Shown in pieces: positions 1 through 64,000 of a stretch of 64,000 nt of DNA. Numbering within the stretch: position 1 is the first letter of the stretch; each line of letters begins with the position of its first letter. Under the pieces are notes generated by a model. That model searched no databases. It worked only from the letters and a program-made list of their open reading frames with translations, and was not told the DNA's origin. Source of the DNA: Loxodes magnus (Eukaryota > Ciliophora > Karyorelictea > Loxodida > Loxodidae); contig CAMPDV010000022.1 of the NCBI GenBank assembly GCA_946699065.1, positions 1,251,501 through 1,315,500 on the forward strand, in the 5' to 3' direction. The position numbers and the translations under genes were made by a program.

Positions 1-3000
1 GTTTCAGCAAGTTTCTTGCTTAAAAGGATTATTTGAGGGAAATACAATGGAATAAGCCTTTTAAGAGATGAATAAAGATCAAATAATAATGCTCATAGAT
101 GAAACAATCAAGATAATTAAGAACAGCTTTATTAATAATAAGTCCCTAAGTCCAGAAGATCGCTAATACCCTATAAGAGAAGTTTAGCTGCTAAAAATGT
201 GTTCTAGTCCTGGTGGAAAAGCATATCGATTGGTTTAAAATCACATACTAGAAAACTTTATTTTTAAAAGCATAGAAAAGAATAATGCAGTCATATCTGA
301 ATTTATATTCGACTATTATAGAGATGAAGAAGGTATCTGATACTTCGTAAAAGATGAAGCTCAAAAGGATAATTAGCATCTTGTTAAGATAGTAAATTAA
401 GATGAGCAGAATTATAAAGCTTAATATTAAGAAATGTAAAAGAAACCTGAAATCTATCATAGTGTTCTTTTAGACTTATATATCAGCGTTAGCCATCAGT
501 CTAATATACTCGCTCAAAAAACACTGCCATTCCTTATAAATCCTGAACTTATTTTTTATGTCTTGGAGAATTATAAGAAATACCAAAAGAAAGCTAAGAA
601 GAAATGGATCTAAATACTACTGAACCTTTATATAAATAGCTATAATTGTCCTATCATTCTTAGACAGCCAAAAGCTATAATATATGAAATGAATTCTGCT
701 GATGAAAAATAAGTATTGCTTGAATAAGGTCAAGTCTAAATCTTCATAAATGATTACTTCGACACGCTCCCCTTAAGAAAAGATCCATAAGAGCTAATAG
801 GAATTCACGGTAACATAGAAATGATTTATAACAGAAGAAAAATGCTTAGGTACTGACTGTTTTCTCAATTTTCAGTCGAAAATGTGAATTTAGCAAACTA
901 TAGCAAAGATAACTTAAACTACATTCATGTCTTTTTATAAGTTCTATGCAAGCTTATTCAGTAGAATTTCTTTGACGATAACTATGATAACTTTATTAAG
1001 TATTAATTAAAGAAGCAGAAGAAAATATGTTCTGATTATACCGAAGAATTGTATCAAAAACTCTTAGATGAAATTAAAGAACCTGAACATAAAGATCATC
1101 TTATAAAACTAAAAGCTAAAAGCCAAAAAATAGAAGCTCAACATATATACAAAGCTTTGAAGATTTGACTATCCTAAACTTTGGTATTTGCTTAGCCTAG
1201 ATATCAGAACTTAGATAATATGCATGAATACTATGAATGCTAGAGAAAAGAGGGAAATATCTAAATTGCTATATAGATTTATATTTACGAAATACTGCAA
1301 GCCATATATAATTAAAATTCCATTCTTAGTACAGATGTTGTTATTAGCCAAATTCAACTTTAGCTTCACTAAGATTTGTTAGCAAATACTTTCATACAAC
1401 TTCCTAAAATTTACCTTGAAGAAAATAGATGGGCAAAAGTCAAAGAACTTGAGGAAGCTACAGTTATGAAAGGCCTTTTTATGATTAGAGATGACTAGAA
1501 TAAAGAATAAAAAAAGAAGTTTTAATAAGCAGTCAAAAATAAGATAAAGACCAACTGAGATGTAATTAAAGGCTTATAAATGAGTGAAAATGGATATTAT
1601 CAGTCTGACTATTTAGTTTAAGTTGTATTTGATTAGAAAGCTTATTTAAACTATGAGCTTAGAATCAAATCTGAGATTTTCCTTCTGTAGCATTTGAATG
1701 ATATTACTAATCAAGCTAGTCAACTTGAAAAAGTCCTTCCTATTTTCAATTAATACGAGTATGTTCAGTTTATCAGATTTTAAAACTTAAGTTCCCAATT
1801 TTAATCTCTGCTTAGTAAAGAAGTAATTGAATTCGATGAAAATGACTATAATTTCCTAAATGCTTGTTTCAAATAACTCCCTGAAAAAAATGGACCTCCT
1901 GGCTTAATAGATATGTTTTATACTTAAGGCATTCAAAGTCGTAAGTGTATAAGCTGCTAAAGATGAAGGACCAATTTAAAATAAGCTAAAGATTGTTGCT
2001 CCACGAAAAGAAAAGAAACTTACTTTGCTGATGTTTACGATATTTAGTCTAATCAACAATTCTTATTAGCAAAATTCAAGCCACTGTAGAGACTAATTAA
2101 TCTAATTTTTGAATTGGCCTAGAAGCCTAACTTTGATAGTCTTCTCCTAAATCCAAAATTTTAATAGATGTTTTAGAATTTATATGAGTTTTGATATTGC
2201 CTGATAGTTGGAAATAAATATACGATTAAGAAAACATGCAAGGTTATTACAGACTAGTTCTTCAACATTATGTGATCGCATATTTTTAAGATCTAGCTTC
2301 ACTTCAGTGCTATTAAGGTATTAATTGAGTTCTGTAAAGAAAACGCGAAGTGCAAGTAAAGACTTAATAGATGTGAAATTACAGAGCTTAGTCAGTTACT
2401 TGACTTATAAATATGGAATTAAGAATAAAACTTCGATGTTAAAAATGAGGAGCATCTGGCCAATGCAGTTTACCCAACTCAAGTTTTGAATTTGTTGCAG
2501 TAAATTATTATAAATGATGAACACTTTGATAACACTTAAACTATTTTCAACTTTATTGTAAACATTTTCTTTGGAAAGGAAGCTTTGAGAAAGGGAGTTA
2601 TGTTTTAAGAAAAGAAGAAGAAATTAGGATAAAACAAATCCTTAAGTTACAATGTTTAATAAGCAATTAAAGTGCTAAAAAACCCAAGAAATCCTTGTAG
2701 CTAAACAGATTTCCACTTAAGAATGCTAGAATTTTTAACTTTCCTTTCAATGGATGAAAATATTTCAGGATACAGTTAACGAAGAGCATTCATGTAGAAT
2801 TATATATCAGCTAAGGATATAGTCGAAATCACTAGTTGCTAATAAATTCCATTTCAGAACAAAATGCCCTTTTATATGATTTTCCTATATCACTACGTAA
2901 GATTAATGGATTGGTGATACAGTAATAGCACAGAAGAAAATATGAAGCAGAGTTTTAAATTAGAATTCTTTTATGAAGATAATGGAAAATGAATCCAAAA

Positions 3001-6000
3001 GTTATTGGAAGAAGCTCATTCTAGTATTGATTAGCTTATTAAACTTCAAAAATAATGGGACTACATAGTCATTAGAAATGACTAAAGTAATATTGATGAA
3101 CAAACCAATTTAGTTAGATCAGCTACATTTTACAAAGAAACATCTTATAATCTTTTAAGGCTCTTGAGTAATATTTGGTAAGAAGAATTAATTCAAACTT
3201 CAGAGAATATTCTCTAAAAGCAAACGGCTATAAAAATCAGAGACTCATTCACAAAACTTGCTCTAAAAGTTTGTGAAATTAAAAACTGAAACTTTTTATG
3301 TGAGGATAAATACAATGCATGAGTAGTAAATTTCATTTTCAGATATAGTAATCTTCAACAACAAACTTCGCCTATTATTTATGGAGAAGATACTACGAAT
3401 TCGCAGCAGAGATAGAAAATGCAGAAGTGATATAATGATTTTGTAAATGCTTCTAATATTTTTAAAAATACTCATTCCAATTACACAAACAACCTTTAAT
3501 CTAACTACCAAAGCATATAAAAATACGTAGCTAAAAGATGTGCTCAAGTTAGTAACTAGTGGAGAATTCTATAGGAAGAAGACTAAACTTAAAAATATAT
3601 AAAAAATGAAGGCCAAAGTGAGATAGAGTTATATAAATTAGTAAAGAAATAATTTAAAAAACCTGCTCCTAGTTTCTGAATTTATTAAAAGCTGTATAAA
3701 GATTTTCTGTTGAGCTTAATTAATGGTAACTATCTAAAGGGAGCAGGTAAAGATAATAAAAGTAAAACTTTTGCATACCTAAAATGATTATTATAGAGAA
3801 CGCTTGGAAAATAAACTTATGATAGATAATTTGATGATTACATATAAGGAGGCAAATACATACTTAATAACATATTTATAGATAACATTCTACTCATGAA
3901 ATATGAGCCTTCTTACTCAGTCATGTTTGCATAAAGTTGCTATTCAATAATTATATAATCAGGAATTCATCCAGATCTAGATGAACTTAACAGTTTTGTA
4001 GCAAACAAAAAGCAATTAAATATTGCCGATTTAATGAAAGTTATAGCAGTTCCAATGATTAAATATGTATAGCTAGTAACCAGCAATTGCCACAATAATT
4101 ACTTAGACTATTTCTTGACTGGAAAAAACTTAAAAATTTATGAACAGTTAAATAAAAATGCTAATTCATTACTCTGGTTAATAACCATTTACTAAGACAG
4201 TGAAAGTAATACAAATATCTAAGAAATCTTCTACCAATAAACACTAGCTAATCTATAGATGTCAGAATGGGAATATCTTACCATGGAAGATAAAAACAAA
4301 AACCTAAATTTCAAAAGCCTCCTTGCAGAGAATGAAAATCCTAACTAAAATCGTCATTTCACTTAAATTGCAAACTTGATTAAAATTTGGTGTGAAGCAG
4401 TTGAAACTGAAGACTAATATAAAGAAGATAAGAAAGGGCATTGACGGTTCTCCTATATAAGACTTTATAATATGATTGAATAAAATATGCTAGTATTTAA
4501 AAATCTGACTGAAGGACATAACTAGAAATTATAAACATTAATGAGAAAACAAACAGAAGAATTTAGCATTAATATGCTAGAATATATTGATGTTCTTAAT
4601 ACAACTCTTTTATCTAAATTGAATTCCTTTATCTAATACTATAAGCAAGATTAGTTTGACTCCAATCTATAAGAAGCTCTTAATAAGTTCCCTTTTCCAA
4701 CAAATCCTAATAAAGCTGTTAAATTTATTGACTGGGAAGCGACTGAAGTTCAAGACAATGTAAAGTTTTGGGATCTTCCATTAATTAAACTTACTTAATC
4801 TATTTATTTAGCACTAATCGAAATCTTATAAGGTCCAAATTCGGAAAATTAAGAATATCTGACAGAAACTGAAATATTCAAACAAATAGCTCCACTTCTA
4901 GAATTCCTAGCATCTGCTAATTTTAGGTAGCCTCTTGGATAGATTCTATGCTTCGAAAATTAAGAAATAGTAGGATGGGATTCTGGGAATTGGAAAAGTC
5001 TAATGCAGCTTTCAAAAATTTCATAAGAGATTCATATTGGCAACAAGAAAGGTAACAAGAAAGGTAACAAGAAAGGTAACAAGAAAGGTAACAAGTCTTA
5101 ATATTCACCACCTGAAAGATAAATAAGCTATGATATAGAAAAAAACGTACTAGTATTTTTAAATAGTATGGTTGAAGGAAGAGCCTAGACAAATGATAAA
5201 GTCTTAAAATTCCTTTATGATAATTTAGATATCGAACTACTATTTTCAAACTTGCACTATCATATTATGTAGGAAAAACTTTACAATAGTGACTAAACTA
5301 GAAAGCAAGTTATCATGAACTATTATTCATTTTTGAGAGTCTTAGCTGATAACTTAACTTAAGCTTAAGAACTTAAAGAACAACTTAGTGAATGGATTAA
5401 ACTAAATAAGCTAGATATTGAGTAATACGTTTGCAAAGTTGAAATCCTTGATAAGACTTAAAAGCTTAAAACTCTATATTTCTCAACTTAGATTAAAAAC
5501 ATAGAATATTTTAGCGATCCAAAGATTTAATAAGCAAAGAAAGATCTAATCAATTAAGTAAGCAGAGACAATCCTGAAGAAAAAATGAATCAGTTTTGTG
5601 ATGTAGCTGAACGCTTAATTGAGATGATTGAAAGAATGGCTGAACTTAATGAGAAAAGCTAAAAAGGATACTTTTTTGATAAGTTCATTTATTAGTTCAT
5701 CATTTAAAGAATGAAGCATATACGTTGGGTTTTGTACGCTGCCTCATTTCTATGTAACCTAATGTTCTTGGTTTTTACAAATTCTGGTAATACTGAATCT
5801 GGCATTTCTGGAGGTACTGATTATCCTTTTGTGGAGTTTGTTTGGTTTATACTTAAAGGTTTACTTTTATTTTACTCCTGGACTTTCTTCTGTAACCAAG
5901 TAATAATGGAATGCTGACTTGATAAGCAAGATGTTTTACAAGATATAGAAGAACAAAAAGCGATTTACTTTAATAAAACTGGAGATCAACTTAAAATAAC

Positions 6001-6805
6001 ACCGTTTCAAGAATGAATGCAGGTATTTAAGGGAGTCTGCTTTACATGGAATTTCTAATATAAATTCTTCATTTTCATAACTTCAGTTCTTGGGTTTTTC
6101 TATACACCTTTTACCGGACTATCTATGCTAATTTTCCTTTGTGAGCATCAAGTAATGCGAACAGTTCTGCTTAGTGTATTCTTGCATATTGACAAAGTAA
6201 TAGCAACGTTGATTGTTACGTTAATACTTTTTTACTGGTTCACATTATGGGCTTACTTTAGTGGAATGTATAATCACTATAGTTTCACATCTGATTAAGA
6301 ATGCAGCACGCTTTATAGGTGCTTTAGATGGCATTTTGATCTTGGATGGATGAATGTACCAGAATATTAAAACTACTAAGATCTAAACAGCAGTAACAGC
6401 ATTTTAGTCTATAACTTTACCTATACTTTACTTATTAATTTGATTACTACAGCAGTTATTAGTGGTATCATCATTGATACTTTTAGTGATATGAGAAGCT
6501 AATAAGAAGCGCTAAATGATGATAACAATAATGTCTGCTTTATATGCAGCATAAAGCGAGAAACTTTTGAAAGAGCTGGAATCAAATTTGAATATCATGT
6601 CAGGCAGGAACACAATACTGATTACTATATTTGGTTGTGAATGTATCTAAAATACTTACCAAAAGAAGATTAAAACGGCATAGAAACATAACTTTACAAT
6701 CTAATCCAGAAAAATGAGTTCGTTAAGTGTCTTCCAATAAACATTAGTAGCGAATTCAATAAAAAGCTTTATGAAAAAGAGAATCTTGAGCAAAATGCTA
6801 GCTGA
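1..6805 (+). CDS. IP3-receptor-like (ITPR/RyR superfamily) calcium release channel, 5' truncated by the window
   Basis: Read from base 2 with TAA/TAG as Gln and TGA as Trp, this is one uninterrupted frame of about 2267 residues with no intron. The N-terminal four fifths is helical solenoid-like sequence. Membrane segments lie near residues 1904-1925, 1945-1965, 2015-2045, 2066-2086 and 2132-2155. The last runs into GIIIDTFSDMRSQ, matching the IP3R pore helix end (GVIIDTFADLRSE). Next comes CFIC...H-x4-H in EYHVRQEHN, the zinc-binding linker typical of IP3 receptors. The family releases stored Ca2+ from ER or alveolar membranes. The usual GGGIGD selectivity filter is not recognisable; C-x-TL-x2-C precedes a DLGWMNVPEY stretch instead. 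The stop is taken as TGA at 6803-6805 after EQNAS. The N-terminal ligand-binding region lies outside the window. Confidence 0.88.
5042..5095 (+). repeat. In-frame 12-bp tandem repeat encoding NKKG units
   Basis: Four and a half near-perfect copies of a 12-bp unit (AACAAGAAAGGT) lie inside the IP3R-like gene. Because the unit is a multiple of three it encodes a basic NKKG repeat and keeps the frame. It lies in the cytosolic part, before the membrane segments. Such a repeat can change length by slippage without breaking the protein. Confidence 0.95.
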
Positions 6806-6853
6806 TAAAAGACTTCTAAACTTCAAAATAAATAAAATTTTATTTAAATTAGC

Positions 6854-9151
6854 ATGATTATATTCCAAGCTTATTTCTTTAAAAATTTAAATAATACATC
6901 ACTCTCTTTATCTAACATAGAGTGCATAAGCTCTAAAAGTAGGAAGTAATATATTTAATTTATTACTATGGATTTTATGTATGAAAGTTAAGTTTCTTTG
7001 ATAGCATAGTTTTCCCCTTTTTATTTTCTATTGCTTTTCATACTCTTACAACATCTAATGCTAATAATAGTTTTAAATATTTATTGATAGTTAAATTGCC
7101 ACTGTGAAGTTTACTCTGAACGACCTCTTAATGGATTTAAAAAGATAATCTGCTGAAATATTTATGCGAAGGAAGTCTATCATAAGTTATGAATATAAAT
7201 CCATAATCTTATATTCTAGTACCTATCTAGGCCTGATAATCGTCAAGAATCTCTCTTCAAGACTTTGGATAGAACTAGAAAGTTCTTTAGAGTAGAAGTA
7301 TAAGAAGATATTTTGAAATATCTTCTGATTATACTTTCAATACTATTGAAGTATTAGACTTACATCTAATAAAGCTTAAAATATATTAAACAATTATAAT
7401 CTCTAAGTATAAGTAATAAATAGCAGAGATAATTTAATAGGTACCTAAGATTAATAAATAGTGAATATAACTAACTATATCTCTGGTATAATATATAGAT
7501 ATACCCATATTAATTTATATACTATTTCAAATCCTTAATTTCGTTTATCTCAAATCGATAAACTGAAGATCTTAATTAAATGTGCCTAATTTATTTATAT
7601 TAGAATAGAAGTTTCAATAAATTAACAACTTATATAAATACTTTGCTTTAGAGAAAAATAAATTATTATTATGACTATAATGAACTATAAGATAGACTTA
7701 GATAGTCTATCTCTGATTAATACAATCCTTTATATTTAATTAATACTAAGATTTTCATAAAAGAAAATCATATCACTAAGAAAGAATATATCCTTAAAAG
7801 CACATTCATTCTATTTTTCTAATTAAAAGAAATAAGAAGCAGAGTAAATAAAAGCAAAAGATCTGGCAGTAAAATAGTAAGTCTTGAAAGAGATAATTAT
7901 AAGTTAATATAGCTTATATAAATTAATATATAATATTATAAAAGAATATACCATAATCAAATTTTATAATATTCTTATTAGCTTATCATTCAATTCTTTA
8001 ATTTATATAATAATAATAATTTATTTAAGTGGCGTCATCTTTGTTTGGTTTATCACGAATTAAAGTTTATAGAGGTTTTTATAAATCAATATATCTAGAG
8101 GTCGTATTCTTCTGGATTTTCTAAATCGTAAATCCTTATAACTTGCTTATTTTCTTTTCTTTCTAATGCTAGATAGTCAAATCCAAAAATTCATCTTTCG
8201 ATATATCCAAATAAATTTACTTTAGTACATCAAGTAATAACACTTTCAGATTATTCTTTTTTTCTTAAAAATAAGGAAAGTATTTTAATGAGTGAACAAT
8301 ATCAAAAATCTTTTACTAATAGCTAACTACAAATGAAAGAGTGCAATGAAGAATATAAAGCTATTAATTAATAAGGAACAAATTAACATGAATACACTTA
8401 TTCTAAATTTTATCACTAATTGCTTTCAAAACCATTATGATCTAATTTTTGGTTAATTATTACATACTGATATTATAACTATTAATTATATTAATAAAAA
8501 GCTATTAAATTTAATTTACAATTTAAAGACATAATTTCTTGATTGTATGGTTAGTTAGATATTTATAAGCTATATAAGTATAATCTTAAAGCTTCTCTTA
8601 TAAATTAGAAATAAAGCTTTAGATATTTAGATTATTATAGCTTTTTTATTATTATCTTAGCTTTATTTTAATTTACATCTTTTTTTTAATTTTTCTTTAT
8701 TTTATCAAAATAGAAAAATTTATATTGGATAAGCGAAAACCTTAAATGTAGATAGAAAATTGTTATTATTGTAAATTGTCAAAACGTCTATTCAAAAATG
8801 CTATATTTTTGCAAACTAAAGAAATAAGAAGAACATAAAACATGGAAGAACCTAACAAGATTATATAATCTAGATGATAAGTATAAAAGGAGAAGATGGG
8901 GGATAGAAGGAGTTTTTAATGGGGAAGAGAATTGGTTGCCACCCATCTAGAGAAATAATCACAGAATCCAGCCACATTAATATGTGCATTTGGAACTAAT
9001 TGAACTTCTAGAAATGGCAAATTTGAAGTTTAATATAGATAATATTAACTATTCTTAAATTCCTTAATAAGCAAATTAATTTAAATTATATTATTACTTC
9101 ATACAATTATTATTATAGGGTATTTCTTCTTATAACTTAAAGATACGATGA
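6854..9151 (+). CDS. Hypothetical multi-pass membrane protein
   Basis: I do not recognise this family. From ATG 6854 (an alternative ATG is at 6968) one frame runs to TGA 9149-9151, about 765 codons. Visible features are a hydrophobic stretch (FSPFYFLLLFILLQHLMLII) near residue 50, a second near residues 510-530, and a third near 590-620 (YYSFFIIILALF). After the last comes a soluble, less AT-rich tail with the text KRRRWGIEGVFNGEENWLPP and HRIQPHQYVHLELIELLEM. That tail (about 8830-9060) has convincing coding texture, while the middle is very AT-rich. It starts about 50 bp after the stop of the channel gene, in the same frame. Exact ends are uncertain because TGA is ambiguous. Confidence 0.45.
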
Positions 9152-10618
9152 AATTATTTAATTTGCTCTACCAAAAAATAAATTTTTATTTATAGGGGAA
9201 TTAATATTAAAACTAAACTATAAGATTCATCAAAGAAGTGGAGATAAAGAGAGCAGAATAGATAAAATAAAGCAGATTTGGAAATTTTATAGTTTAAGGT
9301 TTAAATTTGCAGAAATCTATTTAATCAAAAACAGATTGACCATGGAACTCCTTATATTTTTGTTAAATTTTTGATAATTAATCTTAAAAAAATAGGATGA
9401 AAGCTAAAATTGATAAGCGGATATTTGGTATTTGAATAAAATTGACTAAATTTTATGATTAGGGAAAATCTATGGAAATATTTGCATCTAATCTTAAAAA
9501 TGATATAGTTGAACTAAAATAATTGTCATTGCAAACTAAAATAGTTAAAAGTTTAAAAATTAGCTAGAATTCAAAGAAAGATAAAATGAGAAATTATACT
9601 GACATCAATTTGGAAGGGCACAAAATATTAACGAAAGTAAAATCAAAAAATCAAAAAGAATTTAGTATTTTATTTTAAAAAGATCAAGAGCTTAAAAAAT
9701 AGTATAAAGACATTTTCCATTAAAAATAAGTTTAAGAAATCCTTAAGCCATTGAATAAAAAAGCAATAAACTTGAAGAATAAAATCCAAAAAATTACATC
9801 AAAACAAATAGATAGAACGAAATAATAAAAAAATAACTTTTTGCACACCATGATTTTCGAGTTTAAATAAAGACTGTGAATATATCAATGAAAGCCTCTA
9901 AAATAATTTATCTATTTCAAAGTAGAACATTAATAAAAAATAAAGTTAAAATTGTCTAAAAATTTAGAAAATATATTTAATTGTATATTTTTTATAATTT
10001 AGCTAGAAAAATAATACTAAAGATGTTAAAAAATGAAAAATATATTAAATTTATAATTCTCTAAAACTTTAGAAATTTAAGATTAGCAAAACATACTGAC
10101 TTTAATAAATAAATATAAATTAAGAATAAATAAATTCATCGAAATTATTAGAAAACTTTAAACTTAAAAATAATAAAATTGTGAAATATATTTAATTATA
10201 TCAACTTCAATTTTTCTTGTGCTTAGAAAAAAAATCAAAGATAAAATTTTTAATTTAATAATTATTTATTTATTTAGTGAGATTTTATAAAGGTAAATTA
10301 AATAAAATTTTTGCTAATTAAAGTTTTTATTTCATATTCAAATATTTTAAAGTTTTCCTTCTAATCTCTGTTCCCTTTACTCATCTGGAAAATGACTGGA
10401 TCTTATTGAGCTTTATTTTTTTAGTTATTTTTAATATTTTTGGTATAAATTTTTTTTAACAACTTCAAATTATTTCTGCTTCGTTTCTAAAAAAAGCTGA
10501 TATTCATCACTGCTCTTGATTTTTTTCCAAAATTTTGCGAAGAGATTGCAAAAATTAAAAAGGAAATCCATCTCTAACTCAAAGCTAAATTTATTAGAAT
10601 TTTTTAGATTTTATCCTA
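9152..10618. other. Mostly AT-rich spacer; one possible small ORF
   Basis: The stretch is AT-rich and mostly without recognisable content. A lysine- and glutamine-rich frame from ATG 9586 to TGA 9877-9879 (97 codons, MRNYTDINLEGHKILTKVKS at its start) could be a small charged protein. A-rich DNA gives such text by chance, so I leave it uncalled. The T-rich part from 10260 shows nothing definite. Confidence 0.3.
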
Positions 10619-11248
10619 ATGCTTGATCAGACGAATTTTACTGTAGATGTATTATTAAATTCTACCTAATCTAATTAAATGAAGGAGGTTTTTAGTTAGG
10701 AAACTTTTTCTAATATGCATTTTTCCAAAATTAGAGGATATATACATTCTGAAGGAACTCAAATTAAGTTTAAGGTTTAGGATAAGGAATTCTCTTTAGT
10801 AGGTATCTATTTATTTTGCTTTTAATTTCTTTGTGTAGAAAGATCTTATATTTCTCAGAATATTGCTTAGCATGCTTTCTCTATTCTGTCTATTAGGTAT
10901 GAGTAATTCGCATTTATTATTCTTTCTTTTCCTTAATAAAAGGAATTTTCATGTTATTAAAGTTTCATATACTCACAGGATAATAAGTTTTTTCTTTTTA
11001 ATCTTTAAAAGAGGATTTGGAATCTTAAATCAATGAAGTGCGAATTACGCCTAATTGAGTTTTCATTTAATAATGAAAAGCTTAAATTTAAACTAAGGAA
11101 GCAATTTAAAGTTTTCTTAACTTTTATTGTTAAAGTTATTTCTCATAATCGTATCAATATAAAAAGTAAAGTGAACAAACAGTTAATTATAAACGTTTAT
11201 ATTTATTAGGTTAAATACTTATTAATTATAAATATAAGCAAGAAATGA
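10619..11248 (+). CDS. Hypothetical protein
   Basis: This family is not recognised. The frame from ATG 10619 to TGA 11246-11248 gives 209 codons. The first 60 residues have mixed composition (NFTVDVLLNSTQSNQMKEVF, then HFSKIRGYIHSEGTQIKFKV) with many T-ending third positions, which suggests real coding. The C-terminus becomes lysine- and isoleucine-rich. A competing frame across 10370-11050 also reads plausibly, so frame choice is uncertain. No membrane signal or motif is clear. Confidence 0.33.
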
Positions 11249-12701
11249 TTTATTTCTAGGTATTAAAGATAATAATTTAATAGCTATTGATCCATAAATA
11301 TTATATAAGGTGATAATTAGTAAAAGAATGATAAGTAAAGGATATTTAAAAAAATTAAATTGCCACCTTAATACTTAATTTTTGTGTTTTTAAGTAATAA
11401 AAAAAACTTAAATATTTGAATATTTTTCGATAATTTATCCCTTTTATTTTTATAAGTAGTATAAATAAATAAGCAAATTGAAATAAAAAATAGTAGATAT
11501 TCTATGATTATATATAAAAGATAAATAATAAAATTTATTTAATTATTAAATAAGTATGAAGCTTCTAACATTAAACATGAATACATAAAGCTATTAATTA
11601 AAAACTTTATAATTTAGAATATTTTAATTAATTTTATTTTATTTCCTCAAACCAACTATTTAAATTCCACTTATAGTATCTAATATAAATAATTTTTATT
11701 TTCAATTTAATAAAAATTAAAAAAATCACATTTTTTATTATATTAAGTGAGAAAATTTTTAAAGATTGTATGTTTTAAAAAATAGTAGGGATAGCTAAAG
11801 TTTATAAAACAAAAAGTATAAAATATGAAAATTAAAATTAATATAAGTATAGCTTTTCTCTATTGGCCTATTTATTTATTTTTAAACTTAACTTTATAAT
11901 CTGATTAACTTAAATCTAAAACTATTATTATTTTAAATTTTATAAATTAGAGATTAAAAATTATCTTATTAAGATAGCTTTTTTTAATTTATAAATATGA
12001 CTTAAATATAAAAATTAAAAAATAATAATTATTCCTTTTTACAGTTTGAATTTATAATATAAATTAAAAAAATCAATTTCTTTTTTAAATTATTATGAAG
12101 TTGATACTCTACATGAGTTAGATAAAAGTAAGACAGTAAAAAGTATTTTAATTTAATAGTAGTTTTGTAAATAGATCAACTATTTATTGTTCTCTTATTT
12201 AAACTCTTTTTTTGTTTTCATTCAAATTTTATTTTTAAACTAGAACTACCTTAAATAGATTTTATTAAATGGATTATAATAAATTTAAGGTAGACAATAT
12301 TATTGTTTTATTTTGATTAATATCAGTTAAAAATTTAGTTATTTCTTTAATTACTTAGACCATTATAAAAAATCATATTATAGGATAGAAAATTATAAAT
12401 ATCTAATGCTTTTAGAAGAAAAACGCTAGCATATATATCGCTTTGAGAGTATAGTTAATATATCTTCGATTATTTTAGAAAATTATTATGCTTAAATAGT
12501 TTATTTAAAAAAGTAAAGCATGTCTAGATTAATAAAATAAAAAGATTGAACCTTTAGCAAAATTAAATTTTTAGTTTCTAAATTAGAAATGAAGATGATT
12601 ATGCTTAATAAAATTTGATTTATCACATATGTATGCTAAAATTACTCTTAGTTTTAACTTAAGTTTATCTTTCTAATTTATTTGAAATATTAAAGTAATA
12701 A
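11249..12701. other. AT-rich intergenic stretch, nothing recognised
   Basis: This is long A/T-rich sequence with homopolymer runs. I find no domain, RNA gene, repeat unit or convincing codon texture on either strand. Confidence 0.5.
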
Positions 12702-13953
12702 ATGGAAAGTGATAGTTAAGCTTAAAAGAAAATAAATAGTAATAATTAGTTAAAATTCTTCAACTTTGTAAACTTTGTAGAGTTATTCCTTAATCCTAAG
12801 CTAGGATATTCTTTGGAAGAATGCTTTTATTGCTTTCTAAATATAATTATTTCCTAATTTATTTTATATACATTATTATACCTGGAATGAAAAAGTGAGA
12901 AGTTTAGATTGAATTTTTGAAAGAGATTTAAAAACTATTTTAGCTCAATAAAGATAATATTAGTTATAGAGGGATTTTATGAACTTCTACTTTAAAGAAG
13001 AATAGGATTTTTCATTCACTTTTTAGATAAACAACTTAGATGTAAAACTAGGAGTAAGTAAAAGATGCTATAACGATTTTATTTCAAATTTTGCTATTTG
13101 GGAGTATGGGTGAGCTTGGTATATTTTTTCAAGGTGATTAAGGAATAAATCTTACTCTGAAGGACCTAAATATGGAGACTATAGCTAAATTAATAGAAAA
13201 AGTGGAGATTTTATAATAAAAAAGATAGAAAATACAAAGCTTGAAAATTTAAGTTTTGAATATAATAATGAGAATCTTGGAAATGCTTACAAAAATGTAG
13301 AATAATTTACTGATGGCAATTCATATGCTAGCATCAAGAGAAATAAGATAGAAACTAGATCAATACTTCGGAATGTAAAAGTTCCTGCTGCTTAAAATAA
13401 AAAATTTCTTTAATTAACTTACAAAAAATTTATTTCAAACAATTAAACAAAAATAATAAGAAAAAAAACATTTATATTCCTACTTTAATATCCCAGGTCT
13501 ATTAAGCTTAAAAACCATTATAATTTGAATTTATCTAAATATTATTTATAATATACTAAATTTATAATTGATTTCCTTTAGTTGGTAAATTATTATAAAT
13601 AGTAAGATATTTAAGTCTATAATTAAATAAAATTTAGGCTAAGAAGAATTATAACGAAAGATACTAATAATTTTCAATTAATTGTAAGATAAATAAAAAA
13701 TAAATAACAAACGTCTTAAGTTAAATTAGCAATTTGTCTATTTACTTTAATACATTTAATTTAAAAAATAATGAAAGTTAGGCTATTTTGGATTATGACT
13801 CACTTATTTAGAAGTTATTTTTAGATTAATTTAGATTAGTTTATTCAAAATACATATTTTGATTCATTAGCCTTCTTATTATTCCTAGTTGCTTTTATAA
13901 GGTTGTTAGATGAAATAGGGATAATTTTATAGATATTTTAAATTTATTGTTGA
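12702..13953 (+). CDS. Hypothetical protein, possibly with one 19-nt intron
   Basis: Family not recognised. The best-supported part is the frame from about 12800 to 13420, containing NEKVRSLDWIFERDLKTIL, then KLGVSKRCYNDFISNFAIWE and EQFTDGNSYASIKRNKIETR, all with mixed codons and several TGA codons read as Trp. The nearest good ATG (12702) is in another frame. A 19-nt GT..AG segment (GTTATTCCTTAATCCTAAG, about 12783-12801) has the right length to join the two frames. The first TGA after the convincing part is 13951-13953, only 13 bp before the next start codon. I treat this as a real gene whose 5' structure is a guess. Confidence 0.4.
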
Positions 13954-13966
13954 ATTAATTATAATA

Positions 13967-14968
13967 ATGAATATCAAATTAGGCGTAAACTAAACTCCTT
14001 TATTACCTAAGGTAGAAACCTAATTTGAAAGTACTGACAAGCAAATCTATTCTCCAGTTAATTATTTAAGTTATAATAACTGAAAACTTCCTGTATTCTA
14101 GGAACTCTTATCTTAAAAGATGAGTTAATCCACTTAACTATTGGAGTAATACAAAATGAAATGTCTAAGATAATAAAGAAATGAATAAAGCAAGCAAATA
14201 CTTCACAAAGAAGTTAAAAGCAAAGTTAATTGCTATTTACTCAAACGAATTCCATTCCCAAAGCCATAAACTTAATTTGAATTTCTGCTAAACATTTATA
14301 TACTCTAATACTGAAAGGCAGCTTATTTATTTTAGTTTCCAAATTAAAAAGTTCCTCCTTTTAAAGAAATACAAAAAACATTGCAAAATTATTTTAAACA
14401 ATTTGCTTCTCCAGTTGATATCGAATACAAACTATTAAACCCCAATAAATCACTCAATGAATTATAACTAGAATTTACTTATAATTTTTGCTTGGTTTTC
14501 GGATAATTTTGGAAAGATATCAAAATGAGTGATGAATTTAACCTTTACTTTGAATAAAAATAGAACGAATTTCATATAATTAAAAAGAATTTATACGAAA
14601 AATACTAAAGATGACTACAAAAATAAAGGACTTCACGAAGAACTTTACAATCAGATGAAATAACAGATTGGAATTTAAACAGGAAGTATTATTTTCTGTA
14701 AAAAACCTCTTAATAAAACACTCTAAACAAGTAATTATTATTATTTAAATTTTTAATTTATTATCAATCAAGCTAAAATCAATTAATACATACATTCGCT
14801 AATAAACATAAGAAAATTTAAAATAAACAATAGATATTCATTTTTTAATTCAACTTTCAAATACTTAAAATATCAATAAAAATTAAAAATTGTTTAAATA
14901 AAGGAATTTAATGTTATGCAAGCATATCTAAATTTATGTCAAAAGGTTTTAAAAACTTATATGGATGA
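13967..14968 (+). CDS. Hypothetical soluble protein
   Basis: Not recognised, but the coding texture is good from the first ATG (MNIKLGVNQTPLLPKVETQF) to about residue 260. Other readable text includes NYFKQFASPVDIEYKLLNPN and FGQFWKDIKMSDEFNLYFEQ. The reading frame is continuous. The TGA near 14609 must be Trp because clearly coding sequence follows it (RTSRRTLQSDEITDWNLNRK). The stop is placed at TGA 14966-14968, giving 333 codons, though the last 70 codons are AT-rich and may be a 3' UTR. It follows the previous gene by 13 bp, consistent with tight packing on the plus strand. Confidence 0.5.
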
Positions 14969-15009
14969 GACTATGGACTGCAATTGAATCTAGATTTTTA
15001 CATTAATTT

Positions 15010-15720
15010 TTATTTAATAGTGTTGTCTAACTTGAATATTTATATAATCTTATTAAAATATTTCTTTAGAAATATTTATTTATCTCAAAGAAAAAAATTT
15101 TTTAGTTCTTTTTTTCAATTTGTTCAAACTCTAATTTAATAATTTCTATAATTTCTTAATTTAAAGTCAATATTCTTTATTATTTTATATGTTTATTATC
15201 TTTTTTCTTTTATTATTTTAATTTTAAATCGCGAAAATAATTTTTTTATTTTTTATACAATCTTAAATTTATTTCTTATTACTTGAATTTTATTAGCTTT
15301 AAAAACTCTTAATCACTTAATTATTTGGCTATATTCCTAAAGTATTTTCTTTTCTTAAAGTGAATTTTTTAGTTTCTTTTAATATCTTCAAATATTAAGA
15401 TTTTTTTTGTGTCATTAAACAGTGGATGGAATAATTTCTATGCTCTTGTAATAATTGTATCTATTTAATCAACACTATTGAAATTTTTGTCTGCATGTTT
15501 ATCTTTCAATTTTTTGTTTTGCACTCTTAAGCCCTCAAAGTTAAATTTGAAAAAAATAAAAATTTTTGCTTTTATTTTACGAATTTAGTGATAAAAAATC
15601 CCAAATACAATCTCTTATTTTCTTTTTCTGAATACAGGTATAGATGTAAAACTATTTTTTTAATTAATTGAGAGAAATAGTTCCTACTCAATTTTTGAAA
15701 CTCATTTGAACGTTTTCAAA
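15010..15720 (-). CDS. Hypothetical basic helical protein, minus strand, partial structure
   Basis: On the minus strand a continuous frame reads as a charged helical protein. Recognisable stretches are NFEGLRVQNKKLKDKHADKN, VDQIDTIITRAQKLFHPLFN and RNIAKQLSDQEFLKLIKFKQ. There is no in-frame TGA across this interval apart from one readable as Trp. Neither a confident start (upstream of about 15720) nor a stop (downstream of about 15060) can be fixed. It would be convergent with the gene ending at 14968. Because A-rich DNA favours Lys/Asn/Gln text, I hold this at low confidence. Confidence 0.33.
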
Positions 15721-16188
15721 ACTGCTGAACCTTAAATCGTTCTAATTTAAATAATAAAAAAAAAGAAAGTTTATCATTATTTTAGCTTTGCTTACATTGC
15801 TTGTATTTTGGTAAATTTCTTCTTAAACTTACAATTCCTTCTTCCTAATTTCTTCTCTAATCTACTTATTTTATTTTTAATATTTTTTTAACCTACAATA
15901 TAAGAATTTGCTATCAAGAGATATATAATTTAGCCCCCTTTTAAGAAGAGTTGATAAGCAAAATAGATTCATAAACAATTGTATAATATTAAAGTTCTTT
16001 CAATTGTAATTAAGATTAAAGTTATAAAACAGTAGGCAGAAATAAATAACCAATTTTAGTTTTTAAATCTAATTTGAAGGAAAAAGTATAAATAATGAAT
16101 AAACTTAAAGTGCTTCAAATTAAATAATCAAAGAAGAGATTAAATATAAAAGACTCAATATCTCTACTTTAACTTTAATTTTGCTATA
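15721..16188. other. AT-rich spacer before the first TRIM-like gene
   Basis: T-rich then A-rich sequence with no recognised feature. It presumably holds the promoter and leader of the gene starting at 16189. Confidence 0.4.
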
Positions 16189-17881
16189 ATGCAAAATATT
16201 AAATCTTGATTTAAATGTAATTGCGAGTTTAACAAGGGGAGAAATCTCCCAAAAAAGCTAGAATGCTAGCATGTTTTATGTTTCGATTGTATTTGAACTA
16301 TGTACTAATAGGAGAAATAAACTACATGTCCATGATGCAATTAAATTACGTAAAAAGATCCACTTGATCTTGAAATGCCTTTTACTCCTGGAGAGCTATT
16401 TTTATAGAAAGATCTTTGCTAGATACATAAGAATCAAGAAAAAAATTATTTTTGTCGAACTGATTATGAAACTATTTGCTAAACTTGCTCTTTTTCTAAG
16501 GCACATTAAAATCATTTTATTTAAGTTGTCACTGAAATAATAGAAGACTTTAAATAAAATGAAGTTAAGCAAGCTTAAGATTCAAAATTAGGAATATAAA
16601 TAAATTTAGAAGCATATAAGCTAGAACTTATCAAAAGATTAGAAGAAATATAAAATTAAGCTGCTAAATATAAGCAAGAAGTTACTTTATCCTCAGAAAG
16701 GCTTATTTAACTCATTAACGAAAATCTTTAAATATAAATATAAAACATATAGAATACTTGCCAAGCAATCAGTTAAAAAATAGAAACTGAAATGAAGAAA
16801 GTGAATGAAATGCTAGAGATAACACATACATGTTTCGGTTAAGATTCAGAAAATTTAAGTGAATTAATAAATTTTATAAAAAATGTGCAAAATCTGACTA
16901 AACAAAATCTAAATATAAATCTTCTGGAATTAAAACTCAATTACAATAATAATTCTTTAAAAATAAACGAATTGCTAAATGGATTTATGCAGTTTGAAGC
17001 TATTGAAACTATAAAGAAGGTCACTCCATATAAGAAGAAATTTAAAATTAATTTTCGAAATAAAAAAAATGAAAAAAAACTAGAATTAGAAGTCTAAAAC
17101 GATGACCAAATAGAAAAGTTATAAAATTTAATTCTTGAATAAAAAGGATTAAGATAAGAGTGATACAATTTGTTCTATGAAGATCAAAAGTTAGAAAGCA
17201 ATTAAACTCTATGCGATTATGGGATAGAAGAAGGATAGACTCTGCATCTAATATTTTTAGAAGGTATGTCATAAGTTTAGAATGTAAGTAATAGTAAAAT
17301 AAGACTGTGGCTTATTTAAATTAAATTAGATAGTAAACTTTCTTTAGATTATAGCCAGTGGAGTTTTATTACATTATTTAGAACGTAACAGATAAAATAT
17401 TAGATAGTAAGTTTAAATGATTTAGTTTGTAAGCAACTTAATGATCAAGATAGTAAATTTTATAAATTATTCAGTTTGTAAATATTAATAGATATTAGTT
17501 CGTAGGTTTTTAATTGCAATCAGACGGTAAGAAAATTTAATCTTTGCTAGAAGGTTAATTTTAACATTTCTATAGAAGGTAACTCATTTCATTAATTTAT
17601 TTAGAAGGTAAAAATTAATTTTTAAGAATGTAATATTTTTCAGTGCAGGTGGTAAGAAAATCTAAATTAGCTTGTAATCAAAATTATTATAGAATGTAAA
17701 ATTATTTAAATTAAAGGCTGTATAATTTATAATTCTTAGAGCGTAAGTTTATTAGCTTCAGGTTGTAATTTTCTATGAATTCAAAAGATAGTATTAATAC
17801 TAAATTAATTTAGATTGTAATTATAACTACATAAGGGGGTAAAATAATTTATCAAAGAAAGTATTTCTTAATTAAGGTTGA
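16189..17881 (+). CDS. TRIM-like protein: RING, B-box, coiled coil, ubiquitin-like domain and a C-terminal microexon array (paralogue 1)
   Basis: ATG 16189 opens a RING-type zinc domain. Its ligands are C10-x-C12, C26-x-H28, C31-x2-C34 and a CPWC pair near 46-49; the first pair is C-x-C, not the usual C-x2-C. A B-box follows near residues 76-112 (CQIH, YFC, ICQTC, H-x2-H), then a coiled coil. A ubiquitin-like fold spans residues 284-358 (QNLILEQKG, YNLFYEDQKLESNQTLCDY, TLHLIFLE). This layout suggests an E3-ligase-like or ubiquitin-pathway scaffold in the cytosol. At 17263 the frame enters an array of 26 tiny introns around 25 three-nt exons. Splicing them all adds 26 residues ending CAQCQRYNWES and a TGA stop, for 384 residues in total. 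The paralogue starts at 20569. Confidence 0.88.
17264..17876 (+). other. Microexon array 1: 25 exons of exactly 3 nt between 26 introns of 16-26 nt
   Basis: From 17264 the sequence is an unbroken alternation of GT..AG segments (17, 20, 23, 22, 24, 19, 19, 21, 22, 21, 22, 24, 22, 26, 19, 19, 19, 19, 21, 20, 19, 23, 23, 19, 19 and 16 nt) and 3-nt exons. The first exons are AAT 17281-17283, ACT 17304-17306 and ATA 17330-17332. The last are GGG 17836-17838 and AAA 17858-17860. The total of 538 intron bases plus 75 exon bases fills the interval exactly. All introns are phase 1, so each exon supplies two bases of one codon and one of the next. The last exon is GT plus TGA (17877-17881). Donors are mostly GTAA; acceptors mostly TTAG or AAAG. 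Confidence 0.9.
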
Positions 17882-18885
17882 GAAAGCTAAAAATCTATTT
17901 ACTTTTAATTAGACTTTATTATTTGAAATTATTTATTTTTATAATCTCCTTTAAATCTTTTAGAAAATTAATAGTTTGAAATATTAACTAAAGCAAATCA
18001 TTATGAACAATTTAAAAATTACTACATTACTATTTTTATCTAATTACTTTATTTTATAGTTGTAGTTCTCATTGAAAATAAACAGCTTAATTATTAGAGA
18101 TTCTAGCTAAAATATATCCAAAATTTAAAATAATGAATTATTATAGTTTTTATATTTTACTGCTAAATTAAGCTTAGTTTATATAAAGAAATCTATCTAG
18201 CATTAGTTAAATAATTTTAGTTTTGTTAATAATTAATTTAAAGCTGCATAGTCTTTAAATTAATTGATTATCTTAAAGGTTAAAATTAAAAAAGTTAAAT
18301 ATATCTGGCTTTAAATATAATTTAGCATTTGCTTTAATTTAAATATTTTTATACTTTATTCTAGAAATCAAGAACTTTAATAAACTCCTTAAAGACTTTA
18401 TTCTGATTTTTTTATTTATTTGCTAAATGTTAAATTTATATGATTGTTTAATATAACAGTAATTATTTTTATAGAATAGAAATAAATATTTATATCTCTA
18501 AATTAAATTAATTAGATATTTAAATTACCTTTAAAGAAAAATTAAGAATAACTAGTTTTATAGCTAATAAATACTAGTGACTAAATTTAATTTTTTTAAT
18601 ATTTTAAGGCAATATCTTATATGCTGTAAAGTATTATGAATAGCTTTCTTATAATTATAATAAAATTTAATAATTCACTAATAATTCTTATTATATTCTT
18701 ATAAATTAATTATATTGCTGTTTTCCTAACAAGTCATAAAATTACAAATTTTATCATTTTTTTATAAAATTAGTACACTCTTCAAATTTATTTCTTCAAT
18801 AAATAATGCAACTTATTCGTAAATTATTTTATTGATTTTAATCATTGACCCCTTGATTTAAAATAATTTAATAATGTTACTAAAT
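17882..18885. other. AT-rich intergenic stretch, nothing recognised
   Basis: About 1 kb of very AT-rich sequence with no GT..AG periodicity like the array just upstream, no domain and no RNA-like structure that I can support. Confidence 0.5.
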
Positions 18886-18900
18886 AAACAAAATGCTTTT

Positions 18901-19210
18901 ATTAATTTCAACTATAAAAGTTTTTGGACCGGAAACTCCTTTCCGATTGCACGACCCGACGCTCTCTTTTTATGGAATAACTGGAATATCCTGTTGTGCT
19001 CCAGGCACAGCTGCTAGGGAGCTCCATCGCTATGAGCAGCCTGGCTTCAAGCCCTACCTAGAGCGGATAATCTCAAAGACAGCGTTCCCTTCAGAAAATG
19101 GCTCTGACCAGGGACTTTCTCAGCGACAGGAAAGGAACTTATTCCTAGCCATAAAACCAGAAAGTGTTGTCACGAAGGTCATTCTCAGCTCCCACCATCT
19201 TTTCAATTAT
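18901..19210 (+). repeat. SINE-like repeat, copy 1, with a 15-bp target site duplication
   Basis: A ~310 bp block, far richer in G+C than its surroundings, is shared with 26161-26470 and 56760-57076. It is flanked by AAACAAAATGCTTTT (18886-18900) and AAACAAAATACTTTT (19211-19225), a 15-bp duplication with one mismatch, so it was inserted by retroposition. GGCTTCAAGCCC near 19042 resembles a Pol III B box; an A box is not clear. It can be read as a 124-codon ORF, but differences between copies are mostly amino-acid changing, so I treat it as non-coding. Confidence 0.8.
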
Positions 19211-19225
19211 AAACAAAATACTTTT

Positions 19226-20025
19226 AAGAATAATTTTTATCATCTTTTATATTCAAATCATTTTTAATTTTAATTATATTTGTTTTTTTTAATCATTAAA
19301 TGTAAAATCTTTCAACTTTTAATCTTTTATTCAATCTTATTTTAAATTAAAAAAATTTTAATAGTTATTCATTTAAAATTAAATATATCTAAAATTTGTT
19401 TAATAAATATTAGTTAAGTGAACCATTATATAAAATTACAAAAAGCTTTTTAATGAAAGAATATCTTGAAAGTAGTTAAAATATTTTTTGATTATTTTTT
19501 GATTATTTTTAGACATAAAATGATATTAAAATTATAATTTTTATTATTTATATTTCTCTAAGATTAAAATATTCATAGAATAGCATTTAAATATTTTAAA
19601 TAAAAATAACTTCTAAAAAAAATTAGAATAAAATGAATTTTAAATTGTTAAAGTACATTAGTGTAAAAATTTTATTTTTATATTATTTGTTTGATTAAGT
19701 TAAGAAATAAATTTAGAAATTAAAATCTTTTAAATATAATATTTTTATTATTCTACTAGAAATCTTAAATCTTAGTTATATTTTCTTTAATTTTAACTTT
19801 ATTTTTGTCCGGTATTTTACCATTGTTTAATTTTTGCTGATATTTTTAACTTAAAAATAAAAAGAAAAAATATTATTAGTTATCTAAATCAAAAAGTTAA
19901 AATTTTAGTTTTTTTTATTGTAGAAATTTTGAAAATAAATTTGTTGAATTTATTGAATTTAGAAAAGCAAACAATTAAAAAGTTTGGGGGATTAATGGTA
20001 AATATTTTAAAATTATTAAAATTGT
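19226..20025. other. AT-rich stretch, nothing recognised
   Basis: AT-rich sequence between the SINE and the hairpin-ended repeat. No gene, motif or structured element is supported. Confidence 0.5.
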
Positions 20026-20250
20026 CATGTTCTTGGACCTCCAACAAGTAGATAAGATTACGAGTATTCTAAAATTATATCAGTGTTGAACATTTTTATC
20101 AGTACTGAATAATTATACCAGTATTGAACAAGGTTTATCAGTATCTGATAATTTTATCAATAACAAACATTCTTGTCAGTATGAAACATTTTTTTTAAAG
20201 AGCTGCGTACCAACGAGAGTGCTACGCGCTCTATAATCCAATTTATTTAT
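20026..20250 (+). repeat. Hairpin-ended repeat, copy H1 (plus orientation, 5' truncated)
   Basis: About 215 bp matches the reverse complement of 48505-48730 closely. Inside are degenerate ~20-bp subrepeats built on TATCAGTATTGAACA. The right end is a stem-loop at 20199-20232 (AGAGCTGCG... and ...CGCGCTCT) followed by TATAATC and an AT tail. The homology stops at 20026, whereas the 48.5 kb copy continues into a GC-richer body. That fits a 5'-truncated retroposed copy whose hairpin marks the 3' end. Confidence 0.75.
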
Positions 20251-20568
20251 TTATATAAAAAAACTTTTGATTAAAGTGCGAGTAGCACCTTAATGACTTA
20301 CAGCACTGCTATAATAAATCGATTTTAATCTCTCAATAATATTGCTCACTTAATTTAAACTAAAATCAATAAATAATAAAAGTTTCTCTCCTTCAATTTT
20401 TATTATCTTAGCTTATATTTATAAATATCATAAAATAACAATTTTTCTAAGTTTCTTTTTCATTTAGATTTGTTTAATCTCACCAACTTACTTTAATTTC
20501 TCTTTTTTTCATTAAAATTAAACAAAAATTGTAAAAGATAAAAGCTAACTTTATTAATAAATTTTTAA

Positions 20569-22814
20569 ATGTAGAACAAAAAAATTTGCAACAAATGTAT
20601 TATGAAGTATGACAAAATTCAACGTTTACCAAGAAAATTAAAATGTGATCATGTTTTATGTTAAGAATGCGCAGAAAAGATTTATGAGTAGCATTTTAAA
20701 ATAATATGTCCTTAATGCAAATAAGTCACTAAAGTTTTGCCAAAAGATCTAAGTTTAGTTATTGACTTATGAGATAAAGATCCTCCTAATAATTGCAAAA
20801 TTCATACAAGCTAAGAAAGAATATTCTTTTGTAAAAACGACTTTGACGCAATTTGTCTTATTTGTGCTTAGTCAAAACAACATTAAAGTCATAAAATAAG
20901 AGAATGCTCTTAAGTTATTGAAGAAATCAAATAAAACGAGTTTTTAACTTCATTCAAGATGAAGAAAACAATTGAAGATTCATTAATAAGCTTCTAGCAA
21001 ACGCTTTAGCAAAATTAATAAAAAACTGAAACTTAATTTAGTTAATATAAAAATGAAATAACCCAAAGCGCCAAATGACTAGTTACTCAAATTAATAAAA
21101 TATAGTCAGAAAGAATATAATAATTAGAAAGCAGCGAGTAAAAACTGAAATAAAAATTCAGAGCTGAACTTCAAAAAACGGAATAGTTTATAAAATAAAT
21201 GGATGATTCCATGCCTCAAGACTAAACTAATCTGATCGACCTGATTGACTTTATTAAAAAAATGCAAGTTTTTTAAAAGCAGGAAATTAATACGAATGCA
21301 ATAGAAATAAATTTTACCTATTAAGATGAATTTTAATAAATATCTTAGCTAGTGAAAAACTTTATGCAATTTAAAATTTAAGAAAATATCTAGAAGTTTA
21401 ACCCTCGTGCAAATTCTAATCTGCATTTACTCTAAAGACAATACGAAGAAAAAGTTGCAAATTAAATAAATGAACAGAAAGAAATAATCTTTATTAACAT
21501 AAGGAATAAACTTAACAAAGTGAAATTAAATTTTTAAATGGATAGTGCAGAAACTATAGAGAATTTAAAAGAAAAAATATAAAAATAAGCAGGATTAATC
21601 CCTGAGTTCTATGGACTTTTTTTCGATGGAGTTAGATTAGAAGATTAGTGGACTTTAAAAAATTATAATGTTTAATAGGGTTCAAATATTATGCTGCTAT
21701 TTTCAGAATGTAAGACTCTTATTTAGAATGTAAGAAATGAAATAGATAGTAAACTATTTATTTATCTAAGGTAAGTATTGAAAAAGACGGTTCTTTATTA
21801 ATTATAAAGGTATTAATTTTAATTTGCTTAGCTGGTATACAATTAAAATAAGCCAGTATCCTTTTCCCAATTTTAAGGTAATTTAATTTAGTTAAAGGTT
21901 GTAATTTCTTTAAATCTTAAGGTAGTAAGCTTGTAAAAATGCAAAGGTCGTAAGAATATTTTATTCGCAGATTGTAAATGCTAAAAAATCTTTAGTGCGT
22001 AAGAGTTTATCACTTAAAGGTATATAATCACTTAATACATACAGGTAATTCAAGATAATTTTATAGACTGTAACCACTTTAAAATGGTCATATAGTTCGT
22101 ATTTATTAATTCTAAAATAGGTAAGCTGAATAAGAATCTTTAGATTGTATTTTACAATTATTTAAAGGTATCTAATTAAAGAAATTATAGGTAAGAAAAT
22201 TTAAAGTTCGAAGCAAGTATTTTAATTAATAACTTTTAGCTTGTAATTTTTAAATGCTAAATAGGTAATTTTTTGAATTTAAGGGCGTCATTATTTAAAT
22301 TTTATGCAGGTGCTTTTCTAATTCTTTAGTTCGTATTAATTTAAAATCTCTTAGGTATATTTAATTATTTCAAAAGCTTGTAATTTTATAAAAGTGATTA
22401 GGTAAGTTGATTTATGAAGCTTGTAATAAATATAAGTAAATACAGCTTGTAAGATATTTGACTATTTACAGAATGTATGCTACCAAGTTTTAGAGGGTAT
22501 TTACGTTATTTATTATAGGTATTTTTAGTTTTATAAAAAGCTTGTAAAACCATGACCTATTTAGGTGGTAACGATTTAATAGAATAGGATGTAAAGATTC
22601 AATTATTAAAGATTGTAACTAATTAAGAATTTAGGCTGTATAATTTTTATCATTCTAGAGAGTAAATTAATTGAAATATACAGAAAGTAAACTCCTAACT
22701 TAATAGGATGTAAGCAGCATTACAGCTAATAGTTTGTAAGCCTAGATTACATTTAAGGGGGTACTTGGAAATAAATTTATAGAAAGTAAAGTTTTTATAG
22801 TTTCATAAGGTTGA
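20569..22814 (+). CDS. TRIM-like protein: RING, B-box, coiled coil, ubiquitin-like domain and a C-terminal microexon array (paralogue 2)
   Basis: ATG 20569 starts MQNKKICNKCIMKYDKIQ. The RING ligands are C7-x2-C10, C-x-H-x3-C-x2-C (CDHVLCQEC) and CPQC. A B-box follows near residues 76-112 (CKIH, FFC, ICLIC, H-x2-H). A long Gln-rich coiled coil comes next, then a ubiquitin-like domain at about residues 305-380 (NLKEKIQKQAGLIPEFYG, GVRLEDQWTLKNYNV, IMLLFSE). The first exon ends at 21709 in phase 1. An array of 47 intron-sized units then carries 33 three-nt exons. Full splicing adds 34 residues ending CGYCQKRFWES and TGA 22812-22814, for 414 residues. The domain order is that of the gene at 16189. 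TGA is read as Trp in AKWLVTQ but stops at the end. Confidence 0.88.
21710..22809 (+). other. Microexon array 2: 33 exons of 3 nt plus 13 direct AG|GT junctions in 47 intron-sized units
   Basis: The pattern of array 1 recurs over 1.1 kb. Three-nt exons include AAT 21727-21729, ATA 21746-21748, CTG 21832-21834, TGC 21996-21998, GAT 22588-22590, GGG 22758-22760 and AAA 22783-22785. Between them are GT..AG units of 16-26 nt. At 13 places an AG is followed at once by GT (for example 21770|21771, 21809|21810, 21877|21878, 22019|22020, 22044|22045), so the exon is zero nt or the two units form one composite intron. The junctions are absent from the last 11 codons, which match paralogue 1. Every step is phase 1. 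The terminal exon is GT plus TGA at 22810-22814. Confidence 0.87.
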
Positions 22815-23040
22815 GAGCAAACATATGGATTCAAACTATTTAATTCTTAATTTCTTAACTTAATAGTTTTAGATTTTAAACATATATAAGATCTTATTTT
22901 AATAATTTAGATAATCAAAATGCTTTATATTATAGTAAAAATTACAAAGCAATATTTTCTAATTTTAGGAAGCTTTTCATAAGATTATTTTGAAAAATAA
23001 AACAAGGAATAAAGAAAAAGAGATTTAATTAAGAGTGAAT

Positions 23041-24780
23041 ATGGATAAAGCAATATTTAACTCCAATATATTTTACAACTTTGAAGGTAAATAGCATGAT
23101 TTTAAATATATAGCAGGGTTAATTATTTTTAAGATTAAGTATGTAAGTTAATCTATAAAAGCTACTTATGAAAGAACAATATACAGAGCATAGTTAGAAT
23201 TTAAATATCAGCTTAATCATTTAAGAATTATTTCTTAAAAGACTAAAAGGAAAAGTTCTTAATAAAAGAGGTGAAATGTTTTATAGATTAAGAAATGAAA
23301 AAGGGATATTAATAATGTACTTTAAAATGCTTTGACTATATATTTATTTTTAAACTAAGCAAGTTTTATTTATGCTTAAAGTTTTAGATTTAAGATAACT
23401 TTTATTACAACAAACTTAGAGTCTCTTAAGTTAACTAAAAAGCTTTATAACTTTAAATAAACTTTCTCATAAGTTGAATTATGTATAAAAATGAAATAAG
23501 CATAACAAATGAATAAAATAGCTTTATAAATTCAACCTTCACAAAACTTTAAAAGAATACTTAAAATTAAATTTCTGCTTAGCTAGTACAAAATTAAAAT
23601 TTATTAGTTAATAAATGCTTGAGAATTAATAGCATGCAAATGAATAACCAAAATTAAATCAACTTACTAGCATCTTTATAAAACCTAAATAAGCTAAGAC
23701 TTTATGAATTTTTAATTATATAAGGTTATTATTTAGATTTATGCTTTTTCTATTATTTTTAAACTATAAAGTTAAAGAAAGTGAGATGAAATGCTTTAAA
23801 ATCATTATAGTCTATTTATACCTTTCTTGAAAAATTAAGAAAAACCTTTGTTAAACATTCCACTAATCTAGATGTATTTTTCAAAATCAAAGCAGATCAT
23901 AAATAATTCTACTAACCTAATAATTTTTCTTTCTATCTTCACAGTTTTATTAATCTAGCTTTATAGATTAACTAGTCTCTGATATAAGGAAATACATAGA
24001 AGTATTAATTTCTTTTCGAAGTTAAAATAGTTTACTATTTAATCTCAAATCCTTCTTTTCTTTGATGGTATTAATGTTTTATTATAAAAGCATTTATTAC
24101 TAGACATTGAGACTTTATATATTTATTGGATTAAAATATAAGTAGGAATATATTAGTAAATGGAGAAAAAGAAAATCTAAAATAGATACAATGAAGGTAA
24201 ATACTTAGTAGCAAGTTAAAGATATTTCTATCATTTTTAAAATTTTCCTTTAATTAAGCTTATATCTATATAATAAATAAGGCTATAATCATTATTTTAG
24301 TTAGAAGCACAAACATCAATACTTTTAATAATGTTAGATTAAGTTTTTATTTATCCTGCTGTATTATAAAAATAAAAGGAGCTAGGCAAATATTTAAGTT
24401 AAAGCTTTGAATTAAAGAAGTCTGATAAATTTAAAAGCTTTCTTCAATTATACTAAATAAAATAGAATCTGCTATCTTTATTGAACTATTTCGCCAAATA
24501 AATTTCATAGTCATAGAAAAGAGAGAAATGAGTCTTTTTTTCCTTTTTATATCGATCATTTAATTGTTTATGAATAGTTTAGTTTTCTTAAAATACGAAG
24601 TCTCTTAATTATTATTTCTTTAATCAGGCTATCTTAATAAAGGCGCAGTTTTCAAAATTTAAATTGTAAAACTAGAAAATAATCAATAATAGAAGCAACT
24701 AAATAAATCTTTAAATTCAATATTTTAATTAATCTTATTACCATATTTTCATTTTAATATACTCGTAAATTCATCATAAT
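23041..24780 (+). CDS. Large hypothetical protein
   Basis: Not recognised. From ATG 23041 (MDKAIFNSNIFYNFEGKQHD) one frame holds to about 24770 with balanced codons and all in-frame TGAs readable as Trp. Hydrophobic stretches include NLIIFLSIFTVLLIQLYRL near residue 300. Other typical text is TYERTIYRAQLEFKYQLNHL and LGKYLSQSFELKKSDKFKSF. It begins 227 bp after the stop of the second TRIM-like gene. Near 24770 good coding texture moves to another frame (next entry), so the two may be one gene joined by an unlocated short intron, or a frameshifted one. Confidence 0.42.
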
Positions 24781-24788
24781 CACAGACT

Positions 24789-25346
24789 ATGAAAGCTAGA
24801 AAATAAGTTATTTAGTACAAAGAAATCCGAAATCATTCCTTTACAAAAGCAAGCATTTAAACTTAGTACCACTCACTCATTGTTTTTAGGAACACTGCTT
24901 ATAAAATTCGAATTTATGAAGAGCATAAAAATATGAATTTAAATTGCTCCTCTTTCTTAAAGCAAGGTATAGAAAATTGGTAGCAATAAAAGAATTTAAA
25001 AATTAGAAACTCTAAAACTTATATATAGTCTTCCTAAAGTGGAACTTAAGAACTTTTACCTTCTCAATAAGAAATTAAAATAAATGAAGAGGATAAAAAG
25101 CCTTAATTTGAGAAAAAAAATGAAAGATATATTAAAAGAAGTCGCAAAATAAGTTAAAGCAAAATAGTAAATAAAATTATTAAGCAATTAATAAATGAAG
25201 AATAAAAAGAAGAAAAGCAAGTGAAGCAACTAAAAATCTAAGAATTCGAATGAAGAGAGTATTGATAGAAGCATATATTATACATGGTAATAATAGCAAA
25301 TATATTATATAGTTGCTTAAATCTGATGGATAATGGGCTTAGATGA
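24789..25346 (+). CDS. Hypothetical protein, or the C-terminal exon of the gene at 23041
   Basis: The frame from ATG 24789 to TGA 25344-25346 (185 codons) reads MKARKQVIQYKEIRNHSFTK, then a basic linker (KRSRKISQSKIVNKIIKQLI), then a possible membrane helix (HILYMVIIANILYSCLNLM) near the end. A basic region before a short terminal helix suggests membrane anchoring. It is offset from the upstream frame in a way that an intron of length 3n+2 would repair. I could not identify that intron. Confidence 0.35.
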
Positions 25347-26160
25347 AAATTTTAAAAAATTGTAAATTTTTTTAAATTAAATTTTAAATAAATTCTTGGA
25401 ACTCTCTTAAATCTTCCTAAGTCTTGAGTTTTTATTCTTAGAAGATAAATAAAATTCAAATTATTTTTCTAATAAATCTAGCTAAATGTATATTCTTAAT
25501 TATCATTCTACTACTTAAATTTTATTTTTAACTGTATTAACATTCTTCTATATTAGTAAATTATAACAATAAACTTTATTATTCCTTTTAGAAATATTTT
25601 TATTAACCAGCTATTTCTTTTTTAATATTAAGAAAAAGATTCTTTCTTCTATTCTAATGATAAAGAAGACTTTGGTTAATTTACTAACTAAATTATTTAT
25701 TTTTGTTTCAAAATATTTCTTTCTTATTTAAATGCGTTTATGCCTCTCTAATAAACTGAAGTTCTTCTTAATAAATCAATTTTCCTAATTAAAATAAGAT
25801 GATTTGATAAATGCTTATTAAACTAACTATTTAAATATAAGATAAAGATAGATGAAAATGTTAAACCTAAGCCTTATAAACTTTAATTATGGCTACTATT
25901 TCTATCTTTTGTGGTTTTATAAGTATATTCTTTAAATTTTTACCTAGATTTGCTATTTAGCATTTTATTTTGATTTTAGCGTTAATAGTAAATTAATATC
26001 GCCACTTGCAAAAATTTAATTTTTAGCAATATTGGAATAATGATATATTTAAGAATTTTTTCCTGGTGAAAATAGAATGAAAGGTAATAATCAAAGTTAA
26101 GATACTTAATATAAGCTATTCATTCTTTTTCAAAGATTTAATTTAAAACTAAGCATTCAT
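25347..26160. other. AT-rich stretch, nothing recognised
   Basis: T-rich sequence without convincing content on either strand, ending at the SINE copy at 26161. Confidence 0.5.
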
Positions 26161-26470
26161 TAATTAATTTCAACTTCAAGAGTTTTGGACTGCAACTTCT
26201 TGCCGTTTTATGACCACAACACTCCCTTCATAGGATAACGGGGATATCCTGTTGCTTTCGAAAAGCAGCTGCCAGGGAGCTCCATCGCTATGGGCAGCCA
26301 GGCTTCAAGCCCCTACCAGGAGTGGATAATCAAAAGGAAGGCGTTCCCTTGCAAAGGTTGATTTTGACCAGGGACTTTCTCAGCGACAGGAAAGGAACTT
26401 GTTCCTAGCCATAAAACCAGAAAGTATGATTCAGAAGGTCAATCTCAGCTCCCACCATCTTTTTAATTAT
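26161..26470 (+). repeat. SINE-like repeat, copy 2 (most diverged)
   Basis: This is homologous along its length to the blocks at 18901 and 56760, with the same 5' start (TTAATTTCAACT) and 3' end (CACCATCTTTT plus AATTAT). It carries several small indels and substitutions in the first 170 bp. The B-box-like GGCTTCAAGCCCC is intact. No clean target duplication remains, so it is the oldest of the three. The indels break the reading frame that copies 1 and 3 share. Confidence 0.75.
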
Positions 26471-26652
26471 ATTAGTTTTTAAATTAAACTAATATAAATT
26501 AAATATATTTAAATCAACTCAGTGATATTTACATTTAACTAGCAGGCTAATTCTTTCATAAATCTTCTGATAAATTTTAAATATTTGAAGAATCTTATAA
26601 ATGTAATAAAAATCCAAAAGATCATATGAAAACTGCATAGAAGCAAATTATA

Positions 26653-27195
26653 TCAAAATATTTTTATAGAATAATAAAATTTTTCTGTTAAAATTCCCTC
26701 CACCTGAGTAGCTATCAGGTAATTGATTTACTAAATTAAAATAAGTTCATGTTTATGCTACTTTTATTGGTTAAGTTCTTCTTCCATATATTTTTATTGC
26801 TTGCTGGGCAAAAGCTAGTAAGGTCTTAAATTTTTTGCAATCCCATACTGTAAATATTCCAAATCTTTTTTCAGTTCTTTGACAGTTCTAATTAATCGAA
26901 AAATTATTTTTTTAATATATCTTCTAGTCATTTCCAAGGTCTCCTTCTTCAATCTAGTAACTGTTTATAGTGAATTAAAAATGTATAATTTAACTAAATA
27001 GTTTGATTTAAATGAATTCAATTTGAACTTTCTTAATAATTATTTATGCTATAACAATGATTCTATACTAAAGATTTGCTAACATTTATACTCACTTTGT
27101 CTTAACTTTTATTTTGTTTTAGTAATAGCATTGATAAGTAGTAACAAGTTATACCAATCTTTCTAAAATTTCCTTTAATTTCATTTAAGAATTAG
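26653..27195 (-). CDS. Probable minus-strand protein gene, frame unresolved
   Basis: Two minus-strand frames both read well. One begins at an ATG near 27195 (MKLKEILERLVQLVTTYQ) and contains RFGIFTVWDCKKFKTLLAFA and LPDSYSGGGNFN, which has the Asp/Gly/Pro/Ala balance of a globular protein; I prefer it. The other reads VTRLKKETLEMTRRYIKKII and DLEYLQYGIAKNLRPYQLLP, ending at TGA 26653-26655. No family is recognised. The interval is bounded by a SINE on the left and a retroposed element on the right. Confidence 0.35.
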
Positions 27196-27208
27196 AGAAG
27201 GGTAAAAC

Positions 27209-28071
27209 ATTAAAGTCATAAGAATAAAGAAAATGGAGCTAAACATTCGACTTTCAAGAAATCAAATTAAAAACGCTAAAAAGAAAGCCAATAGAGAATT
27301 GTTGAAAAAATAACTAGAACAAGAGCATTCAAGTTCTTCACCTGAAGGAAAAATTATGATAGGAACAGTTGAAATGAACGAATCTAAATCTGACAATGAC
27401 CCACAACTGTAAGATCTACTACGAAAAATGAAGAAGTAATTATCTAATTATGAGGAAGTTATCTATAATCAAGGAGAAAAAATCAGAGAACTTAAGAATA
27501 ATATAGATGACTAAAAAAACGAACTACTGATATTAAGACGGTAATTAATCTAAAATAATTTGGTTACAGAATAGCAACTTTATGAATAGTCTTAATCAAA
27601 CTTTAAATAAGCTAAAAAAATGGAAATTGAAATGCTCCTTTCTAAAAATAAGAAAAAAAATAATTAAAATGATTTAACTTTAGATACAAGTATAATAAAG
27701 AGAATTGAAAAAATTGAATAAAAAATCTTTTAAAAATATATGTGTAAAATCAAAAGAAAAAATGTTGATACTGCAATTAAGATAATCATATTTTGCGATA
27801 ATGTCAAGAAAGAGAAAAATTCAAAATATCAGAAGAAAAAAGAATATGAAGAAATATTAACAAATTATGATTAATTAAAACTGGTATATACAGGCAGAAA
27901 TTGAACATAAGAAACACCGAAAATCATCCGTGGTAACCTCCATCATACAAAAAGAGGTCGGGTATACATCCACGTATAAAAAATGGCGGAGCGAAACTGG
28001 TTGGAAGCCCAGGGAACTTCAAAAGCTTAACTTTTAGTTCATATTATTATTATTATTAAAGTCATAAGAAT
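27209..28071 (+). mobile_element. Short ORF1-only non-LTR element with a 17-bp target duplication and (ATT)n tail
   Basis: ATTAAAGTCATAAGAAT occurs at 27209-27225 and again at 28055-28071, bracketing an 829-bp insert (27226-28054) that ends in ATT repeats. This is the signature of target-primed insertion. The insert has an ORF1-like protein starting 7 bp from its 5' end and about 150 bp of GC-richer 3' sequence (around 27900-28040), but no endonuclease or reverse transcriptase. It is probably moved by enzymes made elsewhere. Confidence 0.8.
27233..27904 (+). CDS. ORF1-like coiled-coil protein of the retroelement
   Basis: The start MELNIRLSRNQIKNAKKKA leads into a long coiled coil (DLLRKMKKQLSNYEEVIYN, IRELKNNIDDQKNELLILRR), then KKMEIEML, the MEIE motif shared with the other ORF1 copies in this window, then a lysine-rich tail. 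A cysteine-containing segment (YMCKIKRKNVDT and FCDNVK) sits where others have a CCHC knuckle but lacks a clear match. ORF1 proteins of LINEs bind the element RNA and chaperone it. TGA 27902-27904 is taken as stop (223 codons). If it is read as Trp, the frame continues through the ATT tail into flanking DNA. Confidence 0.65.
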
Positions 28072-28483
28072 GCTAATTTTATATAGTTTTGATTAGTTTA
28101 AAGTAAGTTAGCAAAATAATATAATTTTCTGCAATTAATTAGTATTTTCTCTTAGCATTTTCACTATTTTACTTAAAAGGTTGATTTGCTGCTATTTTAG
28201 ATAATTTATCATATATAGCAATTAAAATTTTCAAATAGAAATTTGATAAAAAGTGAAAATTCCTCTAAGTTATTTCATTATTTTCTGAAATTAAAAATTA
28301 GGAAGAGAGGATAAAGATTTTAAATCTGAAAAAATCTAAAAAAATGATTCTATTTTAAATAAATTTTATTAATTGAAGCTAAAACCTATATAAGATTAAT
28401 ACTCTAATTCTAATGAAAATTATTAAATATAAAAATAAGAAAAATCAATTATAGAAAATACATGATAAAACTCAGAAATCAAC

Positions 28484-29416
28484 TCAATTCCATCTTGTAT
28501 CTAGATTTATATCAACGAAATAACTTAGATTTATTAGAATAATTTACAATAAAAAAAATCTGTTAAAGAGGAAAATAAGAATGAACTAGAAAAGTTGAAA
28601 TTAAATTGATTGTAGATTTCTTTTAATTATATCTGATGAAACTTTTTGCTTATAAAAGTTAAAGTTAAAAAGCTTAGTTAAAGCCTTAGTAGTCAGCCAT
28701 CTGACCTATTCTATCAGCTTGTCTGTATTAGTTTGTCTTAAATTCCTACTAGGCTTAGTTAAGCGTTGTAGCACTTCATTAGTGCACCATCCTTTAATAT
28801 TCGGAATAGTTTTGGTCTTGCATGTAGCGTTCCTAATTATTTATCCAAGGATTAAGATTTGAATTAAAGAATTTTTTTTCTATAAATTTTTCCGCTTTAT
28901 ATTGGATATCCTAAATAGTTTTCTAAAAATATCTTATTTATTATTTCTTTAAATTTCGCTTAGTTAGTAGCATTATTTTCATTGGTGTTGTTTATTGCAC
29001 ACGTAGCATTTAGTTCTTCTTTTAAACTCTTATTCCTGTAACACTTACTTAACTTAAATTTACTAGTTATTTTAAATAAACGTTTATTGTTTATTTTAAT
29101 TTGAGGCTTCGTTTTCTATTTCCATATAATCTGATTAATTCTGTTAAAACGAAAATGGCGTAACCTGAATTTATTATTAAATTTAAAGAATTCTTTGTTC
29201 CAGTTTGTTTTTTATTTCTTATGATGATTAATATTGTTTCTCAAGCAAAGACGTTATTAATTTTTCTACTTTATCAGTGAGGTATCTATTTTTGAACGTA
29301 AACTCTTTTAATGACTTAGATAATATTTCTATTTGAGTTTGTGTCGTAAGTTTTTTTAAATTCTGGATTTCCAAGTGGTTAGTGTTCGTCATATCAATCA
29401 TATTTCTCACTTTCAC
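28484..29416 (-). CDS. ORF1-like zinc-knuckle protein, minus strand
   Basis: From ATG 29416 the frame runs about 310 codons to TGA at 28484-28486. It starts MKVRNMIDMTNTNHLEIQNL with a coiled coil (LSKSLKEFTFKNRYL, VEKLITSLLEKQY). A Gln-rich segment and DYMEIENEA (the shared MEIE motif) follow, then the knuckle KCYVCNKQHQWKQC (C-x2-C-x3-H-x4-C). The C-terminal part reads IKGWCTNEVLQRLTKPSRNL and LIEQVRWLTTKALTKL. This is a nucleic-acid-binding ORF1/gag-like protein without a neighbouring polymerase. The last 40 codons are AT-rich and may lie beyond the true end. Confidence 0.65.
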
Positions 29417-30250
29417 TCATTGTAATTATTTCGCTTTTTTATTTTTTAGAGAATTTTCCTGTTTAAATATTTTGTTCAAAGTTCTGTTATTTCTTAGAAG
29501 CCATTTTATATATAATATTAAAATAAATTAGTGATGAAAAAAGCATTTTACAAGGAAAACGGGCTGATTTAGATAAAAAAACTGAATTGATATAAAAAAT
29601 ATAAAAGCATCAATCGTAATTAGAGGCGAGGAATCTTGATAAGTAGAGAACACTTTTTTTAAGCTAATTCATAATTTACTTTAGTTACTTATAAACAAAT
29701 GATAATATATTTACTCAAAAAGGAAAGACGAAAAAGATTAAAATGGAAATACATATTATCATAAAATTACTAATAGCAGGAGAGTAACACAATATAAAAA
29801 AAGGAGCATTTTTGCGAAAAGATAATAGAAAGCGCATTTCTTTTTATATGAATTCAAATTTATTATGAGTGAAAAAAAGATAACTGAATATGCTATTCAT
29901 AAAATAAGTTTAGATTTAGCATTGGTGATAAATGCAGAAATTATCAGAAAGAATAATATATAAACTGTACAGAAGAAAATTAAAGATAAATGTTATATGA
30001 TATGTGATTATTTTTCTGAAAGATATAAGAAATTTGATAATTACTGAAATAAAAATAAATGCAAATGAAGCTAATTAATAATTTAAAAGCTTAATATTGA
30101 AAAATAGTTTTTATTTTTCAGAATCCAAATAACTAGCTTTCACTTAAAAAGGAAAAGTTTCAAACTAAATATAAGTTTAAAGGAATTTTCCAAATAAATT
30201 ATAATAGAACTAATAAATATATTTCTTCGAAATTACTTCCATTAAAAACT
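29417..30250. other. AT-rich stretch upstream of the kinase-like remnant
   Basis: A frame from ATG 29865 (MSEKKITEYAIHKISLDLAL) is readable for about 60 codons but is offset from the kinase-like frame that follows. It could be the broken N-terminal part of the same gene. The rest shows nothing. Confidence 0.3.
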
Positions 30251-30918
30251 GGTTTAATCAAAATATTTAATATTTTAAAGTTTCGACAATTAAAAAGAAA
30301 GAAAATAGAAAATTGATATCAGATCTTATTAATTTTATTTTAGATACTCTATAACGAGAGATAGTTACTTTGGGAAATCTGTTTTAAGCTAAGTGTGGAC
30401 ATATTTAAGGTTCAAAATTTATATATGAAAAAAGTATTACCCATAAAGATCTAACGAGTAAAAATATCTTATTAGTTGCTAATTTGAGAGTTAGAATTAC
30501 TGAACATGATTTGTCAAGAATTATAATAGAGAATCAATAATATCTAATTAATAGATGGTAAATATTCGTATGATGGATTGAGCTAATTATATAAAAGTCT
30601 CAGTATAATAAATATTCTGACGTATATGCGCAAGGAATAATCCTTTTGGAAATAGCTATTTGTCAATTATTATTTTAAAATGATGAGGATTTATTAGTTT
30701 GAAATGAGGCTAGAATGAGATAGAGAGAAGAAAAAGCTGCATATTGTTTTTAAAATATGATGAAATATTCTAAGATCGTTTTTATAAAATCCGAATGAAA
30801 GAAAAATTAAGAAACTATTAAAAATGAAATTTAGATCATTCTAAAGCTAAATTTAATCAATAAAGCTAAAACTAATCCTACAAGTGAAACTTATAGTTTT
30901 TATGAGAAAATCTAATGA
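30251..30918 (+). pseudogene. Decayed protein-kinase catalytic domain
   Basis: The plus-strand text is recognisably a kinase C-lobe. ITHKDLTSKNILL matches the catalytic loop (HRDLTSRNILL). NLRVRITEHDLSRI stands where IADFGLSRI belongs. SDVYAQGIILLEIAI matches the helix-F SDVYSFGIILWEI. The HRD arginine is Lys, the DFG metal-binding Asp and Gly are lost, and no glycine loop or VAIK lysine is visible. An upstream candidate N-terminus is in another frame. The domain type is tyrosine-kinase-like. TGA 30916-30918 closes the frame. It is either a pseudokinase or, more likely, a decaying gene copy. Confidence 0.6.
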
Positions 30919-31780
30919 TTTAAGGAGAGAATAAAGTAGTAGCCAGAAAGCAAGAAGAACAAAACATTAAAGATCAAAGGTAATAAATCTTTATCATGTG
31001 TTGAATATTGTAGGAATAAAAATATTCTGCATTATTTATAGTATATCAAGCAATAATAAATACATAGTATAGGAAGTGGTGATAGAACAAAAAAGATAAT
31101 GAAATATACTAATGGTTAAGTAAATAATATTTTTAGGAACATATATCTATGTAGATAATGTATAGATATCATATTAACGAAAAAGAGACTTTTTCGGGAA
31201 GTTATGATAATAGAATAAGGATAAGAGATTTTTCAATAGGTAATTGCTTTATAGAGACATATAAGTTGAATATGATGTGTAGAGATATCAAAGAGGTTAT
31301 ATTAAAGCGGTAGCGTTCAGCAACGATAGCAAAGAAAAGTAATAGGAAAAGAGGATGATATTTTTAGGAAATTAAATGCGTAGAAAATTTTGCATGCCAT
31401 AGATAGGGAGCAATAGAATTAGGGAAGCAAATTAAAATATTAAATTAAATAAGTTATGTAAAATAAAATTTTGTAGATGAAAGAAACTAGAATAAATGCA
31501 AATTTTGATCATTATTAAAATTAAATTTTATATCATATTCTATTTTTTATTTTTTAATTATATTTATTCAAAATATTCTATAAATAAAAAGCAAAAAAGC
31601 ATAATTATTTATAAAGAAAATCTTTACTAAGTTATTTTTGTAAAAATTTCAAAATAATATTTTAATTAAAGTTCATTTTAGATAAAAAATTCATTAATTT
31701 AATATAAAAATTTTCAAGTGATTTTGCAAATTAGAAAAAAATTTAAAATTAAAACATTAAAAAATAAAAATTAGAGTAAT
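30919..31780. other. Purine-rich then AT-rich stretch, nothing firm
   Basis: 30930-31430 is unusually purine-rich on the plus strand and stays open in the kinase-like frame, but the text is low-complexity. 31430-31780 is plain AT-rich sequence. I cannot assign either part. Confidence 0.4.
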
Positions 31781-32610
31781 AATAATAATAATATACTAAA
31801 TTAAAGTGATCGTATCTCCGGGGATTTTAAACCCCTTCAATACATACCTCCAGAGTTCGTTCCTTGAGGTTTAAAATAAAAGTTCGGGACTCCCAATTTT
31901 TTTGGAGTTCTGGCACTCCCTTGAAAAAGCCTCTTTCCAAATATTCTTCCATCCTTGTCTACATAAATCCTTAACAGTTCTCTCCAAATCTCTTCACTGT
32001 TTTTTCTCTATTTATTCAAATATATCTTGCATCTCTTGTATATGTGGAATCTTGATTTGTACAGGTAGCACAGCTTGACGATCCTTATGGGAGAAGTTAT
32101 CTCTATGGGTTTTATATATTCTATTTCCATTTTATTTTCAGCTAAGGTTTAAGGTTAAATTCTTTTTTCTCCCAAAAATTTCACTTCAATTTCCTGCTTC
32201 ATTAATCTTTCTTCATTGTTTTAACTTTTCTATAATAATTTTTGGTTTTCTTTCTTTAATATTTAAACTTCTTCTTATAGGTTACGGATAGTTTTCATAA
32301 GTTATTCTATTATTAGCTATTCATCATTTTTCTATTTCTCCATTATTTTTTAGTTACCACCTTTCATGTAATTGCTTGATCGTGGCTATGGGAGTAAAAA
32401 GTCTCGTTTGCTTTAGTCAGTTTCTGTTGATTTAATTTCTTCTTCAATTTAGGATTATCTTTATTTTTCAAAATTTGGGGGTTAAAAAACCTAAGAAAAT
32501 TATTATGTTATTAAAGAAGACATGGTAGAAGAAGAATTAGAAGTCTCTGGTTTTCTTTCCTTTTTCTATGGAGCTGGAAAAAAACCCTTCTTGAGACCTT
32601 CTGCTATTTT
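31781..32610 (-). mobile_element. ORF1-only retroelement relic, minus strand, with (ATT)n tail
   Basis: On the minus strand this starts near 32610 and ends in a (TAA)n run on the plus strand at 31775-31795, the complement of an ATT tail. A GC-richer 3' part lies at 31808-31930 (CTGGAGG, then GGGGTTTAAAATCCCC). The coding remnant reads RDFLLPQPRSSNYMKGG and a coiled coil (IIEQLMKTIRNLQEEVQIL). The MEIE motif follows (NKMEIEYIKPIE), then a cysteine-poor C-terminus with no intact knuckle. Gene order and tail match the element at 27226. No target duplication is evident. Confidence 0.6.
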
Positions 32611-33300
32611 TTTAATAAAATATATAAAATATAATTATTAATATTACTTAATTAATACAGAATTAAAGTATATAAAATTTTAAAATCAAAAACGCTAAAA
32701 TTTTTATCATTTTAAAATCGAGTAAAAATTAAAAAGAAAAAAGGAATTTTTTTTATAAATAATTGGGAGAAAGAAAAATAAATTTTTTTTTAAAGGTAAA
32801 AATTCTTTAGTATTCGAAAGTACATTTTGCATAGTTTATGCAAAATATTTTATTTAATGAAAAATATTTCATTTTTATAAGGAAAAAATATTTATAAATT
32901 AGTATTAAACAGAAGGAAAAACAAATATTTTTAGTTTAAATTTTTTTTGTAAAGATATTTAAAAAAATTATTCTTATAGCTATTTTTTCCCATTTTTAGA
33001 ATTTATTGAGCTTTCATTTTTTAACTTTAACATTTATAACAATTTCTTAAGCAATTCCTTTAAATTATTTTTATTAATTTATCTATTTTAAATTTATGAA
33101 TATAATTAATTTCCTAGGTAAGTTAGTTATTTAACTTGCTATATGATATTTAAGGAAATTAAACTAGTTATTTTATAATTGATCTATTATTCTTTTTGCA
33201 TAGTCATAAGTGTGTTTCTTAAGAGACATTCTAAAACGAATTTTTTTAATTCTAAAAGCAAGACGCTTATTTTACTCTTTTGAAAAGCACGAATTTTATA
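32611..33300. other. AT-rich stretch, nothing recognised
   Basis: A- and T-tract-rich sequence between retroelement relics. No supported feature. Confidence 0.5.
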
Positions 33301-33599
33301 AACATCATGTTGATACATTTAGATGCATTTTTTTGATTATATCTGAATGGTTAATTATATTAAAGAACATTTCAACAATAAAAACATAATGTCAGAGTCT
33401 GGATTCTCTTAACTATTTCTTTTAAATTAGAAAAAAGTGTCCTGATAAAGTGTTCCAGAATAATATCCCCAACATATTCTGCTTTAGATAAATAAAAGTT
33501 CTATAGTATGCTTTAAAATTATGCGTATATATAAAAAATACTTAGACAGTATTTTAATAGCTTTAGAGATTGCAATTCTAAAATTAGAGAACTTTTCTA

Positions 33600-34260
33600 C
33601 ATAGTGGAATCAATAATTTTCTCTTCCTCCTAACTTTCATCCTAGAAAAGTAATTATTTCATGCTTTTATATGCCATGAAAATCATTACTCAAGAGAAAA
33701 CTTAAACTGTTATTAATAGTAATTTTTAGTCTCTAATTTAGAACTTAAAAGTTCTATTAAATCATCTGTAAAGTCATGCATTATATGCTTTTTCTAGCAG
33801 ATAGCTAATCTATATTCTTTTAAGATTTTCTCTAGATATTTTATAACTTTATCATAATATAAAATTGCAATAACAGGACTATAGTTAATTCCCTACAGAA
33901 CTCCGTTGTTAACTATAATAGGTTTTGTAGATAAATATCAATAAAAAGCTTGGCATCAATAATGTCATGGAATGATTATAAAGTGAGAATCAAATTTAAG
34001 GATAATCTAAATAAGCTAAACAGTAGTTTCATTGATTTAGTATAAAATATTTTCTCTACATCATTTAGGGAAGCAAATAGTTGCCTTTTATATAAGCATC
34101 TACGATTTAGATCAATAATCTATTAAAAAGTTCAAATTTGCTAATTGTTGAACGTTTACGAATAAATCAAAATCAAGATGAAGACAAGGCATTTCTATCA
34201 TAAATGTATTTATAGAAGCGTTTAGTTATTGCTTTATCATATAATTTTTAATAAAACATT
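33600..34260 (-). pseudogene. Reverse transcriptase relic, second type
   Basis: On the minus strand the order is FASLNDVEKIFYTKSMKLL (like RT motif A, iDfskAFD), then VNNGVLQGINYSPVIAILYY (the B block GVxQGxxxSPxxF), then HDFTDDLIELL (motif C, F-x-DD). The motif A aspartate region is altered and no endonuclease is visible. The C block is FTDD here and YSDD in the LINE at 59.8 kb, and the B-block sequence differs, so this is a separate RT lineage. It is probably a decayed LINE fragment. Gene ends cannot be fixed. Confidence 0.62.
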
Positions 34261-34289
34261 TAGTAACTAAAAATGTTTGACTTCAGAAA

Positions 34290-35070
34290 ACATTTATTCT
34301 CTGTTCTGAAAAAGCAGCAATCCAGAGTAAAGCAAAGTTATGAGAAGCGAAAAAGTTACTAAAAACAATGCACACAGAAATGCGTAATAAAAGAAGAAAA
34401 CAGGAAAAAGCTGAAGTCTACCCTACACTAGAAAGTTTCCGAGTTTAACCCTTCTGGTTTAAAACTCCAGGAAAGGGTTGATAAACTCAGTAAGGAGAAC
34501 GAGAGGTTAGCTGAACAGATCTAGAAGGGAGGCAAGAGACTTTATATCTAAGGTTGGTAAACTAAAAGAGAACTAGACGCCTTTTGGAAATATTAAAAAG
34601 AATAATTTAACGAGACTAAATTCCAAGTTCAGATAATCTAAGAGTAAAATTATCAGATTGAAAACACTATCTATGCAGAGCTTGAAGAACTCATAAAGTC
34701 AGCAAAATTAACCTGGCCAAATGATAATTATTGACAAAATGAAAAAGAAAAATCCCCTTTAACAATGAAAAAACATAAATAGAAAAGATAGTAGAGAAAA
34801 TGTGCTACTACTGCAAGAGTCAATGATATTTATGGAAGATATGCTACGAGTTCAGAAAGGATAAAGAACAGTTTTGGAAAAAAAGATTTAATAGTAAAAA
34901 GAAAAAGAAGAACCAGATATGATGTAGGAAAGAGGAACAGTTTAAAGACTGAAAACGAATTTAGAACTGGAAGAACTTTTAGATAAAACAAGTATAAACT
35001 ATGATAAGAGAAGGATGGCTAGAAGGGCAAGATACACGATTTCTAGAGCTCGTTAAAAACTAAGCCCCTC
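34290..35070 (+). pseudogene. ORF1-like zinc-knuckle protein relic
   Basis: A coiled coil (LKLQERVDKLSKENERLAEQ) is followed, after a frame change near 34790, by MCYYCKSQWYLWKICYEF. That aligns with the intact knuckle CYYCKKKGHQYKQCRKF at 51.2 kb but has lost the His. The downstream text (EGWLEGQDTRFLELVKN) aligns with ERWREKRNTRFKTRKN of that copy. The frame change and lost ligand mark it as non-functional. Confidence 0.55.
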
Positions 35071-35199
35071 AAATTTTTAAACTTTTACTTAACCAATAGT
35101 CTGACGAATACTAAAATTTAAAAAAAAATTAAAATCAATAAAACATTTAGCAAAGCAATAGAGCATCGGCTTCGTCAAAAATTTTTAAATATAATAAAA

Positions 35200-35830
35200 A
35201 TAGGAAGAATATTAACTTCCTAAATTGCATTTGTTATAGTAAATTTTCTGAACATAGTATTGATTAAACTTGTATCTATTTTATGTAATTTTCTACCTGT
35301 ATATTAGATAAGTTCTACTTTTGATACCGTTACTACCTGAAACTTTACTATTTAGAGTTCTTGGAGGTTTTTGAATCTCTTTCCCATCAACTTCTAGATA
35401 GCACTAGAGATTAAATATAAAAATTTGAAAATCTCTACAAATCTTCTCTTTACAATGCAAATAATCCTTGAATTATTCTTTTGTTAAGAAAATGCCTGAT
35501 TTTTTTTCTTGAATATATTTCCTATTTGCTACAATATAATTTTTATCTTTCTCCGTTTAGTTTTATCTGATATTATCTCTTCTTTTTGCAATCCTACTTT
35601 TTCTAGTATTTTCAATACTTTTATTTGAAGTTGTGAAATTCCAATCCTCTTTTTCATAGACATGTTCAAGATTAATAATAATAGCATCTTTTTATTTTTC
35701 GTTTAGGTTTAAATCTCGAGTTTTTTCTCCTTCAGTTATCATTAACTCATCTCCTTACCTATAAGTTCCATTAAACGCCGCAATTTTTCCTGATTCTCGT
35801 CTATTTTTCTATCGTACTATTTTTATTTGA
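35200..35830 (-). pseudogene. Possible ORF1-like relic, minus strand
   Basis: Minus-strand text is charged and helical (EGEKTRDLNLNEKQKDAI, then KSGIFLTKEQFKDYLHCKEK), ending near IKSRTYLIYRQKITQ. It resembles the other ORF1 relics in composition and lies among them, but neither a MEIE motif nor a CCHC knuckle is clear. Confidence 0.3.
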
Positions 35831-36200
35831 TAGAAATATATAAAATGTAAGATAGTTTTAGAAAATAAAATTTAATATTTTTAATAAAAATGAAAATGCT
35901 ACATCTCAGTTAGCATAGGAATGGAAAAATTAAGCAAAAAACTACATATTAATTTGAGATTTCAACCTATAAAATAATGAAAATTTTTTTACAAATGAAG
36001 AAACTATTTAAAAAGTCATATACCTAAGCAGATCTAAATACCTTTTGAACTATACTAAAATTTAAAATTGTAAAATTATTAAAAATAGTCAGAAAAATAG
36101 TAGTTAAAAATTAGCAAGAACTTTAAAACTAAAACAGCTTGTAAGTAAAAAATTTTAGGATGCAAATAGAGGAAACATAATATGATATGATATGATTTAA
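35831..36200. other. AT-rich spacer with a short (ATATG)n-like run
   Basis: Plain AT-rich DNA. A short ATATGATATG run at about 36180-36195 is the only pattern. Confidence 0.5.
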
Positions 36201-36760
36201 AATATTTTCCTTTTCAGGAAATTTCAACTTTTTCTAAAGAGACATCATTTCAAGTTTTATTATGCTTAATAAGATTAGGGATATCCATTTTTACAAATTT
36301 AGAAACTTGAATTTATCCAAGCCTTTCTTTTTACTCCTTCAAATGTCTGTCTTGCAATTAGTGAACTTACGCTCTTCTATTTCATCTTGCAGATAATTTC
36401 TTTTGCTTCAGTAAACTCTACATTTTTTTTCAGTTATTATACCTCTTCTAGAAGGTTAATAATCTTTAGCGCTATTAACATGATTCAATTACTTTTTTCT
36501 AAAATAAATACTCGTTTTGATTCATGCAAAATGATTTCTTTCATTTCTTAAGTTTTTCAATTCCTAAGAGTTTCAGATGCTTTATTTATGTTTCTTTTCA
36601 GTTTTCATTATATTTCTGTTGTTTTTAAAATTTACTAAGAAGAAAATCCTTTTTAGAAGCTTTCTACCATATTATTTTCTAAAAAAGGAAACAATCATCC
36701 TAGAGATATAGTCACAAAAGAAAGATTGTAGTATTGTTATTTTTCATAGGATAATTACAA
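36201..36760 (-). pseudogene. Possible coiled-coil ORF1-like relic, minus strand
   Basis: The minus strand reads as charged coiled-coil text, ending with KMDIPNLIKHNKTWNDVSLE near 36240, where KMDI could be a degraded MEIE motif. It fits the series of minus-strand ORF1 relics but cannot be proven from sequence alone. Confidence 0.28.
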
Positions 36761-38912
36761 AAGACTCAAATTTATTAAATGAAAAAATAACAAAAAAGGG
36801 AAGAAATAGCAATATAACTAAAAGAATAAACACTAAAGAAATATAAGGATGAATAAGGGGAAATGTTTTGAAACGAACAAGACTAAGTTTATAGAATTAA
36901 TAGTTATAATAAATACAAAGAGGATTTAATTTTAAAGATAAGTAGCTAAGAATTTAAAATCATAACTAAACCTCCAGGAGTTTTTGGAGATTGATAAAAA
37001 AGATGAAATGGTTCTATGAACACTAAGCAATAGAATAACCTTATTTCTACAAGTTGTAAACATAAGAAGCAAAATTATTTTTTTAGTTATTTCTTACCCA
37101 AATTTTAAAAAGCTCAAGTAGTCTATTAAGTTCATAAGGCAAATATAATAAAATATTTATCTTTATAAAGATAAGAAATAACTATACTTAAAATAATAGC
37201 CAAATAAGTTATAAAATAATAAAATACCAAAGCTTTAAAGGATGATTAGATATAACTAAGGACAGAATTAAAAGTTAGATATATATTCAAATATAAAGAA
37301 CGATATTCCTCTTAATTCAAATCATTATTAAAGATGATTGAAACTAAACCAATCAATTCTAAAGCATTCGAATATTGTAAAACTAATTAAGTTTTAAACT
37401 TTCTATTATAAGTAAATTAATGAATTTAACTTAAGTTAATTAAGTATAAAAATATATTTGTTGCAAGCAACGAAGAAAAATATGAAATTTTTTTATCATT
37501 TAAGAATCTAGAAAGTTATAATTGAACTTATACCTTTATTTATAAGTAATTGAAAATTGAAGATAGTATCTACGAAGTCATAATATCTTAATTTAAATAA
37601 GCGAACTATAAATAACATAAAAATCTGATTTGCTCTCCTTGGTTTGTCTAATATGATTTTATTCATTATAAATAAAGAAAATAAATATCTAGCAACACTC
37701 ATTTTATCAAATAATCTGGCAAAATCATATTAGTTTGATCATAACTTTTATAATTTAATTTGAAAGATTAAAAGCATAACAAGTTAGCTAATTTTCTTGC
37801 TTTAATATAGCCTTAAATTTCTTTATTTAAGCAGATTCATTCAAATTCTTTTTTTCTTCGTACATCTTTCATATTTTATTTACCTAGAAAAAAAACTAAG
37901 TTCCTTTTAATAATTTCGAAAATACTTTTTAAATAAGCTTCGATGGAAAAATTAATTTATAGCATTGCTAAAACATTTAAGCTTAAAGATTTGGAAAAAT
38001 AATACTGAAAGAGTGAGTTTAAAGGATTTATCTGTTAGTGACTAAATAGCTAAGACTTTAGTTTGTTCTAATGCTTAAGTTCTAAATAAATTAAGAAAAT
38101 TCATAATACACATTTTTAGACTAAGTAGGTCGATTTTTAATTATTGAATACTTGCTTTATCACCACTATCTTGCTTGATAAAATAAAGTTCAAATTTCAA
38201 ATGAAAAAGTTTGAAAATCTATAGTTGGAATCAGCTATTTATACTAAACTAGTTTACAATAATTGTTAAATTTTCTTCTTATTTAACTAATTAAATTCTG
38301 TCTAGTTATTAGATATATCATAGTAAATTTAACATTGTTTAAGTTATAGTTAATTTCCTCGTTTTTCTTAGCTTTTAGAATAAATTAAAAAAGGTTTACT
38401 ATTTTAATACTATTTGCTTAAGACATTTAAATTAGATTAAATGCATTACAACTCTATAATTTCTTCTTCTAGTGGAAATAGCTTTTTTTCAAGTATTGCT
38501 TAAGATTAAGTATACTTCTTATCTTTTTAGTTAGCAACCTTTCCATCTGCTTTACTAGATAGAAAATTTTGAAACAATAATTTCAAAAAAGAATGAAAAA
38601 ATGATTATATTCTCCTAAAACTAAACTTACTGAGATATGGATCAACTTATTAAAATAGAAGTTATGCTCTATTGAAGTTTATCTAGTATGATACTGGAAA
38701 TTAATAGAAATAAAAAAGAAAGTTAAGTCTAGCTAAATAAATAGAAGCTATGTAATTAAATCCAAATTAAACTGTAGCTTTGAAAATAGCTAATAGACAT
38801 ATAAAAGTATTGTAGTGATTGATATATGAAATTAAAGGGGAAAATAACTAATTTTTCAATTAAATTGAAATATCTTTAAAATAATTTCTTAAGTTAGGCT
38901 CTTTTTAATAAT
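36761..38912. other. AT-rich stretch; one doubtful minus-strand ORF
   Basis: No recognisable domain on either strand. A minus-strand frame from 37702 (MSVARYLFSLFIMNKIILDK) to TGA near 37498 could be a 64-residue remnant; I give it little weight. The last ~200 bp before 38913 presumably hold the promoter of the receptor gene. Confidence 0.4.
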
Positions 38913-41900
38913 ATGGAAAGTAAGTTATCAATCTTATTAATGATTTTAGTCGTAGTCGAGGTTAATGCTTTTAAAATAGTCTTTTTGTATGAACATAGAA
39001 TAAGTCAATCTTATGCAGTCAACACTGCTAAAGATGGATGGGAAGAAATTTTAAATAAGCACTTCCAAAATAAGTAATGATATATAAATGAAGAAATATA
39101 GCTAGAATTTTAGTAAATCAAGATAAATAAAAATCTAACTCAAAACTTTAGCAACTTTACATCAAAATGAGAGAAGCTAAAATTAGACATGATTATTGAT
39201 ATGTCCAAAAGTTATCAACTCACCTATTTAATTTCCATTTGAGCTCACTAAAAGAAGATAGTTCACATAGTTTCTAAGGAGTAAAGTGAAAGGATTAAAA
39301 GAAGCAAGTTTAGTCATTTCATACTTCCTTCAAGTGATTCTCTTACTAAAGTAATAATAAAGTTCTTAGAATAGTTCAAATGAAAATCCATGGGATACTT
39401 CTCAGACTAATTTACTGATAACGAACCTTCAATAGTCCAATAAACTCTAAGAAATTTAGAATACTAATGAATAATTCCTGTGTTTGGCATTGAAAAAATA
39501 AATATAGAAGATATTATTTAAGATATTTAAATAAAAGGACTAAGGAAATTTTATAGTACTATTAGCTATAATTTCGAATCCTTTTTGAATTTACTTTCCC
39601 AATAAAACTATGAAATTAAAGCTTTTATAATGAATATTTAAAGCTCCTGGTAAATATGAAATTTACCAAATGTCTAGATTATAAACGGATTCGTAGGACT
39701 AAGTTTTGGAACTTAAATTATTAAGAACAAGATAGAATACTAAATTCATTGCATAGACTTATTTTTAGAGTAAATCGCAATTGCTTTAAGAGAGTAGCAA
39801 AATATCAACAATGATTTGGTGAATGGCTTGATATAGAAGTTATTTTCTAGTCAAAGCATTTAACTTTAAATTTTGAATGTACAATTTAATAAAGTCAAAG
39901 TAGTGGGAGTCGTTAATTTAACATCCATAGTGTATTATGAATAAATAGTATGGCCTGATGGAACTACTAACATACCAGACAATAGTTTAATTGAAATTCC
40001 AATTAGCATGGTGGCTGACAGAAAAAATCCTGATGGAGTTGATGTGTCATGAGTAGCTTATTACTATTGAGGTAGAGAGTATGGTGTTTATTATGTTAAT
40101 AATATAAATAACATAATGCCCTATTATCGCTTAAAGTCAGCCAACATTTTCACAGGAGCTGAGTATTTTGATTACAATTATGTTTACCAAGAATGAAGCT
40201 AAAAAAAGTAAGAATATGGTCTGCTTCATTACATGCCAGAAACAAGCTCTAATTCTATAGATCTCTATAACTTTTTCAAATAGCAAAACTTTACTATAAC
40301 TTGCATCTCTGGAGATAATGCGGCTCCTGATTTATCAAATAAATAAAAATATCCATACTTCGTTAGATCAATTCCTTCAGATGCATATTCAGCAGTTTTG
40401 GTTGCGAGAACATGTTATATGTAAGATTGAACAAAAGTAGGAGTAATTTATTAAGATACAGCATGATAAAAGGGAATATATGATTACTTTGTTAAAGAAT
40501 CAAGTTACTTCGGTATAAGCATAGCTAATAAAAATAGAGTAGTAGGTGACATTAAGTCCTAGACTAGTAATGAATCATGAAAAGATATAGTAAAGGAAAT
40601 ATACAAAAAGACTAGGGTTGTTTTGATTATTGTTTATGAAGATGATGCTAAAATTATAATCAAACAATTTTATGAATAAGGAGCAAGAGAAGGAGATTTC
40701 TTATTCATTTCTTTTTCTTGACTAACCGAAAATTTTGTTTCACAAGATGAAGAAGGAAATAAAATTCAAGCAGTAGTAAAAGGAGCGATATAATTTATTC
40801 CTGTCTATTTATAGGGAGATTTTGGGTAAAATATAAAAAAGTAAATCTAGGAATATTATAAAACCGAGCAGCTAACTAATTACGCCTTCACAGAATTTGA
40901 TGCTCTTCTTTTGGGGGTTTACGCTTTGCAAAATTTAATAAATAAAGGCTAAAATTATAAGAAGCAGGAAAATATTATAGAGGCAGTTAGAAATGTTAAA
41001 TTTATAGGAGCAACAGGAAAAGTAAGCATCGAATCAAATTCGAATGATAGATCTGCGCTCCCATGAAACATTGAAAACTATCAATAAGACGAAAAAGGGC
41101 TTTGAAGCATTTAAAGTATCGGAGTTTATTGTATAACTTGTGATGTTATCTTTGATTTTAAAAAGCCTTTTATGTGAGGAGATGGAAGTATAGGAAGCTT
41201 TGAATATAGTTGGAATTTATAGTGCCCCTTCAAAGAAAGAGAAAGATAGAATTTTTTAAAAGGAGAAATAGTGTAATACATAACTTTGCTGAGCATGCTA
41301 ATATTATTTATTTTAAGTTCTTTTTGGGAGATTAGAAAACCAAGCGACTATTAATTTGTCAAACTGTAGAGAGTTTTTGTAATGTCCAGTTGGGATTTTA
41401 TTTACATTTTGCATATTCTTTTATATACTTTGCAAATCGCTTCAGTTGGTCCAGACTTCTCTGATTATAGTTATTTAATAAAGTTTATTACAAGTTGTGC
41501 GAAACTTGATTTCGTAAATATTTTTGGAAAATCTGACAACAAGCAATATTCTAATCAATTAGTTGCATGCGTCGTAGCTTTCTTATGATTAATTAGCTTT
41601 CTAAGTATTATAAGAAAGTTAGAGCTTTCAAATAAGTTATCTCTTTACTTAATCGGAAGCATTTCGTATTATTTAGGCCCTTTCCTAACTTATAGCTTTT
41701 TCCTACCTTTGAACTGAAATTTTTTGGATTTATTTATCTGCGTTGAAGGATTCGACTAAAATCGTAATGGATCCCTCGAATTTTCCGAGTCATTTCACTA
41801 TAAAGATTGTAACTGAAAATGCTGATAAGGTAATCACCTCTTTTTCGTGATAATAAGCTCAATTTTTTTCGTTATCTACACAATCCTAGGAACTAAAACA

Positions 41901-42899
41901 CTTCTTATGTGGTAAGAACTATATGGGTACTTAAACAAGATAAAGTACAAAAAATAATGACTAATAAGCTATAGAGTCTTCTAGATGATTCTAGTTACTT
42001 TAAATTTACTAGTAGAAAGGCAGAATAAAATAGTCCACATAGTGCTCTATTTAGTTATATTAGCTTTTCTAATCTTCTACACTTACAAGATATAGCCTTG
42101 CTGCTACCCAAAGCTAAATTCTTGAATGCTAATATTTCTTGGATGCCTCTTCTGAGTTACAATTATACAATTAATTAGAATAGAGCTTTCTTCCTATAAA
42201 GTTGCTAAGAATATATACATATTAGCGAATGGCCTAGGATGTAGCTTTATAATTCTAATAGGATTTAAACTATAATTGAAATAAAAAACCTTAATTACTA
42301 TTTTTGAGTTAGACGAAACCTATTTATTTAGATGAGCCTTCCAATGCAAGAAAAACAACCATTTACTACCTAAATATATCATGAATCAGTCAATTTTCTT
42401 TAATTTCAGGTAATTCTTAGCTTTCAAGATACTAACAGATGAAAATTTTTTGTTTGAATAAGAAAATTTTTCACTGAAGCTTTATTTATTTCACAATGTT
42501 GTAAATAACGAATAGAACTAGTTCTTATTTTTAGAATAGTAAAGCTTTAATTTTTTAGAGCAAACTAGCAATTTGAAAAATATTCAAGAGAATATAAATA
42601 GAAACCTGGAGGAAACAAGAGAGCAACTTTAAAAAAATTAAGATTCTAGAGTATATCCACCTGGTACATTTTCATTCGAAAGCGAATTTTTAAAAGTTAA
42701 CATTCGAGACAGTAAAGCAAATAGAGAATCGTAATTTTTAAAAGTTCAAAAGGTAAAACAAATAAATGATATAAATGAGAGCGAAGATCAATAAAAAGTC
42801 AAAACATAAGAGTAAGAGCAACAGTTGATATTAACTTAATAATTTAAATTAAGTAAAACTTTAGTACTTTTATATATATAAACCAATAATCTCTATTGA
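38913..42899 (+). CDS. Receptor with periplasmic-binding-protein-like ectodomain and about nine membrane spans
   Basis: ATG 38913 gives a signal peptide (MESKLSILLMILVVVEVNA). A large ectodomain of the ANF-receptor / periplasmic-binding type I class follows, to about residue 770. Recognisable text is FKWKSMGYFSDQFTDN, KVGVIYQDTAW and FIGATGKVSIESNSNDRSAL, the last being the family's F-x-G-x-TG-x-V-x-F-x-x-N-x-DR-x motif. Hydrophobic segments start near residues 788, 828, 878, 905, 975, 1020, 1045, 1070 and 1100. A charged Gln/Glu-rich tail reaches TGA 42897-42899, for 1328 codons with no intron. It is probably a surface sensor of small ligands, analogous in layout to class C receptors, but the membrane part is not a classical 7TM that I can identify. 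Confidence 0.75.
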
Positions 42900-45692
42900 A
42901 ACTTAGAAGCCTTAATAAAATAAATCTAAGCGTCGTCTCTTTATATTATATCTAGCTTGAATAATACTTTTATATCAATATGATTGTATTAATGCAGTTA
43001 TAAAATCGATTGACGAAATAAAAGTATAATAAATAAAGGAAGTTAAATATGAAATTAATAAACGCTTAATTCTATAAAATAAACAAGGAGTAGAAGTTAT
43101 CTAATTAAGCTTATATAATTTGCTGTTTTAACACTTAATAAACAATTAAGGTTTACTATTAAACTAGCTATCTAAGTAAATTTAATAACCTAAATATAAG
43201 ATTTTAGTTGATATTATATTCAATCAATTAACCTAATTTAAAAAACAAAAGACTCTGATCTCATTTTAAGATAATAGTAAATAGCATGAATATTAAGAAA
43301 TTTAATTTTCTATTTAAGATGAAAAAATAAGCAGTTTTAATAGTTAGTGAAGCTTCTAATATTAAAGAATATATCCACGTTATAAATCTAAACAAATGCC
43401 TAAACTTAGAATGCTAAATATTAAATATTCTAAATTATTGATAAGTTTAACTATCTAATTTATAGAAGTTTTAACTATGAAATATACCCAAACTACAAAA
43501 TCACTTTATATATAATAAAAGTTTATATATTTCATAATGAGCTTCAAATTAAAGATAGATCTAATATTATAAATCTTAAAGAAATAAATCAGCTAACTGA
43601 ATTAGAAAATCAGATCTTTTAGCACTTAGATAATCTTTACCTAAGAAGATATATTATATGAAAAGTCTCATAAGTATATGATAAAGCATACCATTTAATC
43701 TATATCAATTGTAAGAACTTTAATTTAAGTATTAGTTTGTAGTAAATAAAATTAATCTAATTATAAGGATAAAAAGTTTGATTATGAATGCCTAAACAAA
43801 AGCATCGTTTAGATGAAAACTAACTTAAATTATTAAATAAGAAAATCTTAAATTAACAGCAATATATACATTTAATTTATCTTATAATTCATAGAAATAA
43901 AAAAGGTTATTATTACAACTAACTATAACCTCATTTCCTGCTAATAATTTAATCGTACCTTTCATCTATAACCAAAACAAAATTTAGCTATAATGTATTA
44001 CTCAATTTAATAAACAAACTACGAAACTTCATGACACTAAAATGAAATTTCTTTAGGCTATAACTAATAATTATATGATACTAAGGCTTTTAATTATAAT
44101 GATAGGTTTATTTATAATTAATAACTATTTTCTATTTTTAGCTCTTATTATAATCAAAGCTTTATAAGTACTATTTAAAATCTATGAAACCACAATACAC
44201 TTATAGTAGTCAGTTTAATAATTTTAAGCATAAAATAGATATAAATTAAGAGTGCAATGAATGAAATTGAATAAAAGGGCATATGAGTAAATAAATAAAA
44301 TGAGTATAAATAAATAATTATAATCTAAATTAAAGCATTGCTAGCAAAAAGCAGTCAGTATCTATTAATTCCTAACTTATATACAAATATATGCAATCAA
44401 TACTTTTATAAAAATATACCAAATTTAGAAATTTTAGTTTTGCTATATCGAAGCTTTGGCATAACATCATTTAAATTTCTATAATAAAGTAATGATATAA
44501 TTAAAAGTTGCAAGTAGACATAAAAGAGAAATAAGTTTAAGTGTATGTATTGAATTAAAGAGATTTTTAAGTATTCCAATAATTTATTTTTAGGAGAATA
44601 AAATAAATTAGTTAACTTTATTTAAGGCTTTAAATTATATAGGTAATTTTACCAGATCAAAAATAACTAAGAACTTAATTAGAAGATAACTTGGCTTGTT
44701 TAAATTTTTTAGATTAATAAAGATAAATAATAATGCTAAATGCTTAGGGACAGAAATGTAAGGCACATTTTATTATTCTTTTAGTTTAACTTTGAGTAGA
44801 AAACTAAGAAAAATCAAAGAAATTTTTTTGAAAACTATTTAATAAAATATATTCAAAACCTTCTTAAATTCTAAGCTATAGCTCTAAAAATTATTTAGAT
44901 ATACCTTAATACTTTTTATCTTTTAAGTTATAAAGGCTATTAATAAATATATAGCGTACAATATAGTAAACAATAATTTTCTTAAATAAACTTGAAATTA
45001 TCCTAGGTTTTAAAATAAAGTTTATGATCGAATTTCAAAAATAAAAAAAAAGAATATCAAGATAAAAAAGTTTCAACACTTTGAGCATTAGGACATATAT
45101 GCACTACTTATAGTACTATTTCATGCGAATTAAGATAAGAATAAGAGTTTATAAGCTTATAATCAACCTCTAGTCAATTCTTCCATTTCCTGTTTTTTTG
45201 TTTCTTGTAAACTAGTACAAAGTCTAATAAAATATAAAGTTTATTAATTTTAATTTAGAAAGAATTAAATCTAAAGTTAGCACCCTTAACAAAATGAAGG
45301 ATTGATAATATTTAAGTAAATTTGAAAAACTTAAATTCATCTAGAAGTAGCAAATGTATAAAGTAAGCTATATAGCAATAATGATGGTCTCTAAATAGAT
45401 AAATAATATTAGCTTTACTCTAGATATAAGATTATATGAATATAAAAATATTAGAACTATTTTTTGAGAATAATAGAAATTATATACATAGATAAATATA
45501 TCGTTTTCTCTTTCTAAGTGAATTCTAATTAATTTAAATGTTTTTACCTTACTAGACTAATTATCAGCAAGAAAAACTAAATTTAATAATATATTGCTGA
45601 CTAAATATATATCACATTTGTATATGAGGAATTAAGATTATGAAAAGAGAAATAGGAGTTTATTAATATAAGTATAAATTTAATTTTTCGAT
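42900..45692. other. Long AT-rich stretch, nothing firmly recognised
   Basis: About 2.8 kb of very AT-rich DNA. A plus-strand frame around 43020-43520 reads as a plausible protein (KEVKYEINKRLILQNKQGVE), but open frames are the default under this code and no motif supports it. No RNA gene or repeat array is seen. Confidence 0.4.
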
Positions 45693-46061
45693 ATGGATAT
45701 CACATCAAAATGCTTGAGCTGATTTAAAGCCGCTAAAATAGCACTTTTAACATTTTCCAAATATTTTGTCCAATCAAATTATTTAGAGTATAGGGCTATT
45801 AATCCAAAAAAAATTTGTTTAATTAACTTATTTTTTGAAAATGACTGATTAAGCATAGATAAATTCGATTTTAGAAATTTAATCAACTTAATTAAAAGGA
45901 GAAGCACTAAAAATAAAGTGTTACAACATTTTATAAATGTCTATAGTTATATTTATTATGTTGAATCTAAAGCTTTAGATTTATAAGAAAGAAAAGTCTA
46001 TTTAAAAACTTTGAATGAAACATTTTTTCTTTTTTTCAAAATTTAGTAGCGTTAGCTTTGA
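45693..46061 (+). CDS. Hypothetical small protein
   Basis: ATG 45693 to TGA 46059-46061 gives 122 codons (MDITSKCLSWFKAAKIALLT, then NPKKICLINLFFENDWLSID). The codon mix is better than the flanks, with two TGA read as Trp. It is not recognised and could be a fragment of a larger gene. The sequence beyond the stop is poly-purine. Confidence 0.27.
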
Positions 46062-46364
46062 AAATAAATTAGAGATAGTTAAAAAAACTCATATAGGAAG
46101 AAAAGATAGATACTCGCTTCTATTTAGCATAAAAAAGCGTATAGAAAAGATAAAAAACTAATAATAAAAAATTGCTAGGAAAATTAAGAGAAAGCAAAAA
46201 TAATAAAATTGCAGATAAAAAATATCTCGCATTGTTGTATTTGCAACACATTTAGCAACAGGAAGTAAGATAAAAGCAACTATGAATTAATATGTCATAT
46301 CATAGTGAAATTTAATTCTTTATCATATCTTTAAATAATATTCTTTTTGAAGAAAAAACAGAAA

Positions 46365-46625
46365 ATAAATTTGATTATAGAGCGCGTAGCACCTCGTTGG
46401 TGCGCAGCTCTTTATAAATGTTTCAATACATGTCTATTTCTTCAAGTAAGCCTTCAGTCAATAAAAATTCTTCTCTTACTAGTTCCATATCTTCATCATT
46501 TTCTTCTTCATTATCTCTTGTTCTTCTGTCTTCTATCTATCTGCGTTTTATTAATTCTTTGCTACAAGCGTCATAATAATATAAGTTGGAATGGCAAAAA
46601 GAAAAAAAAATTGAAAATGAAGTAA
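46365..46625 (-). repeat. Hairpin-ended repeat, copy H2 (minus orientation)
   Basis: The stem-loop at 46379-46411 (AGAGCGCGTAGCACC, loop, GGTGCGCAGCTCT) is preceded by AAATTTGATTAT, the same flank as in H3 and, inverted, in H1. The pyrimidine-rich 200 bp to its right has no match that I can see in the other copies, so the body differs or is host DNA. A 92-codon frame across the hairpin is an artefact of the missing stop codons. Confidence 0.65.
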
Positions 46626-47635
46626 TCTTTCAAAAAATCATTATAAGTATTCTATTCTAACTTTAAAGCTTAATTAACAAAATATAAATAAAAACACCAA
46701 AAAGATTTTAATTCAAAGTTTATAAAAAAAAGTTTTTATTTAGAATTGAAGTGATATAAGAAGATATCAACATGGGAAAAATGTGAATATATAAAAAATA
46801 AATAACAAAAAAGCTTAAAATATGTAATTAACTTCTATGTTAAATTTATTAGAGAAAAAGTAAAAAATCACCATTTTTAAAGTAAAAGATATCTCAACTA
46901 TAAAATAGAAAATAGAAAATAATCATATATTATCTAAAATCTTTAAAAAAAAATTGAAAGAAAAAAATCATTAAAATTAAAGGTTTCTGAATAAGTATAA
47001 ATAATAAAAATTGTAAAGTAATTGAGAAAACAAAGAATGTGAGTTTGTAATTAATATAAGGAAGTTAAAATTAAAATAAGCAATACGTTCAAGAGTTTGA
47101 TCTTAAAATAGAGAAATTAAAAAAAAGTTAAAAAAACAAGAAAATAGAATTTAAAAAAAAGATCAATGGAATAAGTTGAGAAAAAACTAAAGAGCTTAAA
47201 AAAGTAAGTTTAAAAAAAAGTAAGAAAAACTGCTGAGAGTAGTTAAAGATAATAAATAAAAAAATGAATAAATATCAAAAAATGAAAAAGTTCTAACAAT
47301 TGTTAAAAGAAATTCTGAATAAACTTAAATAAAACTAGATAAAAATTAAATCTTTAAGATAAACTGTCTTCGAAAAACATATAAAAAAGAAAAAAAATCT
47401 GAGATCTAAATTAAAATCAAATTAAGCGGATCTAAAATAATCAAAAGACAAAAATACATTAAAAAAATAAAAAATAAAAAACAATAAAGAAGAAAGAAGA
47501 AAAAAAATAAAAAATAAAAATTAAGTACTTGTTTAGTAAAAGAAGAAAAATGGCACTTAGATTAAAAAAAATAAAGGGATTTTTTTTCGAGAAGACGAGA
47601 CAAGAAAAAACTATCAAAAAATTAGTTAACGAAAA
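46626..47635. other. Extremely A-rich stretch
   Basis: The plus strand is dominated by AAAA, AAGAAA and AATAAA runs from about 46860 to 47560. It reads as lysine-rich text in any frame. I see no gene; it may be expanded simple sequence. Confidence 0.5.
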
Positions 47636-47773
47636 AAGGAATGAATTATCTTGAAATCATACGGTCTCACAAGTTATGTATGATCTGTGTCTATATTCAG
47701 TGATTCAGAGTTCATCGTATCGGGAAGTGATGATAAGACTGTTAGAGTGATTCAGACTAAAGAACGTATGAAC
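47636..47773 (+). pseudogene. Isolated single WD40 repeat
   Basis: One plus-strand frame reads SYVWSVSIFSDSEFIVSGSD followed by DKTVRVI, a textbook WD40 blade (VxSVxFSPDGxxIVSGSDDKTVRVW), except that Ile replaces the final Trp. A-rich DNA precedes it and T-rich DNA follows. A weaker echo (VVRTKIFSNGLK-like) lies near 47990. A functional propeller needs several blades, so this is a fragment left by duplication or insertion. Confidence 0.6.
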
Positions 47774-48500
47774 TGAGTTAAATTTTTTTTTGTTTTTCTA
47801 ATTCGATATTTTTTTAAAGTGCTATATATATAACTAAGGATATTGTGAAAGTCTTAAATTTTTTTTCTATATGTTTTTTCTCTAAGTATACTTTTATTGG
47901 ATTCTAGTTTTACGTACTAAGGTTTGATGAAATTAACTAAAAAAATTTTTTAAAGTTTTTTATCTCTTGTTTTACACTAAACTATTTGAGTGGTTCGGAC
48001 TAAAATATTTTCGAATGGACTAAAAAGTTTTTTTTTCTTTGAATTTTAAGTTTGTTTTTATATTTTTTTGATTGTCTTATATGATTCAATTTTTTTAAAT
48101 AATATTTTTGGATTTATTTTCGTGATACATTTTTTTTAATTTGTTATCTTTTTTTATTTAATACTTTATTTTTTTATTTTTACGAGTTCATACAGAGATT
48201 TCATATAATAAATGTAATTTCAGAAAACGTATTTTTAAACATTACTAAGTTTGATTTTTTTTCTAGAGATGTTATCAGCAGATGTATGCTCCTATCTTTT
48301 TTTAATTAGAAGGAAAACATGATTTAAGATTATATATAAAAGCCTTTCAAAAATTTGGCTAATTCTAGATGGAAAATTGAAAGATAGCATCATATTCATG
48401 AACATAAATGCAAACTTTAGGATGAATAAAATTATCGGTTATATTTAAAGATGCTATTTCTACCACATAAAAATGTTAAAATACCCAAAATTTTTATATT
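47774..48500. other. T-rich stretch after the WD40 fragment
   Basis: Long T runs with faint echoes of degraded repeat-protein text (near 47985 and 48380-48440). No supported feature. Confidence 0.4.
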
Positions 48501-48504
48501 TAAA

Positions 48505-49010
48505 AGATAAATAAATTTGATTATAGAGCGCGTAGCACACTTGTTGGTGCACAGCTCTTTAAAAAAAAATTTTCATACTGACGAGAATGTTTGTTACTGA
48601 TAAAATTATCAGATACTGATAAGCCTTGTTCAATACTGGTATAATTATTCAGTACTGATAAAAATGTTCAATACTGATATAATTTTAGAATAATCGTAAT
48701 CTTTAATACTTGCTGGAGGTCCAAGGACATGGCAGGATTGTATCTCATTGCATCACCAAAGCAGAGGACGTCATGTGTCAATTATGGGTACTTAAATTCC
48801 CCACCTCTGATGAAGCTCGCAATATTATTTCTTTTTCGTTCCAGAATTAAATCCAAATTAAGCCAGTGCCGAAGGTCTAAGAATCTTATGTCTCGAGGTC
48901 AAACCAAAGCAGAGGAAAACATAAAGTCGATTATGGGTACTTAACTTCCCTAACCTCTGATGAAGATGACCTTATTGTTCACCTTCGAACAACTATGGCG
49001 GTTTTAAAAA
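48505..49010 (-). repeat. Hairpin-ended repeat, copy H3 (minus orientation, longest)
   Basis: The stem-loop is at 48525-48558. The next 170 bp match the reverse complement of 20026-20240. At 48731 homology to H1 stops, and a GC-richer body continues to about 49000. The body holds two ~62-bp direct copies (48755-48815 and 48902-48965), each running from GCAGAGG through TTATGGGTACTTAA to CCTCTGATGAAG. The ends of each unit (CAGAGG and CCTCTG) can pair. This copy shows what lies upstream of the truncation point in H1. Confidence 0.72.
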
Positions 49011-49517
49011 ATTATATATAATATAATAGTAATGTTTAAGAATGATCTAAAGTTTTTGTGATTTAAATAATAAAATGCAAAATAATAATGAATTTTATGA
49101 GAGAGCATCGAATTTATTTACAAACTAACTACAACTTTCTATTCGGTTTAGCTTAAACGCAACTTCTAAACTTATAGAATTCTAGCAATCAGAAATCCGA
49201 GTCATTATTAATTGCAAATAAATTTCAAATTAATAGAAACTTTAGCTCTTTGTGATTTTGATTTTATTGTTTTTTTAATAGAACTAAAACTTAAATTACA
49301 GCTTGTTATAATAAGAAAATAAAAAAACTAAATAGAAATTTTTAAGGACGCTTTCACTAAAACCCTTAGTAACCATAAATAAACATGAATGGACTTAAAT
49401 TAAAAATTATTGTTCAACGTTTACAATTTTGAAGTTTTTAGTAAATTTTTACTCGATAATAATTGGAGTTTCTATAAAAATAAGAAAAGTTAATATAAAA
49501 CCAAAATCTGATGTAAT
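49011..49517. other. AT-rich spacer
   Basis: Nothing recognised between the hairpin-ended repeat and the next gene. Confidence 0.45.
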
Positions 49518-50678
49518 ATGAACACTTCTAAACAAAATTTAAACAGTTTTCTTGATGAGAAATAATCTAAAAATGATAATAAGAGGAAGCATCTAATTAA
49601 GTTAATCGAGTTTAATATTAAAATAAGGAACTACTAATTTAATTTAAATATCATCTAATTAAATTTTGATTTTGGATCAAGAATTAGAAAACTTAAATAT
49701 TCTAAATTCAGAAACTATTAAGATATTAAAAGAATAGATACAATAAAGTGATTAAAATTTAAACTTTACAGCAGTTTGAGAATTACAATTTAATAAACTT
49801 CAACAAAGAGAAATTTTTTTTATTGAAAAAGTCAGATCGAAATGTAAACTTAGAAAGAAGTAGTATAATTAAACTTAATTCAAGCGTAAGCAAATATTGC
49901 AACACTAATTAAAAAAAAATTTAAAGAATAATTAAAGCATTTATACATAAACAAATTTTCATTAGGTTAAGACTTAAGAAAAGTAAATTTAAATTTACTA
50001 AAGTGATTCAATATCTCAGGAAACTGTTCAAACCTTTGACTCTTCCACAAGTACTGAGTTAATAATCTTGATCAATCAATTGTATGTAACCTTGTTGATT
50101 CAAATTATCAAAAATTGTAAATTACATATGATCAAATTAATAAACGATTTATCAATTAAGTAAAAGAATATGAAGCTGTACTTAAAGAAAATATTGAAGC
50201 TGGAAAAAATCTAAACTTTATATAAGTAAACATCTTCTAATTTAATAATTTTATATAACAAAAATTAAGTAAATAATCATTTAAATTATCAACAATTTTC
50301 ATCCATAAACCTGAAACTAAGAAATGCAAAACAGATTATTAGAATGAAGATTATATTAATGATGCAAAAAGAAAATGCCCAGACCATGATATCCAATTTC
50401 TAAATAAAGTTTTGACAATAAAAGGAAAATTAAAATATAATTAAAAATAACAATGTAAAACCACAAAAAGAAAGCAAATTTTAATGTCAAATATTTAGAG
50501 AAGAGTAAATTATTAGAGTGTAGTTTCTAATTGATATGTTGTGCTGGATTCAGAGCTAGGGAGAGGATGGATTGATAGTTAGATAATTAAAATTAATACA
50601 GACTAAGAACTTTTGAAGCTATACAGTAAGCAATTTTTTTATATTTTAATAACATTTCTTTTTATAAATAAAAAATGA
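49518..50678 (+). CDS. Hypothetical coiled-coil protein with at least one 17-nt intron
   Basis: Unknown family. From ATG 49518 (MNTSKQNLNSFLDEKQ) the text continues in a second frame as a coiled coil (LDQELENLNILNSETIKILK). It then changes frame again across a 17-nt GT..AG segment at 50003-50019 (GTGATTCAATATCTCAG), whose removal joins the two sides exactly. The last part (KKCKTDYQNEDYINDAKRKC, then NWYVVLDSELGRGWIDSQII) has several Cys and His and good coding texture. The first frame change lacks an obvious intron. The stop TGA 50676-50678 overlaps the ATG of the next ORF as ATGA. Confidence 0.4.
50003..50019 (+). other. Candidate 17-nt spliceosomal intron
   Basis: GTGATTCAATATCTCAG has GT..AG ends and the size of the array introns. 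Its removal turns two mutually out-of-frame coding stretches into one frame (phase 1, AGA across the junction). Confidence 0.5.
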
Positions 50679-51571
50679 AGCCCTGCTTTTTTACCAAATA
50701 AAATTAGAAAGGTAAAAATTAATAAGAATCTGAAGAGAAAAAGTAGAAGCAATCAAAGCCGAGGAAGAGAATGTCCACACCTCCAAAGTAATAAGAAACT
50801 CCAGTTGACTAAGATCTTCCAGAAATTAATCATAGTGAGGGTAGAAATAGCATTGAATAACTTACAGAATTAGTAAAAATTTTGCTTAATGAGGTTAAAA
50901 AGCTTAATGAGTAAAATCAAATATTGATAGAGAATCATGAAAACGTAGAAGATAGATTAATTAAATAAGAAAGAGAAATGGATGCCTATTGAAATATTCA
51001 AACTGACTGCTCTTAGTAAATATAGTATATGGAATTAGACTGATAATCATAATTAATTAAATAAACAGAACGTGCATAATAGTCAGAACCAATTGCGATA
51101 TTGGGGCAAAATTAAATTTAAGAATAATTTTAAAACAATTAGCAAGGTTGTCAAATGGAAATTGAAAAAAGACCAAAAATTTATCAGAATACAATGAAGA
51201 GTAGAAAGTGCTATTACTGCAAGAAAAAAGGACACTAATACAAATAGTGCAGAAAATTCTATGTATTCAAGAATGAATTTAATTAGAGAGTTAAGAGACT
51301 GACAGAAAGAATTTATATTACTGAGAGAGGATCTATTTATCAAATTAAAGAGACAAGCGCCAAAAGAACAGTAGCATGGTAGATGGATGAAAGATGGAGA
51401 GAGAAGAGAAATACAAGATTTAAGACAAGAAAAAATAGAAATTAAACAATAAACTTTTCTTTTTTATCACCAGACTATTCTGGTTGGAAAGAGGAAATTG
51501 GTGAAAATCCAAGAAGACCTCTAAACAATTTTATCTATTATTATTATTTAAAAATTCAAAAAGATCATTGA
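50675..51571 (+). CDS. ORF1-like CCHC zinc-knuckle protein, best preserved copy
   Basis: ATG 50675 begins a basic leader (KKQKQSKPRKRMSTPPKQQE). A coiled coil follows (IEQLTELVKILLNEVKKLNE), then CQMEIEKRPKIYQ (MEIE motif). The canonical knuckle is CYYCKKKGHQYKQC (C-x2-C-x4-H-x4-C), followed by a basic C-terminus (DERWREKRNTRFKTRKN). It probably binds element RNA. The frame has no stop before the (TTA)n tail at about 51538-51550 and reads through it to TGA 51569-51571 in apparently flanking DNA. A short hairpin (CCAG ... CTGG) sits at 51471-51484. No reverse transcriptase follows. Confidence 0.68.
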
Positions 51572-52189
51572 AATAGAAAAAAATAATATCCGTTTCTAAA
51601 TAAAATCAAACAAAAAAAATCCTTAAATACTAAAATATAAAAGAAGGAAATAAACCAGTCATGCTATAAAAATAAATAAAAAATTGACCATTCATAAAAA
51701 TAATAAAAACAATAACTAAAGTGCCTATAATATATTTAATTTAATCATTTTAAATATTTTTATTCTAAAAATCTAATTAATAATTGAAAATATTGCTATT
51801 TATTTTTAGTTATCTTTATTTATATTTTTTTATAATTAATTTTAAGTTAATATTGTATCATTAACATAAAAAAAAAATAATCTAGAAAAAAACATTATAA
51901 TTAAATTTAGTCTAAATTTTTGCTTATTTTATTTAAAATAGAACTATAAAAAGAATAGTAATTAAATAATAAATAATAAAAGCTTTTTATTAATAAATGA
52001 TACATATTGTAATCAATATGCTATTAATAATTTTTTATTTTATTTTATTTTATTATATACTTTTAGTTTTGCTATATTTTAATATTTATTTTTTAATTTT
52101 AAAATATAATTACTTTATACATGCTATGCATAAAAAAATGGTAAAAAAACTTGGAAATTTAAACCTTAAATTCTAACCTAATTGATCAA
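51572..52189. other. AT-rich spacer
   Basis: No recognised feature. Confidence 0.45.
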
Positions 52190-52770
52190 ACTTAAGTCTC
52201 AGTTAACTTGCAAGAACCAAAAATGCAAAAAAAGATAAATCCACTTCTGTTAAGGATTGAGAAATACCAAATTTCGTAACAAACGAAAAAAGCTTGAGAA
52301 ATTCCATGAACAAAACATTATTCAGTTTTATTACTTAATTGAGAAAATTAATAAAGAAAAATATATCCAGAAGGCGAAAAAACGAAAACTTAGGCAACTT
52401 TTGTAAGATAAAAAAAGGAAAATCAAGGTTTGTTAAGTTAAGTTTAACTTTAAGATGAATCTTTAACTTCCAAATTTTTATTAGTAATAAAAACATAGCA
52501 TCAAATCCATAGAAAATTAAAGAAAAATTTAAATTATCAATTAAAAAGCCAACCTCGAACAGATAAGATGGAAATTGAAAAAAAAGTTTAAATACAATAA
52601 AAAATTTACTTCAAGCCTTAGAATTTATTTAGAAAAGCAGTAAAAGTATTCTCGATTACTATCAATAAATATTTGAACGACTTAAAACTAAATTTATTGA
52701 TTAAAGAAGAGTTTAGTATAAATAAAAGTAATTCAGCTACTAAAAGTTTGCTTATAATAATTCAGTCAAA
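52190..52770 (+). pseudogene. ORF1-like relic with MEIE motif
   Basis: Plus-strand text MQKKINPLLLRIEKYQISQQ is followed by a Gln/Lys-rich stretch and PRTDKMEIEKKVQIQQ, which aligns with CQMEIEKRPKIYQ at 51.15 kb. No zinc knuckle follows; the sequence decays into AT-rich DNA. Probably an old, 3'-eroded ORF1 copy. Confidence 0.45.
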
Positions 52771-54290
52771 ATATTAATATGTAATTAACAATTTTTCTAT
52801 TTATTATATCTAAATTGCTTTTTTTAATACTTTTTAATCATAAAAACATTTAAATATTTAGTCTTCTCTTTTTATACTATTCTTATATTCTTGTAGTTCA
52901 AATTTCCTACATCTATTCTCAACACTAAAAGGTTTGATAAATCTTGAATAAAAGAATAAGCAAATATATCTCGAGTTCTAAATCCTGATAAATTATAAAA
53001 ATTATGTTTAAATACTATTTATCATCATTATTCATTCTTTCTTTTATATTTTTTTCTGGAATATTCTATTTTAATTCAATTTTTTATTCCTCCTGCCATA
53101 ATAAGAGGTTCTAATAACACTTACGTAAAATAAAGAACTTCAAGAAGATTGAAATAATATTAGTTTCATTTATCATTATATATATTATACTTTCATATAT
53201 CATTTATAACTTTTGTTTAATTAACTCCTCTAAATGAATATATATTTTCCTCTCTTTTATCTGCTACTAATTCCTAAAGTGCTATTTCAAAAGGAAATTA
53301 ATACTTCTACTAAATTTTTGAATTAAGAAATTTATTTTAACTTCTTTAATTTATTCTGTTTCTATATTAAACAATCAAAATCTTTAAGTGTTAACTATTA
53401 GCTTATTATTTATTATAACTAAGTTATTTTCTTTTACTACCCTTATTAAGTTAAATGGATATAAGCAGTATTAGCATAGTTTCTTCATTTGCATATTAAT
53501 TATTATATTAATAAGTTATAGTTTATAAAAGCTTTAGATTATTAGCATTTAAGTAATTTAAAGTTTAAGAATATAATTTTAATTAATTTAGTTTATAATT
53601 TAATATACATAATATTTAAATACTTATTTAACTAATTATTAATATATTAAATTCACTTATTTATAATTACTAAGTTATAATACTAACGTCAATATAATAT
53701 ATTTTCAGTTATTAAAGCACTAAATTAATTAGAAGTTTATTAGATTTATTAACTAATTAAAAGTAAATACATTTTAATTAGGTTCTATAAATGTTACATT
53801 AATTAAATCTTAACTCTAGTTATCTTTTTAATTTCTTTCGTTATATCATAGTAAATTTTTGAATAAATAAAAATAAAAATAATTTTATCTTTGAAAATTG
53901 AAAAATTTTAGATTATCTACAATACATCGAAATTATAGAAGATTTGCTTATTAAAACTAATAAATTATTTTATTTTAAATAAGTAAAAGAAATATTTCTT
54001 CATAGTAAAGAGTAGTTAAAATTAAACTAGTATATTAAATAAAATTTTATTTAGAGTAACAAATATTTAAGAATAAAATAAATTGTATTTATAATTAATT
54101 AGTTTGAACAAAATAATTATAATTATAAAATTAAATACTTAGGCTAGAAAAATAAACTAATATAAAAGTAATATTTATTCTAGAGAAAATAAAATTTTTA
54201 ATTTTTATATTAAACAAGGATATTTGTTGTTCTAAAGTAAAAGTTTAGTCCATTTTAATAATTTTAAAAACATTTATAATTAAAATAAAT
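52771..54290. other. AT-rich stretch, nothing recognised
   Basis: About 1.5 kb of A/T-rich DNA dominated by TTAATTA-type text. No gene, repeat array or RNA is supported. Confidence 0.5.
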
Positions 54291-54700
54291 AAAAATTATT
54301 ATAGAGCACGTAGTACCTCGTTGATGCGCAGCGCTTTCAGTATTAATATTTAATATTAAAAAAAATTTTCTCAAAAGATTTATTTTATTCTATTCATCCA
54401 AAGAGTCACTTCAGCTTCTCCTAATGAAGAATCTTCTTATTAAAAATTATTCTTAAATCTTGAGTCAAATACTTCAGACTTCTTGAATAAGGTCCAAACA
54501 AGAATTAGTAATTAGTCATTAGCAGGCCCGACAGTCAAGCTTTCATACTGCTAGAGAGAATCCTCGGGTAAGTTAGGCTTGTCACTTCTGAGCTTATTCA
54601 CCCTTCCCCGTGGTAGCATCTATTGCGAGATTACTCGCAATGTAGTATAGACTGCACCAGATTACCTACTAGTTTTTCTGACGCGGCCGACATCCATTTT
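54290..54700 (-). repeat. Hairpin-ended repeat, copy H4, with a GC-rich body
   Basis: A diverged stem-loop lies at 54303-54335 (AGAGCACGTAGTACC, loop, GATGCGCAGCGCT). To its right, after 100 bp of AT-rich DNA, is a GC-rich block (54500-54695) containing a perfect 8-bp inverted repeat, ATTGCGAG (54622-54629) and CTCGCAAT (54634-54641), around ATTA. The block ends abruptly at GGCCGACATCC. The body does not match H3 or H5 by eye. It could hold a structured RNA. Confidence 0.55.
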
Positions 54701-55490
54701 ATATTATATATTAATAAATTTTATGTTTGATTATATTTTATATTCAATTATTAAAAATTTTACTGTAAATAAATAAAAGAAAAATATAAAAAAATCTGTA
54801 GTTTTTAATATGTTAAAATAATTTTTTTTTAATTACCTATATTAATTCTAATAAAATATTAGTTTAATATTAAAAAATGTTTAAATTATGTAAGTTCTAG
54901 AATTATATTATATTTAATTTTTTAAAAGTGTACAAGATAGTTTTTTAATATATAAAAATATTTCTACAAATATATCATTTTATTATTTTTAGTAATTGAA
55001 AATCAATAAATATCATAATTATTTATATTAAGTTTTCATTATTTTTAGTTCATTTTTTTTAATTATAATTATTTCATTTAGATATGAGTTGCTTGGCTTT
55101 TTAAAACAACAATTTATTTTTAGATAATTAAACTTTAAAAACTATTTTTACTTTTTTAATTTTTTAAATTTTGTAAATAGCACATTTAATATATCTTAGG
55201 ATAAATCTCAAATATAAAAATTTTAAATTTCTTTTTTTATTAGTTTTAAACTCAAATTTATTTTTATAATTTAAAATTTAAGCTTAACTATTAATTATTT
55301 TTTATTTTTATAAATTAATAAATTATTTATGCTTTATTTATTTAATGTTTAATTTAATAAAATATTTGTGTCTGAAAGAAATTGTTTTACTTTAATCATC
55401 TTAATTAAATCAAAGATAAATTAAAGTTTTCTATTACAAAGGAATTGCAATCTCATACAGAAAAAAACAGTTTATACTTCATTATGCTTC
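54701..55490. other. AT-rich stretch, nothing recognised
   Basis: No supported feature between the GC-rich block and the next ORF1 relic. Confidence 0.5.
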
Positions 55491-56400
55491 AAAAAATGTT
55501 TAGGACATACATTTTTTGTAAGATTGAAAACTCTGGATTCTCCAGATTTTTAATCTCCATTTTTTTGATTCACATCTACTCACTCTGTTCAATTAATCTA
55601 TTCACTTTTTTGATGTTCTAGTTTGGTTACAGAACATTATGTTAATTTATTTTTAATTTATCTTTCAAAATGTTCTTGATTTTTTCTTTCTGACTCTTTT
55701 TCACGGTACTAATCTTTTCAATAATTTCTTTATAAAACTTAAATTTCTAACAAATCCTAAAGAGATATGAGCAACTTCCGCAGTATTAACATTTCTTCTT
55801 GACAAATTTAAAACACATTTTACTGATGGATAAGGATTGTTTCCTTTTATGTTTCTATTTTTTGCGAAACTTCCTTTTGCTCTTTTTGTCGCGCGTTTCA
55901 GATCTTTAAGTTATCGTGTTAATTCTTGACTCTTTCGTCAAGTTAGGCGATTTATTTGCTCTAGTCCCATTAGATGGTTCAAAAACATCAATTTCTCTTT
56001 CTTAAATCATCAGCCTCGATTAATTCTATATATTTTTTTGCTTCCGTTTTCGAATAATTTTTTTGTTTCTTTAAATTTAAACCTTTTTCTGAAGATTGAA
56101 TTTCATTAGCACTAGTTAATTCATGTTTATTGTCTTTATCCAAAGTATAATTTATGCACTGTCTAGATTTTACATTTTCTTTAATTACTTTGGTTTCTCT
56201 GTCATATTTGAAATTCAGGAATTTATTTCCGTACCTTTACGTACCTTTCCTATCTTTATGATTTATAGATTTGAACTTTATAAGAAGATGTCAAGTTAAG
56301 AGGACGTAAATTGAAGTATTTCTGCTTCTGATTTTTATTCCTGTTTTAGTAAGTGTTGCAAAAGTTCTTCTTGTAGTGTTCCACCTTTTTCTTTCTTTTA
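55491..56400 (-). pseudogene. ORF1-like relic, minus strand, degenerate knuckle
   Basis: The minus strand holds charged coiled-coil text in more than one frame. A segment KCQYCGSCSYLFRICQKFKF aligns with the intact KCYYCKKKGHQYKQCRKFYV at 51.2 kb. The knuckle His is lost, though both flanking Cys pairs remain recognisable. A basic tail (KISTVKKSQKEKIKNILKDK) follows. Frame changes show decay. Confidence 0.5.
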
Positions 56401-56744
56401 TAAAATTTTAGGATATTAAAAAATACTCAGTAACATTATAAGTAATTAAATATATAAAAAATAATAAAAATTTCTTTTAAAAATACAGATGGTACAATGA
56501 TTAAATATATTATATTCTATTTATATAGAGATAAACTTATTTTTTGATAATGGGATATAATCATAATTAATATAAATTCTATTAATTATAAATATTAGTA
56601 AAATTATTTAAATAATTACATTTTATTTATTAGAATTAATTTATTATTTATTATTCTAGTATCAATTATAAAAAATAATTTACTAAGTATTTTAATTTTA
56701 TTTCTCTAATATGTTAACTTTAATTTTGTGCTATTTTATACTTA
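56401..56744. other. AT-rich spacer
   Basis: No recognised feature up to the target duplication of the third SINE copy. Confidence 0.45.
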
Positions 56745-56759
56745 AATCCATAAAGTATT

Positions 56760-57076
56760 AATTAATTAATTTCAACTAAAAAAGTTTTTGGACCGGAAAT
56801 TCCTTTCCGATTGCACGACCCGACGCTCTCTTTTTATGGAATAACGGTGATATCCTGTTGTGCTCCAGGCACAGCTGATAGAGAGCTCCATCGCTATGAG
56901 CAGCCAGGCTTCAAGCCCCTACCTAGAGCGGATAATCTCAAAGACAGTGTTCCCTTCAGAAAATGACTCTGACCAGGGACTTTCTCAGCGACAGGATAGG
57001 AACTTGTTCCTAACCATAAAACCAGAAAGTGTTGTCACGAAGGTCATTCTCAGCTCCCGCCATCTTTTCAATTATG
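56760..57076 (+). repeat. SINE-like repeat, copy 3, with a perfect 15-bp target site duplication
   Basis: This is nearly identical to copy 1 over about 300 bp. AATCCATAAAGTATT is present at 56745-56759 and again at 57077-57091, so this insertion is recent. Element ends are (AATTA)ATTAATTTCAACT at 5' and CATCTTTTCAATTATG at 3'. There is no poly-A or simple-repeat tail. GGCTTCAAGCCCC near the middle is B-box-like. Changes relative to copy 1 would mostly alter the encoded residues if it were translated (Ala/Val, Gly/Asp, Glu/Asp, Ala/Thr), which argues against a protein. Confidence 0.82.
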
Positions 57077-57091
57077 AATCCATAAAGTATT

Positions 57092-59330
57092 TAACTTTTT
57101 ATTTATTGTTTTAGTTAAATTATTCATTAATTAATCATAGTTTTATTTATAATTTATATACTTTATTAATTAATTAATCATTAATATAATTCACCCTTCT
57201 GCTTATATGTAAAATTTGAATTGGTAGTATATTTATTTCTTCTTCTAACTTCTTCCTGTCTTGCATTAATATAAAATCTTGTTTCTTTCTCAGATTTTTC
57301 TAGTTTATGAGAGATAAACTTAAGTATCTGTTTGTTTAAATTCCTATAAGTTAATTTAAATACTTAATATATATTTTAGTTTAATTTTAATTTACTATCA
57401 TCATCAAAATAAAAGATTAATAACATTAAATTGTATTACTTCAGAAAAATGTAAACAAATAATTAAATTTAAATGTTTAATTTTAAATTTCTCACTTTTA
57501 AAATTATTTAGATAAATAGATATAAACATAATTTGGTAATAAACATATCCATATACTAATATTAAGACTATTATATCATTTAAAATATGCATGAAGTCAT
57601 AGTCTGAAAATTTGTAGGTAATCTGGAACAGTGAATAACTGCATTGCAGTAATCTCACATTAGATGCCATCACGAATTAAAGTGGACAAGCTCAAAAGAG
57701 ATATGCCTAACTTGTTCTAGAGCTCTCGCTAACATTCGAAGTTTTGACTGACGATGTTAAATTTTTTATTTTTATATGAATTTTATTTTTAAATTAACTG
57801 TGTATTTGCAATAAAATATTAAATAATATTTTAATAAGAAGATTCCAAATATGGAGAAGCTTAGGTGTTTCATTTGATAATATACTAAAGACAAAAAGAA
57901 TAATTAGAAAATTTAAATGAAAATAAATAATAAATTCGTGACAAAGCTATTAAAGGTAAAGTCACATTAATAATTTCTGTTTATAAAAATAGTGATTATA
58001 AACTTATAGTATAAAAACATTATAAACTTAGCTTGATAATAATATTATAGTTAGTCTAATGTCTTTAATATTATAGTTAGTCTAATGTCTTTAATATAAA
58101 TTTTTTAATTAGTTTGATTTAATATCTTAATTACCTATATTAGTTTATTTATAACTTTATATATTATTATTAATTTATAATTGATATTGAGCTTAGATAT
58201 ATGTTTAATAATAATAGTTTTTATTTGAGTTTAATGAAAATTATAATTAGAATAACTTAATAAAAAATTAATATAAATAAAACAAGATAGTAGAAACTAA
58301 AGATTGCAAATATGCTTAAACTTTATAAATGTTTCTATAATTTCCATTAATTGTGAATATTACTAATAAATTTCATAAATTAAGTAAATCTTTTTTAATA
58401 AAATTTGATGTCTTAAAAATAAAAGTTATTAATAAAAATAAGAAAATATTACAATAAATAGAATTTTAATTTATTTGCATAATTTTACCTTTACTTTATG
58501 TATAAATTCTATTTATTTGCCATTCATTTTTGTCAATAATTGCATCCAATTTTTTAACTAGGTATAATTTTTATGCTACCTAATTACAAATTTATCTTTG
58601 TTTTTTGTTACAATTGTTATCACTCCAACCTTTTTAAATAATTGTTTAAATCTTTAATTCGAAAGATAATTCTTTTAATGCATTATACAATTAGTTCAGT
58701 TGTTGGAGATACCAAAAATTTCATAAAAGCAAAAATAAAAAATTTCTTAAAAAACCTTTCTTATTTTTATTATGTATTTGAAGGTGATCCATAGAGGAAA
58801 AAATGATTGGTGGAGAAAAATTACTCTAGGAAATAATATTACAATAAAAAAAGTAGAACAAAGCAAATGTTTAGAAAAGACTGAGTTTCAAATAAAATAC
58901 TAACGGTAAAGAAAGGATAAATTAGCAGCCAAAGATATTAATTAAAGAATATTAATCTGGAGAAGAAATAAACGATCTTTCAATGATTGTTTCAATGATT
59001 CTTGAGACTTTATATAAACTAATAAATAGCAGCTAAATAAAGGCATTGTTACATTAGTAAATTATGTAATGTTGTTGTGCTATTATTTATAAATCTATCT
59101 TATATATTTTATTTTTAGTTCCTTTTCATTTATTTATAAAAACTATATACTCACTTTACTAAAAGTTAGATTTATCATTATTATTTAAACTATGCGATTT
59201 TAAATTTGTCCTCTGAAAGAATAAAGATAATGCCTTAGTTTTAATAAAATATATAGTAATTTAAAATAATTTTATCATTTATTCATCAAACTTTAATTAA
59301 CAATATGGCTCCAAAGAAATAATTAACTCC
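57092..59330. other. AT-rich stretch with a doubtful ORF
   Basis: Mostly A/T-rich. A plus-strand frame near 58804-59060 (MIGGEKLLQEIILQQKKQNK, then SGEEINDLSMIVSMILETLY) could be a gene fragment but has no family match. A 26-bp tandem duplication at 58041 is listed separately. Confidence 0.4.
58041..58092 (+). repeat. Two perfect tandem copies of a 26-bp unit
   Basis: AATATTATAGTTAGTCTAAT plus GTCTTT occurs at 58041-58066 and again at 58067-58092 without change. This is a recent local duplication in AT-rich DNA with no associated gene. Confidence 0.95.
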
Positions 59331-59339
59331 TTGCAAAAA

Positions 59340-62300
59340 ATTTAAAAATACACATAACTTAAGTAATTGTTTTTTATATGCTATAATTGGAAGAATAGAA
59401 GATAAAAAAGAAGTTTAAGACCTAAAATAAATAAATAATTCTCTTATGTTTACTATCAAAAAATTGATCGATGAACGGAATCTTAGATAATAATTATCTA
59501 GCTTACCCAAAATTCATGCTTACGCTTTTTGACATTCCATTAATCTTGATTTTAAATTTTTCAAAAGAAATACTTTATAGAAATCAGTGTTCTAAATATT
59601 TATATTCATTCACTCTTTCTATTCCCATTTCATTTATATATATTATTTATCAACTTTGTATTATTTTCCATTTCATTGCATTCACTTAGTCTTATCTGCA
59701 ATTTTTATATTATATTATTAAGATCATTATTGTAGTATTTCAATTATCTCTTGTAGACTGGACTTACCATCATTACAATATCATCTGAATATGCCAATGC
59801 TCCCATAAATCTTTCCTCTATATATTATTCTAATTTCATGTTTATGGTTATTCCTACTTTATTTTATCTTAGTTAGTTCATAACTTTATTTATTATAATA
59901 CTAAATAACCTTTGGGAACAGGTGTTTCCTTATTTAATTCATTTCACCATTAAATCTGTTCTTATATTAAATATAAATAAATAAGGAGGAGCAATCCTCC
60001 AACTGAAATTGACTTAAACTCTGGTACCAGGAAGTTTTCCATAGGTGAAGAACCAGCCAAGAGAAGAGAAGTCAAGGTCGAAGAGGCATCAAGTAGCATT
60101 AGTGATGAAAGATGCCAGATACTAAGGTCTCTTAGGTTGCATTCTGATCGCGGCCCTATAGAAGACAACTTCACAAGGGAATGTTAGCACTGTGGAAAGA
60201 TTTCAGCAAGAATTTTTTTTAATTTAAAAATCTTATTAAAGAGCTGCGCACTATTGAGGTGCTACGTGCTCTATAAGGCTCATTTATTTATTATTTAAAT
60301 CATTTTTTATCTTTGTTTCTTCTCTGTACAATCAGCAATAAGCTTGCTTATTTGCTCAGATATTTCAATTTCATTTAGTGTTTCTCATATGTCTTCTCTT
60401 ATTACTGAGTCAAACGTTTTTTAATATCAATAAATATTACTGATTTTTCTTTATTATTTTGCTTAAGTCATTCTTGTGCAGTTCTTAGATTGAAGATTTG
60501 CAAAGACCATGATTTGCCTTTTTTAAGCCATATTATAATTCATCATCACACCTGCTCAATTATGAGTTTATTTATCCAAATAATCAAAGATCTATGATTT
60601 TTACTATATAAATTAAAAGTGAAATCAACTTATAATTCATAAGGCCTTCCATTCCACCTTTTTTATGAAGTAGTAGAATAAAAGATCCTTTTATTTTGCT
60701 TGGCATAGCTCCAAATTGGATTATTTTTTATGTTATATTGTGGTTAGGTTAACAAGCTTAACTCCTCCAGCTCTTATTGTTTCTATTTATATTCCATCAA
60801 GTCCTGCAGCTTTTCATTCGAAGAGCTTTTTTATATAGCACACTAAATCTTCTTTTTAAACTTATATTGTTTATGCGTTCCTTTATGAATATGGTAATTT
60901 GTTGCTGCCACTTTTATTGAGCTCCCATCAGCTTTCTTTAAAATTCTACATATCCTTTTCGTTTATTACTACATATCATTTTCGTTTATTAATATCCATT
61001 ATGCATAATTTTCTCTACTTTAATTATTTTTATATTTCTTTTCAAGTGTTGTTTAAGCTTCCTTAATTAATTTCATCTAAAAAATATTTAATTTATTTTT
61101 CCTATCTTTTTTTGATGCAGTCTAAATTTTCTCCTTGCTTCTTATCTCATTTTAATATAATTATCAATTTCTTAGCATTCTTATCTAATTAGATATTTTA
61201 CTTATTTCGCTTGCTATTAGAAATATTTTCTTAGTTTTATTATTTCTGCTGTATATTATTATTTTCTCATTTAGTTTGTTACAAAGCCACATATCGCTTT
61301 GGTCGCTTCTTGTTAGATTTAATTAAATCATTTTTCATATTATGCTTCGCTATCGAAATTTTCGAATTCGCTAAGATCTATTTTCTCGAATCATTCTTTG
61401 AATTTCTCTTTAACCTTTTATTGCTTTAATTTTTGAAAGTTTATCTTTTTAATTTATGAACTTTTTTCGAAATTCTTTCGAAATTTATATCTTTATTTTG
61501 TCTGGATAATGATCTCCTATTTGTCTCTATTGATAGAATTTTGTGCTGATAATGCTAGGCGTAATGTATTGGTTCATTAAGAAACAATCTATTTTAAATT
61601 TTCCATTCTTTTATGTTGTGATGATGGTTGGATATTGATTTGAATCTTTAAATTCTAAAAGATAATCTTTCATCAATTTAATAAGCATTAGCCTGTATTA
61701 TTCTGCTCATACGGTAAAAATTGGAGAATATGCGAGTTTAAATCCCCTAATATTAAAATTATAATCCTTTGCTGTTTGCTGCTAATTTGTATTATTTTAG
61801 ACTTTCATAAAAGGGTATTAGTTAATTAGAGTTGGGTGTTGTAGTGTTATATACGTTTATCAATGCCAGCCGATCATCAAGTGTTAAACCTATTAATCTT
61901 CCACTAAAACAGATCTGCTTGATTGAGATCCGCTATATCCATCACTTTGGTTCTGCTCGTAATTCCATCTTTTATAAAAATGGTACTCCTTTGCAGTATT
62001 TAGTGCTCAATTTTATTATTGCTCTGAATCCATACATATAAGGCAATTCAGTAGTTTGATTCACAAATATTTCTTTAATCACTATTATTTCTATCTTCTT
62101 TTCACACATAAAATTGTTTAATTCTTGCTTCATTTTATTCATCTAAAATTTGCTGTACCTATGTTTAATTCTGTCTATTTTATTATATTAGTATTTCCTT
62201 GTACTTCCTATTTTTCTTGATCCTCCTACCCTGCATTTTTAGCTTCCTCTTCTTTAATAGCGTGAAAATAAATTGTTCTAATGTTTATTATTTTTCTGTA

Positions 62301-63600
62301 CTTATGTCTTCAAGTATTTTACTCGATACTATCTACCTTACCATTATATATTTTTTCTATCTTTTTTGAGACAGTGTTGTATTTATGCATACTTCCTTTC
62401 TGTCACTGTTTTCTAGTTGTTTCAGTTTCTTTATCATATTTCCTATTTTACTTTCTGTTTTTTGTGACATTGATAGTTTCGTCTCAGTTTTATTATTTAA
62501 TTTTGTTGTTAAATATCTATTAAAGTATATCGCTTTTAAAGTAAATTTAATATGGCTTAAACTTGTTGATTTAGCTAGAAATAAAAAGTGGTATTTTATT
62601 TGAAGGTTAATCTTCTTCAGTTTTCTTCACTTTCTTTTCCTTCGCTATCTGTTTCTTTTTATAGTAAAGCATTTTATTTCTGATTTCCGAATGCATCAAC
62701 TTGGTTTTTACTTCTTTAGCATTTTTAATTACTTCCTTTATAGCTTTTTTTCTTAAGTATTAATTTTTACTATATCCTTATTTGTTGCAGTTCGTACATT
62801 TTCAAATTGATGGTTAGTGATACAACGATACATGTATGGGATTTCCACACTGACTCAAGTAAGTGTTTTACCTTTCGTCTAACTTATCTAGTATACTTTC
62901 TGCATCTTTGATCTCCTTCAATTCTAAATAATTTTTCATTTTCCCATTGTCTCATGTTGTACCTTTTACGGTTCCGATCTCTGTACATACTATTTTTCTG
63001 TACTTCTATAGATGGATTTCTACCTGGCTAAAACTTAAATACATGCTAAATATTCAATGAATCAGTTAGTTCTTAATGCTGTATAATTCCTCTATGTTTC
63101 TTTGCTCTGTTGTATTACAAAATTTCTTCACTTCCATGTTTAATTATTTCCAATTTGTGAGAGTGTTTCTTTATTTTTTAATCACATAATAATTATTCCT
63201 GTCTGAAAGATTTTCACAATCTAAATATTTTTACGATACTCTTAATTCAAACATCTGAGAAATGCTTGAATGATTTCATTTTCTTGCATTTCTGCTGGAC
63301 TGAGTCTTTGGTTGTAGTAATTTTCTTCTAAAAATTGATTGAAATAGGTAACTCTTACTCTTTTAGCAGTTTTGAGCTGCATATTCTCTTCCTCATTTTA
63401 AGGCCTTTACTCGTTCTTTCTTCTTTCATTAAAAGATTTGCACAGAGCTGTGATCTTGTTTGATGTTCTAAATTACCTACATTTTTTGATAGGCTATTTA
63501 ATTTTAACATTTCTGTCCCTTATTTTAGTGCATTCCTCCTAGTAGTTTAAAGATTTTGCGACAGAGACGTTTTTCTTAAAAAATAATATAAAAAATATGT
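59340..63600 (-). mobile_element. LINE (non-LTR retrotransposon), minus strand, degenerate: ORF1, APE endonuclease, reverse transcriptase
   Basis: Read on the minus strand from right to left. About 63500-62600 is an ORF1-like region with a degraded knuckle (MYRCITNHQFENV) and a basic tail (IRNKMLYYKKKQIAKEKK). An APE-type endonuclease follows, with ILGDLNSHI at 61729-61748 (the GDFNxH motif) and GDHYPD at 61499-61516 (the SDHxP motif). Reverse transcriptase follows, with FGAMPSKIKGSFILLLHKKG near 60700, KTFDSVIREDIWETL near 60403, QGNTCSQRLFSIIINK near 59925 and LAYSDDIVMM at 59780-59791. The thumb (RVNEYKYLEHWF) continues to about 59350. The frame shifts between the RT blocks near 60450, and a foreign repeat interrupts the RT at about 59980-60290, so it is inactive. 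The ends are approximate. Confidence 0.8.
59980..60290 (+). repeat. Hairpin-ended repeat, copy H5, nested inside the LINE
   Basis: A GC-richer body (about 59985-60200) is followed by AT-rich sequence and the stem-loop at 60240-60272 (AGAGCTGCGCAC, loop, GTGCTACGTGCTCT), then TATAAGG and an AT tail. In the stem, CGT replaces CGC opposite GCG, keeping a G-U pair. It lies between RT motifs A and B of the minus-strand LINE, which are otherwise uninterrupted. The LINE was therefore there first. A 70-codon minus-strand frame across the body is not a gene. Confidence 0.68.
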
Positions 63601-63826
63601 TGTAAAGCTCTCTAATGCCTTTGTTAAATTTAATAAACAGTCTCGATCCAAGTCTGGCGGCATGCAGAATATAGGATAGCTACTTGATATAATAGCCTAA
63701 TATTGTACTATTAAATAAATACTATAAATAAAGTAATAATGTAATAGTTGATATTATTGAGTGTATTTTTGATGGTAACTGTTATAAATTACCTTTATAG
63801 CTTTTGTAGTCTAAATAATAATAAAA
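63601..63826. other. Short AT-rich spacer / presumptive promoter
   Basis: Separates the LINE from the RING gene. No specific motif is called. Confidence 0.35.
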
Positions 63827-64000
63827 ATGTAAGCGTTACCAAAATGCTTGATCTGCTTAGAAGATTACAACTTAACTAATGCTCTTCCAACTGTCTTACC
63901 TTGTGGACATATTTACTGTGGTTTGTGTTTGAATACTGAGTACTGATTATAAGGCATAATGTAATGTCCTATTTGTTAAAAAGGATTCCATTTTAGATTT
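63827..64000 (+). CDS. RING-finger protein, 3' truncated by the window edge
   Basis: ATG 63827 opens MQALPKCLICLEDYNLTNAL followed by LPCGHIYCGLCLNTEYW and MQCPICQKGFHF. This is a complete C3HC4 RING: C-x2-C, C-x-H-x2-C-x2-C and CPIC. RING domains recruit E2 ubiquitin-conjugating enzymes, so an E3-ligase role is likely. In-frame TAA (Gln) and TGA (Trp) occur. Whether it continues into a B-box, a ubiquitin-like domain and a microexon array like the genes at 16189 and 20569 cannot be seen. Confidence 0.82.

Follow-up and report, generated by a model that had tools for sequence, protein, structure and literature searches.

Can the C-terminal part of a protein be encoded in such a way that an intron follows every codon? 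This question is raised by a gene (gene 1) of the karyorelict ciliate Loxodes magnus, located within a stretch of 64,000 nt that was analyzed as a whole and is referred to here as the window. A first-pass annotation had proposed that 25 consecutive 3-nt exons, separated by 26 introns of 16-26 nt, directly follow the ubiquitin-like domain (UBL) of this gene, with all junctions in phase 1 and with a last exon composed only of GT and the stop codon TGA. Each of these elements was recovered in our analysis: the parse of the interval (array 1) is exact, the introns (538 nt in total; GT..AG ends in 26/26 cases) and the triplets fill it arithmetically, the GT + TGA exon was found at its end, and the junction with the exon that ends in the UBL is in phase 1 (Table 1). 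In the large coding exon of gene 1, whose start codon was picked by eye (the Pfam scan covered positions 16207-17263), the ubiquitin match (PF00240, E = 1.1e-11) spans residues 281-349 of 352, i.e., the end of the exon; the other matches are zf-B_box (1.4e-08) and zf-RING_UBOX (1.6e-04, below the cut-off). The spliced tail of gene 1 past the UBL reads E-YYTKHIYIFHEEEECAQCQRYNWES-stop.

Table 1. Features of the two array-containing genes (positions are those of the window).
Feature	Position	Strand	Content
Gene 1, large coding exon	16189..17263	+	RING (below cut-off), B-box, coiled coil (by eye), UBL
Array 1	17264..17876	+	25 one-codon exons (3 nt each) between 26 GT-AG introns, which measure 16-26 nt; phase 1 throughout; exact parse
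Gene 1, last exon	17877..17881	+	GT + TGA stop
Gene 2, large coding exon	20569..21709	+	RING (below cut-off), B-box, coiled coil (by eye), UBL
Array 2	21710..22809	+	47 GT-AG introns, 16-26 nt each and 1001 nt together, 33 exons of 3 nt, 13 internal AG|GT junctions
Gene 2, last exon	22810..22814	+	GT + TGA stop

The longest chain of GT..AG units (15-27 nt), each followed by 3 nt, comprises 26 units in array 1. Copies simulated with a third-order Markov model yield chains of no more than 4 (60 copies, whole window) or 5 (2000 copies, array 1 segment), and an origin by chance, which had been called extremely improbable from the outset, was therefore rejected. With exon lengths of 1-12 nt other than 3, no chain longer than 3 was found on either strand of the window.

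The array of gene 1 is genuine, but not unique to that gene: a second one is present in the window, and many more occur genome-wide. Apart from array 1, the only strong chain in the window, both strands considered, is array 2. It begins right after the UBL of a paralogue (gene 2), whose large exon matches ubiquitin (5.2e-14), zf-B_box (3.7e-05) and zf-RING_5 (3.9e-04, below the cut-off). A complete path through array 2 was obtained by allowing exons of 0 or 3 nt only, and its AG|GT junctions represent either zero-length exons or ~40-nt introns with an internal AG|GT. When exons of up to 30 nt were permitted, the array scored 42.4, whereas none of 20 Markov copies of the window scored above 3.3. 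The spliced tail of gene 2 reads E-QYNAASCSHLHFHSTWLPSSQQACGYCQKRFWES-stop, and in phase 1 both genes share the C-terminal end C-x-x-C-Q-(R/K)-x-x-W-E-S-stop; TGA terminates both tails and is found inside neither of them. Zero-length exons (AG|GT), the GC-AG ends of some introns in other arrays and the use of TGA also as a sense codon go beyond the first reading of gene 1.

TRIM-like E3 proteins are composed of a RING, a B-box, a coiled coil and a variable C-terminal part. Gene 2 and locus L044 may have a layout of this kind, with the B-box and UBL above and the RING below the cut-off, and the coiled coil recognized by eye only. A protein homologue search with gene 2 yielded 1423 candidates, none at E<=0.001, and tblastn against phage records gave no match. 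Seven relatives of gene 2 (L002-L008), whose matches to it extend no further than residue 274, outside the UBL, have no array in the DNA examined.

The genetic code used in the window (TAA and TAG for Gln; TGA for Trp inside genes and as a stop at their end) is that of karyorelict translation table 27, which is also described for the 706-Mb macronuclear (MAC) assembly of L. magnus in the relevant part of the genome paper, with UGA read as Trp within genes and as a stop near their end (PMC11441545). Gene 1 has in-frame TGA codons in its UBL and its RING, and a neighboring RyR/IP3R-like gene contains 17 TGA and 23 TGG in 2200 codons. The latter gene (window 2-6700, + strand, frame 2) runs for ~6.6 kb without introns and matches RIH_assoc (E = 2.9e-05, below the cut-off). 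Plain code 6 was rejected, since TGA is a sense codon inside several genes. The array genes, too, need the Trp reading, because TGA occurs in frame in 40/1931 of their phase-1 codons.

The introns of the arrays fit the spliceosomal type of this species in that they are GT..AG, mostly 16-25 nt long, and have dinucleotides that are conserved between copies. Their mean length is 20.7 nt (n = 1791) and counts drop past 24 nt, the parser having demanded GT..AG ends and at most 26 nt; L. magnus introns identified by RNA-seq average 19.3 bp and do not exceed 25 bp in 93% of cases, according to the intron section of the same paper (PMC11441545). Lengths that are multiples of three (606/1791 in the arrays of L039-L058) are not depleted, unlike in ordinary L. 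magnus introns, in which that section describes their relative depletion (PMC11441545). GC-AG ends, plus a few putative AT-AG and GA-AG ends, were observed among the introns of a large family of related loci (family A; here L052, L053, L055, L062 and L066).

Across the genome (706 Mb), a pattern with three successive 3-nt exons has 971 matches, compared with 12 for the reversed control. The corresponding pattern with 2-nt exons has 22 matches (control, 6), 21 of which look like one repeat family, and that with 0-nt exons has 7 (control, 21); the recurrence is thus specific to 3 nt among the lengths 0, 2 and 3. The first 100 matches considered out of the 971 fall in 38 loci (inverted copies counted separately), and by extrapolation the genome likely holds a few hundred array loci. 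Twenty of them (L039-L058) were retrieved, and contain 35 arrays that reach the threshold, whereas 624,600 Markov bases contain none on either strand. Together with the window, their exons are exactly 3 nt long in 1216 of 1379 cases and 0 nt in 44, a count that took lengths of 0-12 as equally likely a priori and is biased by the choice of loci with a 3-nt pattern. The longest array extends over 5.5 kb and has 227 introns, some of them separated by longer exons, and its longest unbroken run comprises 97 consecutive 3-nt exons. Near-identical inverted copies were observed on the same contig in two cases: (i) L039 and G000:C89:735247-740130, and (ii) G000:C16:266715-267413 and 344864-345566; they are either true palindromes or joined haplotypes.

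The domains encoded upstream of the arrays were identified by a Pfam scan of 16 loci in the frame that continues into the triplets (phase 1; phase 2 in L043). A UBL (PF00240, E up to 5e-4) precedes the array in 14 of these: above the cut-off in eight (the two window loci, L039, L041, L044 via L071, L047, L049 and L050) and below it in six (L040, L046, L052, L053, L055 and L058), of which L053 passes for Ubiquitin_2. Most loci with a UBL have a RING or B-box before it, while L039 has a protein kinase; in L043 a kinase is present and no UBL was detected, and L051 gave no Pfam match. By-eye inspection of L045 and L054 revealed no UBL. A genome search with PF00240 returned at least 150 near-identical ubiquitin rows and was of no help in counting the array genes. 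The spliced tails themselves matched no Pfam family (4/4 tested).

The explanation that we favor is that the array genes really code for proteins and that their C-terminal tail, which in most cases follows a UBL, is very probably encoded and spliced codon by codon. Each tail codon would be split (1+2) over a spliceosomal intron of 15-26 nt, with nearly every exon being 3 nt long, sometimes 0 and rarely longer. Exons of 3 nt cannot be recognized by exon definition, and splicing of the transcript would probably rely on intron definition and proceed from 5' to 3': every intron removed would extend the upstream exon by 3 nt and put the next GT beside a long exon, the 3' site being picked by a length rule (an AG ~15-24 nt from the GT). 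With this order, zero-length exons would be ordinary. By duplication and deletion, the arrays may gain or lose intron + codon units without ever shifting the frame, and exon skipping would be frame-neutral likewise, so that the tail could vary freely. Single exons of 3 nt are known; we know of no precedent for the splicing of dozens of consecutive ones.

Whether neighboring triplets are joined was addressed with a linkage test on 10 arrays outside family A (997 exons; 1000 shuffles of the exon order). Mutual information between the last base of an exon (e3) and the first two bases of the next one (e1e2) is far above that of the shuffled arrays (z = 12, reached by 0/1000 shuffles), as expected for codons split over an intron, while the same linkage is absent at lags 2, 3 and 4 (z of 0.3, -0.5 and 0.5) and in the reverse direction (z = 0.7). 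Linkage of e2e3 with the next e1 is also above the shuffles, though weaker (z = 5.9), and codon log-odds rise with the true exon order in phase 1 (z = 6.0, the highest value) as well as in phase 2 (z = 3.2). Since other groupings depend on the order too, the linkage shows the joining of the triplets better than it shows their phase.

The same test bears on a special case of the favored explanation, not exclusive of it, in which different subsets of codons would be included in each mRNA, giving many tails per gene. In favor of such combinatorial inclusion, none of the exons in the two window arrays would shift the frame if skipped, and the 13 AG|GT junctions of array 2 show that codons can be missing with both introns kept; the linkage, in turn, implies that neighbors are usually joined to each other, and we consider this special case rather unlikely.

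The assignment of codon-by-codon splicing to phase 1 is based on the UBL frame and on the counts of Cys, Glu and TGA. With shuffled exon order as the control, Cys is enriched in phase 1 (92 vs. 59, sd 5) more than in phase 2 (53 vs. 45, sd 5), and Glu behaves similarly (73 vs. 55 in phase 1, 58 vs. 56 in phase 2), while Trp is not enriched by the exon order (36 vs. 38 shuffled); TGA occurs in 71/1983, 40/1931 and 144/1931 codons in phases 0, 1 and 2, respectively. When read over successive 3-nt exons, family A paralogues have a common motif, VLKKYWKYxETREEY. Single-base codon differences between copies are synonymous in 140 of 403 cases, all at codon position 3, versus 16% for random changes (13 of 16 arrays were aligned by a motif-search script, and, the copies being related, the events are not independent). 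A conserved Trp is encoded by TGG in some family A copies and by TGA in others.

These observations have to be set against a reading in which the whole array, from the first GT to the last AG, is removed as one composite intron, with the triplets being no more than relics or decoys, and the protein ending soon after the UBL. It avoids the splicing of 3-nt exons, and leaves the frame open, as all junctions are in phase 1 (GGT TGA in gene 1). It would, however, lead one to expect neither the linkage confined to lag 1, nor a paralogue motif with synonymous changes, nor a Cys enrichment that appears only when the exons are read across the introns in phase 1. Composite introns of 613-5500 nt would also be a misfit in an organism with the intron lengths reported in the corresponding section of the genome paper (PMC11441545). 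We regard a composite intron as improbable.

Codon-by-codon splicing is further consistent with the conservation of the intron ends. Between copies, the splice-site bases differ in 2.3% (G1), 4.5% (T2), 0.9% (A-2) and 2.0% (G-1) of comparisons, whereas in the same comparison the bases of the intron interiors differ far more often (G 49%, T 19%, A 13%); the positions were taken from the parse of one copy only, and the aligned bases from 13 others (14 copies). The GC content of the three triplet positions (0.31, 0.27 and 0.31) is coding-like, compared with 0.12 in the intron interiors. A depletion of competing AGs was dropped as evidence, since the position-controlled value for AG is 0.51, but those for GA and GT are 0.60 and 0.62; the depletion of internal GT in the introns equals that of TG. 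Taken together, the cross-intron base linkage, the paralogue motif and the conserved splice dinucleotides argue for one intron per codon as the best reading of gene 1, as proposed in the first-pass annotation, and further support, likewise drawn from sequence comparison, comes from the paralogue with the same C-terminal end and from the 3-nt specificity of the genome-wide recurrence.

Family A is large (at least 150 matches to its UBL) and its arrays contain a central block of 27-bp units, each composed of a nearly constant 24-nt intron, GTAAGATATTTTAAATATTTATAG, and a varying triplet. In L060, with 48 such units, the diversity is 0.040 in the intron interior and 0.43, 0.56 and 0.75 at the three exon bases; across six arrays it is 0.034-0.216 and 0.39-0.76, respectively (computed over all units with 24-nt introns). 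In pairwise comparisons over whole family A arrays, exons appear to change ~2 to 8 times faster than introns, a rate that may reflect misaligned repeated units; the excess is gone in the constant block, in which the exon bases (0.165/0.240/0.223) are no slower than the intron interior (0.186), with the wobble base being the fastest. Neighboring introns are alike in all four family A arrays tested (z of 6-9). In the window arrays, lag-1 likeness does not differ from that of shuffled arrays (z of 0.6 and -0.8), with z = 2.8 for array 1 at lag 4, and among 10 arrays outside family A it does not exceed that of shuffled ones in 9, the exception being L041 (z = 2.6). Codon strings or triplets recur above shuffles (p<=0.01) in four of eight arrays and not in the other four. 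The likeness of the introns and the recurrence of codon strings point to a process of unit duplication in which the codons diverge but the introns remain similar. This divergence may reflect diversifying selection acting on the tail, with a mutational cause as the alternative.

The near-identical tandem introns of family A and the recurring codon strings are also what one would look for in a minisatellite of ~22-27 bp units without a coding role. Such a reading is at odds with the neighboring introns of the nine other arrays, which are no more alike than shuffled ones, with the variation of unit length while GT, AG and the 3-nt spacing stay, and with the coding-like GC content and linkage of the triplets; we consider it very improbable.

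A search for intronless copies of the spliced tails was negative for the 150 candidates scored out of 412, all of which end within residue 96 of the query (UBL, 1-75), and a second search for a contiguous tail copy, which included no positive control, found none either. Matches that run past the end of the UBL were judged to be translated intron, because one of them, C59 (the L060 locus), is so by its coordinates.

Ciliates excise DNA during nuclear development, and on this general ground the 16-26 nt pieces could be imagined to be removed as DNA (internal eliminated sequences, IESs), or else to be skipped by the ribosome; this is scarcely credible, given that their ends are GT-AG, and in some cases GC-AG, as in spliceosomal introns, that the genome agrees in size with the published macronuclear assembly (706 Mb), and that no canonical IESs were found in L. 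magnus according to the pertinent section of its description (PMC11441545).

How do the arrays, if spliced codon by codon, compare with known genes rich in small exons? The exons of schistosome micro-exon genes (MEGs), ~6-36 bp long, and those of aphid bicycle genes are longer than one codon. MEGs are summarized as fast-evolving genes whose coding region consists mostly of very small symmetrical exons (PMC4350168, in a passage citing DeMarco 2010). The array tails resemble them in being built of symmetrical tiny exons (25/25 in gene 1 and 33/33 non-zero exons in gene 2, for which only lengths of 0 and 3 were allowed), the skipping of which keeps the frame, and in evolving fast; they differ in that their exons are at the one-codon floor, with up to 97 in a row, in their introns of 15-26 nt, and in their association with UBL, RING, B-box and kinase domains, and common descent is not indicated. 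Bicycle genes are described, in the parts of the source on gene structure, as having many unusually small internal exons, nearly all of one phase (phase 2) and ~17 per gene on average, and a single gene, megacycle, has >100 microexons in 11 of 12 aphid genomes (PMC9168663). Many small exons of the same phase and highly divergent proteins are shared with the arrays, which, however, are in phase 1 and belong to UBL proteins, unlike the phase 2 insect effectors of the bicycle type.

The array introns resemble those of the tiny-intron ciliates (L. magnus itself, Stentor, Nyctotherus and Paramecium) in their length of ~15-25 nt; for Stentor, 15-16 nt is stated in the relevant section of one report (PMC9505925). 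The AG|GT junctions of array 2 resemble recursive splice sites, i.e., zero-length exons; known sites of this kind lie inside long introns (PMC8605326, PMC6110457 and others), while in array 2 they join introns of ~20 nt. In the open literature on microexons, 3-nt or zero-length exons and tiny introns of ciliates (most subscription papers and preprints lie outside it), we found no gene with an intron after every codon, and the sections covered of the main text of the L. magnus genome paper (PMC11441545) mention neither short exons, UBL or ubiquitin nor an array of one-codon exons. Nor did we find in this literature any part of a gene in which every codon is an exon, from 25 to nearly 100 in a row.

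If confirmed at the RNA level, the arrays would define how small consecutive exons can be and reveal codon-by-codon splicing by intron definition, providing a natural system for testing processive splicing. Tails of this kind would probably escape standard read mapping and gene prediction, so that many of the gene models for this genome would have to be revised. The combination of near-identical introns and hypervariable codons would offer a way of diversifying proteins without risk to the frame. Going further, it is conceivable, though we propose it only tentatively, that the arrays constitute a genome-wide device to evolve, and perhaps to choose, protein sequence residue by residue in UBL-linked proteins with RING, B-box or kinase domains, which probably number in the hundreds: the introns would serve as frame-safe recombination joints between codons shuffled like cassettes, the readout would be processive from 5' to 3' and possibly combinatorial, and the tails may be the hypervariable recognition parts of an E3- or kinase-based system of self/non-self recognition or defense.

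The window contains two other repeated elements. A GC-rich element of ~300 bp occurs in three copies of the same orientation in AT-rich DNA (18916-19220, 26183-26471 and 56780-57075), the second and third being 81% and 95% identical to the first, respectively; Rfam gave no match in the window at gathering scores, and none for the first copy of this element at E<=1. At positions 20071-20190, ~120 bp consist of 19-bp repeats, with a 96% identical inverted copy located 28 kb away (48568-48686).
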